Positions 1 through 64,000 of a DNA stretch of 64,000 bases are shown here, one piece after another. The stretch is from Nephrocerus scutellatus. Taxonomy: Eukaryota > Arthropoda > Insecta > Diptera > Pipunculidae. Positions within the stretch are counted from its first letter, which is position 1. Each line of letters begins with the position of its first letter. A model generated the notes under the pieces. The model worked only from the letters and a program-made list of their open reading frames with translations. It was not told the DNA's origin and searched no databases. Location of the stretch: positions 132,400,277-132,464,276 of the forward strand of contig OX352761.1 in assembly GCA_947095585.1 (NCBI GenBank). The letters run 5' to 3'. Made by a program: the position numbers and the translations under genes.

Positions 1-99
1 CAGCATCATATAACATTTTGGGTCTTGCAATAATATCTTAACACATTTTAGTTATGTTTCAATATTCAAACGAATGTCAATTATTTATATATAATTTCT

Positions 100-385
100 T
101 CGCGTGCTTCGTGTATTCTTTTTATTGCCTGAACTCCCTGAATGACTTCCTTCACGACAATAAGGTGGGCTAAGCTATTTATTCAAATTAAAAAATCGAA
201 GGAATGTAATTTACAATATATCACATTCCTTACGTTTGTAGCCGGTTTCAATTTATTTTCTCAGAATTCTCCCTGATTTATTTAAAAAATGCAATATGGA
301 AAACGATCACAAAACTAAAACGACGCGAGTCCAAATGCTTTAATCAATGGATCATGGTCAGGGAAAACTACAAAAAACCTTGACC
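100..385 (-). repeat. LINE 3' untranslated tail (family D), solo copy
   Basis: Read on the minus strand, this stretch matches about 5925-6150 on the plus strand. Shared blocks are the Met-rich word around 'ccatgatc', the 'gaaaccgg' word, 'acgtaaggaatgt' and 'aagtcattcagggagt'. At 5925-6150 the sequence follows a reverse transcriptase fragment, so I infer that this is the 3' untranslated end of the same LINE family, 5'-truncated and inserted in the opposite direction. No ORF is kept. Confidence 0.55.
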
Positions 386-792
386 AAGAAAATATTACAA
401 ATAATGACGTAAGTAAGCCTTCCAAATTCTTAGAACTTATATTGAACAGTTCGGTTCTTCAGGAAGAAATTGACGTCTTTTTTGAAGACAAACAACTTGA
501 CAGGGAATCGTACCGGATTTGTCTGTAGTACCAGGCCTAACAAACGAAAAAGCACGCACAACTATCACAAATTAGTGTCCAAATAAAAATCCAAATCAAT
601 GTTGTGAGCGGAATGGTTGGTTTTAAATAAAGTTTTCCAGAAAAGGGAAAATCTCTTTTCAAAAGATTCTTTGACGATTATATGTGGGATTTTCGTAGTT
701 TGGCCAGGTCCTCTGGAGCAACTACAAATGCAGCCTTTTGGTAAAAATTCAATCTTTCGGTTTTTTGGTTTTTTTAATGTCTGTCTATCTAT
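386..792. other. no recognisable feature
   Basis: AT-rich sequence. A 61-codon open frame at 617-802 has no recognisable domain and runs into the repeat A copy that follows. I see nothing else to annotate. Confidence 0.5.
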
Positions 793-1043
793 CGGTGGCT
801 GACTGGCTGGTGGAATCTTGTGATCAATTTTCAGCCCACTTCCTAAAGCCCGATTTTATTCCAACTTTGCACATATGTGTATCTTCGGTGACAACATAAT
901 CTATTAAAATTTGGAAGTGATTGGGCACCGAGGGGCTCTCATATAATAAAAATTAACCCGATTTTCTTCAAATTTTATACACAGGTGTATCTCCGATTAA
1001 AAAATCTACAAGAAAACTTTTAATTGTTTTGGGTTGTTTTTTT
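793..1043 (-). repeat. repeat A, diverged copy (A6)
   Basis: The reverse complement carries the landmarks of repeat family A in order: A-rich start with 'acaaccc', 'tatgagagcccc', 'caaattttaatag', 'acacatatgtgcaaa', 'aataaaatcgggct', 'gaagtggg', 'attgatcacaagat' and a CCAG/CAGC-rich end. It lacks the central part seen in the copies at 9605 and 33936 and the terminal 'agagaattt'. It is noncoding. Confidence 0.75.
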
Positions 1044-2770
1044 GTTTGTTATGCAGGAACTTTCTTAATTGCTTTTGATAAGGGCATATTATTTGAAAGA
1101 TAAGTTGAGAATTATGATAAGGTGTGCGATGTGTGCGGAGATGGATTACAATTGAATGTTGATAAACATAAAAAAAAGTTTCGAGTTTTTTTATTACTTT
1201 CTTTTACATAGTATTAAAAGGAAGAAAAGTAATCATGAACATTTTCGAACTCAGAATTTTTGCAGGTTTACCCATTTTGTATCTTCTGAGTCCTAAGTCG
1301 AAAAAAGGCAAAAAAAAACCTCTGCCTATCTGTCAGTGTCCACTCTACAGTCTAAACGGCTAAATTGATGGGTATGAAAATTCAAATTTAAGCTTTCTAC
1401 ATAAATTGGGAGGTCCTAGTTGATTTTGGCGGATATCGGCCAATCGGAAGTGGCAGTTTTTCGAGTTTTTGCAAATATTTCTAAAAGTATAGCACTTTTG
1501 AGAAATCTGTTAATTAAATATATGTAAATATATAAAAATTAAAATACTGAAAAAATGTATTTTACTTTTCTGCCACTCAAAATTTTCGTACTCGAGATTT
1601 TTCCAGATATATCCGTCCAACGACGTCATAAAAATGTAAATATTTGGCGAATAGAAACATTCATATATAATCGTCTCTTGATTTTAGAACTGAGATGATT
1701 CATTTAAGTGCTCCACTTGATGTGATAACCTGCTATTACATTATACATTTACTGAAGATTCCGGGCCGCCCGGAAAAGAAATTCGAATTGTGCCAACTCC
1801 TCCATTTTTTTATTTTTCATTAATCAAACAAGTGATCGTAACTTAGTGTGCGTTGAAAACCAACAACAACACTGTATTGTATAAAATTTATTGTCACTTA
1901 ACAATTTTGTTAATTTTTTTTCCTTCCTCTACTTTATTAATTACATACATGAAACAAAATATAAATCCCACATCTCATCCTACCACAAATTCACAACCAG
2001 TTCCTAAGTTCACAGAACACAGAAATGTACTCAAATCGGTGTCAGGAAACCACTTCACCAGCTGTTGTGCGTGCCCTAACCACTACCACACATGACTATT
2101 GACTAGTTCAGTTCTGCTGTTGCTCGTGCCAATGTGGTGAAGTCTTGTTGAATCAAAGAAAAGTACAAGTATATAACAAAAAAGTCCAACTAACGCTTTT
2201 GAGAACTTTAAGTATTGCTATAAAAGTTCTTACTTATCGGGGGTTTTCCAAAATTCAATCGATGCAGCAGGAAAAAACTGTTCGCACTTTTGAATCACTA
2301 AAATGCTAAGTAATGTTTGTTGAATTCAATTTATTTCTTGAAAACCCCTATCAAGTGTATGTGAAATTTTTAAATGATGATAGCTTTTTATTCTCTAGTG
2401 GTTTGTGTCTTTGAAGGTAAATGACTGAATGAAATGACTGATGAAGGAAAATGAATAACTTGAACTTGTTGGCACTGCAATTTTTTTTCTGTATTCCATT
2501 ATGCACGGACAACTCCACGCAGCTATTTTTGAAACTTTCCTTTGTTATGAGTTGCTTCTACTTTGCGGCCCAAATATACAAACTAATAAATTCTCTTCTT
2601 TAAATATAAGTAAATCCGACGATTTGATAACAGATGTATGAGTCATTATTGGGAGCGAACCACTGAAAATCTTGGATATTGCTTATAAATGGGATTCGCT
2701 CAACTTACACACCTCTCCCATTGTACGATTATTTATGGAACCGTAAAATAAAAGTTGTATTGAACTCAAA
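1044..2770. other. AT-rich intergenic DNA, nothing recognised
   Basis: No ORF here resembles a known domain. The 80-codon frame at 1853-2095 is low in complexity and has no visible motif. Homopolymer runs are common. No RNA gene or clear repeat copy was seen. Confidence 0.5.
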
Positions 2771-3335
2771 GCTAAAGTGACATGGGATTAATGCTGACGT
2801 GCCACACCCTTGACTAGTTCCTTACCTCTCGTCCTGAAAAATACTCCGTAAATGTATTATCGCCTCTAGGCTCGTCAGACCATTGTGTAGTATCAGCTAA
2901 TTTCTCGTTAATAAACCACGTAGTTAGAGAAAAAACTCCCAAAAAAATAGTATGGCATTACGAGAAAGCCAATTGTGACGGCCTTAACAACTTCTTTGGG
3001 AGAACTAACTGGTCGCTATTTTTTCGTGATAGCAACGTGGATGCCGCCGCTGATGCAATCACAAACATCATTCTTATTGGTATGAAAAAGTTTATCCCTT
3101 TCAGGAATAAATCTATCAAATCAAAGGAAGATGGATGGTATGACTTGAGCTGTAAAGAGGCTTCTAGGATTAGAGAGGTATGCTTTCGGTTTTACAAAGC
3201 AAACCCTACCGAGGAAAACCGAAAAAAGTTTAAAAGAGCAAGAAATGATTGCAATGCCCATCTTCGGCGAGTCAAATTCGCCTACGACCGAAAATTAAGG
3301 CAAAAAATACTACAATGTCCCAAAGGTAGTCTTTC

Positions 3336-5078
3336 GTGAAAAGAATCAAAAATACAGCCTCGTCGTCGATTCCAACGCTCATTTATAATGACATTCCAGT
3401 TGTCAGCTCTATAGACAAGGCAAATCTGGTTGCGGCGCATTTCGCAGCTAGCTCTACGCTTCCAGATTGTGCATTGCCGCCTCCTGCACCTCAGAATATT
3501 GAACACTGTATGGGACAGATATTTTTTCGTACTCGTGCAGTTGCTAGAGTTTTAAATGATCTCAACACTCACAAATCCGCTGGGCCACATGGTATTTCTC
3601 CACTAGTTCTGAAGAGGTGTTCTTCCAAGCTGGCATTACCATTGCGTAAGCTTTTCCATCTATCCTACTCTTCTGGACTCTTCCCGAGAAGTTGGAAAAC
3701 TGCATTTGTCCAGCCAATACCCAAAAAAGGCGAGCCGTCGTCTCCTTCTTCGTACCGACCCATAGCACTTACATCCATTCTTTCCAAGGTCATGGAAACG
3801 CTGATCAATTATCAGCTTAAGAAATATCTTGAACCCAACGAAATCCTTAGTGACCGGCAGTATGGATTTCGTGGGCAACGTTCTACTGGTGATTTGATGG
3901 TATATCTCACCGAACAGTGGAACCGATCTTTGCATCATTTTGGTGAAAGTAAAGCTGTTGCACTCGATATTTCGAAGGCATTTGACAGAGTTTGGCATCA
4001 AGCTCTTTTGTGTAAAATGCGTGCTTATGGTGTTGATGATAAATTACTTCATTGGATTAGAAGCTATCTTTTGGACCGCTTAATTCAAGTTGTTTTAGAC
4101 AGTTTCAAGTCTGAAATACACCACATAAATGCTGGCGTTCCCCAGGGGTCTGTTCTGTCCCCGACACTCTTTCTCATTTTTATTAATGATCTTTTATCTG
4201 TGACTTCTAATCCAATTCACTCTTTCGCTGACGACAGCACTCTCAGCTTCTCATATAAGTTTCAGGAACGTCCCTCCACCTCTGATGTGGAACTCAAACA
4301 ACTTTGTATGTTAAGCTCGTTTAATTCTGACCTTGACAGCATAATACAATGGGGAGTAATCAATCGAGTAGAATTTAACGCTTCCAAAACCCAATGCTGT
4401 CTCCTGTCGTCCAAGCGAATCCTTAACCCCATGCCATTATCCATGTATGGCACTTGCATCGAGGAAACTGAAAATCTCGCAATTCTCGGTATGTGCGTTA
4501 ACGACAAGCTTCGTTGGAATGACCACATATTTTCCGTCGCCAAAAACGCTGCGAAATGTTTAGGTTTTCTAGCCCGGTGCAATAAATATTTCACTCCCTC
4601 TGATCTGGCTACCATATACAAGGCTTTTATTCGCCCAAAACTTGAGTACAATTGCCATATCTGGTCTGGTGCGCCTAAGACTATTTTGCATCAGCTAGAT
4701 AGAATACAAAACCGCGCGATAAAACTTATCGGTGACGAAAATATAGCGAAATCAATAGATTCGCTTAAACACCGCAGGAAGGTTTCCTGCTTGTCACAGT
4801 TTTATCGCTTCTTCTACCAGCGGTGCTCAAGAGAAATAGCCAGCTGCATGCCACCTCTCCTTGAATTCAACCGCAATACCCGTGGCGCTCTAAATGCTCA
4901 TCAGTTTACCTTCAAGCCCATCTTCGGACGTACAGTTAAATTCAGGGATTCGTTCTTCAGCCGTACAACACGTATGTGGAATGCTCTGCCAAGCTCTGTC
5001 TTCCCACCTCACTATGATCCACAAGCATTCAAAACACAAGCTCATAGACATCTCCTCTTTTCTCCTCCTCTTCCTTAA
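3336..5078 (+). pseudogene. LINE reverse transcriptase ORF (truncated, frameshifted 5')
   Basis: The 580-codon frame encodes most of a non-LTR reverse transcriptase, the enzyme that copies element RNA into DNA at a nicked target. Visible RT motifs in order are an HKSAGPHGI block (about residue 80), SYRPIALTSILSKVME (about 140), QYGFRGQRST, ALDISKAFDRVWH (about 210), AGVPQGSVLSPTLF (about 268) and the catalytic FADD (about 298). A thumb region and a C-terminal LDRIQNRA block follow, and there is no RNase H domain. The first Met is a product of the upstream frameshift and is not a native start. The linker and endonuclease codons lie in another frame just upstream, so the protein is probably inactive despite its long ORF. 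Confidence 0.9.
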
Positions 5079-5114
5079 CGCCCACGCTGAGCCAAGCATA
5101 TAGCCGAGCATTAT

Positions 5115-5131
5115 AAGGGTGCGAACCCCTT
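5115..5131 (+). other. LINE 3' terminal hairpin
   Basis: AAGGG and CCCTT can pair across a short loop directly before the A-rich tail. The same hairpin with altered loops is found at the 3' ends of the copies at 16674-16690, 56824-56840 and 59039-59055, and with an altered stem at 16572-16586. Hairpins of this kind are known recognition sites for CR1/L2-type reverse transcriptases; that role is inferred here. Confidence 0.6.
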
Positions 5132-5165
5132 GAAGCGTGCGCGAATTATATAAAAAAAAAAAACA

Positions 5166-6180
5166 AGGATCATACCTGTCGCCTACGCTCTTATCAATAA
5201 CCTGTTCTCTTCTACAATCTATGATATCCATTCATTTGCTGATGATACACAACTCTATTGGCTTCCATTGAGTTTGTCAGTCAAAAAGAATGCAATTCTC
5301 GCTTGATTGGTTATCGAGATTTAATGAATACGGCTATTCTCTTAAACATTCCAGATATTTCTGATTAGGGCAGATCTAATACGCTGAAATTTTACCCGAA
5401 TAAATTCCAGGCTTGTCTTATTTCTCAGAAAGCAGTTCAATATTACGTGGCACCAGTAATTAATTGCCAGTTATTATTGCGAGATCTGATCCACTCAAGA
5501 TGTTATATATCAAAGTTAACTTTCTTGGAAGGAATATATTTATAAAATTTTAAAAAGAGCGAGCCAATTTTTGGCCTTTATAGAACGTTTTTACTTCTAC
5601 TTCACCCACTCTGAAGTATTAAGATTTTATAAGACCTATGTTAGACCAATTTTAGATTTAATTTATATGCATGGAAGCCCCACCTCCAAATCGCATTTGC
5701 ATTTTCTTGATAGAATTCAGAATAGAGTTGTCCATATTGTTAGGAAAATAGTTGACATTGCTATGTGAAGATAAATGGAACAATCTACAGGCCTTCAAAG
5801 TAGACGTCAACAAGTTCCTGGGGGTCAGAATTGTTCAATAGGGGATCCAAGAATTTTTGAAGGCTCACTTACGTTATTATTTGTATTATTTCTAATATAT
5901 TTTTCTTCTGAGTTTATTGTAGGTTATCCCGGCCATGATCTATTGATAAAAGCATTTGGATATTTAGTTATTTTAGTTTCGTGTTCGTTTTTCTGTATTG
6001 CTTTTCCAATAGTTCAGGGAGAGATCTGAGAAAATAAATGAAACCGGATATAAACGTAAGGAATGTAATATATTGTGATATATTTTTTCGATTTTTTAAT
6101 TTTAAAAAAGTGCGTAGTCACCTTATTCCGTGGCGCAAGTCATTTAGGGAGTTTTCCCTCGGCAATGAGTTATGTATGAA
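5166..6180 (+). mobile_element. second LINE family: RT fragment plus 3' UTR
   Basis: Immediately after the tail of L1, broken frames translate to RT pieces: a FADDTQLYW-like catalytic block near 5235, an NPNKFQACLISQKAV block near 5400 and, at 5571-5768, a TYVRPILDLIYMHGSP/FLDRIQNRV block matching the RT C-terminus of L1 in type. The rest to about 6180 is 3' UTR-like and matches 100-385 (inverted) and 46955-47215. Stops and frameshifts show that it is dead. The small frames at 5775-6029 and 6038-6406 lie in this UTR and have no recognisable domain. Confidence 0.7.
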
Positions 6181-8579
6181 AATAATGCTTAGTAGGCACA
6201 GCGTGGGCTTAGAAAATTTGGATAAAAGAAGAAAAGAAAGTGTTGTGGTGGACTGTAAATCACACCCAAGCACCCAGAAACTAGAATATTACCACATTGG
6301 TGGCTCTACACTTGATTACTTCATACATCAACTCAACCGTAGATGTAAATACACCTACACCAGTATACAGCAACTGTGTATCACATGTAAAGCTTTGTAC
6401 AGTTGATCATTGCAGTGAAAAATATTCGTGCGTTTTCTGTGACACGCTCGAAATCGAACCCGGTACCCTGCGAGTCGCATTCCTTTTATACCAACTATTT
6501 TGTAGGACTTTGAAAGGTATAATGGAATACAGCACTTATTTTATACTACCTGCTGTACCTGTTTTAATAGTTAGCTTCTGATTTTCCTTAAAAATAGCGG
6601 AGCTTTACAACAGTCTTATTATCATCCTAAGGAAATAAACAATAATATATGAGAAACGGTAAATTTTGGAAAAAAAACATCTAGAAATACGGTAATCTGA
6701 TTAGTTGTAGTTCAAAAATGTAGGCATTAAACGCCATCCTTCCAGGCTACCCGCGGGCTTGAACTGCTGTCTTGTCCCATAAATCCTACGGCTAAGAACT
6801 TTGTGAGTAGGATCCTCTTCGCTCATTTATCTTGACGAGGTCAATATGGCGGTAGCGCTCGTGATATCGTCGTTGTAGAGTCTTCGGAATCGTCCTTCAA
6901 AACATACCGTCATCATCCGTCAGACATTTCCTCACGAACACGGCTAAGAGTTTGGAATTCTGTTTGTACAGCTTGGATGTTATCGATAAGTTGATGGATG
7001 TTAAGATTCTTCACAGACTATAGAAAGCCTCAACTTTTTTTAAGATGTTAAGCGTTAGGGTCTGGTCATACGAGTATATTATTATTATTTCTGTGGAAGC
7101 ATTGTCGTGGTGGACTATCCAACAAACATGTTTTCACTACTTGTGGATTGTAGGAAACAAAAATTCAAAAATTACTTACTACAGCTATTTCCAGTCATTG
7201 TGGCGATCATCAAGTCAAAAGTGCAATAATAAGAAGTAGCAACCCACGACCGATATGGTGATTGTATATGTTATGCGGAAATTCAGCTTTCAGCAGAATT
7301 GGAACAATGAAGCGCTAACATAACCTCCATGCATTACTTTTATCGTTTTCGTCACCTTAATATCAACACAACTTTCAAAAACAGAAAATTATACATATTT
7401 TTCTATGCTGCTAGGTCGAATTTTTTACAGAATGGACTTAGGGTAAAATAAAATTCTTATAAATTTAAAAGAAGTTTTTTTTTCGATTTTATTATTAGAT
7501 AGCATAAAATTTATTTAATCATAAAAATGAATTAACATATATAAACATATACAGTTTTTGTTTTATATTCCTTATTAATTAATCCATCATTTCCTTTATA
7601 AATGTTGTGGTTTTTAACATAAAAATTTTGAGACAACTATCTTAAACTTAACACTTAACTCTTTAGTATTAAAATATTTCGAAGAAAGATATAAAAAGAT
7701 AAAAGAATTTTTTTATTTGTCTACTTTGAGAACAACTTGTGCACACACTTGCATATGGCAGATTTATAAAACAATATTTTTGCAACAATAATATACGATT
7801 CAAAGTAAGTAAAAAAAAAGTTAAAAGTTATTTTAAACATATTTCGTTATTAACTAATACTTGGTATTGTTCAATACCATGTATGTTCAGGAATCGTTAA
7901 ATACGAGAAAATCTCCTATTATTAAAATATTGAATTAAATTTTCTGGGATGCAAAGCTGCGAACCAATTTTTAAATTGACCGCGACCTCTTTGCAAAAAA
8001 GTTCGAGTAAATTAATTTGTAAAGGCGAAAACAGAGTTTTACTCGTAGTGATATGGAAACTTATTCATTTGGCATGCAAAATATAGGAAGAAGTTATTCT
8101 GTTATTTGTAATTTAAACATTTATAATTTAGTATTTATATAAATATGTATATATTATTTGTAACTTAGTAGGTACTTCTTATTTGTTAATAATGTTATAA
8201 CATCGAAGAAGGTTTCTAAGTGTGAAACAGCCTTAATAAGTACACTCGGTTTAGTTTTATATAACAACGTTTCTTTTATTTTTTAATATTTTTCTTTATC
8301 ATGTATGTACTTATAATAACCTATATAAAATTTTTGGACATATATTTCATTACTAATCATATATATCGAAATAAACACAGATGAATTTTTTAATTGTTAT
8401 TGTTGGCGGGTCTTTTTTGCTAATTTTTTTTAAGTTAACAAGAGTAATAGTTGCTACTTGAAGTTTTCAGTCGTACATGTGATGTAGCAGCTAGATACAT
8501 ATATGATAACTACAGCATTTTCTCATATCACGTGTATTCGTAACCAGACAATCGATCAGTTCGGGGAGAAAAGTTCGCA
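6181..8579. other. AT-rich intergenic DNA with unclassified repeat-like debris
   Basis: 6430-6520 read on the minus strand has a tRNA-like pair of boxes (a TAGTTGGTATAAAAGG word and GGGTTCGATTTC), which suggests an old SINE head. 6690-7050 is less AT-rich than its surroundings and, reversed, has short open frames that look retroelement-derived but that I cannot classify. 7250-8480 is very AT-rich and shows nothing. Confidence 0.4.
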
Positions 8580-8662
8580 TGTTTTTTGAATGTGGCGGGA
8601 ATCGAACCGGTATCCTCCGAGTGAGAGCTAGCTTTTCTAACCATTGTAACACCGCCACAAAC
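8580..8662 (-). repeat. tRNA-like sequence, probable SINE head or tRNA pseudogene
   Basis: On the minus strand GTGGCGG opens the segment and CCGCCAC closes it, a perfect seven-base complement as in an acceptor stem. Inside are an A-box-like ACAATGGTTAGAA and a B-box GGTTCGATTCC. The anticodon arm does not fold, and the T-arm/acceptor spacing is wrong for a functional tRNA, so I call it tRNA-derived rather than a tRNA gene. Confidence 0.45.
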
Positions 8663-9387
8663 TTCTTTTGACTTTCTAATGACGTCAATCTAGCACCAGA
8701 GTAAGCTACCTGCTACATTAACAGAAATCGAGCAGGAAGTTGAAAAAACTCGATATAAAAAATGCACGACATAACCATCAAGGTCAGAATTTATCTACAT
8801 AAATATACCGCACAAGTAAAAGCACTAAATAATAAGAAAATTTTTTATTTAACAAATAATTTAATTTTTATCAGAGATACCAAAAGAAAGACCAATTCGT
8901 TGTCTGCAAAGAGGAACAATAATTTGCTTTAGTAAAGAAAGCAAAACCAGTTCACGGTTACGTTAACTTGGCACATTAGCAAATTACCATAGTTGAATTA
9001 GTAAAGGTTTTTTTCACACGACCATAGGCGAAACTTCTTACTTGCAAGATAACTTCCACTTTCCTCGCTTGTTATATCTATTAGGGATCACGCAGATAGC
9101 AGACACGTAGTTATCACATTGCCACTCGCGATATGTTACGTACGATGGGAATGACTTCCGTGGAAATCGGGGAAAACAAACCTCACTATGTACTGCGAAA
9201 TTCCGAAACGAAACACACTTTCTCATAATACTCTCGTATTGTGTTTTCAATGGTATAGAAATTCTTTCAGCTGTGAACAGAAAGTGAGTGGTGGTTGTAC
9301 CAAATCTACATCTTCGACATAAGAATATATTTAAATTAGTATTGAATCCCTGATATTGATATTATTTTGCAAAAAAAAAAGCAAATC
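8663..9387. other. intergenic, with a short repeat shared with 29130-29235
   Basis: 9020-9110 resembles 29150-29235 (words 'aagataac', 'ccactttcct' and 'gttatat' in the same order), so a diverged dispersed repeat lies here. The minus-strand frames of this segment contain no recognisable domain. Confidence 0.35.
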
Positions 9388-9604
9388 TAAAAAACTTCGT
9401 TTTTCGAGTACAATGCAGGCGCTGTCCCTGCGACTGAGCTGTGCACAGCTCTAAAGAACGTGTGAAAGCAAAGACGTCAACAAACGAAATTTTCACGTGC
9501 CAAACGCAACGCGCCAAGACGCGACGCAAGATCTCACAAAGGGCCCATGAGGTTGAGCTTCTCACAAAAGTTGTGACAGTTGGTTGAAAGGACATCAATG
9601 AAGT
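9388..9604 (+). repeat. repeat B, left part (split by repeat A)
   Basis: This starts with the word 'aaaacttcgtttttcg' that also opens the B copy at 43045. It then has an 'acgcgacgcaag' stretch and ends in 'ggttgaaaggac...gaagt', which corresponds to 'ggtggttaaaaaggacctc...gaagtcg' in the other B copies. The B sequence resumes after the inserted repeat A at 10090. Confidence 0.55.
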
Positions 9605-10023
9605 AAAAAAACAACCCATAAAAATTAAAATTTTTCTTGTAAATTCTCTAATCGGGGATACACACACACACACACACACAAACACACTGCGTGCTCTTTT
9701 GTGGCAAAATCATTCACAAATGACGCAGCGGCAGCGAACAGCGCTGTTCACAAAGCACAGAGCTCAGACTTTTCCGTGATCTGATGCGATATAGCGATAT
9801 TTAAAAATTGTATATTGGAGTCCCCAAGGGGCCGATCGCTCCAAATTTTTACAAAAAGTGTTTTCCATCGAAGACACACATGTGTACAAAATCCCCCCCC
9901 CCCCCGCTGCCCGAGGGGCCTCAAATTTTAATAGAAAGTGTTGTCTTGGGAAATATACATGTGTGCAAAATTTCAATAAAATCGGGCTGTAGGAAGTGGG
10001 TTAAAAATTGATCACAAGATTTG

Positions 10024-10055
<32 letters not shown>

Positions 10056-10089
10056 CGGGCAAGTGAAGTTAATATAGAGAATTTAAAAA
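9605..10089 (+). repeat. repeat A, copy A1 (inserted in repeat B)
   Basis: This is a near-full copy of a dispersed noncoding family. Landmarks in order are an A-run plus 'caacccataaaaatt', the inverted-repeat word TAAATTCTCTA (9644), a CA microsatellite, 'gacgcagcggcagcgaac', two related units each ending in 'catgtgt/gcaaaat...aaatcgg', 'gaagtgggttaaaaattgatc', a CCAG array, and 'tatagagaattt' plus five A. The terminal TAGAGAATTTA is the exact reverse complement of TAAATTCTCTA near the left end. A long C-run replaces part of the middle. No protein is encoded. Confidence 0.85.
9658..9688 (+). repeat. CA microsatellite inside repeat A
   Basis: This is an AC dinucleotide run at a fixed place in the repeat A family. 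Equivalent runs are at about 33985-34004 and 47410-47434. The A copies at 40744 and 44333 lack it. Confidence 0.9.
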
Positions 10090-10290
10090 GAAAACACTTT
10101 TACACGCATCATGATCGCAAGCGCTACTTTCGACTTGTGACACAAGTCACACGCGGGATATCAGAAATGTCCTACGAGACTAAGCTGTGTACAACATTTC
10201 AGCTCTATAGGTCATGTGAAAAGTTGTTATAAAGGGCCTCAAAGAAGTCGAAAAAATCAGAGAAACACGGGTCAAGTCAAGATATATAAA
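10090..10290 (+). repeat. repeat B, right part
   Basis: This continues the B unit: 'acacgcatcatg', 'acacaagtcacacgcggg', 'atttcagctctataggtc', 'ggcctcaaagaagtcgaaaa' and the family's closing word 'gggtcaagtcaag'. Together with 9388-9604 it forms one B copy interrupted by repeat A. Confidence 0.65.
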
Positions 10291-10499
10291 GATCAAGAAT
10301 AGACGATAAGAAAAAACGCCGTGAGTGCTATATCTTTTTTAATATGAATTATTGTAGACTTTTGACTAAATGTGTAGAAAATATCAGTATACTAATTGCT
10401 CAAGTCACTCGCTAACGCATGCACGCGCCCACAATTGTGGTTCTTAAACTTTGAAATTTTCATCAGTATACCTATTGATATACTTGGTATACTTGTGGA

Positions 10500-11085
10500 G
10501 GAATACGGGCCGAAGCTAAACAGACTCACAAAGTATGTTTGTACTGGCATACTCCGCTTGTAGGGCCAGAACCATTCAGTGACATAGGGTACTTCCTAAT
10601 GGGGGAAGATATACGCAGAATAGGTGAGGCAGCTACTTCTGTAAGATGGGAAAATCTCCCAGGCCTACCACAAGTATAGTAAATGATATGAGACAAAGAG
10701 GTCTTGCTCGATATTGGGACCAAGTAGAAGTAATGTAAAAATCATTGCAGAGTTCCTAACAGGACATTGTAGCACCTAAAGAACTTAAAATTAGAAGAGT
10801 ATGGTAGCTGGCTTTGTAGGAAAGCGGGGGGCATCTTCCCAACGAATGCGGAGCAATAATCCGTAAGAGGAGAGATCACAAGGGAACCCACGCAATGCAT
10901 GACATTCACTGAACAAACTCCATATCATTAAGTTCTTAAAAGCCATTGGTATGGAGGGGGTGCTATAGGGACGGGCATATACTGTCTCCATAGCACTAGT
11001 AATGCGGAAGCGCAATATATCTATATGGGTCGCAGGGCTATTAGAATACACACCATTTTTCATCATCATCGTACTTGATGATGAT
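10500..11085 (+). pseudogene. RNase H/3' region of an I/LOA-group LINE, dead
   Basis: Plus-strand frames read DIGYFLMGEDIRRIG, RWENLPGLP and, after breaks, a FLTGHCS block near 10755-10775. In I, R1 and LOA-type LINEs such words come from the RNase H domain and the segment after it. Many stops are present. It ends near a CATCATCATC microsatellite (11058-11080). The family call rests on short motifs only. Confidence 0.45.
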
Positions 11086-12399
11086 ACTTCATGGTAGTAA
11101 TAATTTCGTTTTAGGATCCTTGGTATTATATTGAATAAAACAAACTAGTGGCCCGTTTAAGCTTCTAACCGGCAATTATTAAATTGTATAAAAATAGTGT
11201 GTCCAATATCGACCTTGTTTTTGGGGCAAACAAAAAAACAGTCGCACGAATTGTAGTAAAAACTGTCAGAATTATTAAGGTATAAGAAAAAACTAACTAA
11301 TGATATGCCTATGCGACAGTAAAAATTTGTATAATGAGTTTCTTTCAATCAATTCAAATTTAAAGGCTAACTTTACCTACCAACAACGCGCTACATCATA
11401 CCATAAAGTACACCATACCATACAGTTTTGTATCTGAATACACTTCGCGTTGATACTTAAACTTCTCCAAATGATTTTTTTTTACAAATTTCTCTATTTT
11501 AATTTTTTTCATTAGATTGACAGGCAGACATATCTTATTCGAAGACAGCCTTTCTAAAATACTTGCAACATGTAAAGGTATACAGATTTCGAAGAAAAGT
11601 GGCGGAGGATTTAACTTTTACAACAAGTAAATGCATTGCCTCAAGAGAATTTTCAATTAAAAGAAACTAAGCGTAAAAGAAAACTTAAGTTACACATTAC
11701 ATTCATATGTACATAATGTATGTGGTTTTTCTTTAAATCACATGCAAATAGTAGTGTATACATAGCCATGTGCTCTACTATTAGACAAATATATTTATTC
11801 ATTTTTAATTTATAACTTAATCTGTACATTTTGGCAACATTGCAACATTGCTTTGCTTTTTAGTCATTCTTGTTCATGATATTATTAATTAAAATCGGTG
11901 ATGATGATGAATTTTGTAAATATTATTCTTATAGGATTTTTCGATCACTAAAATCTAAAATAAAGCAAAGAATTTACGATAAACCAAATCTTTCAATTAA
12001 CTTAATCAATCGAAGGCAAGAAATTTCGATAAAAGATTTTTGTAAAGAGTTTTTTATACTTGTTTAGGTAAAGGTTGGAAATGTTTAACCAAAAAACGCA
12101 ACATAATTGTGTCTCGTATTTTTTTTAAATGCGAAAGGTTGTCATGCATGTTACGGTCAATTTGACATGATACTATATATAGAATAACAACGGATTAATT
12201 GCCAATAACAGAGCTTGAAAATATTAGATTAAAATATATGTTGGTTACATTGCAAGCGTGCTACATGCCTCACAACGTCACAAAACATGATATAATCTAT
12301 CTACTTTAATATTGAATTGATGACCGTGTTTTGGCGATATGAATTGGACACCAAGATTATGACGTGATCTTCTTGTGAAGCTACTTGAAAGAGATGGTT
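11086..12399. other. AT-rich intergenic DNA, nothing recognised
   Basis: No open frame resembles a known domain. The 65-codon frame at 11870-12067 is lysine- and isoleucine-rich with no motif. I see no RNA gene and no repeat copy shared with the rest of the window. Confidence 0.5.
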
Positions 12400-14023
12400 T
12401 TTTGTTAAAAAACCATCACAACGTTAAGCAATTATCGTGGTATAACGTTTTTGAGTACCGCGTATAGATTTTCTCCTCTATCCTTTAAGACAGGATAGCC
12501 ATATACGCTAAAGTTATCATAGGCTCATACCAGTGTGGCTTCATAACAGGCAAATAAAAAACTGATCAGATTTTCACCCTTTGGCAGGTGAAGGAAAAAT
12601 TTATTTTTATAGACTTTAAAGCAGCCAGAGACTTTATAAAGACATGATAGAATTCGGAATACCAAATGAACTGACACGAATATGTAGATTGACCATGACC
12701 AATGTTATAAGCCAAGTCAAAATATCCGGATCACTATGAAGCCCATTCAACATCTATAACGGTCTTCGACAAGTGGATGGACTGACCTGCGTCCTCTCAA
12801 CCTGACGTTGGAGAAAGTAATCCGAGACTCCAATGTAACGGAGAGAGGGACACGAGATGTTTTGGATTGGAGAGCATAATTTCACGGTCCGCTTCGGACA
12901 CGGATTAATTATACGACAATTAACGTTCATAATAGAAGATGTGCCAGTATTGACTCAATGGTTAGAGCAGGACCTATCTTAAAACCTTGCCGATCTTTGG
13001 TTCACGATTGAAATTCCACAATGAGCCCATCATCGCACCGGTAACATCAGGGATGTAAATTTATGCTCCAAAGATCTTGGTAACACCAGTCTGCCTCTGA
13101 TAATACTATGCTAGCGCTCTACCCGCATTTGGGTAGTAAAACGCCAGCCACCAGCAACGAAACTGGCTCCTCAACCAAAAGTTGCCCCAGACTCAGCAAA
13201 CCTCCAAGGAGATCAATCTTTTATGTGGGCTTAGCCAACTGCAAGTACGAAGACAGTCCCCTGCTAGAGATTCTAAGTACCAGTAGCCCATTCAGGGTCT
13301 CAAAGTACGAAGACATTGCCCATAATGAGCATACTCTAAGTACCCGCGGCCTATTCCTATTTTACGTGGTAGAGCCCCGCACCCTAACCATATATAAGTT
13401 AAAATGCAGTTGGACCCCCACTGGGAGGAGAGAGAGACAATCCTCTATATGTGCATTCAGATACTGGCCTTCGCAGACGATATTGACATCGTTGGCAGAA
13501 ACTCAAGATCGAGCGGCACAAAATTTGGCGGGCTGCATGTAAATGAGAGCAATACAGAGTACATGGTGGTGACAGAGCAGAAGATCCAACATTGGTCCCT
13601 CAATTAAAAAAGTGGAACACAAATTTGAAGTAGTGCAGTCCTTTAACTATCTTGGATCAATCGTAGCGGTCGATAACATCATGAAACCAGAAATACGTGC
13701 ATGATAGCTTAAAGTCAACAAACTTTAGTCTGTCAATACTCTTCAAATCTAGGAATCTAACCATAATATCCTGTTGTATAAGACAATGGTCATACCAGTA
13801 CTCACATATGTATCCGAGATTCTTTGGATGCTTAGCCAAAAGCATTCTGACCTCTTAGCCGCGTTCGCGAGAAAAGTCTTACGAATAATTGTTGGCCCCG
13901 TGTGTGAGGAAGGACGATTCCATCGCGTTATCGTGATATTGACATTGTAAAGATAACAAAGCTTGGTAGGATCTGGTGTCCCCGGTAGGACCGGACCCCG
14001 GTAGTTGAGTCAAATATAATGAT
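12400..14023 (+). pseudogene. RTE-like LINE, degenerate copy
   Basis: Interrupted plus-strand frames follow the order of an RTE-type reverse transcriptase: FIDFKAARD (about 12605), IEFGIPNELTRICRLTMTNV (about 12650), a GLRQVDGL block (about 12760), LAFADDIDIVGRNSR with the catalytic ADD (about 13460) and FEVVQSFNYLGSIV (about 13625). An ARKVLRIIVGPVCEEG block follows near 13870. It ends with the family's 3' tail, an ACCGGACCCCGG word and 'caaatataatgatgg'. An insertion of unrelated sequence separates parts of the RT around 12850-13400. The element is dead; comparable copies lie at 33395-35735 and 19600-19935. Confidence 0.75.
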
Positions 14024-15730
14024 GGAGAGCAATACAAAAAAAGCTATTGACTAAGAATCGAAAAATTTCACATAAAAATTAATAATAATTTAACAGATTT
14101 ACTTTGTAAAGCACATATGATTTCGAAAACCAAATTAGATTTTTTGCAAGAAAGATTTATAGATTTGCATAGAAAATAAGTCACACAGCTAGGCTACATT
14201 TTTGAGTGTGTCTCTACAAATAAGTATTCGTTTTGAAAACATCAACGACCTAAGACCAACTCTGTTTTCTCTCAACGTTTTTGTGTAGCGGAAAAAATTC
14301 ATCATAATATTGCTAACAATAAATATAAATTTTCTTTTGTTTGTTTACTGGCAAATTATTGCATAACCTCAAATTTTGGCACCCTTTACCATATATACTC
14401 CTTTAAATAAACTTTCATTACGGGATGCTAAGACATTAATTTTTTCTTCACATGGATTGAATATTTTTTTTTAACAATAAGTCTACAAAAAAATGTCCCT
14501 CAATTTTTTTTATTGAAAGAACCTTATTTCCTTATTTTTCAATAAATTACAACCATAGAAAATTATTAATTACATATTTACATATTATTGTTCACTCTTA
14601 GGATTGCCCCCAGAAAATACGATAAAGAACTGAACTTCTTTTTTTTACGTGTATTTGAGATGAATTCTGAATTTTTTCTGGAGTCTCTTTTGTTTGTTAC
14701 ATAATATCTAGAAAACTGATATGTCTAAGAACTATTATTATTATTCGCTTTTAAATATTTATGTATATACGTGTTTCTAAAATCTGTATTTTAAAATCGC
14801 GTCACAGTATCAGTGTTGTGCTAGATATATAAATATGTACAATACAATCATATATGTACAGTAGGTATCTTTCAGTGTCAATTTAGTGCAGAGTGTTTTT
14901 GTTTTGTTGAGTGATTGACGTGTTTCATCAAAATTAACAACTTTAACATACTTTTTGTTTATATAATTAATAGATGTTTATATTGTGATCACAACGCAGA
15001 GTTTTAAGAATAGTACCTTTTGTTTTATTAACAATATGTATTTATTTAATTGTTATTATTGGCGGCATCGTATGAATAAGACGATAGGTAGATAACGCTC
15101 AATCAAATTAACAATACAATCGAAAAAAAAAATGGTTGATTGCCTACTTTTTTATGAGTAAAGAAATTATTGCTTCATTTGAAGATTGTCGATTTGAATA
15201 GGAATAAACGCCATTTGATTTTCTTTTTTTTTAATTACTTTTATAGGCTTAGGTTTAATTTTAGATGTTATTTAAAGATGTTAAAAAAACACACCATATT
15301 AAAGTATATAATATATTCTACAACATAGTGTATTATTGACGAATATAAGAAAATAAAAGCGAAAAATTAAAATGTTTCTTGCCGATTTTAAAAATAATAA
15401 TTTTTCACCCATGTGCAATCGCTTTATCAACGGAAAGTAAATATAATTCACATCCACCGTTGTTTATTGAACACTCTGCATAGATAAAGATAAGAGACCG
15501 CATTGAGAAAATATCTGCACGTAAAAAAATTTTACGCGTATCGATTTTTGTTGTATTAATAGTTTGACAAGTAATACATACAACAAGTCCATTCAAAAGC
15601 ATAAAATACCAACATAAGCAAAAAGACTTATACGAGAATACTACGGCTATGAAACTTGAGAAACTTAAAAGATGTACCTGTCTTTGAAATACCGGCGGTG
15701 CTATGCACCTGCTCTATGACAGCAACATTT
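14024..15730. other. very AT-rich intergenic DNA
   Basis: Long A and T runs, with no supported gene. Frames up to 65 codons lack recognisable motifs, and no known repeat of this window is present. Confidence 0.5.
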
Positions 15731-15795
15731 TGATTATCATCATAACTTTTGGCTTTTCAACCGGCATTCGGTCTGGGCCTCCTTACAGGTTCTGT
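15731..15795 (-). repeat. solo RTE-like 3' tail
   Basis: The reverse complement ends in words like 'gcccagaccgaatgccggttg' shortened and altered, then 'aaaagcc' and 'atgatgat'. This matches the order of the RTE-like 3' terminus at 13980-14023 and 35693-35733. It is diverged, hence moderate confidence. Confidence 0.45.
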
Positions 15796-15934
15796 AATAT
15801 GTTTATTTTATACAGCCCAAGGTTAATAGTTTTAACTTGGAAGGAACTCACACTTCTATCTACATCTACATGCATACATTTAATAAAGAGTGCGTGTAAC
15901 TTTACGCGCAGTTGAAGTGAAACTTTTTTGACAT

Positions 15935-16165
15935 TGTGGCCGATATTACGATTAAATTACATCCTACATACCGAATTTCATACGAATCGCTTGAGAAATG
16001 GCATAGTCCAAAAAAATTCCAGACCCTATTTGCCAGATCCCGGAGTTTCCATAGGAACAAATGTTATGGTCGCATCTTAGTCCTATATTCCGAGTTTTAT
16101 ACGAATCGTTTTGTTCCCAAAATTCCTCCAGACCCTATTGGCCAGATTCCGGAATTTTCATAGGA
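15935..16165 (+). repeat. two diverged tandem units
   Basis: Two units of roughly 110-130 bp share, in order, 'cgaatttcatacgaatcg' / 'cgagttttatacgaatcg', 'ccagaccctatt', 'gccagat' and 'tttccatagga' / 'tttcatagga'. They are noncoding. An AT-rich stretch of 'atatagttatat' words follows at 16185-16260. Confidence 0.6.
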
Positions 16166-16554
16166 GCTGTGGCCGTAGTAATATATTTATATATATAGTT
16201 ATATTTTTAGTTATATACATATATAGTTTTATACATATAAAATATAACTATAGAAAACTAGGCATAAAATTAACAAAAGTGAACAACAGAGTAATACTGG
16301 TAACAGTGTAACTAAAGTGTACAACAGAGTAATAACAGTGTAAGTCTTGAAAATTGTAGCTCCCTCCGTAAAAAAGTTTCACATCAATAATTTTAAATGT
16401 TTGTTTGTTTGTTTTTACTCTTCCGTCTCCACAAATTGGAATTTTGATTGATTTAAAACAATCTTCTAAAAAGAGCAAAAACAAAGAAGCCATTTTTAAG
16501 TGTGGTGCAATAATAAAATATCAGTTTTAATTAAGAATTTTCAAGGTTTTTTTT
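16166..16554. other. AT-rich spacer
   Basis: TA-rich simple sequence, then a short repeated word 'acaacagagtaat' at about 16280 and 16320. No gene was recognised. Confidence 0.5.
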
Positions 16555-16625
16555 ATATTTTGCGCACGCGTAGAGCTTGCACTCTTTTAATGCGCGGCTA
16601 TATGCTTGGCAACGCGATGGAGTTA
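16555..16625 (-). repeat. solo LINE 3' tail with altered hairpin
   Basis: On the minus strand it matches the L1 3' end: 'ccaagcatatagccg', 'gcatta', a hairpin, 'acgcgtgcgc' and an A-rich tail. The hairpin stem reads AAGAG/CTCT where L1 has AAGGG/CCCTT, so one G-C pair has become A-T with pairing kept. Confidence 0.7.
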
Positions 16626-16639
16626 TGGTAAAGGAAGGG

Positions 16640-17290
16640 AAAAGATGATTTTTTTCCCCAATGATACACGCTCAAGGGACTTAAACCCTTATGATGATAG
16701 GCACAACGTGGGCACTAATGTATCAAAGGAAAGAGGAGATGTCGATGTGAATGCATGTATGCACGAAAGAAAGAGTCAAAGAAAGAGTCTTTTAACTTAA
16801 CACTACGTCTAAACATGGGCTTTATAGTGAGCATTAAAAGCGTCATGAGTATTTCGGTTGAATTTGTGGAGGACTGAATGGAACTGGCTATTTCTCTTGA
16901 GAAAAGTTGTGACAAACAGGAGGCATTCATGCGGTGTTCAAGTGAATCAATTGTTCTTTCAATATAAGTGTTATCGTATGGTTCCGTATTCTGTCATGCA
17001 GATGCAAGGTGGTCTTAGGTGCACCTGACCAGACATGAAAGTTTGGGGTAGCCAGATTAGAGACAGTAAAATATTTCTTGCAGCGTGGTAGAAAGCCACT
17101 TCGCACTTCGCAGCATTTTTGGTGACGTTGAAGCTTGTCGTCGACGCACATACTAAGAATTGCTAGTTTTCCGATGCAAGTGCCATTCATGGATAATGGC
17201 TGGAGGTAGCTATTTCGCTTAAGCGACAAAAGACAGTATTTGGTTTTGGAAGCGTTAAATTCGACTCTATTGTGTTCTCCTTTGTTATGT
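16640..17290 (-). pseudogene. CR1/Jockey-group LINE, 3' part, degenerate
   Basis: Minus-strand frames at 17229-16927 (PLSMNGTCIGKLAILSMCVDD; WSGAPKTTLHLHDRIRN) and 16930-16715 (VKLKDSFF; SHRHLLF) are collinear with the last third of the RT in the copy at 2772-5155. Frameshifts and small deletions separate them. The 3' hairpin AAGGG/CCCTT lies at 16674-16690. It is a second insertion beside the solo tail at 16555-16625, in the same direction. Confidence 0.85.
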
Positions 17291-17866
17291 TGTCAAGCAT
17301 ACGTGACTGAATAATTTGTAGTTTTTCTCGGCAGCTGTTTTTTTTTTAGTACCATGATGCCAAATCTAAATAGAAATGGAACTGAATTGGAGGAATGGAT
17401 TTTAGTTTGGCCATTATAGTAAACCATATAGGAAGTGTATTCTAAACTTTTGCTTGCAGTTCCACCACTTTGATATCTATAACCAAAAATTTGTTACATC
17501 TCGGCAATCGGCTGCTGTGATTTTTGCAAATCAAGTTTCTGTGCCACGTGAAATACCTTCGTTAAGAGAGTCGACGCTAAAGGTGGCTATATCAAACAGT
17601 TACGTGTTTTTCATAAAATTTGAAATGTTAAAATATAATAAATGACGAAATTGCAGCCTTTTGATTTAGTAACACTTCATAATTTTTTGATATCGATTAG
17701 AGGACGTTAGTTAGAGTTAGTTAGATTGTAACATGTAAATTGGATACTACTAGCAGTAAGTAGTTAATAGTAACCAAATAATAAAAATGTGTTTGCTGCA
17801 TATGTTATTTATATTTTAAAGATGTAACGAAGTTTCCATCGTCACACAGCCTATTCCTAATGTCGT
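17291..17866. other. intergenic, nothing firm
   Basis: AT-rich. A 'gttagttagagttagttag' word (17707-17725) and an AATAAA at about 17779 could belong to a solo LTR, but I could not find matching termini or a target duplication. Confidence 0.35.
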
Positions 17867-18255
17867 TATATGTCGTGTTATAAGCCTTCGGTTTTCCTCC
17901 TCGCCGTCGTGCCTTGTTTTATAGGCCGGTATTCCTCGTCACTGTCGTGCCTTGTGGTATAGGCCTTCAGCTTTCCCCCCTCCGTACCGCTTATTGATTT
18001 CGCATTCTTCACTTTGCCGCCAGTAGTAGCGGATCAGACGCCACCTCTGCTGGGTAAGGTACTTCTTGCCAACACCGACTCAGTGACGTATTCACTCCAC
18101 GTCCGTGGTCGAACAAACCACCGTAGGTCTCTGATCCTCACCAATCGACACATAGTTTTTGGTCTGGTACTCCCCAGATACACCCAAACCCACATTCGCT
18201 AGCTAGTACGCAAGTCCCACTACTAAGCCGAATCCCAGTTCTCCACTCCCCGTAC
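17867..18255. repeat. GC-rich island with a short three-unit tandem array
   Basis: Base composition here is clearly richer in G+C than the DNA on either side. Three units of about 38-44 bp occupy 17867-17982, sharing 'gtcgt', 'ttataggcc' / 'ttataagcc', 'ttcggttttcctcctc' / 'ggtattcctcgtc' and 'cagctttcccccctcc'. The remainder to 18255 is unique in this window and has no recognisable protein. It could be a fragment of an LTR element or a foreign insert. Confidence 0.5.
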
Positions 18256-19599
18256 AACCAGTAGTTATAGCAATTAGTTATTGGTGGTGGTAGATATATT
18301 TTTATATTGAATGTCAGTGTTATTAAGTTAAGGAACAAAAAAAAGAACAAAAGGAAAAGAAAAAGAAAAATTACAAATTCAATTTGTAACACGAGTTTTA
18401 ATTTGGAACCCTGGAAGATGATAAAATGCAAATAATATTGAAAATATATAATATTCATAAGTCGGGTACAATGGTATATATAGAAAATGCTACTTGCCAT
18501 CTGTCAGGGAAAACATTTTCACAAATTAATATGGTGGGTTAAATCGTATCTCTAAAGTAAATAATATATATTATTTTTTAAAGGTGTCATTTTATTTTTG
18601 CCTACTTAGTCACTATGATCTGGCGTATCAGAAAAGTGAATCAAGTGCTTATATAATAATACTTATGTACACACTACAACCATTTAAAATGTATTAGTAA
18701 ATTTAAAACTTAAATTTAGATCAGGGCAATCATATTGCTTGTTCTCTTTCTATTTTTGTTTGTTTTTTAATTCATGTTTTATATTTTTATGATTTTCTAT
18801 AATTGATAAAAGGTAAAATTATTGAAGTAAACATCTGTACTTAGTGGTTCAAAAATTTATTATTATTTACCAAACCTCACCAATTGATGTGGTTAATTAC
18901 TTTTTCTGATTAATTTTAAATATTTACAACATTAATTCATTAGTAATTGATGCAAGTGCTACTTTACACTAGCTTTCACGCGAGCACGTGCAACCAGTAA
19001 TATAAGCTAAAATCGATTTCAATCTCACTCTTTATCACTTGATTTTATTTGATACTCGTTTTTGTATGTACTCGTATTTTAAATGACAACAATCTTATAA
19101 TCTAAAATAATTCAACAAAATAACTTAATGTATAAAACAATAAATAACATGAGCTAGGTATTAACAAAATACGTAAATTTATGTAGGTTTTAACTATAAT
19201 AAAAATTCAATAGTATGTTTGTATGTTGAAAACAGGGTATAAATATGTCATATGTTAGATTTTAAATTACTATATGTGCCTTTTTAAGCTTTTTAAGTTT
19301 AAGTTGGAAATAATAACAAAACAACGGAGTACGTAAGTTAAAAGTAGTTGCTATGATATAAGCGGGCTATGAACGCTAATACATGATGCAAATACCACGT
19401 TCGAGCTTATGTTGTCCGCATGTTGATTTTACCAAAATCAAAGATGGTTAGATTTTTGCCCGTGCTATGCCTTTTTACACCATTTCTTTATGAATTTTAA
19501 AGTCGCTTATGATGGCACTGCTACAGTGGAATTTTCCAAAGCCATAAGCGGATTCGGGATCCAAAATAACCATGACAGTTCGTTTGAGTGGGCGCTCGA
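18256..19599. other. AT-rich intergenic DNA
   Basis: No recognisable coding potential; the 120-codon minus frame 18138-18500 is Phe/Leu-rich low complexity. This lies beyond the 3' end of the zinc-finger gene. Confidence 0.5.
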
Positions 19600-19935
19600 T
19601 ATCTGTGGCTACACGAACATGATAGCAAAACAAAGTAAATGGTGGAAACATCGGCGAGCAAAAAATCCGATTCCTCTGCGCGATTCGCGAAGTATCGCAA
19701 TACTTTAACTATCTCAGGTCAATTTTAACAACCAAAAACAACATAGAACCAAAAAACCCTACAGGTCTGTCAGGACTTTTGAAATTCAAGAACATGACTA
19801 TATCCAAGCTACAATTCTGAGTCTTAGATGCTTAGTAATAAGCTCTCTGAACTCTAAGGAACTTTCGAGAGAAAATGTTTTACGGATAGTTTTCGATTAG
19901 TAACGATACTCTATAATAACGACCATGTTCAAGCG
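19600..19935 (+). pseudogene. RTE-like LINE fragment
   Basis: The frames read VSQYFNYLRSILTTKNNIEP followed by a GLSGLLKFKNMTISKLQ-type stretch. They are collinear with FEVVQSFNYLGSIV and the downstream part of the copy at 12400-14023. Stops interrupt it, and neither the catalytic region nor the 3' tail is present. Confidence 0.65.
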
Positions 19936-20103
19936 TTTGCAGCCCGCTTCAAATCAGTGTTATTTTAAATGAAATTCACAGTAATAAGTTTAAAACGAAA
20001 TTATTGTTTTTTTAACGAAACTGAACATGAAGTGAAAGAAGCTACTAATATCTGATATTATTATGATTATATTAACTTAAAGTTAAATAGTACAACATAC
20101 CTA

Positions 20104-20116
20104 ATTTATTTTTATT
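20104..20116 (-). promoter_or_regulatory. candidate polyadenylation signals of the ZNF541/TRERF1-like gene
   Basis: Two AATAAA hexamers on the minus strand (at 20110-20105 and 20116-20111) lie about 200 bases after the stop codon at 20320-20318. They are the nearest canonical signals I noticed in an AT-rich region, so chance occurrence is possible. Confidence 0.35.
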
Positions 20117-20317
20117 ATATTTTTTACATTTTCTTAAGTTATGCTTTCTCTGAAAAGCTGCACATTAGGTTTAAAGTGTGAATGGTAGATAATACAGTTC
20201 GATTGTCAATTTCAGTGAAAAATTATAATTATTTACGTAAATAGGTTGTTTCTGTGTTAAGTACTCGTATTTTTGGGTTACTTATACTTTAGCCTCTTTT
20301 TCCTTAGTATTTTGTAG

Positions 20318-20402
20318 TTATTGATGACTGGTAAGAGAATCACCTTCCTGTACACGATGAGACTTCATGTGTGCACTTCTACTTTTAATTTTTGTAAATA
20401 CT
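20318..20402 (-). CDS. exon 10: final zinc finger and stop codon
   Basis: The acceptor is TTTTCCTTGCAG|A. It encodes VFTKIKSRSAHMKSH, which completes finger 6 with C-x12-H-x3-H spacing, then a 12-residue tail and TAA at 20320-20318. It was found by searching the minus strand for the missing half-finger. Splice phase, polypyrimidine tract and finger spacing all agree. The intron before it holds the long-inverted-repeat element, a SINE and an RTE tail. Confidence 0.9.
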
Positions 20403-23400
20403 CTGCAAGGAAAATTTATTAAAATAAAAAAAAATCTTCGACAAATGCTTTCTAATTTTAATTTGCATTAATATCAAAAGTAAAAAAAAGTAACATTTAG
20501 CTATATATTTTTTTTAGTCTAAACAAATTTTCACAACTAATGAATAATTTATTAATTCATAATTTTAGTATGTTCCACAATAATTTTTCATGTCATAGTA
20601 ATGTTTTTAATTGTGTCCTATATGAAACATGCAAACACCCAAAATACTGCAAAATAAAAAATAATAAATGTAGGGTGCAACGACACGCCCTTAAGCAAGA
20701 AATAAAAAATGATCTGCTTGCAACATTTGTTTAAATTGCGGCAAGGAGACCTTTTTAATAGATTAAATTAAAAATTACAAAAAAATACCCTTAGAATTTA
20801 ATAATTCCAAAGCTTTAGTTTAAGAAGTTAAAGAAAATTCCAGACATCATTGTAACTGTCAGCAGCAATAGGCGCACTATATTTTAGCGAAATCGGACTT
20901 TGCGCATCCTTTTAAATGGATATTTTTTGCCTTTTTAGTTTTTAACTGCATTAACTGCTATCAAATTACCCCAATGAGTATATGAGTATAAAAACCAAGT
21001 AATATCCTAGTATTTATTTAATGTTATGCTATCCCAACTTTTCAATTAGTATTGTAATCCGAAATCCAAACTTCATTATAAATGTTTTGAAAATTATATG
21101 CCTGGGTATAACCCTAAGTATTCTATAAAATAGTTAATTTTTTATAAGATTTCCAAAAAAGATTTAAGTAACAGGAACAGAAATATAGAATTATGATACT
21201 AAAGTTCATTCAACCAAAACACAGCTCAAATAGAAATCTTTATTTTTAATACTATGCTTAATATTTACTCGTATATTGATAGTAAATTTAATTTAAAAAA
21301 TTAAAAAAAAAACTTGTATATATGTAGTTATATATACACTCCGGCTTACTAGATTAGAAGCAGGCAATTTTGGGAAGTAAAAATTATCTTGCTCCCGTTA
21401 TATGGCAGTGAAAGAAACAAAAAAATGGTGAAGGAAACAGTGGTTCATGTTGAATACAATCGTGAATTCAAAAATTTTAAGACAACAAGCTCATGGTAGT
21501 TTTATAAAACTTTAACTGAATAATTAAGAATGCCAGATCTATATTCCTCTTCTTTTATTCTATCACTCTCTGTCTCTTTCTTTTATTTGCCTCTCACCAA
21601 ATAAGTCTTCAGTCTTGATTTATATTTCATAATGTTAAGTTCTAATAAAATATCATTTACAGTGCTTTCGCTTTGCTGGGTACATCCCATTTCTACAGCG
21701 TTCTTGAAGAAACCAGAGAACGCTGTAGAAATGGGACACCAAACCATCACTGTACCCAGCAAATCGAAAGCGCTGTTAGCTTGTACCTCGTATTACTACA
21801 TAGCAATAAAAGTACAATCGTTGTTTTGTGAGGTAGGTCATTTTTAAATTCTCTATATTAACTTCGCGTCGGCATGGTTCTATCGTTCGTACTGTCGTTC
21901 GGTGAAGGAATCTTGCGATAAATTTTTAACCCACTTCACTTTATAGTTTTTTTTTGTATAAAATGTTAATTTTGTAAAAGAGAAAGGTTTTTTTTAATGA
22001 ATGTAGACAATGCCAAACAATTTTTTTACTCATTTTTAAAAAAAAGAATACGGCAAAACCTTTCTTTTTATAAAATTATCTTTATATACAAAAAAATGAA
22101 CCACTCCACAAACAACGAGTGTACTTTGACTACTTCTAGTCTTATGAAGCAATATAGGTGCATGCCATTCTGACTCATTCTTGGCTTGTTCTTTTAAAAT
22201 ATTGGAATTCACCATTGCATTCAACATGAACCACTGTTTCTTCCATTTTTCTTTTTTCTCTCACTGCCATATAACGAGAGAAAGTTCATTTTTACTTCTC
22301 AAAATTGCCTGTTTCTAATCTAGTGAACCGCAGTGTATGAACAAGAGATTTTCATAAGGGTGATAAGAGAGGCGCAAGTGGGTCGAGTGGTTAATGCGTT
22401 GGACTTCTGAGCAGAAGGATCGATGTTCGAATCCCAGAAAAACCAAAAATCTTTTTCACGGTCCCACTTCTCGCGAATGTCTGAAAAACTTCTGGGAATA
22501 ATAATTGTCACGGAAAGCAGCTTTTCAATTCGCCTTTCTGATAAGGCATTAAATAAGTCCTTCCTTCCATTCGTGTACAAAAATATAACTCGCACAACAC
22601 GAATAGTCGCGAGAAGCTAGGCCTTGGATCGAATCGGTCTGTCACCGAAAATATTATTGTTGTAGTAAAAAGAGGAAAACATGTACTCGTATCTTGAATG
22701 ATTGCGTTGAAATACAATATTTGAAAAAGCTGTGAATATACGAGAATGTGACTCCAAAGTATACCGATTCCAATAAAGCTTATTATTAACGCAAATACTA
22801 AGAAAAACGTTGAGTTTTTTGATTTACTCATCACAAATTTACTTCATGGATAATGACTGGGGATTAATGCTTTGTCTTGATGACAGAAGACAGCATTGGC
22901 GTTAAAAGAATTAAATACTTCGTTTAAAAAATCAAAAAAAAAATTTAAGAATGGAATAGAATCATCATAATCATATTTGGCTCTACAACCGGGGTCCGGT
23001 CCTGGTCTCCCGTGGGTTCCGTAATAATGGAATAGAATAGAAATAGAAAATGTTGACATTGAATAGTCTTTTAAAACAATGTACAGGCATTGTTTATACA
23101 AATTGGCAAATTAAATACGACTTCGGTTGGGCGTATAGTTCGAATGAAGTAAAACGTAACAAAATAAATTAATTTACGGCGTATAAAACGACCTATTTAA
23201 CTTTTTCTTCCACATTCAATTTGCTGAAATTTATAGTTTAATGCTGATAAAAATTCTTGTAGCGTGATGGTTTAAATTAGCATCAAAATTACACAAATTC
23301 CTTGCCAATTACAAATTTAAGAGTTTGTAGGTAATTACGCGCCTGACTAATTTTTTAATTAAAAGCCTTCGTTTCGGTTTTTTTTTTTAATTAGCTAATC

Positions 23401-26400
23401 TTATTTTAATCATTATGTATAAGTATTAGTGCAAAAAATTAGTGCCAGTACAGCACGTGCCGGCGGCAAATGACGGATAACTGCTGCCGCTACACCGCTA
23501 CAAATAAAACCCTCAACTTAATGCTCAAATGTGGTTACTTGATAAAGCACAAAAAATTTAATTATAAAACAAAGGAATAACTTTGGCGTCTTGAAAAAAT
23601 TGTTATCGTTTCAATAAGGTTTAAGAATATTATAATATTTTCTAAAATTTACTTAAAAGCTTTTTCCTCGTTATGTAAGCATGCGTACATATTTTTCATG
23701 CTTATTTGTAATATAATTCACTAAGCAAAGTAAAATATTTCAACAAAATAAAAATAAAAAAACAAAAACGACTTACAATATTTTCCAAAAGAATTGCTAC
23801 GAGATTACAGATGAAACGATCAAAGAATGAGTAAAAAATCATACACATTCATGGCACTTTCTTTCTCGACAGTTCATTACAATAAATGACTCAACAACAG
23901 TTTCTGTGATTCTTCGTTTATGTTGGAAACATGGAATAACAACAACAATAATGACAACAACAATCTTATCTCTGCATAATCAAATATTTTGCCAAATAAC
24001 ACAAGGAATTATCCGCATTTTAAAATTTAATTTTCGTGCGTTTTGTTTGTTTGTTTGTGATACATTTTACGGATTTGATTTTGGGTAATCTTACTTGCCG
24101 CACACCTTGCAGGGATAATCGTCTTTAAGATTTTGATGGCCTTGCAACTGGGATGTATTTCCTCCAAGTCCAGATCCTGATGTAGTAAACTGATTAATAT
24201 TTCGGCCAAAACAGTGTATTCGTTTATGTCCGTGTAAAGCGGCTTTGGAGGAAAAGCTCTAATATTGGAAAAGTTATAGGATGAAATTTATGAATATAAA
24301 AGTATAAAATATTAGTATAAAATACATTATATAAAAATAAAATAATTTACCGCTGAACAATCTGGCATTTCACACATGTGAGGTTTTGGTTCTAATGATG
24401 CAGTTGTAGGTGTTTGGCTGCATTCATTTGTGTGAACGCCCACCTTCAAATGTGTTTCCTTATAATCAACACAAAGTTTTTTCCAGAAGTAATATAATTG
24501 AACACATTCCCCAGTGGATTTTGTTGTAATCTGGTTTAAAGTAATTTTTATACAGGTAAGTATACTTTTATATAAAGCGCATACAGAGTGATTCGTCTAA
24601 ATAACTTAATTAAACTATATTTAGTAATCGAATGTATGATAACATTCGACAATTTTATTGACGCATTGAGAGAAAGAAATTTCAAATTAAATTGTACATA
24701 TTTGTATCATTTTTGTAATAATTTTTACTACTATCGAGTTTAAAAATAAAATGCATTAATCGCTTAAAGATATATGTTGCATTGCACATGATAAGCATTT
24801 TTGCTCAGAATTCAAAAGTAAATATCTATAGTGCGTTCTGTTTGCAGGGTAAAGTTTAGATTTATTTTTCTTGGTTTTAATCTTGCGTTCCATTTAGAAA
24901 CCTTTTCTAACCGTCATTGATCGGTGCGTATGGTTTCCGCTCACATAACAATGAGGATGAGAGCAAACGAAACCAACTTCTGAGAGGTGGCATTCATCCC
25001 TGCTTTTAAGGAAGTTTCTCAGCACGATAAGCACCAATCAGATACTGTTTAGTAAAATTTAAATTTTTTTAGTGAGGCAATCGATAACCGTGATAGTCAA
25101 GCAGCTGTTAAATCAATGAGTTCCTACTCGGTAAACTCAAGTTTGATCCGCTTTGTTTAGGTTAGGCAACAGTACACCCCTCCCGTTACACTAATTCAAG
25201 GGGTGGATTCGTGTGTGCGGGTGGCAGAGCGCCCGAGAAAACCTAGTAGAAAAAGGCGATATTAAACAAGTTACGAGCCATTGGTGTCTAGAAGAGCAGA
25301 CTCTGCTTGGAGAAATTCATTTCTTCGCTTTGAATGTTCTCGTGGGAGGAAAACAGGTAGATATTCATTTTCGCAAACGTTAAATCTCGAACACTAGAGA
25401 CATAAGACCTTAACTTACAGGGAGGTGGTTCGCACAATAGAGACGTCTTTAGAATGTAGTTTGGTGTAATAACTGTTATAGAGAGCTTCTCAAATCGTCA
25501 TTCGGATACAGCTTTAAATTTGAGGTCCCTTCAAACTGTGTGCAAAAATATAAGAAATCGAACACTAATGGTCGCAAGAAACTAGACCCTGGTCAACAAC
25601 GATCTTCTTATTATTGGCGACTGGGCAGGATAAATTTGAAAAAAATATCTTAAAGAACATTTTCCAATTAATACATTACCATTTTTGAACATTTTCTTTT
25701 TAATATCTTTAAAACTATTGTACTTGTTGCTTACCTCATTGGCAATCGTATAAAAATCCTTCCCATATTTTTCCAATCCCCTTAGAAACAGCAAAACCTC
25801 AAGCGAAGACCATTTTAACTGAAAAGAATCTGCCTGCGATTGAAGCAAAGAAAGCACCGCTGTATGAGTGTCGCCATTTGCATTTAGTAAAGCCTGCAGA
25901 GCCACTTCTTCAGAATGAAATCCTAAAGGAATTGCAGAGGATTTGCTCAGTTCAATGTATCTTATCAGGAGTTTTTCTTCTATTTCAACACTTGGATTCC
26001 ACATGAGTTCTCCCAGAGTATTGTTGGGATCGTTTTCAGTTGTTTCTGTACATATTTCCATTGGTACCTGGTAGACTGGAACTTGAACCTGGTAGGCTGA
26101 ACCTAAATTCACTTTAGATTCTTCGGAAAATGCTACTAAGCCGACAGAATTTTCAAAATCATTATCCAATTCATTCAGGGAATTTTTATTTGTACCGCTT
26201 GTTTGGTTGATTTTCTGCAAATTAGAATACAAACCCACACCTTTGCGGTTAGGATCCAACATTGGCTGCGGCGTATAATGTGTTCGGGATGGCTTCCGAA
26301 GTTTCGATATGTATGAAGTTTGCTTGATATTAACTGTGAAATCACTTGTCCCACTTGCGCGCAGTCGTTTCTTGAGAATGGAGTTCGTGTGTATGGGGTG

Positions 26401-29400
26401 CAATCTAGAAAACGGCTGCTGAGCTACAGGGTTTTGAATGTAGTTTTGAACTATTTCATTAGTCAAATTGACTGATATTGGACTTTCAGATGTTGATATA
26501 ATATTGTTGTCGCCATTATTAAACTGCAGCTGTGTGCTTTTTTCCAACAATTCGCTTTTATTTTCAATTTGCACGTCAACGTTTTCAGTCTTTGTTAAAG
26601 AGCTATTGTTTTGGCTACAAAATTGCTGCGATTGGGTTGGCGATTGTGGGTGTGGGCGTGGGTGTACTAGAAAGCTACTCTGGGATATGTGATCATTATT
26701 GGGAGATGTTGTCAACAATGCTGGTAATAAATCCTCTCGACAGTTAGCAGCAACACAAGTCGAAGTCGATGTATCAGATGGATGGAAACTATTAAAGCTG
26801 GAAATTTGTTTTTCTGTTTTCATTGGCTGTTCAAAAATTTGTGGTTGAAGTTGTTGACGTTGTTGATGTAATTGCAGCGTTTGTCCACCCTTGTGGTTGA
26901 TGAAATCCTTAGGGGACGAAGACAACAGCGGATCCTCTGAGTTCGACATCATTTGTGATTGAAGACCCAGACCGGGCAGATAATACAAATCGATGACGTT
27001 TTCGGGTAGGGACTCACAGTTGATACTTTCATCGGATAAGACATCGCGAAGCACTTCTTTGACCTCTTCCGCGGTACCAATCCCGCTAGTAAAAAACGAC
27101 TCGGACAATGGTGAAGTGGGATTTCTGGAGTCATCAAGGAATCCTTGATCGTCATTGAGAAAAGATAAATTTTGCTCCGCAAAATCCTTTAAATCACACT
27201 CCCCATCGTTAGACTCATTTAGGAGATCTTCAACTTTAACCGATGAATCAAAGCTGTTGTCTTTGAGAGGTACGTTTCTTAATTTCGGTACTTTTACGCC
27301 ATGACTGTTATGACTAGTTGTTGTATTTTTGAAAAAGTTCTCAGCGGCAGAATCCTCAAGGAAATCATCAGAACATTTCTCGTTAAAAAATGAACTCCCT
27401 GAGTCCGGGAAATGATGGGATTCGTCGATAAATGGCGACGATTGAGTGGCAGTCTCATGACTTGCCGGCGGCGTCGGATATGCTAGTGGTGATAGCATTG
27501 GGGACGTAGATGATGTAGCTGATGAAGGTGGTGGTTGTTTTGTTGTTACTCCAGGAGACATTGACGGTTCCACTCTTGAACCACTGTTATTGTATAAAAT
27601 TAAGTCTTTGGAATGAAGTGTTTGAAAGTCGGTTAAACTATCAGGCACCGGCGAATTTAACAGAGTACGTAAATCTTTCACTGTCTTCGTCGAAGATCGA
27701 CCTTCTGAAGAGTGCTGATGATTGGGCTGCTCAATGTGACTGGGGGCGGCATTTCCTGAGCCAGTGTCATTAAGCAGTTGAATCGAATTGACTGTTTGTA
27801 AAAGCATCTCCGTATCTGAAACACTGTAGATACCATTTTCGTCAAATAATGTTGCTGCATCCGTGGAATAGGTCAGTGTGTAAATGTCACCGGACCCATT
27901 GGATGTCTGTGAAATTGTTAAAGACAATGGCTTAGTTTCAGCATTTGTTAGCGATGTGGCCAAAAGCTGGTTTTGATTGATTAACGTTGTTTGCGCAGAT
28001 GTTGGCATAACTGTATTTGACAGAGATGATAAATCAGATGGAACCATGAGAGTTGTGTTACTTGTGCCCGATTGTCGTCGGGGCTCAATGGTTCCACTGC
28101 TTCTCCTTGCTACAGCAATTTTAGTACCGCGTTTAAGTAATTCGATTAATGTTGAATCCTTTGGATCTGTTGACGTACTTTTAGATGTTGTCGATGTGCC
28201 AACACTAACGTTAGTTGACTTTTGTACTGACTGATGTCTTTTAAAGATGTCAATGTGCTGTGGTTCCACTGACAAACCGCCATTATTGCTAATGGATTTA
28301 AATATTGCTGGAGTTTCACCATCACAAGGACTCTTTGCTGCTGTTAAAAAACTATCTAAACCGATTCTCCTAACTGCGTTTAAATGGGCTGGGGGCGGGG
28401 CAGGAACTACAAAGGCACCCTGTGTAATAATCAAAATATAGTATGCATTGCATATCAGCATATAATATGTAAAAAAATTAACATACCTTCAAATCTTTAC
28501 ATCGTTTACTTATAATCTTCTCCTCTATAAGAGCTCTGACACCAATACTGGCTGTTTGTAAAGGTGGTGCTCCCGTGTCCTTCTTCTCTGACTTCTTCGA
28601 TTCAATGTCTTTTTTAAAGTATCCTCCATGAAGGCGCATATGCCCATTTAGAGCTGGAACGTTTTTAAATTTTCTATGGCATAGATTACACTCGACAGGC
28701 TTCTGATCGATTTTAACAATATTTAATATATGTGGATGAATTGAGGTTACTAGTTGTTTCTGTTGCTGTTGAACAATATTTATTAAATCGTCATTTATTC
28801 CACTTTCATCAGCGTCTGCGATTTCCGTTTCACTGGACAAAGTCACTGCTATTTTGCTGGAGTTTGTTTGATGCATTTGAGTCTGAAGAAAATTGATTAG
28901 GTATTAATTTGGCATTTATTATAAATAAACTTCGAGCGTGTATATATATAATATGCACCTTATTTATAAGGGATGGTTGATAAGAAAAATAGAAAAACTA
29001 ACCTCAAAAGTAGGCATTATCCACACACGTGTGTTAAAATAGAAAATACAATTGTTATTTACTGCAGTCTTAATGAACACACATTCTCACAGTAGTTTTG
29101 TATTGTGCATGAGCAGTTTAGCACAAAAAATCATTTGGTCGTGTGAAAAATAGCGTACATTACCCGCTGGAAAGTGTATATCGAATGCTCGTAAGATAAC
29201 GACCACTTTCCTAGCGCGTTATGTAATATACTATACTCGTAAAATTTCTGAACTATTTCATACCTATCGAATTAAGTTCTAAAATACAATCAATTGTACG
29301 TGCGTTGTTCGTTGGAGATCAATACAAAGTGCAAAGTTGATTAAAAGTATTTATTCTTGGTTTAATTAGAGTAAAAATGGACCGGGAAATAGTGCTAACT

Positions 29401-32400
29401 ACTGTCAAGGAGTGGAAAACATTTATGCTTATGATGAACTTTTTCCTGTGTTCAATTGCCGACAAAATCGGCTGAAGTGCTGAAGATCGGTGGTCATTTT
29501 AGAGAAATAACAAATAATACAAGTAATCAGCAGCGGCAAGAGGAACTAACTTAGAGATAAGCGTCCACTTCCAGCGACTATGCTGCAAAAATTAAAGCAA
29601 TAAGTAGAGATAATGTAAGTCTTCCTAACGTAAGGGAATGATAAAAACTGGACAGCATTTGAAACGGGCTAAACTTGAAAAATAAAGCCACCGTTTTACT
29701 ACGAAAACAAAAGGCCTTGGACTTTGCTGGAATTATATGTCATGTTTGGATTGTCCGAATAGTTTTGAAAGCTCCAATCCGCACAACGCAAGAATCGTTA
29801 ATATTTCGATCTCAGGTTCGAATCTCTTCAGTTTTTTACATTGTGTATTTATTTATAGCGATCTAGTATAAACTAATAAGCCATATGTTTTTAACTTAAT
29901 TTTCTACGGTTATACAATTTATAAAGTACTTATCCTTTGACAGACAGTTTTTTATTTTAAATTGTTTCAGTCACTCTTTTGATGTGAAATACATTTATTT
30001 ACATTTATTAAGCCAGTTCAAATGGTTTTACTCTATGTAGTCTTCTGATCAGGTCATTGTCGATATTCCAGGAGCTGGATAGCGTCAACGTTGATATGTT
30101 GGCGTAGTCGTTGTTGGTGATTTTGAGCATGCAACTTCTATTTCCTTATGTAAGTTTTCATTGCGAATGTACCAGGGGGCACCGACGATTTCGCGAAGTA
30201 CTTTATTCTGGAAGCATTGAATTATATGTTTCTGTTATTTTGGATTGGCACACATTCCCAGAGTTCAATTCCGTAAGTTCAAATTGGCTTAAGGACTTGT
30301 TTTTAAAGCAGAAGCTTGTTGTATACTGATAAGGCTGAGTAAAGACCCATTAACCAAAACATCTTTTTGTATTTCAGTTTCATCTCTTCTTGTTTTTTCT
30401 TGACATGCGGCTTCAACCTAAGGTTGGCATCTAGTGTCATACCAAGATATTTGGTTGATCATTGATATACACTGGGTTATGCTGGATATGTTTGGTGGTG
30501 AAATAATTATGCACATATTTGGTTTCGTTTAATTTTATACGCCACTTCATATTCCAGCGTTTGAAATTTGTCTGTTGATTCGGCTATTATTGTTGACAAT
30601 AGCCATAATTGCAATATCATCAGAGAATGAAGCAGTAATATTTGCATTAAACGTAGGTAAGTCACTAGTGTACACGAGGTAAAGGGTTGGTCCTGGTACA
30701 CTGCCTTGTGGAACACCTCCTCAGAATAGGCTTCCCTTATTCTGAATTCTGAAGAAACTTTCTGATATAATAATAGATTGTAGTAGTTCTGAGTACTGTG
30801 CTGAAAGCAGTAGTTTGAGACTGTAATTAAACCCCTCATGCTAGGTTTTATCTAAAGCCTGGGCTACATCCAAAAACTATCTTCAAACGTTTGTTCAATC
30901 AGCTTAGTGGTTCGATGGACCTAGTCAATAATGGATTTCTTAATCGAAATTGATGATCTGGGATAAGATTTCTCTCTGCGATGATAGGTTTTAATCGTTT
31001 TTCAAAAAGTAGTATCGGTAGTAGTTATATGGGTAGTAGTGGGTTTAGGAATAATAATGACTCCAGCTTCCATAATTGTGATTCGTATTTCAATATGCAT
31101 GATGCATTGATTAAATTAGTTATTTTAATTATTGCCTTTCTTGGAAGTTCTCTGAGTGTTGGTCTAGTGATGAGGTCAATGCCAGGAGCCTTTTTTGAAA
31201 CAATATTATTTTTTATTTCTCTTTTAACTTCAGCCAACGTAACGAGTGGAATTGCTATCCTTTCTTGCTCAATAACATCAGGTAGTACTTCAATGCTGCC
31301 ACTGAGTTTGGTTGGAATATTCCTTTTAGATATTCTGCAAACCTTGATGCTTTTTGATAATTATTTCTGGGACAACTGCCACCCGAGTTTTTAACGCGGG
31401 GCATTTGCATAATTGGTCTTTGCAGCTTCCCGGCTTTTTTCCAAAGTGAATATTCAGTAATAGAGTCGTTAGTAAGCGTACGTAGAAATTCACTTATTGT
31501 ATAATTTTTTTCCTCGCTTTCCCTTTTTCTTTAATCAACTCTAATATTTGTCTAGGGTACTTATTACCTTTATGTTTTCTTTTGATTTCAGGACTGTTTT
31601 TCCAGGCTGCTTTCTGAATATTGCTGACAAATTTGTCCATTTCAAAGTCCAATTGATTTTTGGTTTCTAGTGGTACTGCTATTTTAATTCTTTTTCTAAT
31701 GCTATCCTAAAGCGTTACCAGTCTTTTTTTTATTGACCAGAGTAAGATTAGAGAGTTTTTAAATAATATCTTCACTTAGCGTTAATTTAATCGCGGAATG
31801 ATCTGAACTTAACTCCAGGCTGTCTTCTATTTGCATGAAGTTACTAGAGATATTTCTTATTATGTAAAAGTCCATCAAATAATATTAGAAACAATTTAAA
31901 AATTAATTTAAAAGGATTTAAAAAAACTCAAGATTTTTTATTTGCCTTTTCTTTAAAAATACTTGTTTTTAATATCTCTATTATGTTTGTCTGTAACGCT
32001 GATTATGTCGCAATGATTCCAGGTAACGCGGTGGTTATCAGCTATTTATTTATAGTAATCTAAGTTACTGTCATCATACTTCTTCGCTCTACAACTGGGG
32101 TCCGGTGGCCTCCCGCTAAAAACTATACCTTAAAATAATTTAAAACACTAAAATTGTAGTGATGCAGCTCAATTGACACTACTTTTTAGCTTTAGCACTG
32201 CATTACTTAGAGAAATCACGTTTTTCACGAAAATGCATCGCTATTCCTTGTTTCATAATCTTTTTTTATAATTAAATAAATTCTCTATTTCATATCCAAT
32301 TATAAAAAAATGCGATAAAAAGGAAAAACTCAGACTAACCTGCATATTCCAAGTTCTTGGCCGATGTGAATTTGGGCTTGGATGTTGGTGTTGCAATTTC

Positions 32401-35400
32401 TTCTGTCGAATGGTAGTGGAATGCGATGCATCTATTTTAAGAGCTGAAGTTGTTGCTTGAGCGTTGCTCTGCTTTGATTGATGCATTATTTGACTTATAA
32501 GATCTAATTGTTGCCCCATTATTCCATCACTTCCAGGACTTGAAACTGGAGACGATAATGATACTGATGGTATATTGCAAAGCGACGTTATACTTGTAGT
32601 TAAGCCTGTGGTATTATTCGTTGACAAATTACTTGACTTAACGTAATTTAGACCTCCTACGTCAACGTTATCCGTTGCAAGATAAGTCCGAATACATGTG
32701 GCTCCATCAGGAGAACTGGCATCACCTATATAAAAAGAAATGAGCATTATTGAGAGGAAAAGTGTGTATGTCTATTGACATGGGTATTGAGTATTTTGTG
32801 AGTGATTTTTGTGGAGAAGCATCATGTACAATATTCCATCGAATGACCGCCTAATAAATAGAAACCAAAAAGGAACTCAAAAAACGAGAAAATGGCATTC
32901 CAACCGTCACACGCGACACAAGTCACAAGCCGAATATAAAAAATTATATTTTAGACTTAGCCACTCACAAAATTTCAGCTCTCTACATTGTGTGGAAGGT
33001 GGTTAAAGACCTCAAAGAAGTCGAAAAAAAAATGTCATCCCATCACACGGAACGTGTCGCACGCGGAATATAAAAAATGCTATTTTGGACTTAGACACTT
33101 ACAAAGTTTCAGCTCTCTAGGTCGTGTGGAAGGTGGATAAAAGGGATCTCAAAGAAGTCGAAAAAGAAAATTTCAACCTATCACACGCGCCATATGCGAA
33201 ACGCGACACACGTCACAAGCGGAATATAAAAATGCTATTATGGACTTAGACACTCATAACATTTCAACTTTATAGGTCGAGTGGAAAGTGATTAAAAAGG
33301 ACCTCAAAGTAGTCTAAAATACAGACAAAAAGGAGTCAAGTCAAGTTAAATAACACTTTTTAAAAACTTTATTACGGAACCCCAAATCAACCTCGGATAC
33401 ACTGGTGAACGAAAACGACCACGGCAACGAAAACGGTTGAACGATCTAAGAATTTTCTAATGGACGTACGCTCACTGTATAGAGCTTGAGCTGCACAGCA
33501 GCTAGTCGACACCCTGTCCAAATATAATGCTAACTTAACAGCAATCCAGGAGATGTGGTGAACTTGGAATGGCGCGTATGAATACCCACAAAGCCACCTT
33601 GGTATATCCTAATGAATTCACTCGCAAATAGATAGACCAAGTGTCAATATACCGCCGCCACAACACAAACTTGATGATGGTACGAACGTATTGAGGTACG
33701 ACTCGGACCACTTTCTTGTTGGTATGGTGCTCCGAGCGCAGATTGCATCATCACGAAAAACTGTATTCGCGAAGAATACTGTCATTAGTAATGCTGCCAC
33801 CATCTTAGACAGTAGTCGTAGAGATCGGAACGACTAGTTCGATGACGAATGTAAGCTAGCGACTGAACGTACGAATTTTGCGTACCGAGCAATGTAGCAA
33901 TATCATAGAGCGTAGGCACGCGAAGAAGAACATATAAAAAAAACAACCCATAAAAATTAAAATTTTTCTTGTAAATTCTCTCATACACACACACACACAC
34001 ACACTGCGTGCTCGTTTTGTGGCAAAATCATTCACAAATGACGCAGCGGCAGCGAACAGCGCTGCTCACAAAGCACAGAGCTCAGACTTTGCCGTGATTT
34101 GATGCGATATAGCGATATTTAAAAATTGTATATTGGGGTCCCCAAGGGGCCGATCGCTCCAAATTTTTATAAAAAGTGTTTTCCATCGAAGACACACATG
34201 TGTACAAAATTTAAAGAAAATCGGGTAAATTTTGTAAAATATTTGTATGAGAGCCCCCCGACCCCGCGGCCCGAGGGGCCTCAAATTTTAATAGAAAGTG
34301 TTGTCTTGGGAGATATACATGTGTGCAAAATTTCAATAAAATCGGGCTGTAGGAAGTGGGTTAAAAATTGATCACAAGATTTGGCCAGGCAGCCAGCCAG
34401 CCAGCCAGCCACGGGCAAGTGAAGTTAATATAGAGAATTTAAAAAACATGTCACCGGCGAAGGAAAGCAGCCTGGGAAAAGAATCTTTTCCGTGAACTAG
34501 AACAGTACAGAGAGCGAGGACCGCACCAGGTGCGAAAGTCCGCGGCATGACGCAATACATATACACCGCGTTGCACATACTGTAAAGACAAAGAGGGAAA
34601 TATTATCGCCGATCTCAAAGGCATCTTAGAGCAACGGGAAGAGTACTTTTATCAGTTGCTAAATGGTCAGCTAACTAAGGAATTGGATGCTCAACCAATG
34701 ACCGATGAACACACTATGCTGCCGCCACCAAGCATAGACGAAGATAGCAGAGCGATCAATCGTCTTAAAAACAACAAGGCCTCGACATCAGATTGTATCC
34801 CAGCGGAGCTGATTAAGTTAAAAGGTCCCACACTACACCAAGCAATTCATGAAATAATAGTGCAAGTATGGGAGGAAGAAACGATACCAGAAGACTGACA
34901 AAGAGGCATCCTGGCATCCATACTTAAGAAAGAGATATCACAACGTGCAGCAATTATCGTGGTATAACGCTTATAAGATTTTCTCCTCAATCCTTCAAGA
35001 CAGGATAGCCCCATACGCTTAAGCCATCATTGGCAAATCAACAACTGATCAGTTTTACACCCTTAGGTGATGGGAAAATGTCTAGAGTTTCAAAACTTAC
35101 TACACCACCTTTTAATGGTCTTTAAAGCCACCTATGATAGCCTAGCCAGAGTAGAACTTTATAAAGTCATGAGCGAATTCAGCGTCCCAAATAAACTGAC
35201 ACGACTATGTAGATTGGCCATTACCAATATTATCAGCAGAGTAAAAATATCCGAATCACTATCAAGCCTATTAACATCTTAAACGGTCGCCGACAAGTTG
35301 ATGGACTGGCCTGCGATTCCTTCAACCTGGCGTTGCAGAAAGAAAGGACACTCCGATCTAACGGCAATAAGTCCATCAGATACTGGCTCACGGAGACGAT

Positions 35401-37266
35401 ATAAACAACGTGGGTAGAAACTTAAGAGCGATACAGGAAGCTTCCCTCCAGGTCGAGCGGGTGGCACAATATGGCCACGTCTGCGAGCATAAGATCCAAT
35501 ATTGGTCTCTCCAAAAAAAATAGTGGAGCGTGAATTTGAAGGAATGCAACTCTTAAACTATCTCGTGTCAACTGGTTGTTTAACATCTACGCTGGAAGGA
35601 TGGCGTAGACCAGGACGCCTAGAGTTTAGGGATCTCAAATTGGGTGACATCGGCTCGAAATCGGACCGGTGAAGAAATTTTTTGCGGAAGGCTAGGACCG
35701 AACCCCGGCTGTAGAGCCAAATATGATATAAATTATTTCAAAGATAATATTAGTGGCATTTTTTAATTTGATAGGTAATATCAGCATAGCTTAGCAAGTA
35801 TCGATTTGAATGTTTATTGCATATTTTTGTTTGTTTTGCACAAAAGTTTAGTCGCCAAAGACGAATTAATTATCTCATGTGTACCTTTTTTTAATCTTAT
35901 AAATTTCCTAATACAAATCATAAATGTAATCAATTGTAATAATATTTAAATGAGCAGTTTTTGTTTCAAGTATTTTTAACGCTATTGAAAATGGTACGAC
36001 TACTTACCACTTGCTGTTGCTGGCGACAAACTTAAGCCCGAAGGTGTTACCGCTGAATTTGAAAGTGAATGATTCACAGGTGTTGCCGCATCAGAGACCG
36101 TTGGTGTTACCAACATAGCGCTATGATGATTTTCTGTGTGCCTTCTCAATGATCTTGCGTCACAGTAAGATTTGCCGCAGCCTTCAGCTTTGCACTCGTA
36201 CGGTTTCTTATTTCTATGAGTCATCATGTGGCCATTTCTTAAAAAAAAAAATATATATATATATATATTAAATACTCATAATACGCAATGATCAAATAAC
36301 AAGCCATGCGTGTATATACTTACAAATGGTCCTGTCTTTTGAACGCTTTCGAACACATTACACACACGTACTTTCTCTCGTCACTGTGTGTCAACTTGTG
36401 CTTAGCCAAGGCTGAGGCATTTCCAAACACTTTACTACAAATCTACAAATAAAAAAATAAATTTAAATAAATGGGATGATCTATTTTCAAAACGATTTTA
36501 ATGGATTATCCAAACCCCAGAAACATCAAACGGACATTGCTTACCTGACACTGTTGAGGTCCATGACGCGTGGGAGAAGTCGTTTTCGATCTTAACTTTT
36601 TTACGATCGGCGGATTTAATCCAGGAACTGATAAATTTGTTAAAATTTCATTGCTGTTGTTGCTATAATTGCTGCTACTGTTGCTACTACTACTACTGCT
36701 GCTGTTACTGTTGCTGCTTCCTCTATTGTTTAAATTCATTATTTGACCATTAATTGGACTGTCCGTTACCAATATATTACAGCTATCACTACAGCTAATA
36801 AAGCAGTTGGTACTGCTCGTTTTATTGTTACTTTTATTGGTGGTACTTGTCATCAGGCCGGCGGTTTGAATTTTACTGGCATCTGAATCGTCACAATCGA
36901 ATGTTATTGAACTAATTGTAGAGTTTTTATTTGAATTATTACTGATGTTACAGTTATTGTTTAAAGCTGTCAAATTGAGATGACAACAAAATTAATACTC
37001 TAAAAATGCCATTATAATCATTTGAGCTCTTACAGGTCGTTTGAAGTGTTCCTAATATGTCAGCCAACATCTCCGGGTCTTGATATCCACTTGTTATTGT
37101 GCTATTTATATATGGAGTATCGTAACTATGGGTTGAATCGGATGATGAGTAATTCGCATCACGAAATTGCAATGTCACTGAACGTTCTACACCCATTGAA
37201 ACACCACACTCCTCAAAACTCTTGTTGAGAAAATTTAGGCAATAGCAAAGAGATGGAGGTTTTCTC
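20318..37266 (-). CDS. ZNF541/TRERF1/MIDEAS-like C2H2-ELM2-SANT corepressor (10 exons)
   Basis: Ten exons join in phase with GT-AG introns to a 1,609-codon reading frame, taking the ATG at 37196 as start. Domains are C2H2 fingers at about residues 194-214, 222-242 and 250-272, a fourth at 505-525, an ELM2 domain at about 1342-1432, SANT at about 1440-1492, and fingers at 1520-1542 and 1577-1597. All six fingers have C-x2-4-C-x12-H-x3-H spacing. Long stretches between are Ser/Thr/Gln/Asn-rich. ELM2-SANT proteins of this type are nuclear scaffolds that bind HDAC1/2 (MIDEAS and TRERF1 in MiDAC-like complexes, ZNF541 in a germ-cell complex). The HDAC role is inferred from family. I do not know the fly gene name. 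Further 5' exons, possibly noncoding, may lie above 37.3 kb. Confidence 0.93.
21660..21781. repeat. long near-perfect hairpin inside the inverted-repeat element
   Basis: The left arm (GCTTTCGCTTTGCTGGGTAC, then CCCATTTCTACAGCGTTCT) and the right arm (AGAACGCTGTAGAAATGGG, then GTACCCAGCAAATCGAAAGC) pair over about 44 bases. The central loop has about ten nucleotides, and a 14-nt bulge sits only on the right arm. The stem is almost without mismatches. Confidence 0.8.
21845..21946 (-). repeat. repeat A 3' fragment (A7)
   Basis: The reverse complement reads 'gaagtgggttaaaaattt', 'aagattcc' and 'gcgaagttaatatagag' + 'aatttaaaaa', the 3' end of family A. The CCAG array is missing. It lies inside the long-inverted-repeat element. 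Confidence 0.75.
22373..22672 (+). repeat. tRNA-derived SINE, full-length copy
   Basis: The head has pol III-like boxes: A-box region GTGGGTCGAGTGG and B-box TGTTCGAATCC. The body contains 'ttttcacggtcccacttctcgcgaatg', split by small changes from other copies, 'aataattgtcacggaaagc', 'aaaaatata' and 'tcgcgagaagctaggcc'. It ends in an ATT-rich tail. Copies: 45057-45366 and 51395-51632 (both minus), with partial ones at 25455-25618 and 41178-41345. It is noncoding. Confidence 0.8.
22961..23020 (-). repeat. solo RTE-like 3' tail
   Basis: On the minus strand: 'ggagaccaggaccggacccc', 'ggttgtagagccaaatatga' and an 'atgatgat' end. This is the same terminus as at 13980-14023 and 35693-35733. Only the last ~60 bases of the element are present, so it is an extreme 5' truncation. 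Confidence 0.75.
24095..24258 (-). CDS. exon 9: end of finger 5 and start of finger 6
   Basis: The acceptor is ATATTAG|AGC and the donor GGCAA|GTAAGA. It encodes SFSSKAALHGHKRIH, completing finger 5 with normal spacing, a Gly/Ser linker and YPCKVCG, the Cys pair of finger 6. Reading through the donor gives an immediate stop (GGC AAG TAA), which would leave an unfinished finger. The split Lys codon continues in exon 10, 3,692 bp away. Confidence 0.92.
24351..24530 (-). CDS. exon 8: rest of SANT and start of zinc finger 5
   Basis: The acceptor is TTAAACCAG|ATT and the donor TCAGCG|GTAAAT. It encodes TKSTGECVQLYYFWKK, the third SANT helix region that follows FYTIANE in this family, and ends with CEMPDCSA, the Cys pair of finger 5. 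It is short and easily missed; domain continuity on both sides fixes it. Confidence 0.94.
24531..25734 (-). other. intron 7 (1,204 bp) with a SINE 3' part
   Basis: Intron between exons 7 and 8. The SINE family's 3' half lies at about 25455-25618. The segment 25180-25450 is less AT-rich and may be a diverged SINE body, but it shows no B-box. Confidence 0.7.
25455..25618 (+). repeat. SINE, 3' part
   Basis: Collinear with the 3' half of the copy at 22373-22672: 'gtcattcggatacag', 'ttaaatttgaggtccctt', 'gtgcaaaaatata', 'aatggtcgcaagaaactag' and a TTATTATTGG tail. It is opposite in direction to the host gene and lies just inside intron 7. Confidence 0.65.
25735..28419 (-). CDS. exon 7: long low-complexity region, ELM2 and start of SANT
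   Basis: The acceptor is ATTACACAG|GGT and the donor AATGAG|GTAAGC. It is an 895-codon exon. Most of it is Ser/Thr/Gln/Pro-rich with acidic patches and is probably disordered. ELM2 begins at VNLGSAYQVQVPVYQ and runs through GELMWNPS and the EEVALQALLNANGDTHTAV helices. SANT starts at LKWSSLEVLLFLRGLEKYGKDFYTIANE and is cut at the exon end. The open frame runs 153 bases past the donor, but that tail is not SANT-like. Confidence 0.95.
28487..28882 (-). CDS. exon 6: zinc finger 4
   Basis: The acceptor is TTTTCTTCAG|ACT and the donor TTGAAG|GTATGT. It encodes an acidic segment, a QQQQKQ run and finger 4 (CNLCHRKFKNVPALNGHMRLH), then a Lys-rich tail. Both ends are in phase 0. A 67-bp intron separates it from exon 7. 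Confidence 0.92.
28883..29999 (-). other. distal part of intron 5, nothing coding
   Basis: AT-rich. A short repeat shared with 9020-9110 lies at 29150-29235. A tRNA-like word pair (B-box AGGTTCGAATCTC near 29814) suggests an old SINE head at about 29745-29830, on the plus strand. No exon was recognised. Confidence 0.4.
30000..31890 (-). pseudogene. Jockey LINE remnant in intron 5
   Basis: Minus-strand frames in order: endonuclease end with an SSDHSAI motif (about 31800), the linker and RT entry (KREIKNNIVSKKAPGIDLIT ... LRELPRKAIIKITNLINASC, 31237-31025), a GGVPQGSVPGPTLYLVYTSDLP block (about 30715) and an FSDDIAIMA catalytic-site relative (about 30620). It ends with a REIVGAPWYIRNENLH block (about 30150). 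The wording is typical of Jockey. Part of the palm is deleted between 31000 and 30850, and stops are frequent. It lies in the same direction as the host gene. Confidence 0.85.
32070..32116 (-). repeat. solo RTE-like 3' tail in intron 5
   Basis: Minus strand: 'ggaggccaccggacccc', 'agttgtagagcgaagaagta' and 'tgatga'. It is a slightly diverged copy of the terminus at 22961-23020. Confidence 0.65.
32340..32725 (-). CDS. exon 5 of the ELM2-SANT zinc-finger gene
   Basis: The acceptor is TTTATATAG|GTGATG and the donor ATGCAG|GTTAGT. It joins exon 4 by a split Gly codon. It encodes a Ser/Thr-rich region with a short MGQQLDLISQIMHQSKQ helix-like segment and no recognised domain. The two introns that flank it, 3,282 and 3,457 bp, are both filled with transposon remains. 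Confidence 0.85.
32850..33360 (+). repeat. repeat B, copy B2 with about 3.5 tandem units
   Basis: Units of about 130-150 bp share 'cacacgcgacac', 'gtcacaagc(g/c)gaatataaaaa', 'ttagac(a/t)ct(t/c)a', 'tttcagctctctaggtcg' and 'gtggaaggtgg', followed by 'ctcaaagaagtcgaaaaa'. It closes with 'gagtcaagtcaagttaaa'. It is noncoding and lies in intron 4. Confidence 0.75.
33395..33935 (+). pseudogene. RTE-like LINE, 5' part (endonuclease region), dead
   Basis: Frames read TLSKYNANLTAIQEMW (about 33505-33550), the start of an AP-type endonuclease, and LRYDSDHFLVGMVLRARL (about 33690-33750), its end with an SDHF-like motif. Several stops are present. The copy is broken by repeat A at 33936 and continues after 34446. 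Confidence 0.65.
33936..34445 (+). repeat. repeat A, copy A2 (inserted in an RTE-like LINE)
   Basis: This is the most complete copy: A-run and 'caacccataaaaatt', TAAATTCTCT, CA run, 'gacgcagcggcagcgaac', both internal 'catgtgt/gcaaaat' units, 'gagagccccccgaccccgcgg', 'gaagtgggttaaaaattgatc', a CCAG array and 'tatagagaattt'. It lies in intron 4 of the zinc-finger gene, antisense to it. Confidence 0.88.
34446..35735 (+). pseudogene. RTE-like LINE, RT to 3' tail, dead
   Basis: Frames read INRLKNNKASTSDCIPAELIK (34750-34830), an RT entry motif; a VFKATYDSLARVELYKVM palm segment (about 35120); FSVPNKLTRLCRLAITNI (about 35180-35235); then a broken GRRQVDGL-like block. A RRPGRLEFRDLKLGD-type C-terminus follows near 35620, and the 3' terminus is 'ccgaaccccggctgtagagc' + 'caaatatgat' at 35693-35733. 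Internal deletions remove the catalytic ADD region. The order of parts matches 12400-14023. Confidence 0.75.
36008..36237 (-). CDS. exon 4: end of finger 2 and zinc finger 3
   Basis: The acceptor is TTTTAAG|AAAT and the donor AGTG|GTAAGT. It completes finger 2 (NGHMMTH) and encodes finger 3 (CKAEGCGKSYCDARSLRRHTENH). A Ser/Thr/Ala-rich stretch follows. The next intron is 3,282 bp and carries a dead RTE-like LINE with a repeat A insertion. Confidence 0.93.
36324..36442 (-). CDS. exon 3: zinc fingers 1 and 2
   Basis: The acceptor is TTTGTAG|ATT and the donor CATTT|GTAAGT. It encodes ICSKVFGNASALAKHKLTH, which completes finger 1 with the Cys from exon 2, and CVMCSKAFKRQDHL, most of finger 2. 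No open frame here is long enough to stand out alone; it was found by splice phase and finger spacing. The 86-bp intron that follows splits a Leu codon. Confidence 0.93.
36545..36966 (-). CDS. exon 2 of the ELM2-SANT zinc-finger gene
   Basis: The acceptor is TTTGACAG|CT and the donor TGTCAG|GTAAGC. It encodes an Asn/Ser-rich low-complexity region, including a run of about 20 Ser and Asn codons, then a basic KKLRSKTTSPTR segment. The last codons supply the first Cys of zinc finger 1, so the finger is split by the 102-bp intron. Confidence 0.85.
37034..37266 (-). CDS. exon 1 (first seen) of the ELM2-SANT zinc-finger gene
   Basis: The acceptor TTTGCAG ends at 37267 and the donor CCT|GTAAGA is at 37034/37033. 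The frame is open through the whole exon. The first in-frame ATG is at 37196-37194 (MGVERSVTLQ...), so 37266-37197 may be 5' UTR or coding from an earlier exon. It ends in phase 1 and joins exon 2 as a Ser codon. No domain is visible. Confidence 0.75.
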
Positions 37267-37555
37267 CTGCAAATTGGAAATTTCAAATGGTAATTTGAGA
37301 AAAACATTTGATGGACAATTAACGTATTTCAAACATAATGCGAAATAAAATAACAACAGCAAAAAATAGACAATCATTATTTCTTCACCATATAAAACTT
37401 GTTTTATTAATATTGATTATTATTTATTTTGAAGTCTTTTCAAAATTTTCACTTTCTAAATAGTCAGGAAAGTCACTGAAAAACCTATTTTTGCCTTGAA
37501 AATGCTCAGCAAAAACGAAATATTGGCATACATCTATATTATTATAAAAAGGTAT
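37267..37555. other. sequence just upstream of the first seen exon
   Basis: AT-rich, with the polypyrimidine tract of the 37267 acceptor. No further coding exon was recognised. A minus-strand donor-like GAG|GTATGT at 39211/39210 could end a noncoding 5' exon, but nothing else supports it. Confidence 0.4.
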
Positions 37556-37732
37556 TTTGGTAGGCCTTTTAGGGGTATTTGGGGTTCTTTTGGGATTTTT
37601 TTTTAGTCTTTTGGGTGTGTTTTGGGGGTGTTTTGGGAGATTTTTCGAGGGTCTTTTAGGGTATTTTGAGAGTCTTTTGAGGGTCTTTTGAGGTCTGTGG
37701 AGGGTATTTTGTGGATCTTTTGGGAGATGCTG
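37556..37732 (+). repeat. T/G-rich minisatellite
   Basis: About 14 irregular units of 10-16 bases of the type 'gggtcttttg' or 'gggtgttttg', with strong strand asymmetry (almost no C on the plus strand). The minus frame 37744-37424 through it is Lys/Pro/Thr-rich low complexity and not a gene. Confidence 0.8.
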
Positions 37733-39789
37733 TGTTTCGTGCAATAAAATTTCATCGATCGTATTTACTATCTCCCTTTACACCTCTTAGCATTCTATTC
37801 GTATCTTTAGCATACATATTAACATTTAATTTTTCAATCAGAAGTTTCAAAGAAGTAAAGCTTCTAACGCTCGCACAAAAGTTCTCGCACCTACTTTTTT
37901 ATATTAGACATATAATTCAGTATACAAGAGTCTATTGCTGTATGGCTTTACCTATACTATAACGCTGTGTCACACATAAGTTATTGGACCTAGTTAATAA
38001 TAGAAAAACCTCTACACATTTAACTTGTCTCGGAATATTTACTTCTTTAAACTTGGCGGTTCTTTTATACGCTGCATTTTTATCTGGGTGCCGCATTAGA
38101 AGATAAGTCCCAGTCATAAATACGCCAAGCCTTGCACTTAATTACTCTGGTACCTGTAACGATATTGTTGCATGATCTGGCGCACTCTAGGTTGTTCGAA
38201 TAGATAACAGTAGAAAAGATTAGATCCTTCGCGATGCTATAATAACCACTATAAATAGCACGAAGGTTTATGGCAGTTAATCAGCTGTTATTTGAAATTT
38301 AACCAAACAAGTTGAAAAGTACCCGCAAGTAGATAGAGCTACCACCTAAGTGAAATACAAGTGTTTCTGTGTGCTATAAAAAGTAATCACCAATGTAATT
38401 TGTATACTGCTATTTTTTCTCTTAACTCGAAGCTCGAACTCGAAAGCCTTAATTTGATAACAATATTGTAAAAGCGTCTTTCAAAATCCATACGCACCCG
38501 AAGGACCAAATAAGTCTTGCATAATATTAATAGGAAACTAGGAACATTACGTTACATACTGGTCACATATACTATGAACGTATAATATCTTGGCCTTTTT
38601 GCATAATGTGTGTTGTATGCCTTCAGAAATGTTTGTCAAATACCTTTTAATTAGACAAAGAATTGATAAGCGAATTTTAAATTTAATTTGCGGATACCAA
38701 AAATGCAATGTGTAATATTTACTGCAGCTGCATTCAAGAGATACATTGCTATGCATGTATGTGTGTAGTATGTCTAAACTTATAAGCTACAGACAGCGAC
38801 CATGTCTACTTAGTTAACCATAAAGAAATGCTTTACAACATATGACCCGCTGCCAAATTGTGTCTGTTACAAAAATATATTTTTGTGAAAAGTTGGCAAG
38901 GTACTAACACCAATTGCAAATCTAGACAGCAACGTAAAGCCACATTTGCAAAAAATAAATAAAAATTAACATTACTCACTGTGTATATTGTTTTAATAAA
39001 TTACCGAAAATAAAAAGCCAACTGAAAAACGAAATTAGGAAGGGATGACCAAAAGTTGTTTTGAAAAGTAAGCTGGTTCGTTCCGCTATTGTTATGTTGG
39101 CGATGATGGTGCTCAGTTCAGTGGCTGTTAAAATTCTCTCCCAAAACGATTGCACATTGAGTTTACTTAAATATAAAAATATAAAGTATTTTTATGCGTA
39201 GATGACATACCTCTATGCATGTAAGTAAAAATATTTATTTGTGGTATTTGTGAGCGGTGGTTGTCTAATGCCACATAAAATATTAACATGTGCCAAAGTT
39301 AGGATGATTTGCTCGGCTCCGTGATTCACGATGATACTCGCCGCTTGACAAAAAATATCAAGCAACAAAAGCGGCCCATATATCAAAGGAAGCCAAAGAA
39401 TTTGTTTTTTTTTGTTTGTTCTCTGTTTAACATGCATTATCCTAGAACCGATCTTGTTTTATTATTTTGAATATAAGTTTTAGTGTTAATTAGCGATAAG
39501 ATGAAAAGGTAAATATGAAATGGTATATATTCAATGCAAAAGTTCTGGAATGCGTAAATGAAGATTAAACTTTTACTTAAAAAACGAAAACAGTTCAATT
39601 TCCATAAAGAAAAGTTTTTGGATGGGATTTCCAAATTACATTATATCTTGAAAAATGTCCAACTGTTTCTCAAACAAAAATTTTTTGCTATCACACATGT
39701 TTTCTTAAAAGGAACCTTGCTCATATGGGCCACACTGCGACCTGAAAAGATCTATTTTATAAGAAGGGTGTGACTATTGTAAGAGGCGT
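37733..39789. other. intergenic or upstream intronic DNA, nothing recognised
   Basis: No frame shows a recognisable domain. The frame at 39558-39773 is Lys/Phe/Leu-rich without motifs. If the zinc-finger gene has more 5' exons, this would be intron or promoter sequence. Confidence 0.4.
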
Positions 39790-40738
39790 ACTACCTCCCT
39801 GAAAGATACGACCTAAGTATAAGAATTTCTCAAGTCTGCTGCTGAACATATTTCTTTATGCACGGTCCAATATTTCTACCACAAATAACCCGTCCAAACA
39901 GTACTCCCTGACTCTAATGTCGGAGATAGTGCAAAATATGTATATTTCGAGAATTGAGTCAAGAATTTTCAGGTGTCCCACATTGTCACCTGGCTTGTAC
40001 CTGTATCCTAGCTGCAGCTTAATAGCGCAACTTGTGGCCGTCTTCCTAATGAGGATTTGTAGGGGTAAAAGCCCTACGACAGGTATGCAACACACCCGTG
40101 ATACCGAGACAGGCAATTCTTTGAAGCTTTTCAAGCTCGGTTGCCGTTGCCCGTTCAAGAACACAAAAGTTGTCACCATCATTGCATACATCCAGTGTAT
40201 GCTTTTAGGATTAAGACCCTAAACTCTGCTGCAAAGGCGTCTACTGACCCAAATGTCTCTATTGTCGCGTTCGACGGCGGATTTGAATTCCAGCTAAACC
40301 GTTTATAAAGGATAAATCCGAGATATTTAACCTCACTGGAATAAATTAAAGTGGAGCCTTTAATAGTGATGAGTCCTAGATTGACCAAACTTCCTTTTGC
40401 GAAAGGCACTATAACGGTTTTGCCGGGATTGATTGATTGATTGATAGATAGTCCTTCTCTGCTGCACCATTCTAAAACGTGTAGTAAAGCACCTTGCGTG
40501 ACACTAGCAATGGTCGTGTTGTATTTACCACTAAAAGGAATCGCCAAGTCATCCGCATAACCAATGGCGATGTATCCTGATCTAGGTAGATTGACTAGAA
40601 GATTGTCGATGACTAGTGACCACAGAAGGGGATATATGACTCCTTCTTGGGAACAACCCTTAACTGCAGTCATAGACACTCCTCCCAAGCAGAAGGTTAT
40701 ATCTCGATTCAAGTTGATAACTGTACTGCCTCATGAAG
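39790..40738 (-). pseudogene. LOA/R1-group LINE reverse transcriptase fragment
   Basis: The minus frame 40712-40179 carries a GCSQEGVIYPLLWSLVIDNLL block (the PQGG/LSPLLW motif of R1 and LOA types, altered), the catalytic GYADDLAI, WCSREGLSIN and a VKYLGFILYKRFSWN block. A second frame (40191-39856) continues with ELPVSVSRVCCIPVVGLLP. Frameshifts divide it. Its 5' side ends at the insertion of repeat A at 40744, so the rest is either beyond that or lost. Confidence 0.8.
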
Positions 40739-40743
40739 ATTTG

Positions 40744-41177
40744 AAAAAAAAACAACCCATAAAAATTCAATTTTTTTATGTAAATTCTCCAATAAACAAG
40801 AGTATACTGAATTTCACTATAAACGCTGAAAATAAAAACATTTTCGAAGCACTGCAACCCAACAACAAAAAAACCCCAATCGTAAAACAAGCAGCGCTGC
40901 TCACAGCGCACCACGCACACAGTCATCATAGTATGACATGATATGATGCCGCTATATGGGAAAAACAATGTATATGGGAGCCCCCTGATCCCGCGGCCTG
41001 ATCACTCTTAAATTTTAATAAAGTATTATTAAAGAAAGTATTATCACCGGAAATACACATGTGTGCAATGTTTCAATAAAATCGAGCTTTAGCAAGTGGG
41101 TTAAAAAATGATCATAAGATCTGACCAGCCAGCCAGCCAGCCACGGGCACGCGAAGTTAATATAGAGAATTTAAAAA
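40744..41177 (+). repeat. repeat A, copy A3
   Basis: Landmarks are present in order, without the CA run: 'caacccataaaaatt', 'gtaaattctcc', 'cagcgctgctcacag', 'gagccccctgatcccgcgg', 'caaattttaataaag' (with an extra short duplication), 'acacatgtgtgcaa', 'gcaagtgggttaaaaa', CCAG array, 'tatagagaattt'. It sits between a LOA-like fragment and a SINE head. Confidence 0.85.
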
Positions 41178-41345
41178 TAAACTTGGGCTCAGTGGAAATG
41201 AGCATGGCTACTGAGCAGGGGGTTCGAGGTTCGAATCCCAGTAACACCAAAAGTATTTTCACGGTGTCCCACCTCTCGCGAATGGGTGACAAACGTTCCG
41301 AGAATAATAACTTGTCACGGAAAGCACGTACACTGGACCCAGTAT
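41178..41345 (+). repeat. SINE, 5' part
   Basis: tRNA-like head with GGCTCAGTGGAAATGAGC and B-box GGTTCGAATCCC, then 'cacctctcgcgaatggg' and 'aataacttgtcacggaaagc'. It matches 45366-45180 (minus) and 22373-22530. The 3' half is replaced by unrelated sequence after about 41325. Confidence 0.75.
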
Positions 41346-41531
41346 GCAAATACTGCCTGGAAGAGGAGAAAACATTCTTCACACAGTAAACAAAAGATTT
41401 GGAAAAAAAGTGGTTCACCAAGAAGGCCACTCTGCATCCAAAATAAAGTGGAAGGAATTTGCGCGGTGTAATCTATTACCAGTTTTTAGCGCAGCTGTTG
41501 TCAGTTAACATACAGAGTATGACCCTTTATC

Positions 41532-41696
41532 ATGACTTCGCGTCAGCTTTTTGCTAACAAGCCACAGTCGTTTGGTGACATTATGAATATGAAAATGGAC
41601 CATTATGTATATGACAGACAACTTGTTTCAGCCTTAAACCAAACGAGCTTAGTTGCCGTCCAATTAAACTTTATGGAAAATTTAACGATCGCTTAA
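41532..41696 (+). CDS. small unclassified ORF (54 codons)
   Basis: ATG at 41532 to TAA at 41694-41696. The product (MTSRQLFANKPQSFGDIMNM...) is not low-complexity, unlike most frames around it, and I do not recognise it. No splice signal or neighbour supports it as a gene, so it may be chance or an exon relic. Confidence 0.15.
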   Translation: MTSRQLFANKPQSFGDIMNMKMDHYVYDRQLVSALNQTSLVAVQLNFMENLTIA

Positions 41697-41699
41697 TCA

Positions 41700-42440
41700 T
41701 TGTGCGAAATTCTTTTCGACTTTACATTATATTGCAATTACTACAGTTGCCGCCATTACAGTTATTTTGTTTCTTTATGTATTTTAACTTAAAAGTGCAC
41801 ATTAATGTCGGCAGATTGGGGCAACATGTTGAACATAGTTTTAACGATGTCCGGTGCCATTTATTAATAAGAGCTTGTAAGAAAGCAAGCAAAGTTTTAC
41901 AAAAGCAATAAAGTCTAGTTTGCAATTTAACAACTGACATCGCTGGGCTAGCATGGAATGTTTACTGCTTCTAATTTGGCTCCTTGCCATAAAATTGTTA
42001 ACAAATTATATAGCCACAGTAAAATGCGCAGGCGGCGAAATGGCAAACTTGAAACTTTAAATTTAAATAGAAAAGAACAAAACAAAAATCGTAGACCAAA
42101 ATACTTTTTTTTTAATAGTGCAAATATTATTATTTCTAAAAGCATGACAGATTTTATTTAGAAGGCAAGGAATGCAGGTAAGACTTTTACGTAATGTTTA
42201 TAGCATAAATAGTCCTTATAATTACTCGTTGATATAATGCAATACAATTAATGGCATATCTGTTAACAAAGAGTTTTAGAAAGTCCAAGCGATTGGAATA
42301 GTTTTGCAAACATGAAAATTTCAACTAAAGAATGTTATATGCTATTTAAATATCAAGGCAATAATATGCTGTCCTCGACAGCAAATCGGCTAAGATTTTT
42401 AAAACTGCAGGAGACGACTTGATAGAGATTGTTGTGAGTT
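41700..42440. other. intergenic DNA, nothing recognised
   Basis: AT-rich. Frames of 65-72 codons on both strands have no recognisable motifs. Confidence 0.4.
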
Positions 42441-42479
42441 CTTACCTTTAAAATTTAGTCAGATGAAAGGATACCTGAT

Positions 42480-42975
42480 AAATGGTAATCGAAGACAGAT
42501 AAAGATATATTTGGTCTTTTTTAGCGAAAAATTCGTCTGACGATATTCGGACCAGTTTACCTTGAGCGGCTTTGTAGGAGAAGATTCATTGACGAATTAT
42601 ACGAGCTGTACAGCAACATCGACCAATTCAATAAACTACTTACTAGTAGTTCGAAAATGCTAGGACATGTAGAGCGAATAGATTTCAACGCTCCGGCCCA
42701 CAAAGGTAAAGACAGTAAATAGAGTCCTATAGAATCTAAATAATTATACTCATTTACATTTATCATTGCACAAAATGCAAAAAATTAAGGAAACTTAGGA
42801 AGGAGGATGAAGACATCATAAGTCGTTTCAAGCGAAAAATTCTTCAAACTATTTTCAGTCGTATTTGCGTTGACATGCTTAAGAGGAGGAGATTATACGA
42901 ACATCCACCTAGTCAAGAAATCTGCCAGTTCGAGATGTAGAGCACAAGCACGCGTAGAGAGGTTCGCATCCATAC
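42480..42975 (+). pseudogene. two RTE-like C-terminal fragments in a row
   Basis: The first (about 42520-42720) reads RRRFIDELYELYSNIDQ and KMLGHVERIDFNAPAHKG, the C-terminal LGHV-x-R block of RTE-type ORFs. The second (about 42825-42940) repeats the part before it: FKRKILQTIFSRICV followed by an Arg-rich RRRLYEH. They are in the same direction with stops between. Either two insertions or a local duplication would explain this. Confidence 0.55.
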
Positions 42976-43044
42976 AATGCTCATCTATATGCTTGGAGCA
43001 GCGTGGTCGTTAAAGACAAAGAGAGGAAATAGGTTAATGCTAAA

Positions 43045-43620
43045 AACTTCGTTTTTCGGGTACAAACTTTTATATATACATCGATACACGCCACACAGTC
43101 CTTTATTATTTGGTAATTATCGCCAAAATATCCGTTTTTGAGGTCGGGCTTATTTCAAATTATTTTCTTTTTCCACGCATCACAGGCGCCACAAGCGTCA
43201 TACGCGGGATATCAAAATTTGCAACTTACATTGATCTGCTAACAAAACTTCAGCCCTCTACGTCGTGCGAAAGGTGGTTAAAAAGGACCCCAAAAAAGCG
43301 AGAAAATCCCGTCATCTCCAACCATCACACGCACCACATGTAAAACACGACACACGTCACACGTGGAATATTTGGGACTAAGACACTCACCAAATTTCAG
43401 CTCTCTAGGTAGTGTGGAAGGTGGTTAAAAATGACCTCAAAAAATTTAAATTTTCACACATCATACGGGTCACACGCGACACGCGTCATACGCGAAATAT
43501 AAAAAAGGTATTCGGGACTTAGACACCCACAAAATTTCAGATCTTTAGGTCGTGTGGAAGATGGTTAAAAAGGACCTATATTTAGTCGAAAATACAGACA
43601 GGGTCAATTCAAGTTAAACA
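43045..43620 (+). repeat. repeat B, copy B3
   Basis: This opens with 'aaaacttcgtttttcggg'. It has three to four diverged units with 'cacaagcgtcatacgcgg', 'cacgacacacgtcacacgtgg', 'ttcagctctctaggtagtg' and 'ggtggttaaaaa', and closes with 'gggtcaattcaagttaaac'. It is directly followed by the minus-strand LINE at 43636. Confidence 0.7.
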
Positions 43621-43635
43621 AATGTTTTTAAAAAG

Positions 43636-44332
43636 GAGATGTCTATGAGCTTGTGTTTTAAATGCCAGTGGATGGTAGCGACTTGGAAAAAGGAAGCTTG
43701 GCAACGCATTCAACCTCCATGTTGTACAGCTGAAGAACGAATCTCTGAACCTAACTGTGTGTTCAGAAATAGGTATGAGTGTGGATTGATGATTAAGAGC
43801 GCCACGAGTATGGCGGTTTAATTCAAAGATAGGTGGCATGAGCAACGCTGGTGGATGAGGAGATAAAATAGTGACAAGCAGAAAACGTTCCTGCGGAGTT
43901 CAAACGAATCTATTGAATTTGCAATGTTTTCGTTACCAATAAGTTTTAACGTTCAGTTTTGTATTCTATCTAGCAAATGCAAGGTAGTCTTAGACGCACC
44001 TGACCAGATATGACATTTGTTTGGGTCGAATAAATACCTTGTAGAAAGTAGCTAGATCAGTTTCCTCGATGCAAGTGCCATTTATGGATAATGGCAGTGG
44101 ATTTAAGATTCGCTTAGACGAAAAGAGACAGAATTCATTCTTAGAAGCGATTATTTTCTCCCAATTTTATTATGCAGTCCAGACCAGAATTTAACGTGCT
44201 TATTATATGAAATTGTTTGAGTTCTACATGAGAGGAGGAAGAACGTTCCTCAAACTTTTATGAAAAGCTGAAAGTGCTGTCGTCAGCGAAATAGTGAATT
44301 GGATTAAATGTAATGGACAAGAGATCATTAAT
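43636..44332 (-). pseudogene. CR1/Jockey-group LINE, 3' half, interrupted by repeat A
   Basis: Minus-strand translation gives an INDLLSIT...FADDST block at 44330-44260, a GTCIEETDLA-like block near 44070, and FELNRHTRGALNHQ...VRFRDSFF...AHRHLLF (43845-43609). The order is that of the copy at 2772-5155. The element continues on the far side of the repeat A insertion at 44747. Confidence 0.85.
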
Positions 44333-44746
44333 AAAAAAAACAACCCATAAAAATTAAAAATAAAATTCTCTAATAAACAAAAGTATACTGAATTCCACTA
44401 TAAATGCTGAAATATAAAAACACACGAAGCACTGCAACCTAACAAAAAAACAACCCCAATCGTAAAGCAAGCAGCGCTGCCCACACTAGATAAAGCAGAA
44501 CGCACACAGAACACAGTTATTATAGTATGAAATGATCTGATACCTGGAAAAAAATTTGTATTGGAGCCCCCCGACCCCGCGGCCCGATTACTCTCAAATT
44601 TTAATAGATTTTTCACCGGAAATATACACGTGTGCAAAATTTTAATAAAATCGGGCTTTGGGAAGTGGGTTAAAAATTGATCACAAAAGCTGACCAGCCA
44701 GCCCGCCAGCCACGGGCACGCGAAGTAAATATAGAGAATTTAAAAA
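44333..44746 (+). repeat. repeat A, copy A4 (inserted in a LINE)
   Basis: Copy with 'caacccataaaaatt', 'aaaattctcta', 'gcagcgctgcccaca', 'ggagccccccgaccccgcgg', 'caaattttaatag', 'acacgtgtgcaaaat', 'gggaagtgggttaaaaattg' and 'tatagagaattt' + AAAAA. The flanks join to 'cattaat|aaaaa|tgagaaag', which is the uninterrupted LINE sequence seen at 4170-4195 (inverted). This gives a readable empty site. Confidence 0.9.
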
Positions 44747-45055
44747 TGAGAAAGAGTGTCGGGGACAAAACAGATTCCGCTGTTCGGTGAGATAGGCCAT
44801 TAAATCTTCAGTAGAATGGTGTCTGTGAAATCCGTACAATCGGTCACTAAGGATTCCGTGAGTTTCAAGATGTTTCATGAGCTTACAATTGATCAGCTTT
44901 CCAAGACCTTGGAAATAATGAATAAAAGTGCTATGGTCGGTATTAGGTATGAGGCGATGGCTCGCCTTTTTGGGGTATAGGCTGGAAAGGAGAAATCCAG
45001 AAAAAATACCCAAATGATCCGGTTTTTGAACATTTTGAAACATGGGAAGGAACTA
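44747..45055 (-). pseudogene. CR1/Jockey-group LINE, RT entry part (same copy as 43636-44332)
   Basis: The minus frame 45043-44770 reads a LYPKKASHRLIP segment, LINCKLMKHLETHGILSDRLYGFHRHHSTEDLMAYLTEQRN, then CPRHSFSF. It is collinear with the RT at 3700-3930 and then jumps to the LSPTLFLIF block, so about 250 bases are deleted. The 3' half follows after the repeat A insertion. Confidence 0.85.
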
Positions 45056-45056
45056 T

Positions 45057-45366
45057 AATAATAATAATATTCGGCGCGACAGACCGTTGCGGTCCAAGGC
45101 CTACCTTCTCGCGACCATTTGTGTTGTGCGTGTATATTTTTGGACACAAATGAAAGGGACCTACAATTTAAGGCCGGATCCGAACGGCGAATTGAAAAGC
45201 ATTCCGTGACAAGTTATTACTCTTGGAACGTTTGTCGACCATTCTCGAGAGGTAGGACACCGTGAAAAAAATACTTTTGGTGTTACTGGGATTCGTACCA
45301 CGATCCTCCTGCTCAGTAGCCATGCGCATTTCCACTGAGTCACGGCGCCCGGCACACGGAGCAACG
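45057..45366 (-). repeat. SINE, full-length copy
   Basis: The minus strand has a tRNA-like head (GACTCAGTGG and GGTACGAATCCC), 'ttttttcacggtgtcc', 'aataacttgtcacgg', 'aattcgccgttcggatccgg' and 'gtcccttt...aaaaatatac', then 'ggtcgcgagaaggtaggcc'. It ends in an ATT tail of several units. It is about 310 bases long and abuts the LINE at 45055. Confidence 0.8.
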
Positions 45367-46954
45367 GGAAGGAACTATACTGCTTCGATAATTGGTTTGA
45401 ACGTATTCTTAATTAAGTGTGGGTGTATATATCTTTGCGGAGAATACCTTGAAAACTAAATATGTCAACACAATAAACAGTTCTTGATGTTGTTTTTAAT
45501 ACTTTGTCAAAAAATGATCGAAAAAACATTCTTTTATATCAATCAATGTCTACCTTTTTGTCTGTCGCTTATACGCTCATCACATCGCAATGTGATTGAC
45601 GTGAAAGTTCATTTCCTGTAGCTTTCATGGTGTTAAGGCGCGTTGTGAGCAATGAGCGACATGGACGATTGTATTGCATAATTTGCCATATGTTTTTATT
45701 GGAGCAAATGCCTTTCATCATCTTTCCAAAAATCTAATTCATATTCAACGTAAGAGCTACTGAAACATGGTTGACCGAAATGTATAAAGTTGCTAATTAT
45801 AGAGTTGGTAATTTATAAAAGTAACAACAAGTTAAAAGATGTACAAAAAAAATTATTTTTCGGTACTTGTTTGCAAGCACAAAATTATAAATTTCAAAGG
45901 TAATGTTGCAGTAAGCATAGCCAATTTATTAAAAACTGCACAGACAAGATATGTACGAGTAATTGCACTATATTTCGATACGAGGTATTATTACTAAGGC
46001 TGTCAACTTTATAATTCACCCTGCATTTTTTGAAATATAACTATGTACATATTGCGTTCACATACACATATAATACAATCTGTGCACATTATTTTCGATC
46101 TACATCTATTTATATCGCCTATATCCTATAGCACACGCAACAGCATTAATAGTCTGTAATACTCTCTATCGAGCAGCCACCTGTCGCTGTCTATTTAATA
46201 CTCTTCTACGTGTGTTCTGTTTTTAAGATAAATAATTCGTGCCATGGTAAGAACTTGCCTCATTGTAATTATTCACCTGATGTTTAAGAGATATAAGGTA
46301 TATGGGCTCTGTCTATCAAAATGCTACGTGCAAGCACATTTGGAAACTTAGGAAACTTTTTTTTAGAAATAACTGGCAATGCGTGCAGTAGTTTTTCAAA
46401 AAATTCCTCGTCGGTCTGGAGCCAAATATGATTACGAAAAAATAGCTTTCAATTACCCTTAAAAAGCTTCAAAATATTCTATCTTTATAATAATTGCCCT
46501 CACGCTAGCATCAACTATTGTGATTCTAAAACTGTAATGGAATCTTAATAGAATACTAATTTAGTTAATCACGAAAATTTAACAGAGACGAAAACCATGG
46601 CGTTTTAGTCATTCTCAAACTTTTCTTTCGGTGATTGTTAAACTTTTAAATAAGAGGATAGGGCGGTTTTGTGTCTGTTCGCACATTGTAAATGTTGTTG
46701 ATATTGACATTTTCCATTTCACACCCCTTGGGAGAATTTATTCTATCCCTTAATTCGGAGACGTCTTTGACAGATGTTTAGATGCTATCTTCATTCGATA
46801 TGTCCATTGGTACATCAGGTACAAGTGGTAGAGGTACTCGCGGAGTCAGGTTCGTTCACTGAGCGTGCTGTGGCAGTTTTGGGACGCTCCCGAAGTGATA
46901 GGCGTAGTTAATATTTTCGGTTGGGTCTTGAAGGCGTGAGGTTGACTTGTTTTA
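45367..46954. other. intergenic DNA, nothing firm
   Basis: AT-rich. At 46411-46436 a 'ggtctggagccaaatatga' word may be a diverged RTE-like 3' tail. 46640-46950 is less AT-rich but has no recognisable frame. Confidence 0.4.
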
Positions 46955-47215
46955 TTGCATTCAAAAAGAATGCATTTCTCGCTTGAGTTTAATCAATAGA
47001 TTCTATCAAACATTCAAGTCATTCTTGATTGGGGCAGATCTAATAGAGTGGAATTCAACCCAAATGAATTCCAGGCTTGTCTTTTTTCTCAGAAGTCAGT
47101 TTAGCATTACGTGCCAGCAGTAATTAATGGTGCCCGTAGAACGAGATCAGATTCATTTAAGTTTCTTGCCGTGGCGCAAGTCATTCAGGGAGTTTATGTA
47201 TAAAAAAAATACTTG
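46955..47215 (+). repeat. second LINE family, short 3' fragment
   Basis: Matches 5285-5440 and 6120-6180: 'tcaaaaagaatgca', 'tctcgcttga', 'gattggggcagatctaata', 'gaattccaggcttgtctt' and 'ccgtggcgcaagtcattcag' + 'ggagtt'. It is a deleted copy joining RT and 3' UTR parts. Confidence 0.7.
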
Positions 47216-47355
47216 TATTGTTACTCTGATTACACTCCTCCTTTTTCTTTTTTGATCTTAGCAAAATACTCCAAAAACTGTTCATATAATTAATAGTTAG
47301 AACCCACAAAAGATCCGTTGCATTATGATGCATAAAAAAAAATTGACTAAATAAT

Positions 47356-47765
47356 AAAAAAACAACCCATAAAAATTAAAATTTTTCTTGTAAATTCTCT
47401 AATCGGGGATACACACACACACACACACACACACTGCGTGCTCGTTTTGTGGCAAAATTATCCACCAAATGACGCAGCGACAGCGAACAGCGCTGCACAC
47501 AAAGCACAGAGCTTGTATACGGGGGTCCCCAGGGGCCGATCACTCCAAATTTTTACAAAAAGTGTTTTCCATCGAAGACACACATGTGTAGAAAATTTCA
47601 AGAAAATCGGCCTCAAATTTTAATAGAAAGTATTGTCACCGGAAATATACATGTGTGCAAAATTTCAATAAAATCGGGCTATGGGAAGTGGGTTAAAAAT
47701 TGATCAGAAAATCTGGCCAGCCAGCCAGCCACGTGCACGCGAAATTAATATAGAGAATTTAAAAA
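47356..47765 (+). repeat. repeat A, copy A5
   Basis: 'caacccataaaaatt', TAAATTCTCTA, CA run, 'gacgcagcgacagcgaac', 'catgtgtagaaaatttcaag', 'catgtgtgcaaaatttcaa', 'gggaagtgggttaaaaattg', CCAG array, 'tatagagaattt' + AAAAA. The middle 'gagagcccc' segment is deleted. Confidence 0.87.
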
Positions 47766-47804
47766 GAATAAGAGAAATATTATTTAATCGTTTTCTCTTT
47801 TTTC

Positions 47805-48003
47805 TAGTCGCACCAAAATTGGCCAGTAATCCCAACTTGTACAAAACCTGGAAAGTACATAATCGTAATATCGCTGGTTTAGATTATTTTGTAAAAGCAT
47901 TCACGGCAGCAATGGCAATAACTGCACGCCTGAATATTTTAGATAGCCTCTTCTTTTGTACGTGGCAGTGGACTTCTTGTGTAACTGTGGTATTTACTCA
48001 TAC
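47805..48003 (+). other. exon-like open frame after a strong splice acceptor
   Basis: A pyrimidine-rich 'ttttctcttttttctag' ends at 47807. The following frame (KLASNPNLYKTWKVHNRNIA GLDYF... in two parts) stays open to a stop near 48005 and is not low-complexity. I do not recognise the protein. It may be an exon relic of a gene broken by insertions, or chance. Confidence 0.2.
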
Positions 48004-48353
48004 CTAATAATTGCTGATAGGATTTCTTTATGATATGACTAGCTGATTACCCGGCGTTGCCCAGGTATTTATTCACCCCAATCTTCTATTATGGTGATAT
48101 CTATCTATAAAGTAAAATAGAAGTTTTTATTACCAAAATAAGTATTTTAAACTATAGCTATAGTATTCAAATTATAAAATAAAATAAGAAAAAATACATG
48201 ATATTAATTTAAACAAAACTTGGTTGTATATAATGTTTTAAGTTTCGCCTTCAAGAGCTCTTTATCTAAATAAATTCTTATGTGACTTATTGATCCGACT
48301 TATTGATCGTCATTGAAACAACAAGTTTTATTGAAAATTGCAATCTCTTAAAT

Positions 48354-48761
48354 TTAAAAGGTAGATAGATCCGTCGAAATGAGTGCTATCCATGGGATAA
48401 AAACTGTTTCACAATGTCTCTTTTCTGTCAAGATAGTCGCTTTAATTATATTGCCAGGCATCTTTTTTACGCACAGTCTTGTGTTGTTGCAAATTTTTGG
48501 CGAGTTGAGATTCCGTAGTAAAATAATTGGAGATCCCACTGTAAGTAAAAGACGATGTGGTGGCAATCTAGGCGAATCAAGTGAGTTTAGTATCGATACA
48601 CTTATATTCAGTGATAACATGGTAAGTACTTGATTGTTTGTTTCGTTTGTGTCTCCGGTTTTAGCAGCAAGAACGGCCCCTTCTCGCAACCGATTCAAAA
48701 TATGACAGTTTTGAGAAACAGCCGGATAAATGGAATTAATACGTTCTGCGGCAGATTTCAA
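48354..48761 (-). pseudogene. Helitron PIF1-type helicase, C-terminal remnant
   Basis: The 135-codon minus frame contains AVLAAKTGDTNETNNQVL and LLLTVGSPIILLRNLNSPK followed by ICNNTRLCVKKM, and then an ATILTEKRH...VFIPWIALISTDL block. This is the order of the C-terminal part of Helitron helicases. In the family the enzyme unwinds DNA during rolling-circle transposition. The frame stops at STDLSTF, before the final helicase motif, and nothing upstream encodes the Walker motifs. It lies just before the Helitron 3' end, as expected for the helicase end of an autonomous parent. Confidence 0.85.
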
Positions 48762-48829
48762 AAATCTATGGCAATTTTATATTACCATTAAGACACGGCT
48801 GCGAATGTACCTTTTCCAATTTGAAGTAG

Positions 48830-49770
48830 GAGCGACAATGTCCTCACCCCCAAAACCAGCTAGCCACCAAGTACCATTCAAAACATGACTATTCATCTCA
48901 GCGACCCCGAAAACTATTTGATCGACAATAATATCAGTCCCCATAGGGGGATACAACTCATGCATAGAAGTGTCCTACCAACACTATTCATTTCAGTGAC
49001 CCCGAGAACTATAGAACGGACACTAATATCGGTCATCCCCTCGGCTATCTAACCCATCCCCCTAGAGCTATCTTACCATCACCATTCTACTCAACGACCC
49101 CGAAAACCATATAATCGACACTAATATCGGTCACCCCATCTCCCCCTAGAGCTGTCTTACCATCACCATTCACTTCAGCCACCCCGAAAACTATAGAATC
49201 GACACTAATATCGGTCACACCACCCCACCACGCAGGTATCGACCCCATCCCCCTCGAGCTGTCTTACCATCAACATTCAACTCAGCGACCCCGAAAACCA
49301 TATACTCGACACTAATATCGGTCAACCCCCTCCACCCCCGTCAGCTATGGATCCAATCACCATAGGGCTGTCTTACCATCGCCATTCAGCTCAGCGACCC
49401 CGAAAACCACTAATATCCCTCCCCCCTCAGTTATGCACCTCAACTGCTTACCATTTCCATTCAACTCAACGACCCCGAAAACCATAGAATCGACACTAAT
49501 ATCGGGCACCCTCCCCCCTCAGTTATGGACCTCAACTGCTTACCATCACCATTCAACTCAACGACCCCGAAAACCATAGAATCGACACTAATATCGGTCA
49601 CCCCCCCCCCCCACCACGCCCTTCCGATCCGAAAACCATAGAATCGACACTAATATCGGTTACCCTCCCTCCTGCGGGGATACATAACTCATCCAAAAGA
49701 GTTTACAACCAACACTATTCATCACGGCGATACCGAAAACTGTGGGTCCGACACTAATATCGGCTGCCCC
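48830..49770. repeat. minisatellite inside Helitron A
   Basis: At least eight full copies of the core GACACTAATATCGG, plus degenerate ones at 48918 and 49412, lie between about 49017 and 49765. Each is preceded by 'cgaccccgaaaacc(a/c)ta' and followed by a C-rich run. Most units also contain 'ttaccatcaccattca'. Units vary from about 60 to 120 bases because of partial deletions. There is no coding frame. Confidence 0.88.
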
Positions 49771-49929
49771 CCACAGCCAATAAACCTGTTACCCCTCATC
49801 CACAGTATTTGATTCCAGATTGTAATGTATATGTTTGGTTAAAATTGGTGAAGGCGTGACAGAGTTAGTTAGGCACAAACAAACTAACAAACAATCAAAC
49901 AAACAAATAAATTCTCATTCTATTTTATA

Positions 49930-50808
49930 CTAGCTGTTCCCGGGCGCTTTGCTACCCGCACACATGAACCCCCGGGGTGACGGGAGTACTATAGCCTATA
50001 ACTTTCCCTCACCTGCCAATAATTTACGTTGACATTTTTTTAAAAATACGTTTGTAAATCTCATGTTAAAATTTTATCTTTCTCCCCTTCCATCTATACC
50101 TATAACTTTCCCCTACCTGCCAATAATATATCTTAAAAATTTCATAAAATTCAGTTTAAAAATGTGGCTGATATTAACATTTTAAATTCCCTGTTTTAAA
50201 ATAAAATAACTACTAATCAAACAAATGCAGTTTTCGTGACTCATGTGTATAATATAAAAACAGTTATTTTGTGTAATAACGTTTTTTTACGATTAATTAT
50301 AAATTTTATTTTTAATTTGGCGTCCTAAGATGTATTCTTGCGCGTATTGTAATGAAACGAAATTAATGTCAAAAATAGCGGTTTTACCACCTACTATCTT
50401 GAAAACAGCGCCACCTATCGGGTCCAAATTTCACAAAAACCCAAATAGCAACGAAACAAACGTATAGTTCAAATGTTAGGTTCCTAAGATGCTTCGTTAC
50501 TAAGAAACAGAAAAACCGTTATATCTTGGAAACAGCGCCATCTATCAGGTCCAAATTTCACAAAAACCAAATAGCAATAAAACAAATCTATGGTTAAAAT
50601 CTGAAGTTCCTAAGATGCTTCTTTGCTGAGAAACAAAAAAACGGTATATTTTGACAACAGTGCCACTTAGAGAGTTCAAACCATATAACCAAACAAAAAC
50701 CCAAACCGCTAAAATCCTAATCTATGGTGAAAATTTCAGCTTCCTGCTATATCTGGTTCCTGAGAAAGGCAATCTCAAAAAATTAACACACCATTTTTAT
50801 ATATTAGA
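49930..50808 (-). mobile_element. Helitron B (minus strand), non-autonomous, complete
   Basis: The minus strand starts TCTAATATATAAAAATGG (50808 downward) after an A, and ends in GCGGGTAGCAAAGCGCCCGG (49962-49943), ACAG and CTAG (49933-49930) before a T. 5'-TC, a GC-rich hairpin and CTAG-T with insertion between A and T fit Helitrons. It is 879 bp long and noncoding, with about three internal tandem units (50390-50740). It lies eight bases inside the 5' end of Helitron A and divides TATATA|TATAAA there. Confidence 0.85.
50390..50740. repeat. tandem units inside Helitron B
   Basis: About three units of 115-125 bp share, on the plus strand, 'tatcttg(a/g)aaacagcgcca', 'ctatc(g/a)ggtccaaatttcac', 'aaatagcaa', 'ttcctaagatgcttc' and 'gagaaacaaaaaa'. 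The last unit is the most diverged. Confidence 0.8.
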
Positions 50809-51049
50809 TATATAGAAAGATTATGATTATGATTTAATCTTACAGGACACCCTACGGATTGGCGCTTTTTCACGCCTAGAAAAATCTAATTCATCTTTTT
50901 GTCTATTTGCCTGGCAGGTACGAGTACACATGTAAAGTTACAAGACGTTTATGTCCATACTCCGTTGTACTTTATAATAGAGGTTGTGTTACGTATTGCA
51001 ACCGCAGGATGTGAATTTGTCACTCGTAGCATATAATTTTGTTTTCACT

Positions 51050-51260
51050 CTGTTTAGTGCGAATTTTTAAATGTTCTCCGACTTGGCCTCCCTCGCTGTT
51101 TTATTCCATCAATCCGCAAAAGGCTTCCCGAGCAGGATACTCTACGCTCATGCGAGTTAGGTGTCCTACCCACAAAAGCCTACCAAGATTAATTCTCTTC
51201 ACAATGTCACTCCTAGACTAAAGTGGACTTAATTGGCTACAAGCAACCATATTTCTGGTT
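51050..51260 (-). pseudogene. LINE C-terminal fragment (RTE/R1-like)
   Basis: The minus strand reads DIVKRINLGRLLWVGHLTRMSVEYP (in parts) and AREAFCGLME, matching the RLRWLGHV-x-RM...P-A block at the C-terminus of many insect LINE ORFs. It then degenerates. It is short and without a 3' tail. Confidence 0.55.
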
Positions 51261-51394
51261 CCTGTTTATAAAGCCTTGAACTCTCTTACTAAGCAATGAT
51301 AAAGAGAGCTTTAAAGTCCTTAAACAGAGATGGTAAAGTGAAACTCTATACTCTTTCCAATTACCTGCCTAAGGTTTTTTAATGATAATAATAA

Positions 51395-51632
51395 TGCCGT
51401 GGCGGACCGTTATGGTTCAGGGCCTAGGTTCCCGCGACCATTCCTGTTTTGCGTTTTATATTTTTCCACACAAATGAAATGGATCTACAATTCCAAAGTG
51501 TATCTGAATTGCGAATTGAGAAGCTTTTCATGACAGTAATTACTCCCGGATGTTTGTCTGACATTTGTGAGAGGTGGGACCATTAAAACTATTTTTGGTG
51601 TTTTTCTGGAAATTTTTTGAAACTCGTGCTGA
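51395..51632 (-). repeat. SINE, 3' two-thirds
   Basis: Minus strand: 'ggtgttacc'-like body words, 'aattactgtcatgaaaagc', 'ttctcaattcgcaattcaga', 'aaaaatataaaacgc', 'ggtcgcgggaacctaggccc' and an ATTATTATTA tail. It is collinear with 45240-45057. The tRNA-like head is degenerate. Confidence 0.7.
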
Positions 51633-54600
51633 TTGTTATTAATCGGTTAAATTTTCAAAATCAACGAAAAGAGTAAATAACAAATGGTACATGTACCATA
51701 GTAATTTATGAATAAGTTCCATACAATAAATTAGTACTACATATTTTTAAACATAACACTCACCATAAATTTTTGTTGCTAAAATCTTCGATAAAAAAAT
51801 AATCCTTTAGTTTTTATCGAACTATTGCCACGCGATAGTACTCTTCTGGTTTTTTTTTTGCTTTGTTATTCCATTTAAAATTACGTTAGCACAATTAAGT
51901 AGTTATATACCTATTTATTTTTAATTTTAACTAATTAAATTTTTCTTATTTAAATATATTAATTCACATTTCTTATACATTTAATATGTTATATTTTATA
52001 GATTTAAAGACTTTGTAAAGAGGACGGTTGATTGTGTATTTTTAATCTTTCATTATAACTATGTACGTTGCTTCATTATTAATAAAATTAATTAATTATT
52101 TGATTTAATTCAAGAGTTAGTTATTAAAAGTTTGTATCGTTTTGTTTGTATACATACAAGTTACATAGAATATTTCTTATCTTTCAAATTAATAAAACTT
52201 TCAAAATACTCTAATTTTCAAAAAATAATTTTAATTAAGTTTAGATCTCTTGCAATAAGTTTTATTCACAACCACACGAGAAGTTCAAATCTAGTTACGT
52301 TTTTTGTAGGTAAGACCATCAGTTAATTTCTCATCTCAATTTACACTTCACTTCACTACACTTTCATCTTTCAACAAAGTCGAATTGCGTATACATATAT
52401 ATACTCGTATATAGTTATTTTTATATATTTTGATTAATTTTTGTGTATTCATTCCGATATTCTGAGCTTAATAATATTTACACTTTACACACTTTTTAAT
52501 TGCGTTTACTTTTTCGTTGTTACATCTATTGTAGTATTCTTCACTTATGTTTAAGTCTGGTGTCTGGTGTCTGCAACTGTAGCTTTAAAATTGTTTAATA
52601 TATGTTAAGGAATGACAGTTAGTTTTTATTGCAATCTTTTTTTCTACCATGCAGACAGACAGACATTCGTTTCGTCCTTTAAGGCTATGATTCTTTCTTA
52701 TCTCCAATGATACATATGTATATGTAATATACAAAAACTGTAAGGTATATAAACAGAGGTGCTTATTATATAATTGGGATGAGAGTGTGCGCGAAAAGCA
52801 TCTCCATGTAAATCACGATGAAACTAAGCGGAGTACATCTTTTCTTCTTAAAATTGTTTTACTATACGCAGCGAGTTTCATACTTATTTTTTTAAATTAA
52901 TTACATTAATATCTTCGTTGGGAGAAAAACAATAAACCCCATCATACATTCAAGAAGCTCTGATAAGTTTAGGTTTATGTTGTCATTGGCATAAAATCAA
53001 TAAAATTTATGAAATGTTTTGTACGCATATACAGAGAAAGGACATACAAACAAATACAAATGCAAACACTTATTTAAGGCTAATACAACTACACGCACAT
53101 GAATCTGGAAATTATTTATTATTATACTATCAGCTCTCCTGGACATAGTTAGTTGGCTGGTACAATTACAAATATTATCATTATAATATCGCAAAAACTA
53201 TGCCTGCAATTTTATTTTTATAAATTTTTGAATTTAGTGAAAAGTTCTTATCCGAACTAACAACATAAATGGAAGCAGGGAGAAAGAGATAGGCAAACCA
53301 TTCGTTGAATTGTTAAATGGAATTAAAGAAATTTAGAGTACATGCAATGAAGTTATAATGAAGTTATTATTTTCAATTAATTTTTGTGAGGAACGTCATT
53401 TAGATTTTATCTGAATCGTTTATATACGAACATCATATCAGCAAGATGCTAAAGGATGCTTTTTGATGGAGACTGTCAATAATAACTTGAACGTTTGGCA
53501 AGATGAAGAAAATAGGTGAAGGTCGACTTTGTATATTTAATATCGACCGAATCAATTTTTCACTTTTTTAATCAACAAAGTCAAGATAAAAGGGGATTAA
53601 AAAGCGAGGTCACTAATATTATTGTTTTTAAAAAAATTGTTTCTATTATTTCGAAATACCTGAGGAGGATCTAATTTAATATTTTCTTAAACGTTTGCAT
53701 TGTTTTATATGTTCTTCGCGTAATTTTTTAGGATAAAAGTAGTTTTGTGCATTAAATTTTTACACGCGAATGAATGGAACAGTAATCCTTAGATTTTTGA
53801 CCAAGAGAAGAATTTTTTTTTCATAGCTTTAAGATGTAGAAGTTTGTGGGCGTTACAAACAGAGTACAAGCCAAGTTGTAATATGTTGTAATAGGTTGGC
53901 TAAATAACAGAAATAGCTAATAAAATATTACCCTTTCTGCAGTTTAAATTTAAAAAAAATCTTCAAGAATTCTCAAAATGGATCTGCACAAAGTACTTAT
54001 TAAGACGTACTTTTTCCGTGTTTTATTTTTTTCTTACTCTCATACCACAATATATTTATTCGTAAATTTTTTAGAACATAATTTCTAATGGATTAAAGAA
54101 AACGTTAATATTAAAGAGGAATAAATATTTCAATGTGTATTAAAATTTCACTATTTTAATTATTCACTTTTTATGTTGCTTAGCATAACTTTAGTTTTAA
54201 CTTTGCTAGGTACACATCATTATCAGCTATATTATGTTTCTACACCTACAATTTTAACAACCGATGGTATCTAGAAGATACATATTAATTTAACGCAGCA
54301 GTGTTTTTTTTCACATCAAATACTCATCTATACACATAACTTAGCACAAATTTATATCAAATAAAGATTGTAAAAATTTTAACTTTATTTATAAAGATTT
54401 TTGTTTTTTTTTTCAAAATTTAAATAAAATTGTAGAAAAAAACGCGATGTGCAAAAAATGTTGGTATTTAGCGAATGCATGCCAGCCAACAACGTCCGAA
54501 TACTACTACTTTAAGCTGCTGCGAGCCTGCCATGTTCACAGATTGGATTTTGAAAGAAGCAGAGCGAGATTTTTTCGCTGAAAATCATAGCCAAACAAAA

Positions 54601-54645
54601 TTTTCTGTGCGAGAAGAAAATTTCTTCTACACATGTGCACAACGA
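51633..54645. other. very AT-rich intergenic DNA
   Basis: About 3 kb with no recognisable gene, repeat copy or RNA. All open frames are short and rich in Ile, Lys, Asn and Phe. 52620-52680 has a short CAGA run. Confidence 0.5.
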
Positions 54646-54648
54646 ACG

Positions 54649-54676
54649 TATGTGTGTGTGTGTGTGTGTGTGTGTA
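54649..54676 (+). repeat. TG microsatellite
   Basis: An uninterrupted TG dinucleotide run of about 13 units. Confidence 0.95.
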
Positions 54677-54862
54677 ATTTTGGAAAATTCTCAACTAACA
54701 TAAGATGAATCAACTCTTCGCGCGAGAAAAACTGAGATGATGTCTTAATCTATACTATGAATCCACTAAAAAAATACTTTCGACCAATTGGTTTTCGTAT
54801 AATTAATTTTAGACTCAAATAAATGGTTTATTATACTGTTTACCATGTTCATTAATATAATG

Positions 54863-56868
54863 TCCGCTTATGGTAACCTGCAAAGAGGTTTATAGGAACC
54901 AGGAGGTATGCTTTCGGTTATATAAACAAAACCCCACTGTGGAAAACCGAACCAAATTTAGACGAGTCAAAAATTATTGCAATGCCTACCTTAGACGAGT
55001 CAAATTCGACTACGACCAAAAAATGAGACAAAAAATACTTCAATATCCCAGAGGTAGTAAGAATTTTTGGTCATTCGTCTTCGCCTCGTCTTCAATTCCA
55101 ACGCTCATTCACAATGACATTCCAACTGTCAGTTCTACAGACAAGGCCAATCTGCTTGCTTCACATTTCGCAGCTAGCTCCACGCTACCAGATTGCGCGT
55201 TGTCGCCGCCTGTACTTTCAAGAGTCAAATATTCTATGGGACAAATCTACTTTCGTACTCGTCAAGTAGCTAGAGTATTAAATGATCTCAAGATTCATAA
55301 ATCTGCTGGGCCTGATGGTATTCCCGCTATAGGTTTGAAGAGGTGTTCTTCAACGTTGGCATTGCCACGGCGCAGGCATTTCCATTTCTCCTATTCTTCT
55401 GGATTCTTCCCAAGAAATTGGAAAACAGCCTTTGTCCAGCCTGTTCCCAAAAAAAGGCGAACCGTCATCTCTCTCCCCATACCGATCCATTGCGCTAAAA
55501 TCCATACTTTCTAAAGTCATGGAAACGTTGATCAATCGTAATCTTATGCAATACCTTGAATCGCGTGAAATCCTTAGCGACCAGCAATACGGTTTTCGAA
55601 GGCAACGTTCTACAGGGGATCTGATGGCATATCTCACCGAAAAGTGGAACCAGTCTATTCACAAATTTGGTGAAAGTTGTTGCACTCGATATTTTCAGGG
55701 GATTTGACAGAGTCCGGCATCAAGCTTATTTGTCGAAAATAAATACCTATGTAATTGATAAGACCCTGCACAACACAATGACATTCCAACTGTCAGTTCT
55801 ATAGGCAAGGCCAATCTGCTTGCTTCACATTTCGCAGCTAGCTCCACGCTTCCAGATTACGCGTTGTCGCCGCCTGTACTTTCAAGAGTCAAATATTCTA
55901 TGGGACAAATCTAATACCTTTCTGACCGTTCAATTAAGGTCGTATTGGACGGTTTTAAATCTAGTGTTCACCGCATAAGCGCCGGTATTCCCCAAGGCTC
56001 TGCTTTGTCTCCGGCACTCTTTCTCATTTTCATTAATGATCTCCTACCCGCTTTTAATCTAATTCATTCCTTCGCTGACGACAGCACTCTTAGCTTTTCA
56101 TATGAGTTCGTGCTTTCTGCGCGCCCCTCTTCATCGCAAGTGGAACTCGAACAACAACGTATATCAAGCACGTTAAATTCTGACCTTGACAGCATAACAA
56201 GGTGGGGGCTACATAATAGAGTTGAATTTAACGCTTCCAAAACTCAATGCCGTCTTCTGTCGTCCAATCGTAATTTTAAACCCCAACCTTTATGCTTGAA
56301 TGGATCTTGCATCGAAGAAACTGAAAAACTCGCAATTCTCGATATGTGCCCCAACAACAATCTTCGTTGGAACGACCACATATTTGCCAACACCAAGAAT
56401 GCTGCGAAATGTTTAGGTTTCCTAAAACAATGATAGATGTACTTCACTCCTTCAGTTCTGGCTACTATTTACAATGCATATAACTATTTGCCCTAAAGTT
56501 GAATACAACTGTGATGTCTGGGCAGGTGCTCCCAAACCACATTACATCTACTCGACAGAATTCAGAACCGCGCGATTCGAAGATATCGAACGTACCAACC
56601 AATTTAGAGATTCCTTCTTTAGCCACACAATAATTATGTGGAATGAATTGCCCGACTCTATGTTTTCGCATTTTTATGATCATTTATGGTCATTCAAAAC
56701 ACATGTTTCTTACCTTTTCCCCTCCTTAATTTCCAAACGCCTAATTTAATATTTTCTTAAATGTTTGCATTGTTACCTTTTCCCCTCCTTAATTTCCAAA
56801 CGCCCACGTTGTCCAATCAGTATAAGGGTACAAACCCCTTGAGCGTGTGTACATTATAAAAAAGGTAG
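54863..56868 (+). pseudogene. CR1/Jockey-group LINE, dead copy L2 (within duplication unit 1)
   Basis: Collinear with 3150-5155: linker (EVCFRLYKQNPTVENRTKF), RT entry (IHKSAGPDGIP), a shifted segment (KKGEPSSLSPYRSIALKSILS in another frame), QYGFRRQRSTGDLM, AGIPQGSALSPALF and the catalytic FADDST (about 56070). The C-terminus and a 3' hairpin (56824-56840) follow. Inactivating changes are a seven-A run at about 55449-55455 where L1 has six, a frameshift in the ALDIS block near 55680, a 138-bp internal duplication and stops near 56430. It could not be active. Confidence 0.9.
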
Positions 56869-57284
56869 GTATTGAAACAAATTATAAAAAATGTAGGTAT
56901 TGAAACAAAACACCCATTACTACATATGTTTTAGAACCGGTCCGATAATGCATGCAGAACCGGGTAACCTTTTGTCGGGTACCCCAGTAACCCAGATTTT
57001 TCAGAGAAGTGCAACCCGGTTCTTACAAACGTTCAAAACCTGTTAATTTAGTAGTACATTTAAAATCTACAATTTATTAATAGAACGTTTAAGATTTTTA
57101 TCTTTTTACTACAAATATTCCAAAAAAGAAGACTGCAACTACAACATAGTTCATGGATAGGTATTATTGGTGAAATTAAAATTTAACTTATTATTATTTT
57201 AAAAGAGAAGTTCGAAGTTTGCAAGCAAAGTCGAATCGAAAAAACTCCAGTATGGAAGCATTTTTTACGCAAAGTATATGGCAT
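55070..57284 (+). repeat. tandem duplication unit 1 (2,215 bp)
   Basis: This segment is followed directly by what looks like an exact copy at 57285-59499: every ORF within it recurs with the same residues 2,215 bases later. It runs from inside the LINE linker (after ...TTTTTGGTC) to inside a hAT fragment (before ...GTC). The three bases GTC are shared by both breakpoints and the junction. Confidence 0.95.
55776..55913 (+). repeat. 138-bp internal duplication within the LINE
   Basis: From 'aacacaatgacattcc' to 'gggacaaatcta' this repeats 55113-55250 with few differences (for example 'tctataggc' for 'tctacagac' and 'gattacgc' for 'gattgcgc'). It replaces the WIRSY segment between KTLH and SDRSIKVV. 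The copy recurs at 57991-58128 in unit 2. Confidence 0.88.
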
Positions 57285-59499
57285 GTCATTCGTCTTCGCC
57301 TCGTCTTCAATTCCAACGCTCATTCACAATGACATTCCAACTGTCAGTTCTACAGACAAGGCCAATCTGCTTGCTTCACATTTCGCAGCTAGCTCCACGC
57401 TACCAGATTGCGCGTTGTCGCCGCCTGTACTTTCAAGAGTCAAATATTCTATGGGACAAATCTACTTTCGTACTCGTCAAGTAGCTAGAGTATTAAATGA
57501 TCTCAAGATTCATAAATCTGCTGGGCCTGATGGTATTCCCGCTATAGGTTTGAAGAGGTGTTCTTCAACGTTGGCATTGCCACGGCGCAGGCATTTCCAT
57601 TTCTCCTATTCTTCTGGATTCTTCCCAAGAAATTGGAAAACAGCCTTTGTCCAGCCTGTTCCCAAAAAAAGGCGAACCGTCATCTCTCTCCCCATACCGA
57701 TCCATTGCGCTAAAATCCATACTTTCTAAAGTCATGGAAACGTTGATCAATCGTAATCTTATGCAATACCTTGAATCGCGTGAAATCCTTAGCGACCAGC
57801 AATACGGTTTTCGAAGGCAACGTTCTACAGGGGATCTGATGGCATATCTCACCGAAAAGTGGAACCAGTCTATTCACAAATTTGGTGAAAGTTGTTGCAC
57901 TCGATATTTTCAGGGGATTTGACAGAGTCCGGCATCAAGCTTATTTGTCGAAAATAAATACCTATGTAATTGATAAGACCCTGCACAACACAATGACATT
58001 CCAACTGTCAGTTCTATAGGCAAGGCCAATCTGCTTGCTTCACATTTCGCAGCTAGCTCCACGCTTCCAGATTACGCGTTGTCGCCGCCTGTACTTTCAA
58101 GAGTCAAATATTCTATGGGACAAATCTAATACCTTTCTGACCGTTCAATTAAGGTCGTATTGGACGGTTTTAAATCTAGTGTTCACCGCATAAGCGCCGG
58201 TATTCCCCAAGGCTCTGCTTTGTCTCCGGCACTCTTTCTCATTTTCATTAATGATCTCCTACCCGCTTTTAATCTAATTCATTCCTTCGCTGACGACAGC
58301 ACTCTTAGCTTTTCATATGAGTTCGTGCTTTCTGCGCGCCCCTCTTCATCGCAAGTGGAACTCGAACAACAACGTATATCAAGCACGTTAAATTCTGACC
58401 TTGACAGCATAACAAGGTGGGGGCTACATAATAGAGTTGAATTTAACGCTTCCAAAACTCAATGCCGTCTTCTGTCGTCCAATCGTAATTTTAAACCCCA
58501 ACCTTTATGCTTGAATGGATCTTGCATCGAAGAAACTGAAAAACTCGCAATTCTCGATATGTGCCCCAACAACAATCTTCGTTGGAACGACCACATATTT
58601 GCCAACACCAAGAATGCTGCGAAATGTTTAGGTTTCCTAAAACAATGATAGATGTACTTCACTCCTTCAGTTCTGGCTACTATTTACAATGCATATAACT
58701 ATTTGCCCTAAAGTTGAATACAACTGTGATGTCTGGGCAGGTGCTCCCAAACCACATTACATCTACTCGACAGAATTCAGAACCGCGCGATTCGAAGATA
58801 TCGAACGTACCAACCAATTTAGAGATTCCTTCTTTAGCCACACAATAATTATGTGGAATGAATTGCCCGACTCTATGTTTTCGCATTTTTATGATCATTT
58901 ATGGTCATTCAAAACACATGTTTCTTACCTTTTCCCCTCCTTAATTTCCAAACGCCTAATTTAATATTTTCTTAAATGTTTGCATTGTTACCTTTTCCCC
59001 TCCTTAATTTCCAAACGCCCACGTTGTCCAATCAGTATAAGGGTACAAACCCCTTGAGCGTGTGTACATTATAAAAAAGGTAGGTATTGAAACAAATTAT
59101 AAAAAATGTAGGTATTGAAACAAAACACCCATTACTACATATGTTTTAGAACCGGTCCGATAATGCATGCAGAACCGGGTAACCTTTTGTCGGGTACCCC
59201 AGTAACCCAGATTTTTCAGAGAAGTGCAACCCGGTTCTTACAAACGTTCAAAACCTGTTAATTTAGTAGTACATTTAAAATCTACAATTTATTAATAGAA
59301 CGTTTAAGATTTTTATCTTTTTACTACAAATATTCCAAAAAAGAAGACTGCAACTACAACATAGTTCATGGATAGGTATTATTGGTGAAATTAAAATTTA
59401 ACTTATTATTATTTTAAAAGAGAAGTTCGAAGTTTGCAAGCAAAGTCGAATCGAAAAAACTCCAGTATGGAAGCATTTTTTACGCAAAGTATATGGCAT
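57285..59499 (+). repeat. tandem duplication unit 2 (2,215 bp)
   Basis: Second copy of 55070-57284 in the same direction. I found no difference in the lines that I compared. It contains the LINE from the FVFASSSIPTL segment to the 3' tail (57288-59083), AT-rich sequence and the first part of the hAT fragment. The junction at 57285 fuses a hAT start (SIWHV) to LINE sequence. Confidence 0.95.
57288..59083 (+). pseudogene. CR1/Jockey-group LINE, duplicated dead copy
   Basis: Identical in reading frames to 55073-56868: the same poly-A frameshift, the same internal 138-bp duplication and the same stops. Because it starts at the duplication junction it lacks the linker codons. Being a copy of an already broken element, it arose by DNA duplication (or assembly error) and not by retrotransposition. 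Confidence 0.9.
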
Positions 59500-59775
59500 G
59501 TCTTGAAAACGTCTAGCGGGTCAACAGGAAGCCTCCACAAGCACATGAAATCGCTACACTCTATCTTTGTAACGAATCCAATAAAAAGGCCTGCTTCTGA
59601 AATGTTTTGCAACGACGAAAACGAAGACAGCGTCGAGGATGTGCCAGAATTAGTGAACGAACTGCACCTATTGATAAAAAAGGTAAGATCTATTATTAAA
59701 TCATTTAGGCAATCTCCCACTAAAAATGGTCGTCTCCAAAAATACGTTAAAGAATATTTTGAAATTCAATTCTAA
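59434..59775 (+). pseudogene. hAT transposase N-terminal fragment (degenerate BED finger)
   Basis: The 113-codon frame has HVLKTSSGSTGSLHKHMKSLH, the second half of a BED-type zinc finger (T-x-SLHKH-x3-H). An acidic spacer and then KKVRSIIKSFRQSPTKNGRLQKYV follow, a segment typical of hAT transposases after the BED domain. The usual two Cys of the finger are absent, and the protein ends where the catalytic domain should begin. BED-hAT proteins bind transposon ends. The first 66 bases belong to duplication unit 2 and recur at 57219-57284. Confidence 0.65.
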
Positions 59776-60079
59776 ATTTAATATAATTCATAATTTGGTG
59801 AGAACGCTTGAGCCGATGAAATTAGCGGCAGGCATAACGCGTAGTAGTGACGCGTTCAGCTGATAAGACAATACCATTAATCATTCATTTTGAACAATTA
59901 AACTAATGTCGTATTTTTTTTTGTTTTCGAAATCTGCGCTCGAGCTCAGATTTTTTCTCGAAAAAACGAACACGAAAGCAGAGAATATTTTGTTTACATT
60001 GTTTTGTTGCATGTGTTGTTGTTGCAGTTAATGAAAGAGGGGTAAATCTCCCAAAATATCAAGATCTGTTAGAGGGGAA
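59776..60079. other. intergenic, nothing recognised
   Basis: Mixed-composition sequence after the hAT fragment. It could be the untranslated part of the hAT element, but I found no matching inverted end. Confidence 0.4.
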
Positions 60080-60660
60080 ATCCGATCAACCGTGGCATGG
60101 TTTTTTGGACAAAACGAACAACTTGACGGCCAAAAAATCAATCTATTAGAACTATTTTTCATCTTTCATTTGATACCAATATTTAGGCCCATCCATTTTA
60201 AAACACGCCCCCTGCTAAACTTTAATCAGGAAGTCAGTTTTTGGCTGTAACTCTGTCGAGAGAGGTTGGATTAAACCCAATTTTTAACAAGATGAAAGGT
60301 ATTTTTATTACCTTTCATATGATACGAATTAACCCCATTAACATCCATCAAACCACTTAGAAAAATGCATTTAAAAAAAAACATTGATACATTGAGACCA
60401 TTTTATAAGATGAAAGGTATTTTTATTACCTTACCTTATTATTAACCCCTAGCATCCATCAAACCACTTAGAAAATTGAATTTTTTCAGAAAAAGGAGCT
60501 CAAAACTTTGGAAGCCTATCTCTCCTAAAGGGGGCTTTTCCCCAGTTTTCGAGGACTGCACAATTAGGGCTTTCAAAAAAAGGGTGTCCGAAAGCCCTAA
60601 CCGATAAAACCCTATAATGCACTTTAGCCAAATTAACAATGCAGGATGTTACAAAAATAA
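60080..60660 (+). repeat. repeat with two related internal units
   Basis: 'aagatgaaaggtatttttattacctt', shown here split, occurs at about 60291 ('agatgaaaggtatttttatt') and 60408. Each is followed by 'ttaacccc', 'catccatcaaaccacttaga' and 'aaa'. A looser relative with 'tttcatttgatacc' is at about 60155. The copies are about 120 bases apart. It is noncoding; the element type is unknown. Confidence 0.6.
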
Positions 60661-61180
60661 TCAACAAACAGTTGTCAATTTTTTAAGTTAAAGGTCGCCG
60701 TGGAGCAAATCTCGAAAGATGCTGTGACAACTAAAATTCAATACCATCTGTCAGTATGGAATCCGAACGAGTTTTTTTCTGAATGTGAAAAACCGTTACA
60801 AAGATCAGATCTTCGCTAAACAATAAAAGTTTGGATATTTTGTGTTTTTTCAATCGTACTTTAAGAAGACCGAAAAGAAATAAGTCAACTACATAGGAAA
60901 ATTTCACTACATAATAATAATTAATAATAATTTTTTACTTGTATTTTTATAAAAATGGAGGTGTGGGCACAACACGACTTTCTTTTACGGACGGGGCCGG
61001 AATCTTTTGTAATTGTATATTAAATTTTTTTTTTTTTTATTTTTTTAATTTTTATTTTTGTTTAAATTTCTTTTGCTCCTAACAGATTTCTCCTAAGTGC
61101 TATACTTTTTAAGTTATTTGAAAAACTCGAAAAACTGTCGAAGTAAACTGTCACTTCCGGTTGTCTGATTTCCGTCAATT
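60661..61180. other. AT-rich spacer
   Basis: No recognisable feature. Long T runs lie at about 61023-61060. Confidence 0.45.
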
Positions 61181-61640
61181 TCTGACAATTTATTTTATTT
61201 GATAACCATTTACTGAGATTACCACGACAGCGTTATTGCCATTATTTTCATTATTTCTACGTGTTTTAAAATTATGATTACTGTTATTATTTCGCAAAAG
61301 ATATTGATTCCTGTTTGGTTGACTTTCGGTCCGACCAGTTAATGTACGACGCCGAGGCATATTCAATAAGCAAAAGCAAATAACGTTCTGTTCCTGGAAA
61401 AAATTACATGCCAACCTAAAATTAGAAATGCAATCGAGAGTTCAAAACGCTTATGCAAATCAACAAACTTACAAAACTTTGATTCGAAGCACAATAACAC
61501 GTCACCGTACTTATTATCTTATTTTTTTTATATAAGACATTGGCAATTAGAAATTGACGATTGATTTAAGAAATTGACAATTTATTTTATAACATTTTAC
61601 CGAGGCTACCACGACAACGTCGTTAAAAACGACTGTGGCG
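61181..61640. repeat. pair of diverged direct repeats, transposon-like
   Basis: 61183-61232 and about 61577-61625 share 'tgacaatttattttat', 'ttta(c)tgag(a)' / 'ttaccgagg' and 'taccacgacagcgtt' / 'taccacgacaacgtc'. A minus-strand frame between them starts MPRRRTLTGRTESQPNRNQY, a basic N-terminus of the kind found in some Helitron or other transposon ORFs; the similarity is weak. Confidence 0.4.
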
Positions 61641-61890
61641 GCTGGATTCGAATCACACATTCAAAAAGTTAAACTTTGAATTTCTAGCAACTGCTCTAAA
61701 CACTATAATGAACGATAATAAATACCGTTCTGTTTCCAACTTTTTTTTGATAACACTAAAGCTCTCAATACCAAACAAAAGAAAAAAGGAAAATCGGTTG
61801 ACAAACAGAGGAGAAAAAGGTACTGAACTGTTTTGTCTTTGCCTATTTATATATAGATGTTTAAATTTAAATTTTAATTTTTAACCTTAA
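61641..61890. other. spacer with a tRNA-like word
   Basis: The minus strand at about 61720-61635 has GTTTAGAGCAG and GATTCGAATCC, a loose A/B-box pair without cloverleaf folding. Nothing else was recognised. Confidence 0.3.
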
Positions 61891-61892
61891 TA

Positions 61893-62110
61893 TATAAAAA
61901 TGAAACTGTGTCTGTATGTCTGTGCACGCATAACTCGATGACCGCTCATTGGGACGGTTGGGGTGGATGTTTGTAGGGGTTTAGTGTGGAAATGGTGTTG
62001 AGGGGGTTGATGTTGTGGGTGGCTTGACTCGAAGACCTTGCATTTTTTTATACATAAACTTATTGCCAAGGGGCAGCTCACCGAATGAGCTGCGTCACAG
62101 CAGTTTATTA
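61893..62110 (+). repeat. Helitron-like 5' sequence and a hairpin
   Basis: The words TATATAAAAATGAAACTG, GTCTGTATGTCTG and 'cataactcgatgaccg' resemble the 5' ends of insect Helitrons. A G-rich stretch (61960-62020) follows, then a perfect 8-bp hairpin at 62073-62093. No CTAG-T end follows, so the element is truncated or the call is wrong. Confidence 0.4.
62073..62093. other. perfect 8-bp hairpin
   Basis: GCAGCTCA and TGAGCTGC pair fully around the loop CCGAA. It may be the 3' hairpin of a decayed Helitron. Confidence 0.7.
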
Positions 62111-62356
62111 ACATTAAAATTTAAATTTTTAAAACAAGCTTATTTTAAATTTACTTAAATGTAGAAAATAAATGTATTAATGATTTAATACGAATAAGTG
62201 ATAAGTTAAAAGTTATGGAACTGAACAAATCAGCTTGTCGCGAAATATATTAAAATAAACCCCTCATTAAGACTTACAAGATTGTATGGATTTTGGTTTT
62301 GAAAAACAAAATTTTTTGGTCATTATGTTGGAACTCCATACATACATACATACATA

Positions 62357-63658
62357 TAACGGGTGTTTTTTTAAGAGGTTGCCGATTTTTTTTTTGAATA
62401 AAACACATATAAAATTATGAAATGACCAAAATTTTTTTTTATTTGGTAGATAATTTTTTGGCATTTAACATTTAAACACAATTTCTGGCATATGGCTACC
62501 ACGACTATTTTTCACAAATGTCATTCTGGAGGTCCAATTTTCCAGCACTTTTTCAAGCATTTGAGGGCGTATGTCAGCAATGACACGTTGAATATTGGTT
62601 TCCAAAGCGTCAATCGATTGAGGTTTATCCACATAAACCAATGACTTCACGTATCCCCACAAAAAGTAATCGAGTGGCGTCAAATCGCACGAACGCGGAG
62701 GCCAATTCACCGGACCATTTCTCGAAATAATGTTGTCGTTGAAAGTTTCTTTCAATAAGTCGATTGTTTCACGTGCTGTATGGCAAGTGGCACCATCTTG
62801 TTGAAACCACATTTCATCCATATCCATATCTTCAAGATTTGACAACAAAAACTCATTTAACATGGTTCTGTATCGATTTCCATTCACGGTAACGCGTCGT
62901 CCTTCCTCATTTTTAAAGAAATATGGACCGATGATCCCACCAGCCCATAGACCGCACCAAACAGTACATTTATCAGGATGCATTGGTAATTCTTGAACGG
63001 CGTGTGGATTATCTTTGCTCCAAATGCGACAATTTTGTTTGTTGACGTATCCATTTAACAAAAAATGCGCCTCATCACTGAAGAGAATTTTACGGTAAAA
63101 AAATGGATTAAATTGATTTAACGACCAATCACTGAATTCACGGCGCAAACGATGGTCGTGTGGCTTTAATTCTTGCACCAATTGAATTTTGTATGGCACC
63201 AAACCCAAATCTTTACGTAAAATTTTCCATAAAGTCGATGGACAAAGTCCAATTTGCTGAGCACGACGACGAATCGATAAATTGTCGTTTTCTTCGACAC
63301 TGGCCTCAACGACAGCAATATTTTCTTCTGTACGAACTCTTCTCATTCTTGTCGGTGGCTTGGCATCCAAAAGAGTGAATGTAGACCGAAATTTGGTAAT
63401 TACGTTCTTTATGGTGGTCTCTGACGGACGATTATGTGCACCATAAAATTCACGAAGTTCTCTATAAACATTTTTAATTGAACACTGATTTTGAAAATAA
63501 ATTTCCACGATTTGAAAACGTTGTTCTGGAGTTAACCTATTCATAATGATTTGCCAAACAATACTGAGTAGAAATGCCACTTTGAGCTGTCAAAACAACT
63601 GTCATAAAATAAAACGACATCTATCGGAAAAACAAACCTCCTAAAAAAACACCCATTA
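62357..63658 (-). mobile_element. Tc1/mariner-like transposon, apparently complete
   Basis: The left end TAACGGGTGTTTTTTTAAGA (62357 on) and the right end, read inward, TAATGGGTGTTTTTTTAGGA (63658 back), form inverted repeats of about 25 bp. Both are flanked by TA (62355-62356 and 63659-63660), the target duplication of this superfamily. TIRs starting two bases further in are equally possible because the ends read TATA. The 1.3-kb length is normal, and it encodes one uninterrupted transposase. Confidence 0.9.
62465..63544 (-). CDS. Tc1/mariner-like transposase, intact ORF
   Basis: DDE-type transposase that would cut and paste its element at TA sites. The open frame extends upstream to 63580, but the ATG at 63544 (MNRLTPEQRFQIVEIYF) is the likely start and gives 359 residues. 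Domains: N-terminal helix-turn-helix (EQRFQIVEIYF... and RPSETTIKNVITKF, DUF4817-like), then a second HTH (SIRRRAQQIGLCPSTLWKIL). The catalytic core has ILFSDEAHF (first Asp), WFQQDGATCHT (second Asp) and RSCDLTPLDYFLWG (third Asp). By count 36 residues separate the last two Asp. The protein ends SHMPEIVFKC, a usual C-terminus for this group. No stop or frameshift is seen. Confidence 0.92.
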   Translation of the reverse strand: MNRLTPEQRFQIVEIYFQNQCSIKNVYRELREFYGAHNRPSETTIKNVITKFRSTFTLLDAKPPTRMRRVRTEENIAVVEASVEENDNLSIRRRAQQIGLCPSTLWKILRKDLGLVPYKIQLVQELKPHDHRLRREFSDWSLNQFNPFFYRKILFSDEAHFLLNGYVNKQNCRIWSKDNPHAVQELPMHPDKCTVWCGLWAGGIIGPYFFKNEEGRRVTVNGNRYRTMLNEFLLSNLEDMDMDEMWFQQDGATCHTARETIDLLKETFNDNIISRNGPVNWPPRSCDLTPLDYFLWGYVKSLVYVDKPQSIDALETNIQRVIADIRPQMLEKVLENWTSRMTFVKNSRGSHMPEIVFKC

Positions 63659-63660
63659 TA

Positions 63661-64000
63661 ATCCCTATTATTTCTGATTTGAGAAATCGGTTTAAATTTA
63701 AATTGTCAAACTGCTTGTATATTCTCTTTAAAATTATCCGCTAGAGGGATAGAAAAGCCGCTGTACAATTGTTATAACAAAGGAACATGTCATCTTTGAC
63801 ACTCATAACGTCAACACAATTTTGTTCTCTGGCTGACACAGAGTATACGTATACGTAGGAATTAGGATAAAAACAAAGGTAGATCAAAATAATATATCGA
63901 AAAGAAAGTTCTAATCGGTCTCTAAATATTATACATTTTACTTGAATACAATATTTGCAAAATTTTAATTGTCGTAATATCAATTCTGCTGTCTAGCTCA
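63661..64000. other. intergenic, nothing recognised
   Basis: AT-rich. The 80-codon minus frame at 63741-63983 has no recognisable motif. Confidence 0.45.

Follow-up and report, generated by a model that had tools for sequence, protein, structure and literature searches.

Repeat family A of Nephrocerus scutellatus, very probably a DINE-1-like HINE family with head-to-tail joints between its copies

Repeat family A, present in several copies in a 64-kb stretch of the genome of Nephrocerus scutellatus (the whole stretch analysed, hereafter the window), is, with a probability of about 0.9, a HINE, i.e. a DINE-1-like, non-coding rolling-circle transposon which would be moved in trans by a Helentron-type Rep/helicase. 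It is a new family within this known class, membership of the class being in itself ordinary, and it is young and very abundant in this genome. A Helentron-derived, DINE-1-like nature had been proposed in an earlier note, made from the letters of the window; it is supported, in window and genome copies, by inverted subterminal words, a 3' hairpin, a T-rich target, microsatellites and the lack of a target duplication in the copies informative on this point. The natural orientation of the family is opposite to that used in the note, and corresponds to the minus strand for the copy at 33936. The window spans 132,400,277-132,464,276 of contig C1.

In the natural orientation the layout of the element is TTTTT-AAATTCTCTATA ... 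TAGAGAATTTA-CAAG-[AAAAATT TT AATTTTT]-ATGGGTTG-T(n), with TTTTT-AAATTCTCTATATTAACTTC as its start and TAGAGAATTTA-CAAG-AAAAATTTTAATTTTT-ATGGGTTG-T(n) as its finish; the signatures of the 5' and 3' ends are TTTTTAAATTCTCTATA and TAGAGAATTTA(N20-30)ATGGGTTGT, respectively. Seven copies with defined ends had been described. All seven places were recovered by local alignment and are reported in Table 1, but both ends were found in five of them (9605, 33936, 40744, 44333 and 47356), the copy at 793 having only one recognisable end and that at 21845 being only an end fragment of about 100 nt. The two end words, with up to 2-3 mismatches, occur at seven and six places of the window. Shuffling gives expectations of 2.08 and 1.24, and neither observed number was reached in any of 100 shuffles; one of the seven places (32277) is not a family end.

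Table 1. Family A copies, their component parts and the paralogous empty sites within the window.
Feature	Position	Strand	Remark
Full HINE copy of the finding	33936..34445	- (natural orientation)	
Element-borne 5' pentamer TTTTT	34441..34445	-	AAAAA on +; A-run here 34441-34446
5' subterminal inverted word TAAATTCTCT	34432..34441	-	
3' subterminal inverted word AGAGAATTTA	33972..33981	-	
3' hairpin AAAAATT-TT-AATTTTT	33952..33967	-	8 nt before terminal T-run
3'-tip terminal T-run	33936..33943	-	A8 on +; probably host T-run plus few own Ts
Internal unit 1	34160..34225	+	81.8% to unit 2 over 66 nt
Internal unit 2	34282..34346	+	
CCAG microsatellite	34384..34411	+	
Full copy	9605..10089	- (natural orientation)	
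Full copy	40744..41177	- (natural orientation)	
Full copy	44333..44746	-	Inside LINE, hairpin degraded
Full copy	47356..47765	- (natural orientation)	
Diverged copy	796..1043	+ (natural orientation)	Without recognisable 5' subterminal word
Fragment	21841..21944	+ (natural orientation)	About 100 nt of 5' (T5) end
LINE paralogue	4149..4329	-	Empty site of 44333 copy
Repeat B paralogue	33125..33304	+	Weaker empty site of 9605 copy

The inverted subterminal words are exact over 9-11 nt in five of the six window copies with a 3' end (11 nt in 9605 and 47356, 10 in 33936 and 44333, 9 in 40744, none in 793; 500 shuffles each, P 0.002-0.022). They are unequally placed, the 5' word lying 4 nt from the terminus and the 3' word 30-37 nt from it, T-run included. 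A hairpin is found at the 3' end only, with a stem of 7-8 bp located 5-8 nt ahead of the terminal T-run in four of the six copies (P 0.006-0.034); the best stem of the 44333 copy is 4 bp long (P 0.71, by shuffles), and the 793 copy has neither a good hairpin nor a recognisable subterminal word at its T-end. Among the 3' tips of the loci examined 20 hairpin variants were collected, in which changes fall mostly in the 4-nt spacer and in the loop, the hairpin being otherwise near-constant; no clear compensatory pair was seen among these 20. The interior carries CA and CCAG microsatellites and the two related 66-nt units, all as previously noted, and, consistent with the reported lack of an ORF, 33936-34445 holds no stop-to-stop frame of at least 120 aa. 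A longer subfamily, in which the family ends enclose another inner segment, about 500 bp long, is represented by L039, L050, L051 and L063, and forms units of about 890 bp in L050.

Apart from family A, the window contains an open frame of 374 aa with a DUF4817 helix-turn-helix domain (62465-63589, minus strand), which by eye we take to be a mariner-like transposase. LINE frames are directly duplicated at 55339-58648, with an offset of 2,215 nt and identical translations, and satellite-like tandem arrays with units of 84-191 nt are located at 48971-49610. For an ELM2-type gene a protein search gave seven relatives, of which the named two belong to flies, being a TRERF1 family protein of Megaselia abdita and one from Hermetia illucens.

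The 25-nt 5' end, with any of three pentamer types, has 13,402 exact matches in the 613-Mb genome (9 contigs): 12,117 with TTTTT, 1,085 with TTATT and 200 with TTCTT or TTGTT, while each pattern read backwards, used as a control, has none. A 23-nt end with three Ts is found 12,620 times genome-wide and, by comparison with the 12,117 five-T ends, 96% of these ends have five Ts. Divergence was evaluated on 28 full-length copies, which differ by 0.2-1.8% (mean 0.84%) from their own majority consensus; since they were chosen as the best matches to one copy, they are biased to young elements. Of 42 full-length matches listed, these 28 were read as single copies, eight more lie in tandem or nested settings (L070-L075) and six were left out; the 28 include the window's own 33936 copy, and a few are inside other family members. 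Variable termini, named in advance as evidence against the DINE-1-like reading, were not encountered in this set of best full-length matches, where the ends are constant except for A-run length and point changes.

The same 28 copies define the target, here read on the strand showing it as A-runs. The run beside GAATTT, at the 5' end, is A5 in 15 copies, A6-A9 in 11 and AA in two, and an A5 or longer run adjoins this end in 26 of 28 full-length copies, compared with 0.87% of random window positions. Before CAACCC the run is A7-A10 in 25 copies, A12 in one, A5 in one and interrupted by a G in one. The target is T-rich and has two or more Ts on either side (A2 or more on the right in 28 of 28; A5 or more on the left in 27 of 28, the other one having a G next to the start). 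At the 5' end the A-run is bordered by T in 11 copies, by C in 10 and by G in seven. The empty sites agree in part with those described in the note. That the 44333 copy interrupts a LINE was borne out by an exact empty site, ATTAAT-AAAAA-TGAG, in the alignment to its paralogue (86%). For the 9605 copy, said to interrupt repeat B, a paralogous empty site was found at 68% identity, but it reads GAAGTcgAAAAAGAAAA, and not GAAGT-AAAAA-GAAAA as stated, a word for which no match with 0-1 mismatch was obtained. At L007, paralogues about 93-94% alike over 214 bp show, among the matches listed, GACAAC-A8-CGAC in several cases, the run being shorter in L042.

To which ends the Ts should be assigned is called unclear in the HINE literature (PMC4067079, section 6). 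In the loci examined, 111 distinct end-word matches are followed by AAAAA in 89 cases, by AATAA in 11 and by single other pentamers in 11, several of these last not being true ends. Genome-wide, TTATT is about ten times as frequent as the mean of TTCTT and TTGTT (1,085 vs 200 for both together), more than point mutation by itself would account for. AATAA copies with an independent left flank are informative in this respect, and all five of them (L054, L061, the first copy of L063, L075 and L093) lack AATAA on that flank. Left out were L041, which is ambiguous because its left flank resembles AATAA; L043 and L045, bordered on that side by another copy or by degraded sequence, and in neither case by AATAA; the copies inside the L063-L065 array, each of which adjoins on its left the end of a neighbouring copy; and three places for which no start was found, L007:2916, L055 and L069. 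The one-sided AATAA and the TTATT excess make the pentamer look element-borne and argue against a 5-bp target duplication. Most likely, in the informative AATAA copies to which this result applies, the pentamer travels with the element and no 5-bp duplication is made, a target duplication and the element's own T5 looking alike in pure A-runs. A second-choice AATAA target might still be the source of the variant pentamer; the idea that A5 is simply host target was set aside as less likely, in view of the TTATT variant.

These data also bear on other classes of mobile elements. The presence of inverted words close to either end, together with an A5 that flanks most insertions on both sides and resembles an AAAAA duplication, could suggest a MITE, derived from a cut-and-paste transposon and having imperfect inverted repeats plus an A/T target duplication of 5 bp. 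This is very unlikely, however, given the unequal placement of the words, the hairpin at one end only and the AATAA found at one end and absent at the other in 5/5 informative copies; terminal inverted repeats with a constant target duplication were not found. The chances are slimmer still for a SINE-like retroposon that LINE machinery would move and whose A-tail would follow GAATTT. The oligo-A at the GAATTT end and the A-rich targets would fit it, but A-runs are present at both ends and no flanking duplication beyond the As is seen in informative copies. Inverted subterminal words and a hairpin, moreover, are not SINE features. A SINE match, which the earlier note would have held against its own proposal, was not obtained: neither a tRNA gene (ARAGORN) nor an Rfam family was reported in the whole window, a weak indication as to a tRNA-, 7SL- or 5S-like head, as the tRNA-like repeat at 41188-41325 also went unreported. 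This short repeat, tRNA-like by eye for its GGTTCGAATC word, starts right beside the 40744 copy, is not called a tRNA by ARAGORN, and recurs at 45199-45339, 22404-22519 and 51523-51602 (77-89% alike).

Among rolling-circle elements, canonical Helitrons, as outlined in the relevant parts of PMC4067079 and PMC5876387, share with family A the 3' hairpin, the lack of target duplication and head-to-tail joints. They differ by a 5' TC, a 3' CTRR and insertion between A and T, none of which is found here, the ends being TTTTTAAATTC and ATGGGTTGT(n). Features of HINEs are instead present, namely subterminal inverted repeats, which in that class measure about 11-15 bp, a short palindrome near the 3' end, located in the class 8-35 nt from it, and a non-coding sequence with defined ends. 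DINE-1 in the strict sense is further marked by a short inverted repeat adjoining its 5' subTIR and by the Drosophila core. The HINEs described in the corresponding sections of Thomas et al. 2014 (PMC4067079) are likewise non-coding, with subterminal inverted repeats near both ends, a 3' palindrome, a T-rich target which is not modified, boundary Ts varying in number at both ends, and microsatellites or tandem repeats. In mite HINEs the 5' word lies 2-4 nt from the end, which fits the 4 nt of family A, while the 3' word, at 30-37 nt, falls a little short of their 38-60 nt. Further differences from that description are that the subterminal words are not obviously palindromic here, and that the 5' Ts are attributed to the element by means of the inherited T5/TTATT variant.

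By description, family A can also be set beside the dipteran Helitron2_Cv and Helitron3_Cv of Calliphora vicina, presented in PMC3630058 as DINE-1-like and non-autonomous. These are 395-750 bp long and have subTIRs of 11 bp, protosatellite repeats and, at the 3' end, a short hairpin with a reported stem of 9 bp. The Cg_HINEs of the Pacific oyster, in the account of PMC7492417, have in common with it internal tandem repeats, a T-rich preference, no target duplication and a link to satellite-like DNA; host and sequence are different, and the satellite-like arrays are internal there, whereas here whole copies are also arranged head to tail. DINE-1-like elements are also known from Lepidoptera (PMC4344730). 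Collections of viral and genome contigs, searched with exact patterns, and phages, searched by distant blastn, gave no match, as expected for a eukaryotic repeat. A literature text search with the end words showed no transposon paper among the titles listed, and one on HINEs or Helentrons in Diptera none on family A among the titles listed; both searches covered papers, and an earlier description is possible.

Rep/helicase genes are present in this genome, where the Helitron_like_N domain has 151 matches (150 of 622 candidates scored), against none in 14 control genomes. At L076 an open frame of 1,100 aa combines a Helitron_like_N domain with a PIF1 helicase domain; about 240 nt downstream of it lies a family copy. 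The search recommended in the earlier note, for a Rep-helicase Helentron with the same ends, was unsuccessful in the loci read: none of the 36 loci scanned (30 with 1.5 kb on each side, some overlapping, and including L069, a LINE locus) has a Rep gene enclosed by two family ends. L022, L027, L028, L030, L034-L036, L038, L076 and L098-L100 were rejected as partners, the family end in the displayed sequences being, by eye, a separate copy or located upstream of, or opposite to, the Rep gene. Helitron_like_N matches themselves form tandem series, whose periods are close to 8.2 kb and 5.6 kb, at C4:62506810-62531974 and C2:66224312-66236116 (L016-L019, L027-L029, L098 and L099).

Two exact patterns revealed 742 copy-to-copy joints genome-wide (480 + 262). 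The head-to-tail pattern AGAGAATTTA-N(2-24)-CAACCCATAAAA has 480 matches (246 + 234) and its backwards control none; the head-to-head pattern TTTTATGGGTTG-N(2-24)-CAACCCATAAAA has none in the genome. The remaining 262 sites match AGAGAATTTA-N(2-24)-TAAATTCTCT, a pattern which is its own reverse complement; in the 50 of these listed the spacer appears hairpin-like by eye, meaning a head-to-tail arrangement in which the start of a copy is joined to another copy's hairpin, and no plain tail-to-tail joint was seen. L070 and L074 are clear self-insertions into the T5 of an older copy's hairpin, their empty site being the element's own hairpin ATAAAAATT. At L070 the sequence runs from the older tip CAACCCAT through A6 into the new copy, and after the GAATTT-AAAAA of the new copy comes TTAAAATTTTTCTTG, the rest of the older copy. 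Amplified arrays also occur, with a 320-bp period at C1:32886455-32887128 and a period of about 6.8 kb from C1:69274110. In L069, a tandem unit of 6.8 kb, a reverse-transcriptase gene is accompanied by family copies. At L071:785-830 the 3' tip is doubled (CAACCCAT-A7-CAACCC), with no older-copy remainder on the other side, which may reflect a nested donor with read-through at its 3' end.

With an oriented T-run as the target, a head-to-tail polarity does not by itself prove rolling-circle concatemers; landing on such runs predicts the same bias, which was consequently dropped as sole proof. The odds are even that the family carries its own landing pads, the 5' T5 and the hairpin T5, and that oriented one-strand insertion makes old copies the seeds of strictly head-to-tail arrays, alongside rolling-circle concatemers. 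Somewhat below an even chance is an explanation, confined to the arrays, in which the joints are mainly rolling-circle concatemers followed by unequal crossing-over, and not insertions into older copies. By eye, 7 As is the commonest joint (about 31 of 100 joints listed), as the element's own T5 plus two own Ts would give, and 19 of the same 100 carry AATAA, at least ten of them in two tandem series. The doubled tip of L071 and the 320-bp array, which looks amplified, point in the same direction, and head-to-tail joints of Helitrons are cited as rolling-circle signs in the part of PMC5876387 dealing with them. The order of older tip, new copy and older hairpin remainder at L070 and L074 is instead that of self-insertion, which also predicts the 262 joints running into a hairpin-like spacer, unlike a simple circle joint. 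With two tracts in each of the 13,402 copies, and an overall 6.1 million T5 tracts as extrapolated from the window's 638, random landing on the family's own T5 tracts would give roughly 60 joints. The 742 found are exact matches only, and their excess mixes self-insertion, concatemers and array growth.

On the reading of family A as a HINE, an enzyme may nick at the 5' T-tract, one strand would be copied through to the 3' hairpin, and the copied strand would be joined next to a T-run of the host that has the same polarity, the target not being duplicated. New copies could land on old ones because the element has T5 tracts of the target polarity, at its 5' end and in the second arm of the hairpin, and would do so head to tail, building arrays.

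The family is useful in being young and numerous, in having readable empty sites and in carrying an inherited variant of its T5, and its assignment classifies a very abundant repeat. It provides a large, young, chromosome-scale set of HINE insertions, in which the ambiguity of T ownership (PMC4067079) becomes testable through the inherited T5 variant, while the head-to-tail polarity and the two clear self-insertions offer a testable account of how tandem arrays are seeded. If this account is true, a dispersed rolling-circle element would have a built-in route to satellite-like DNA.
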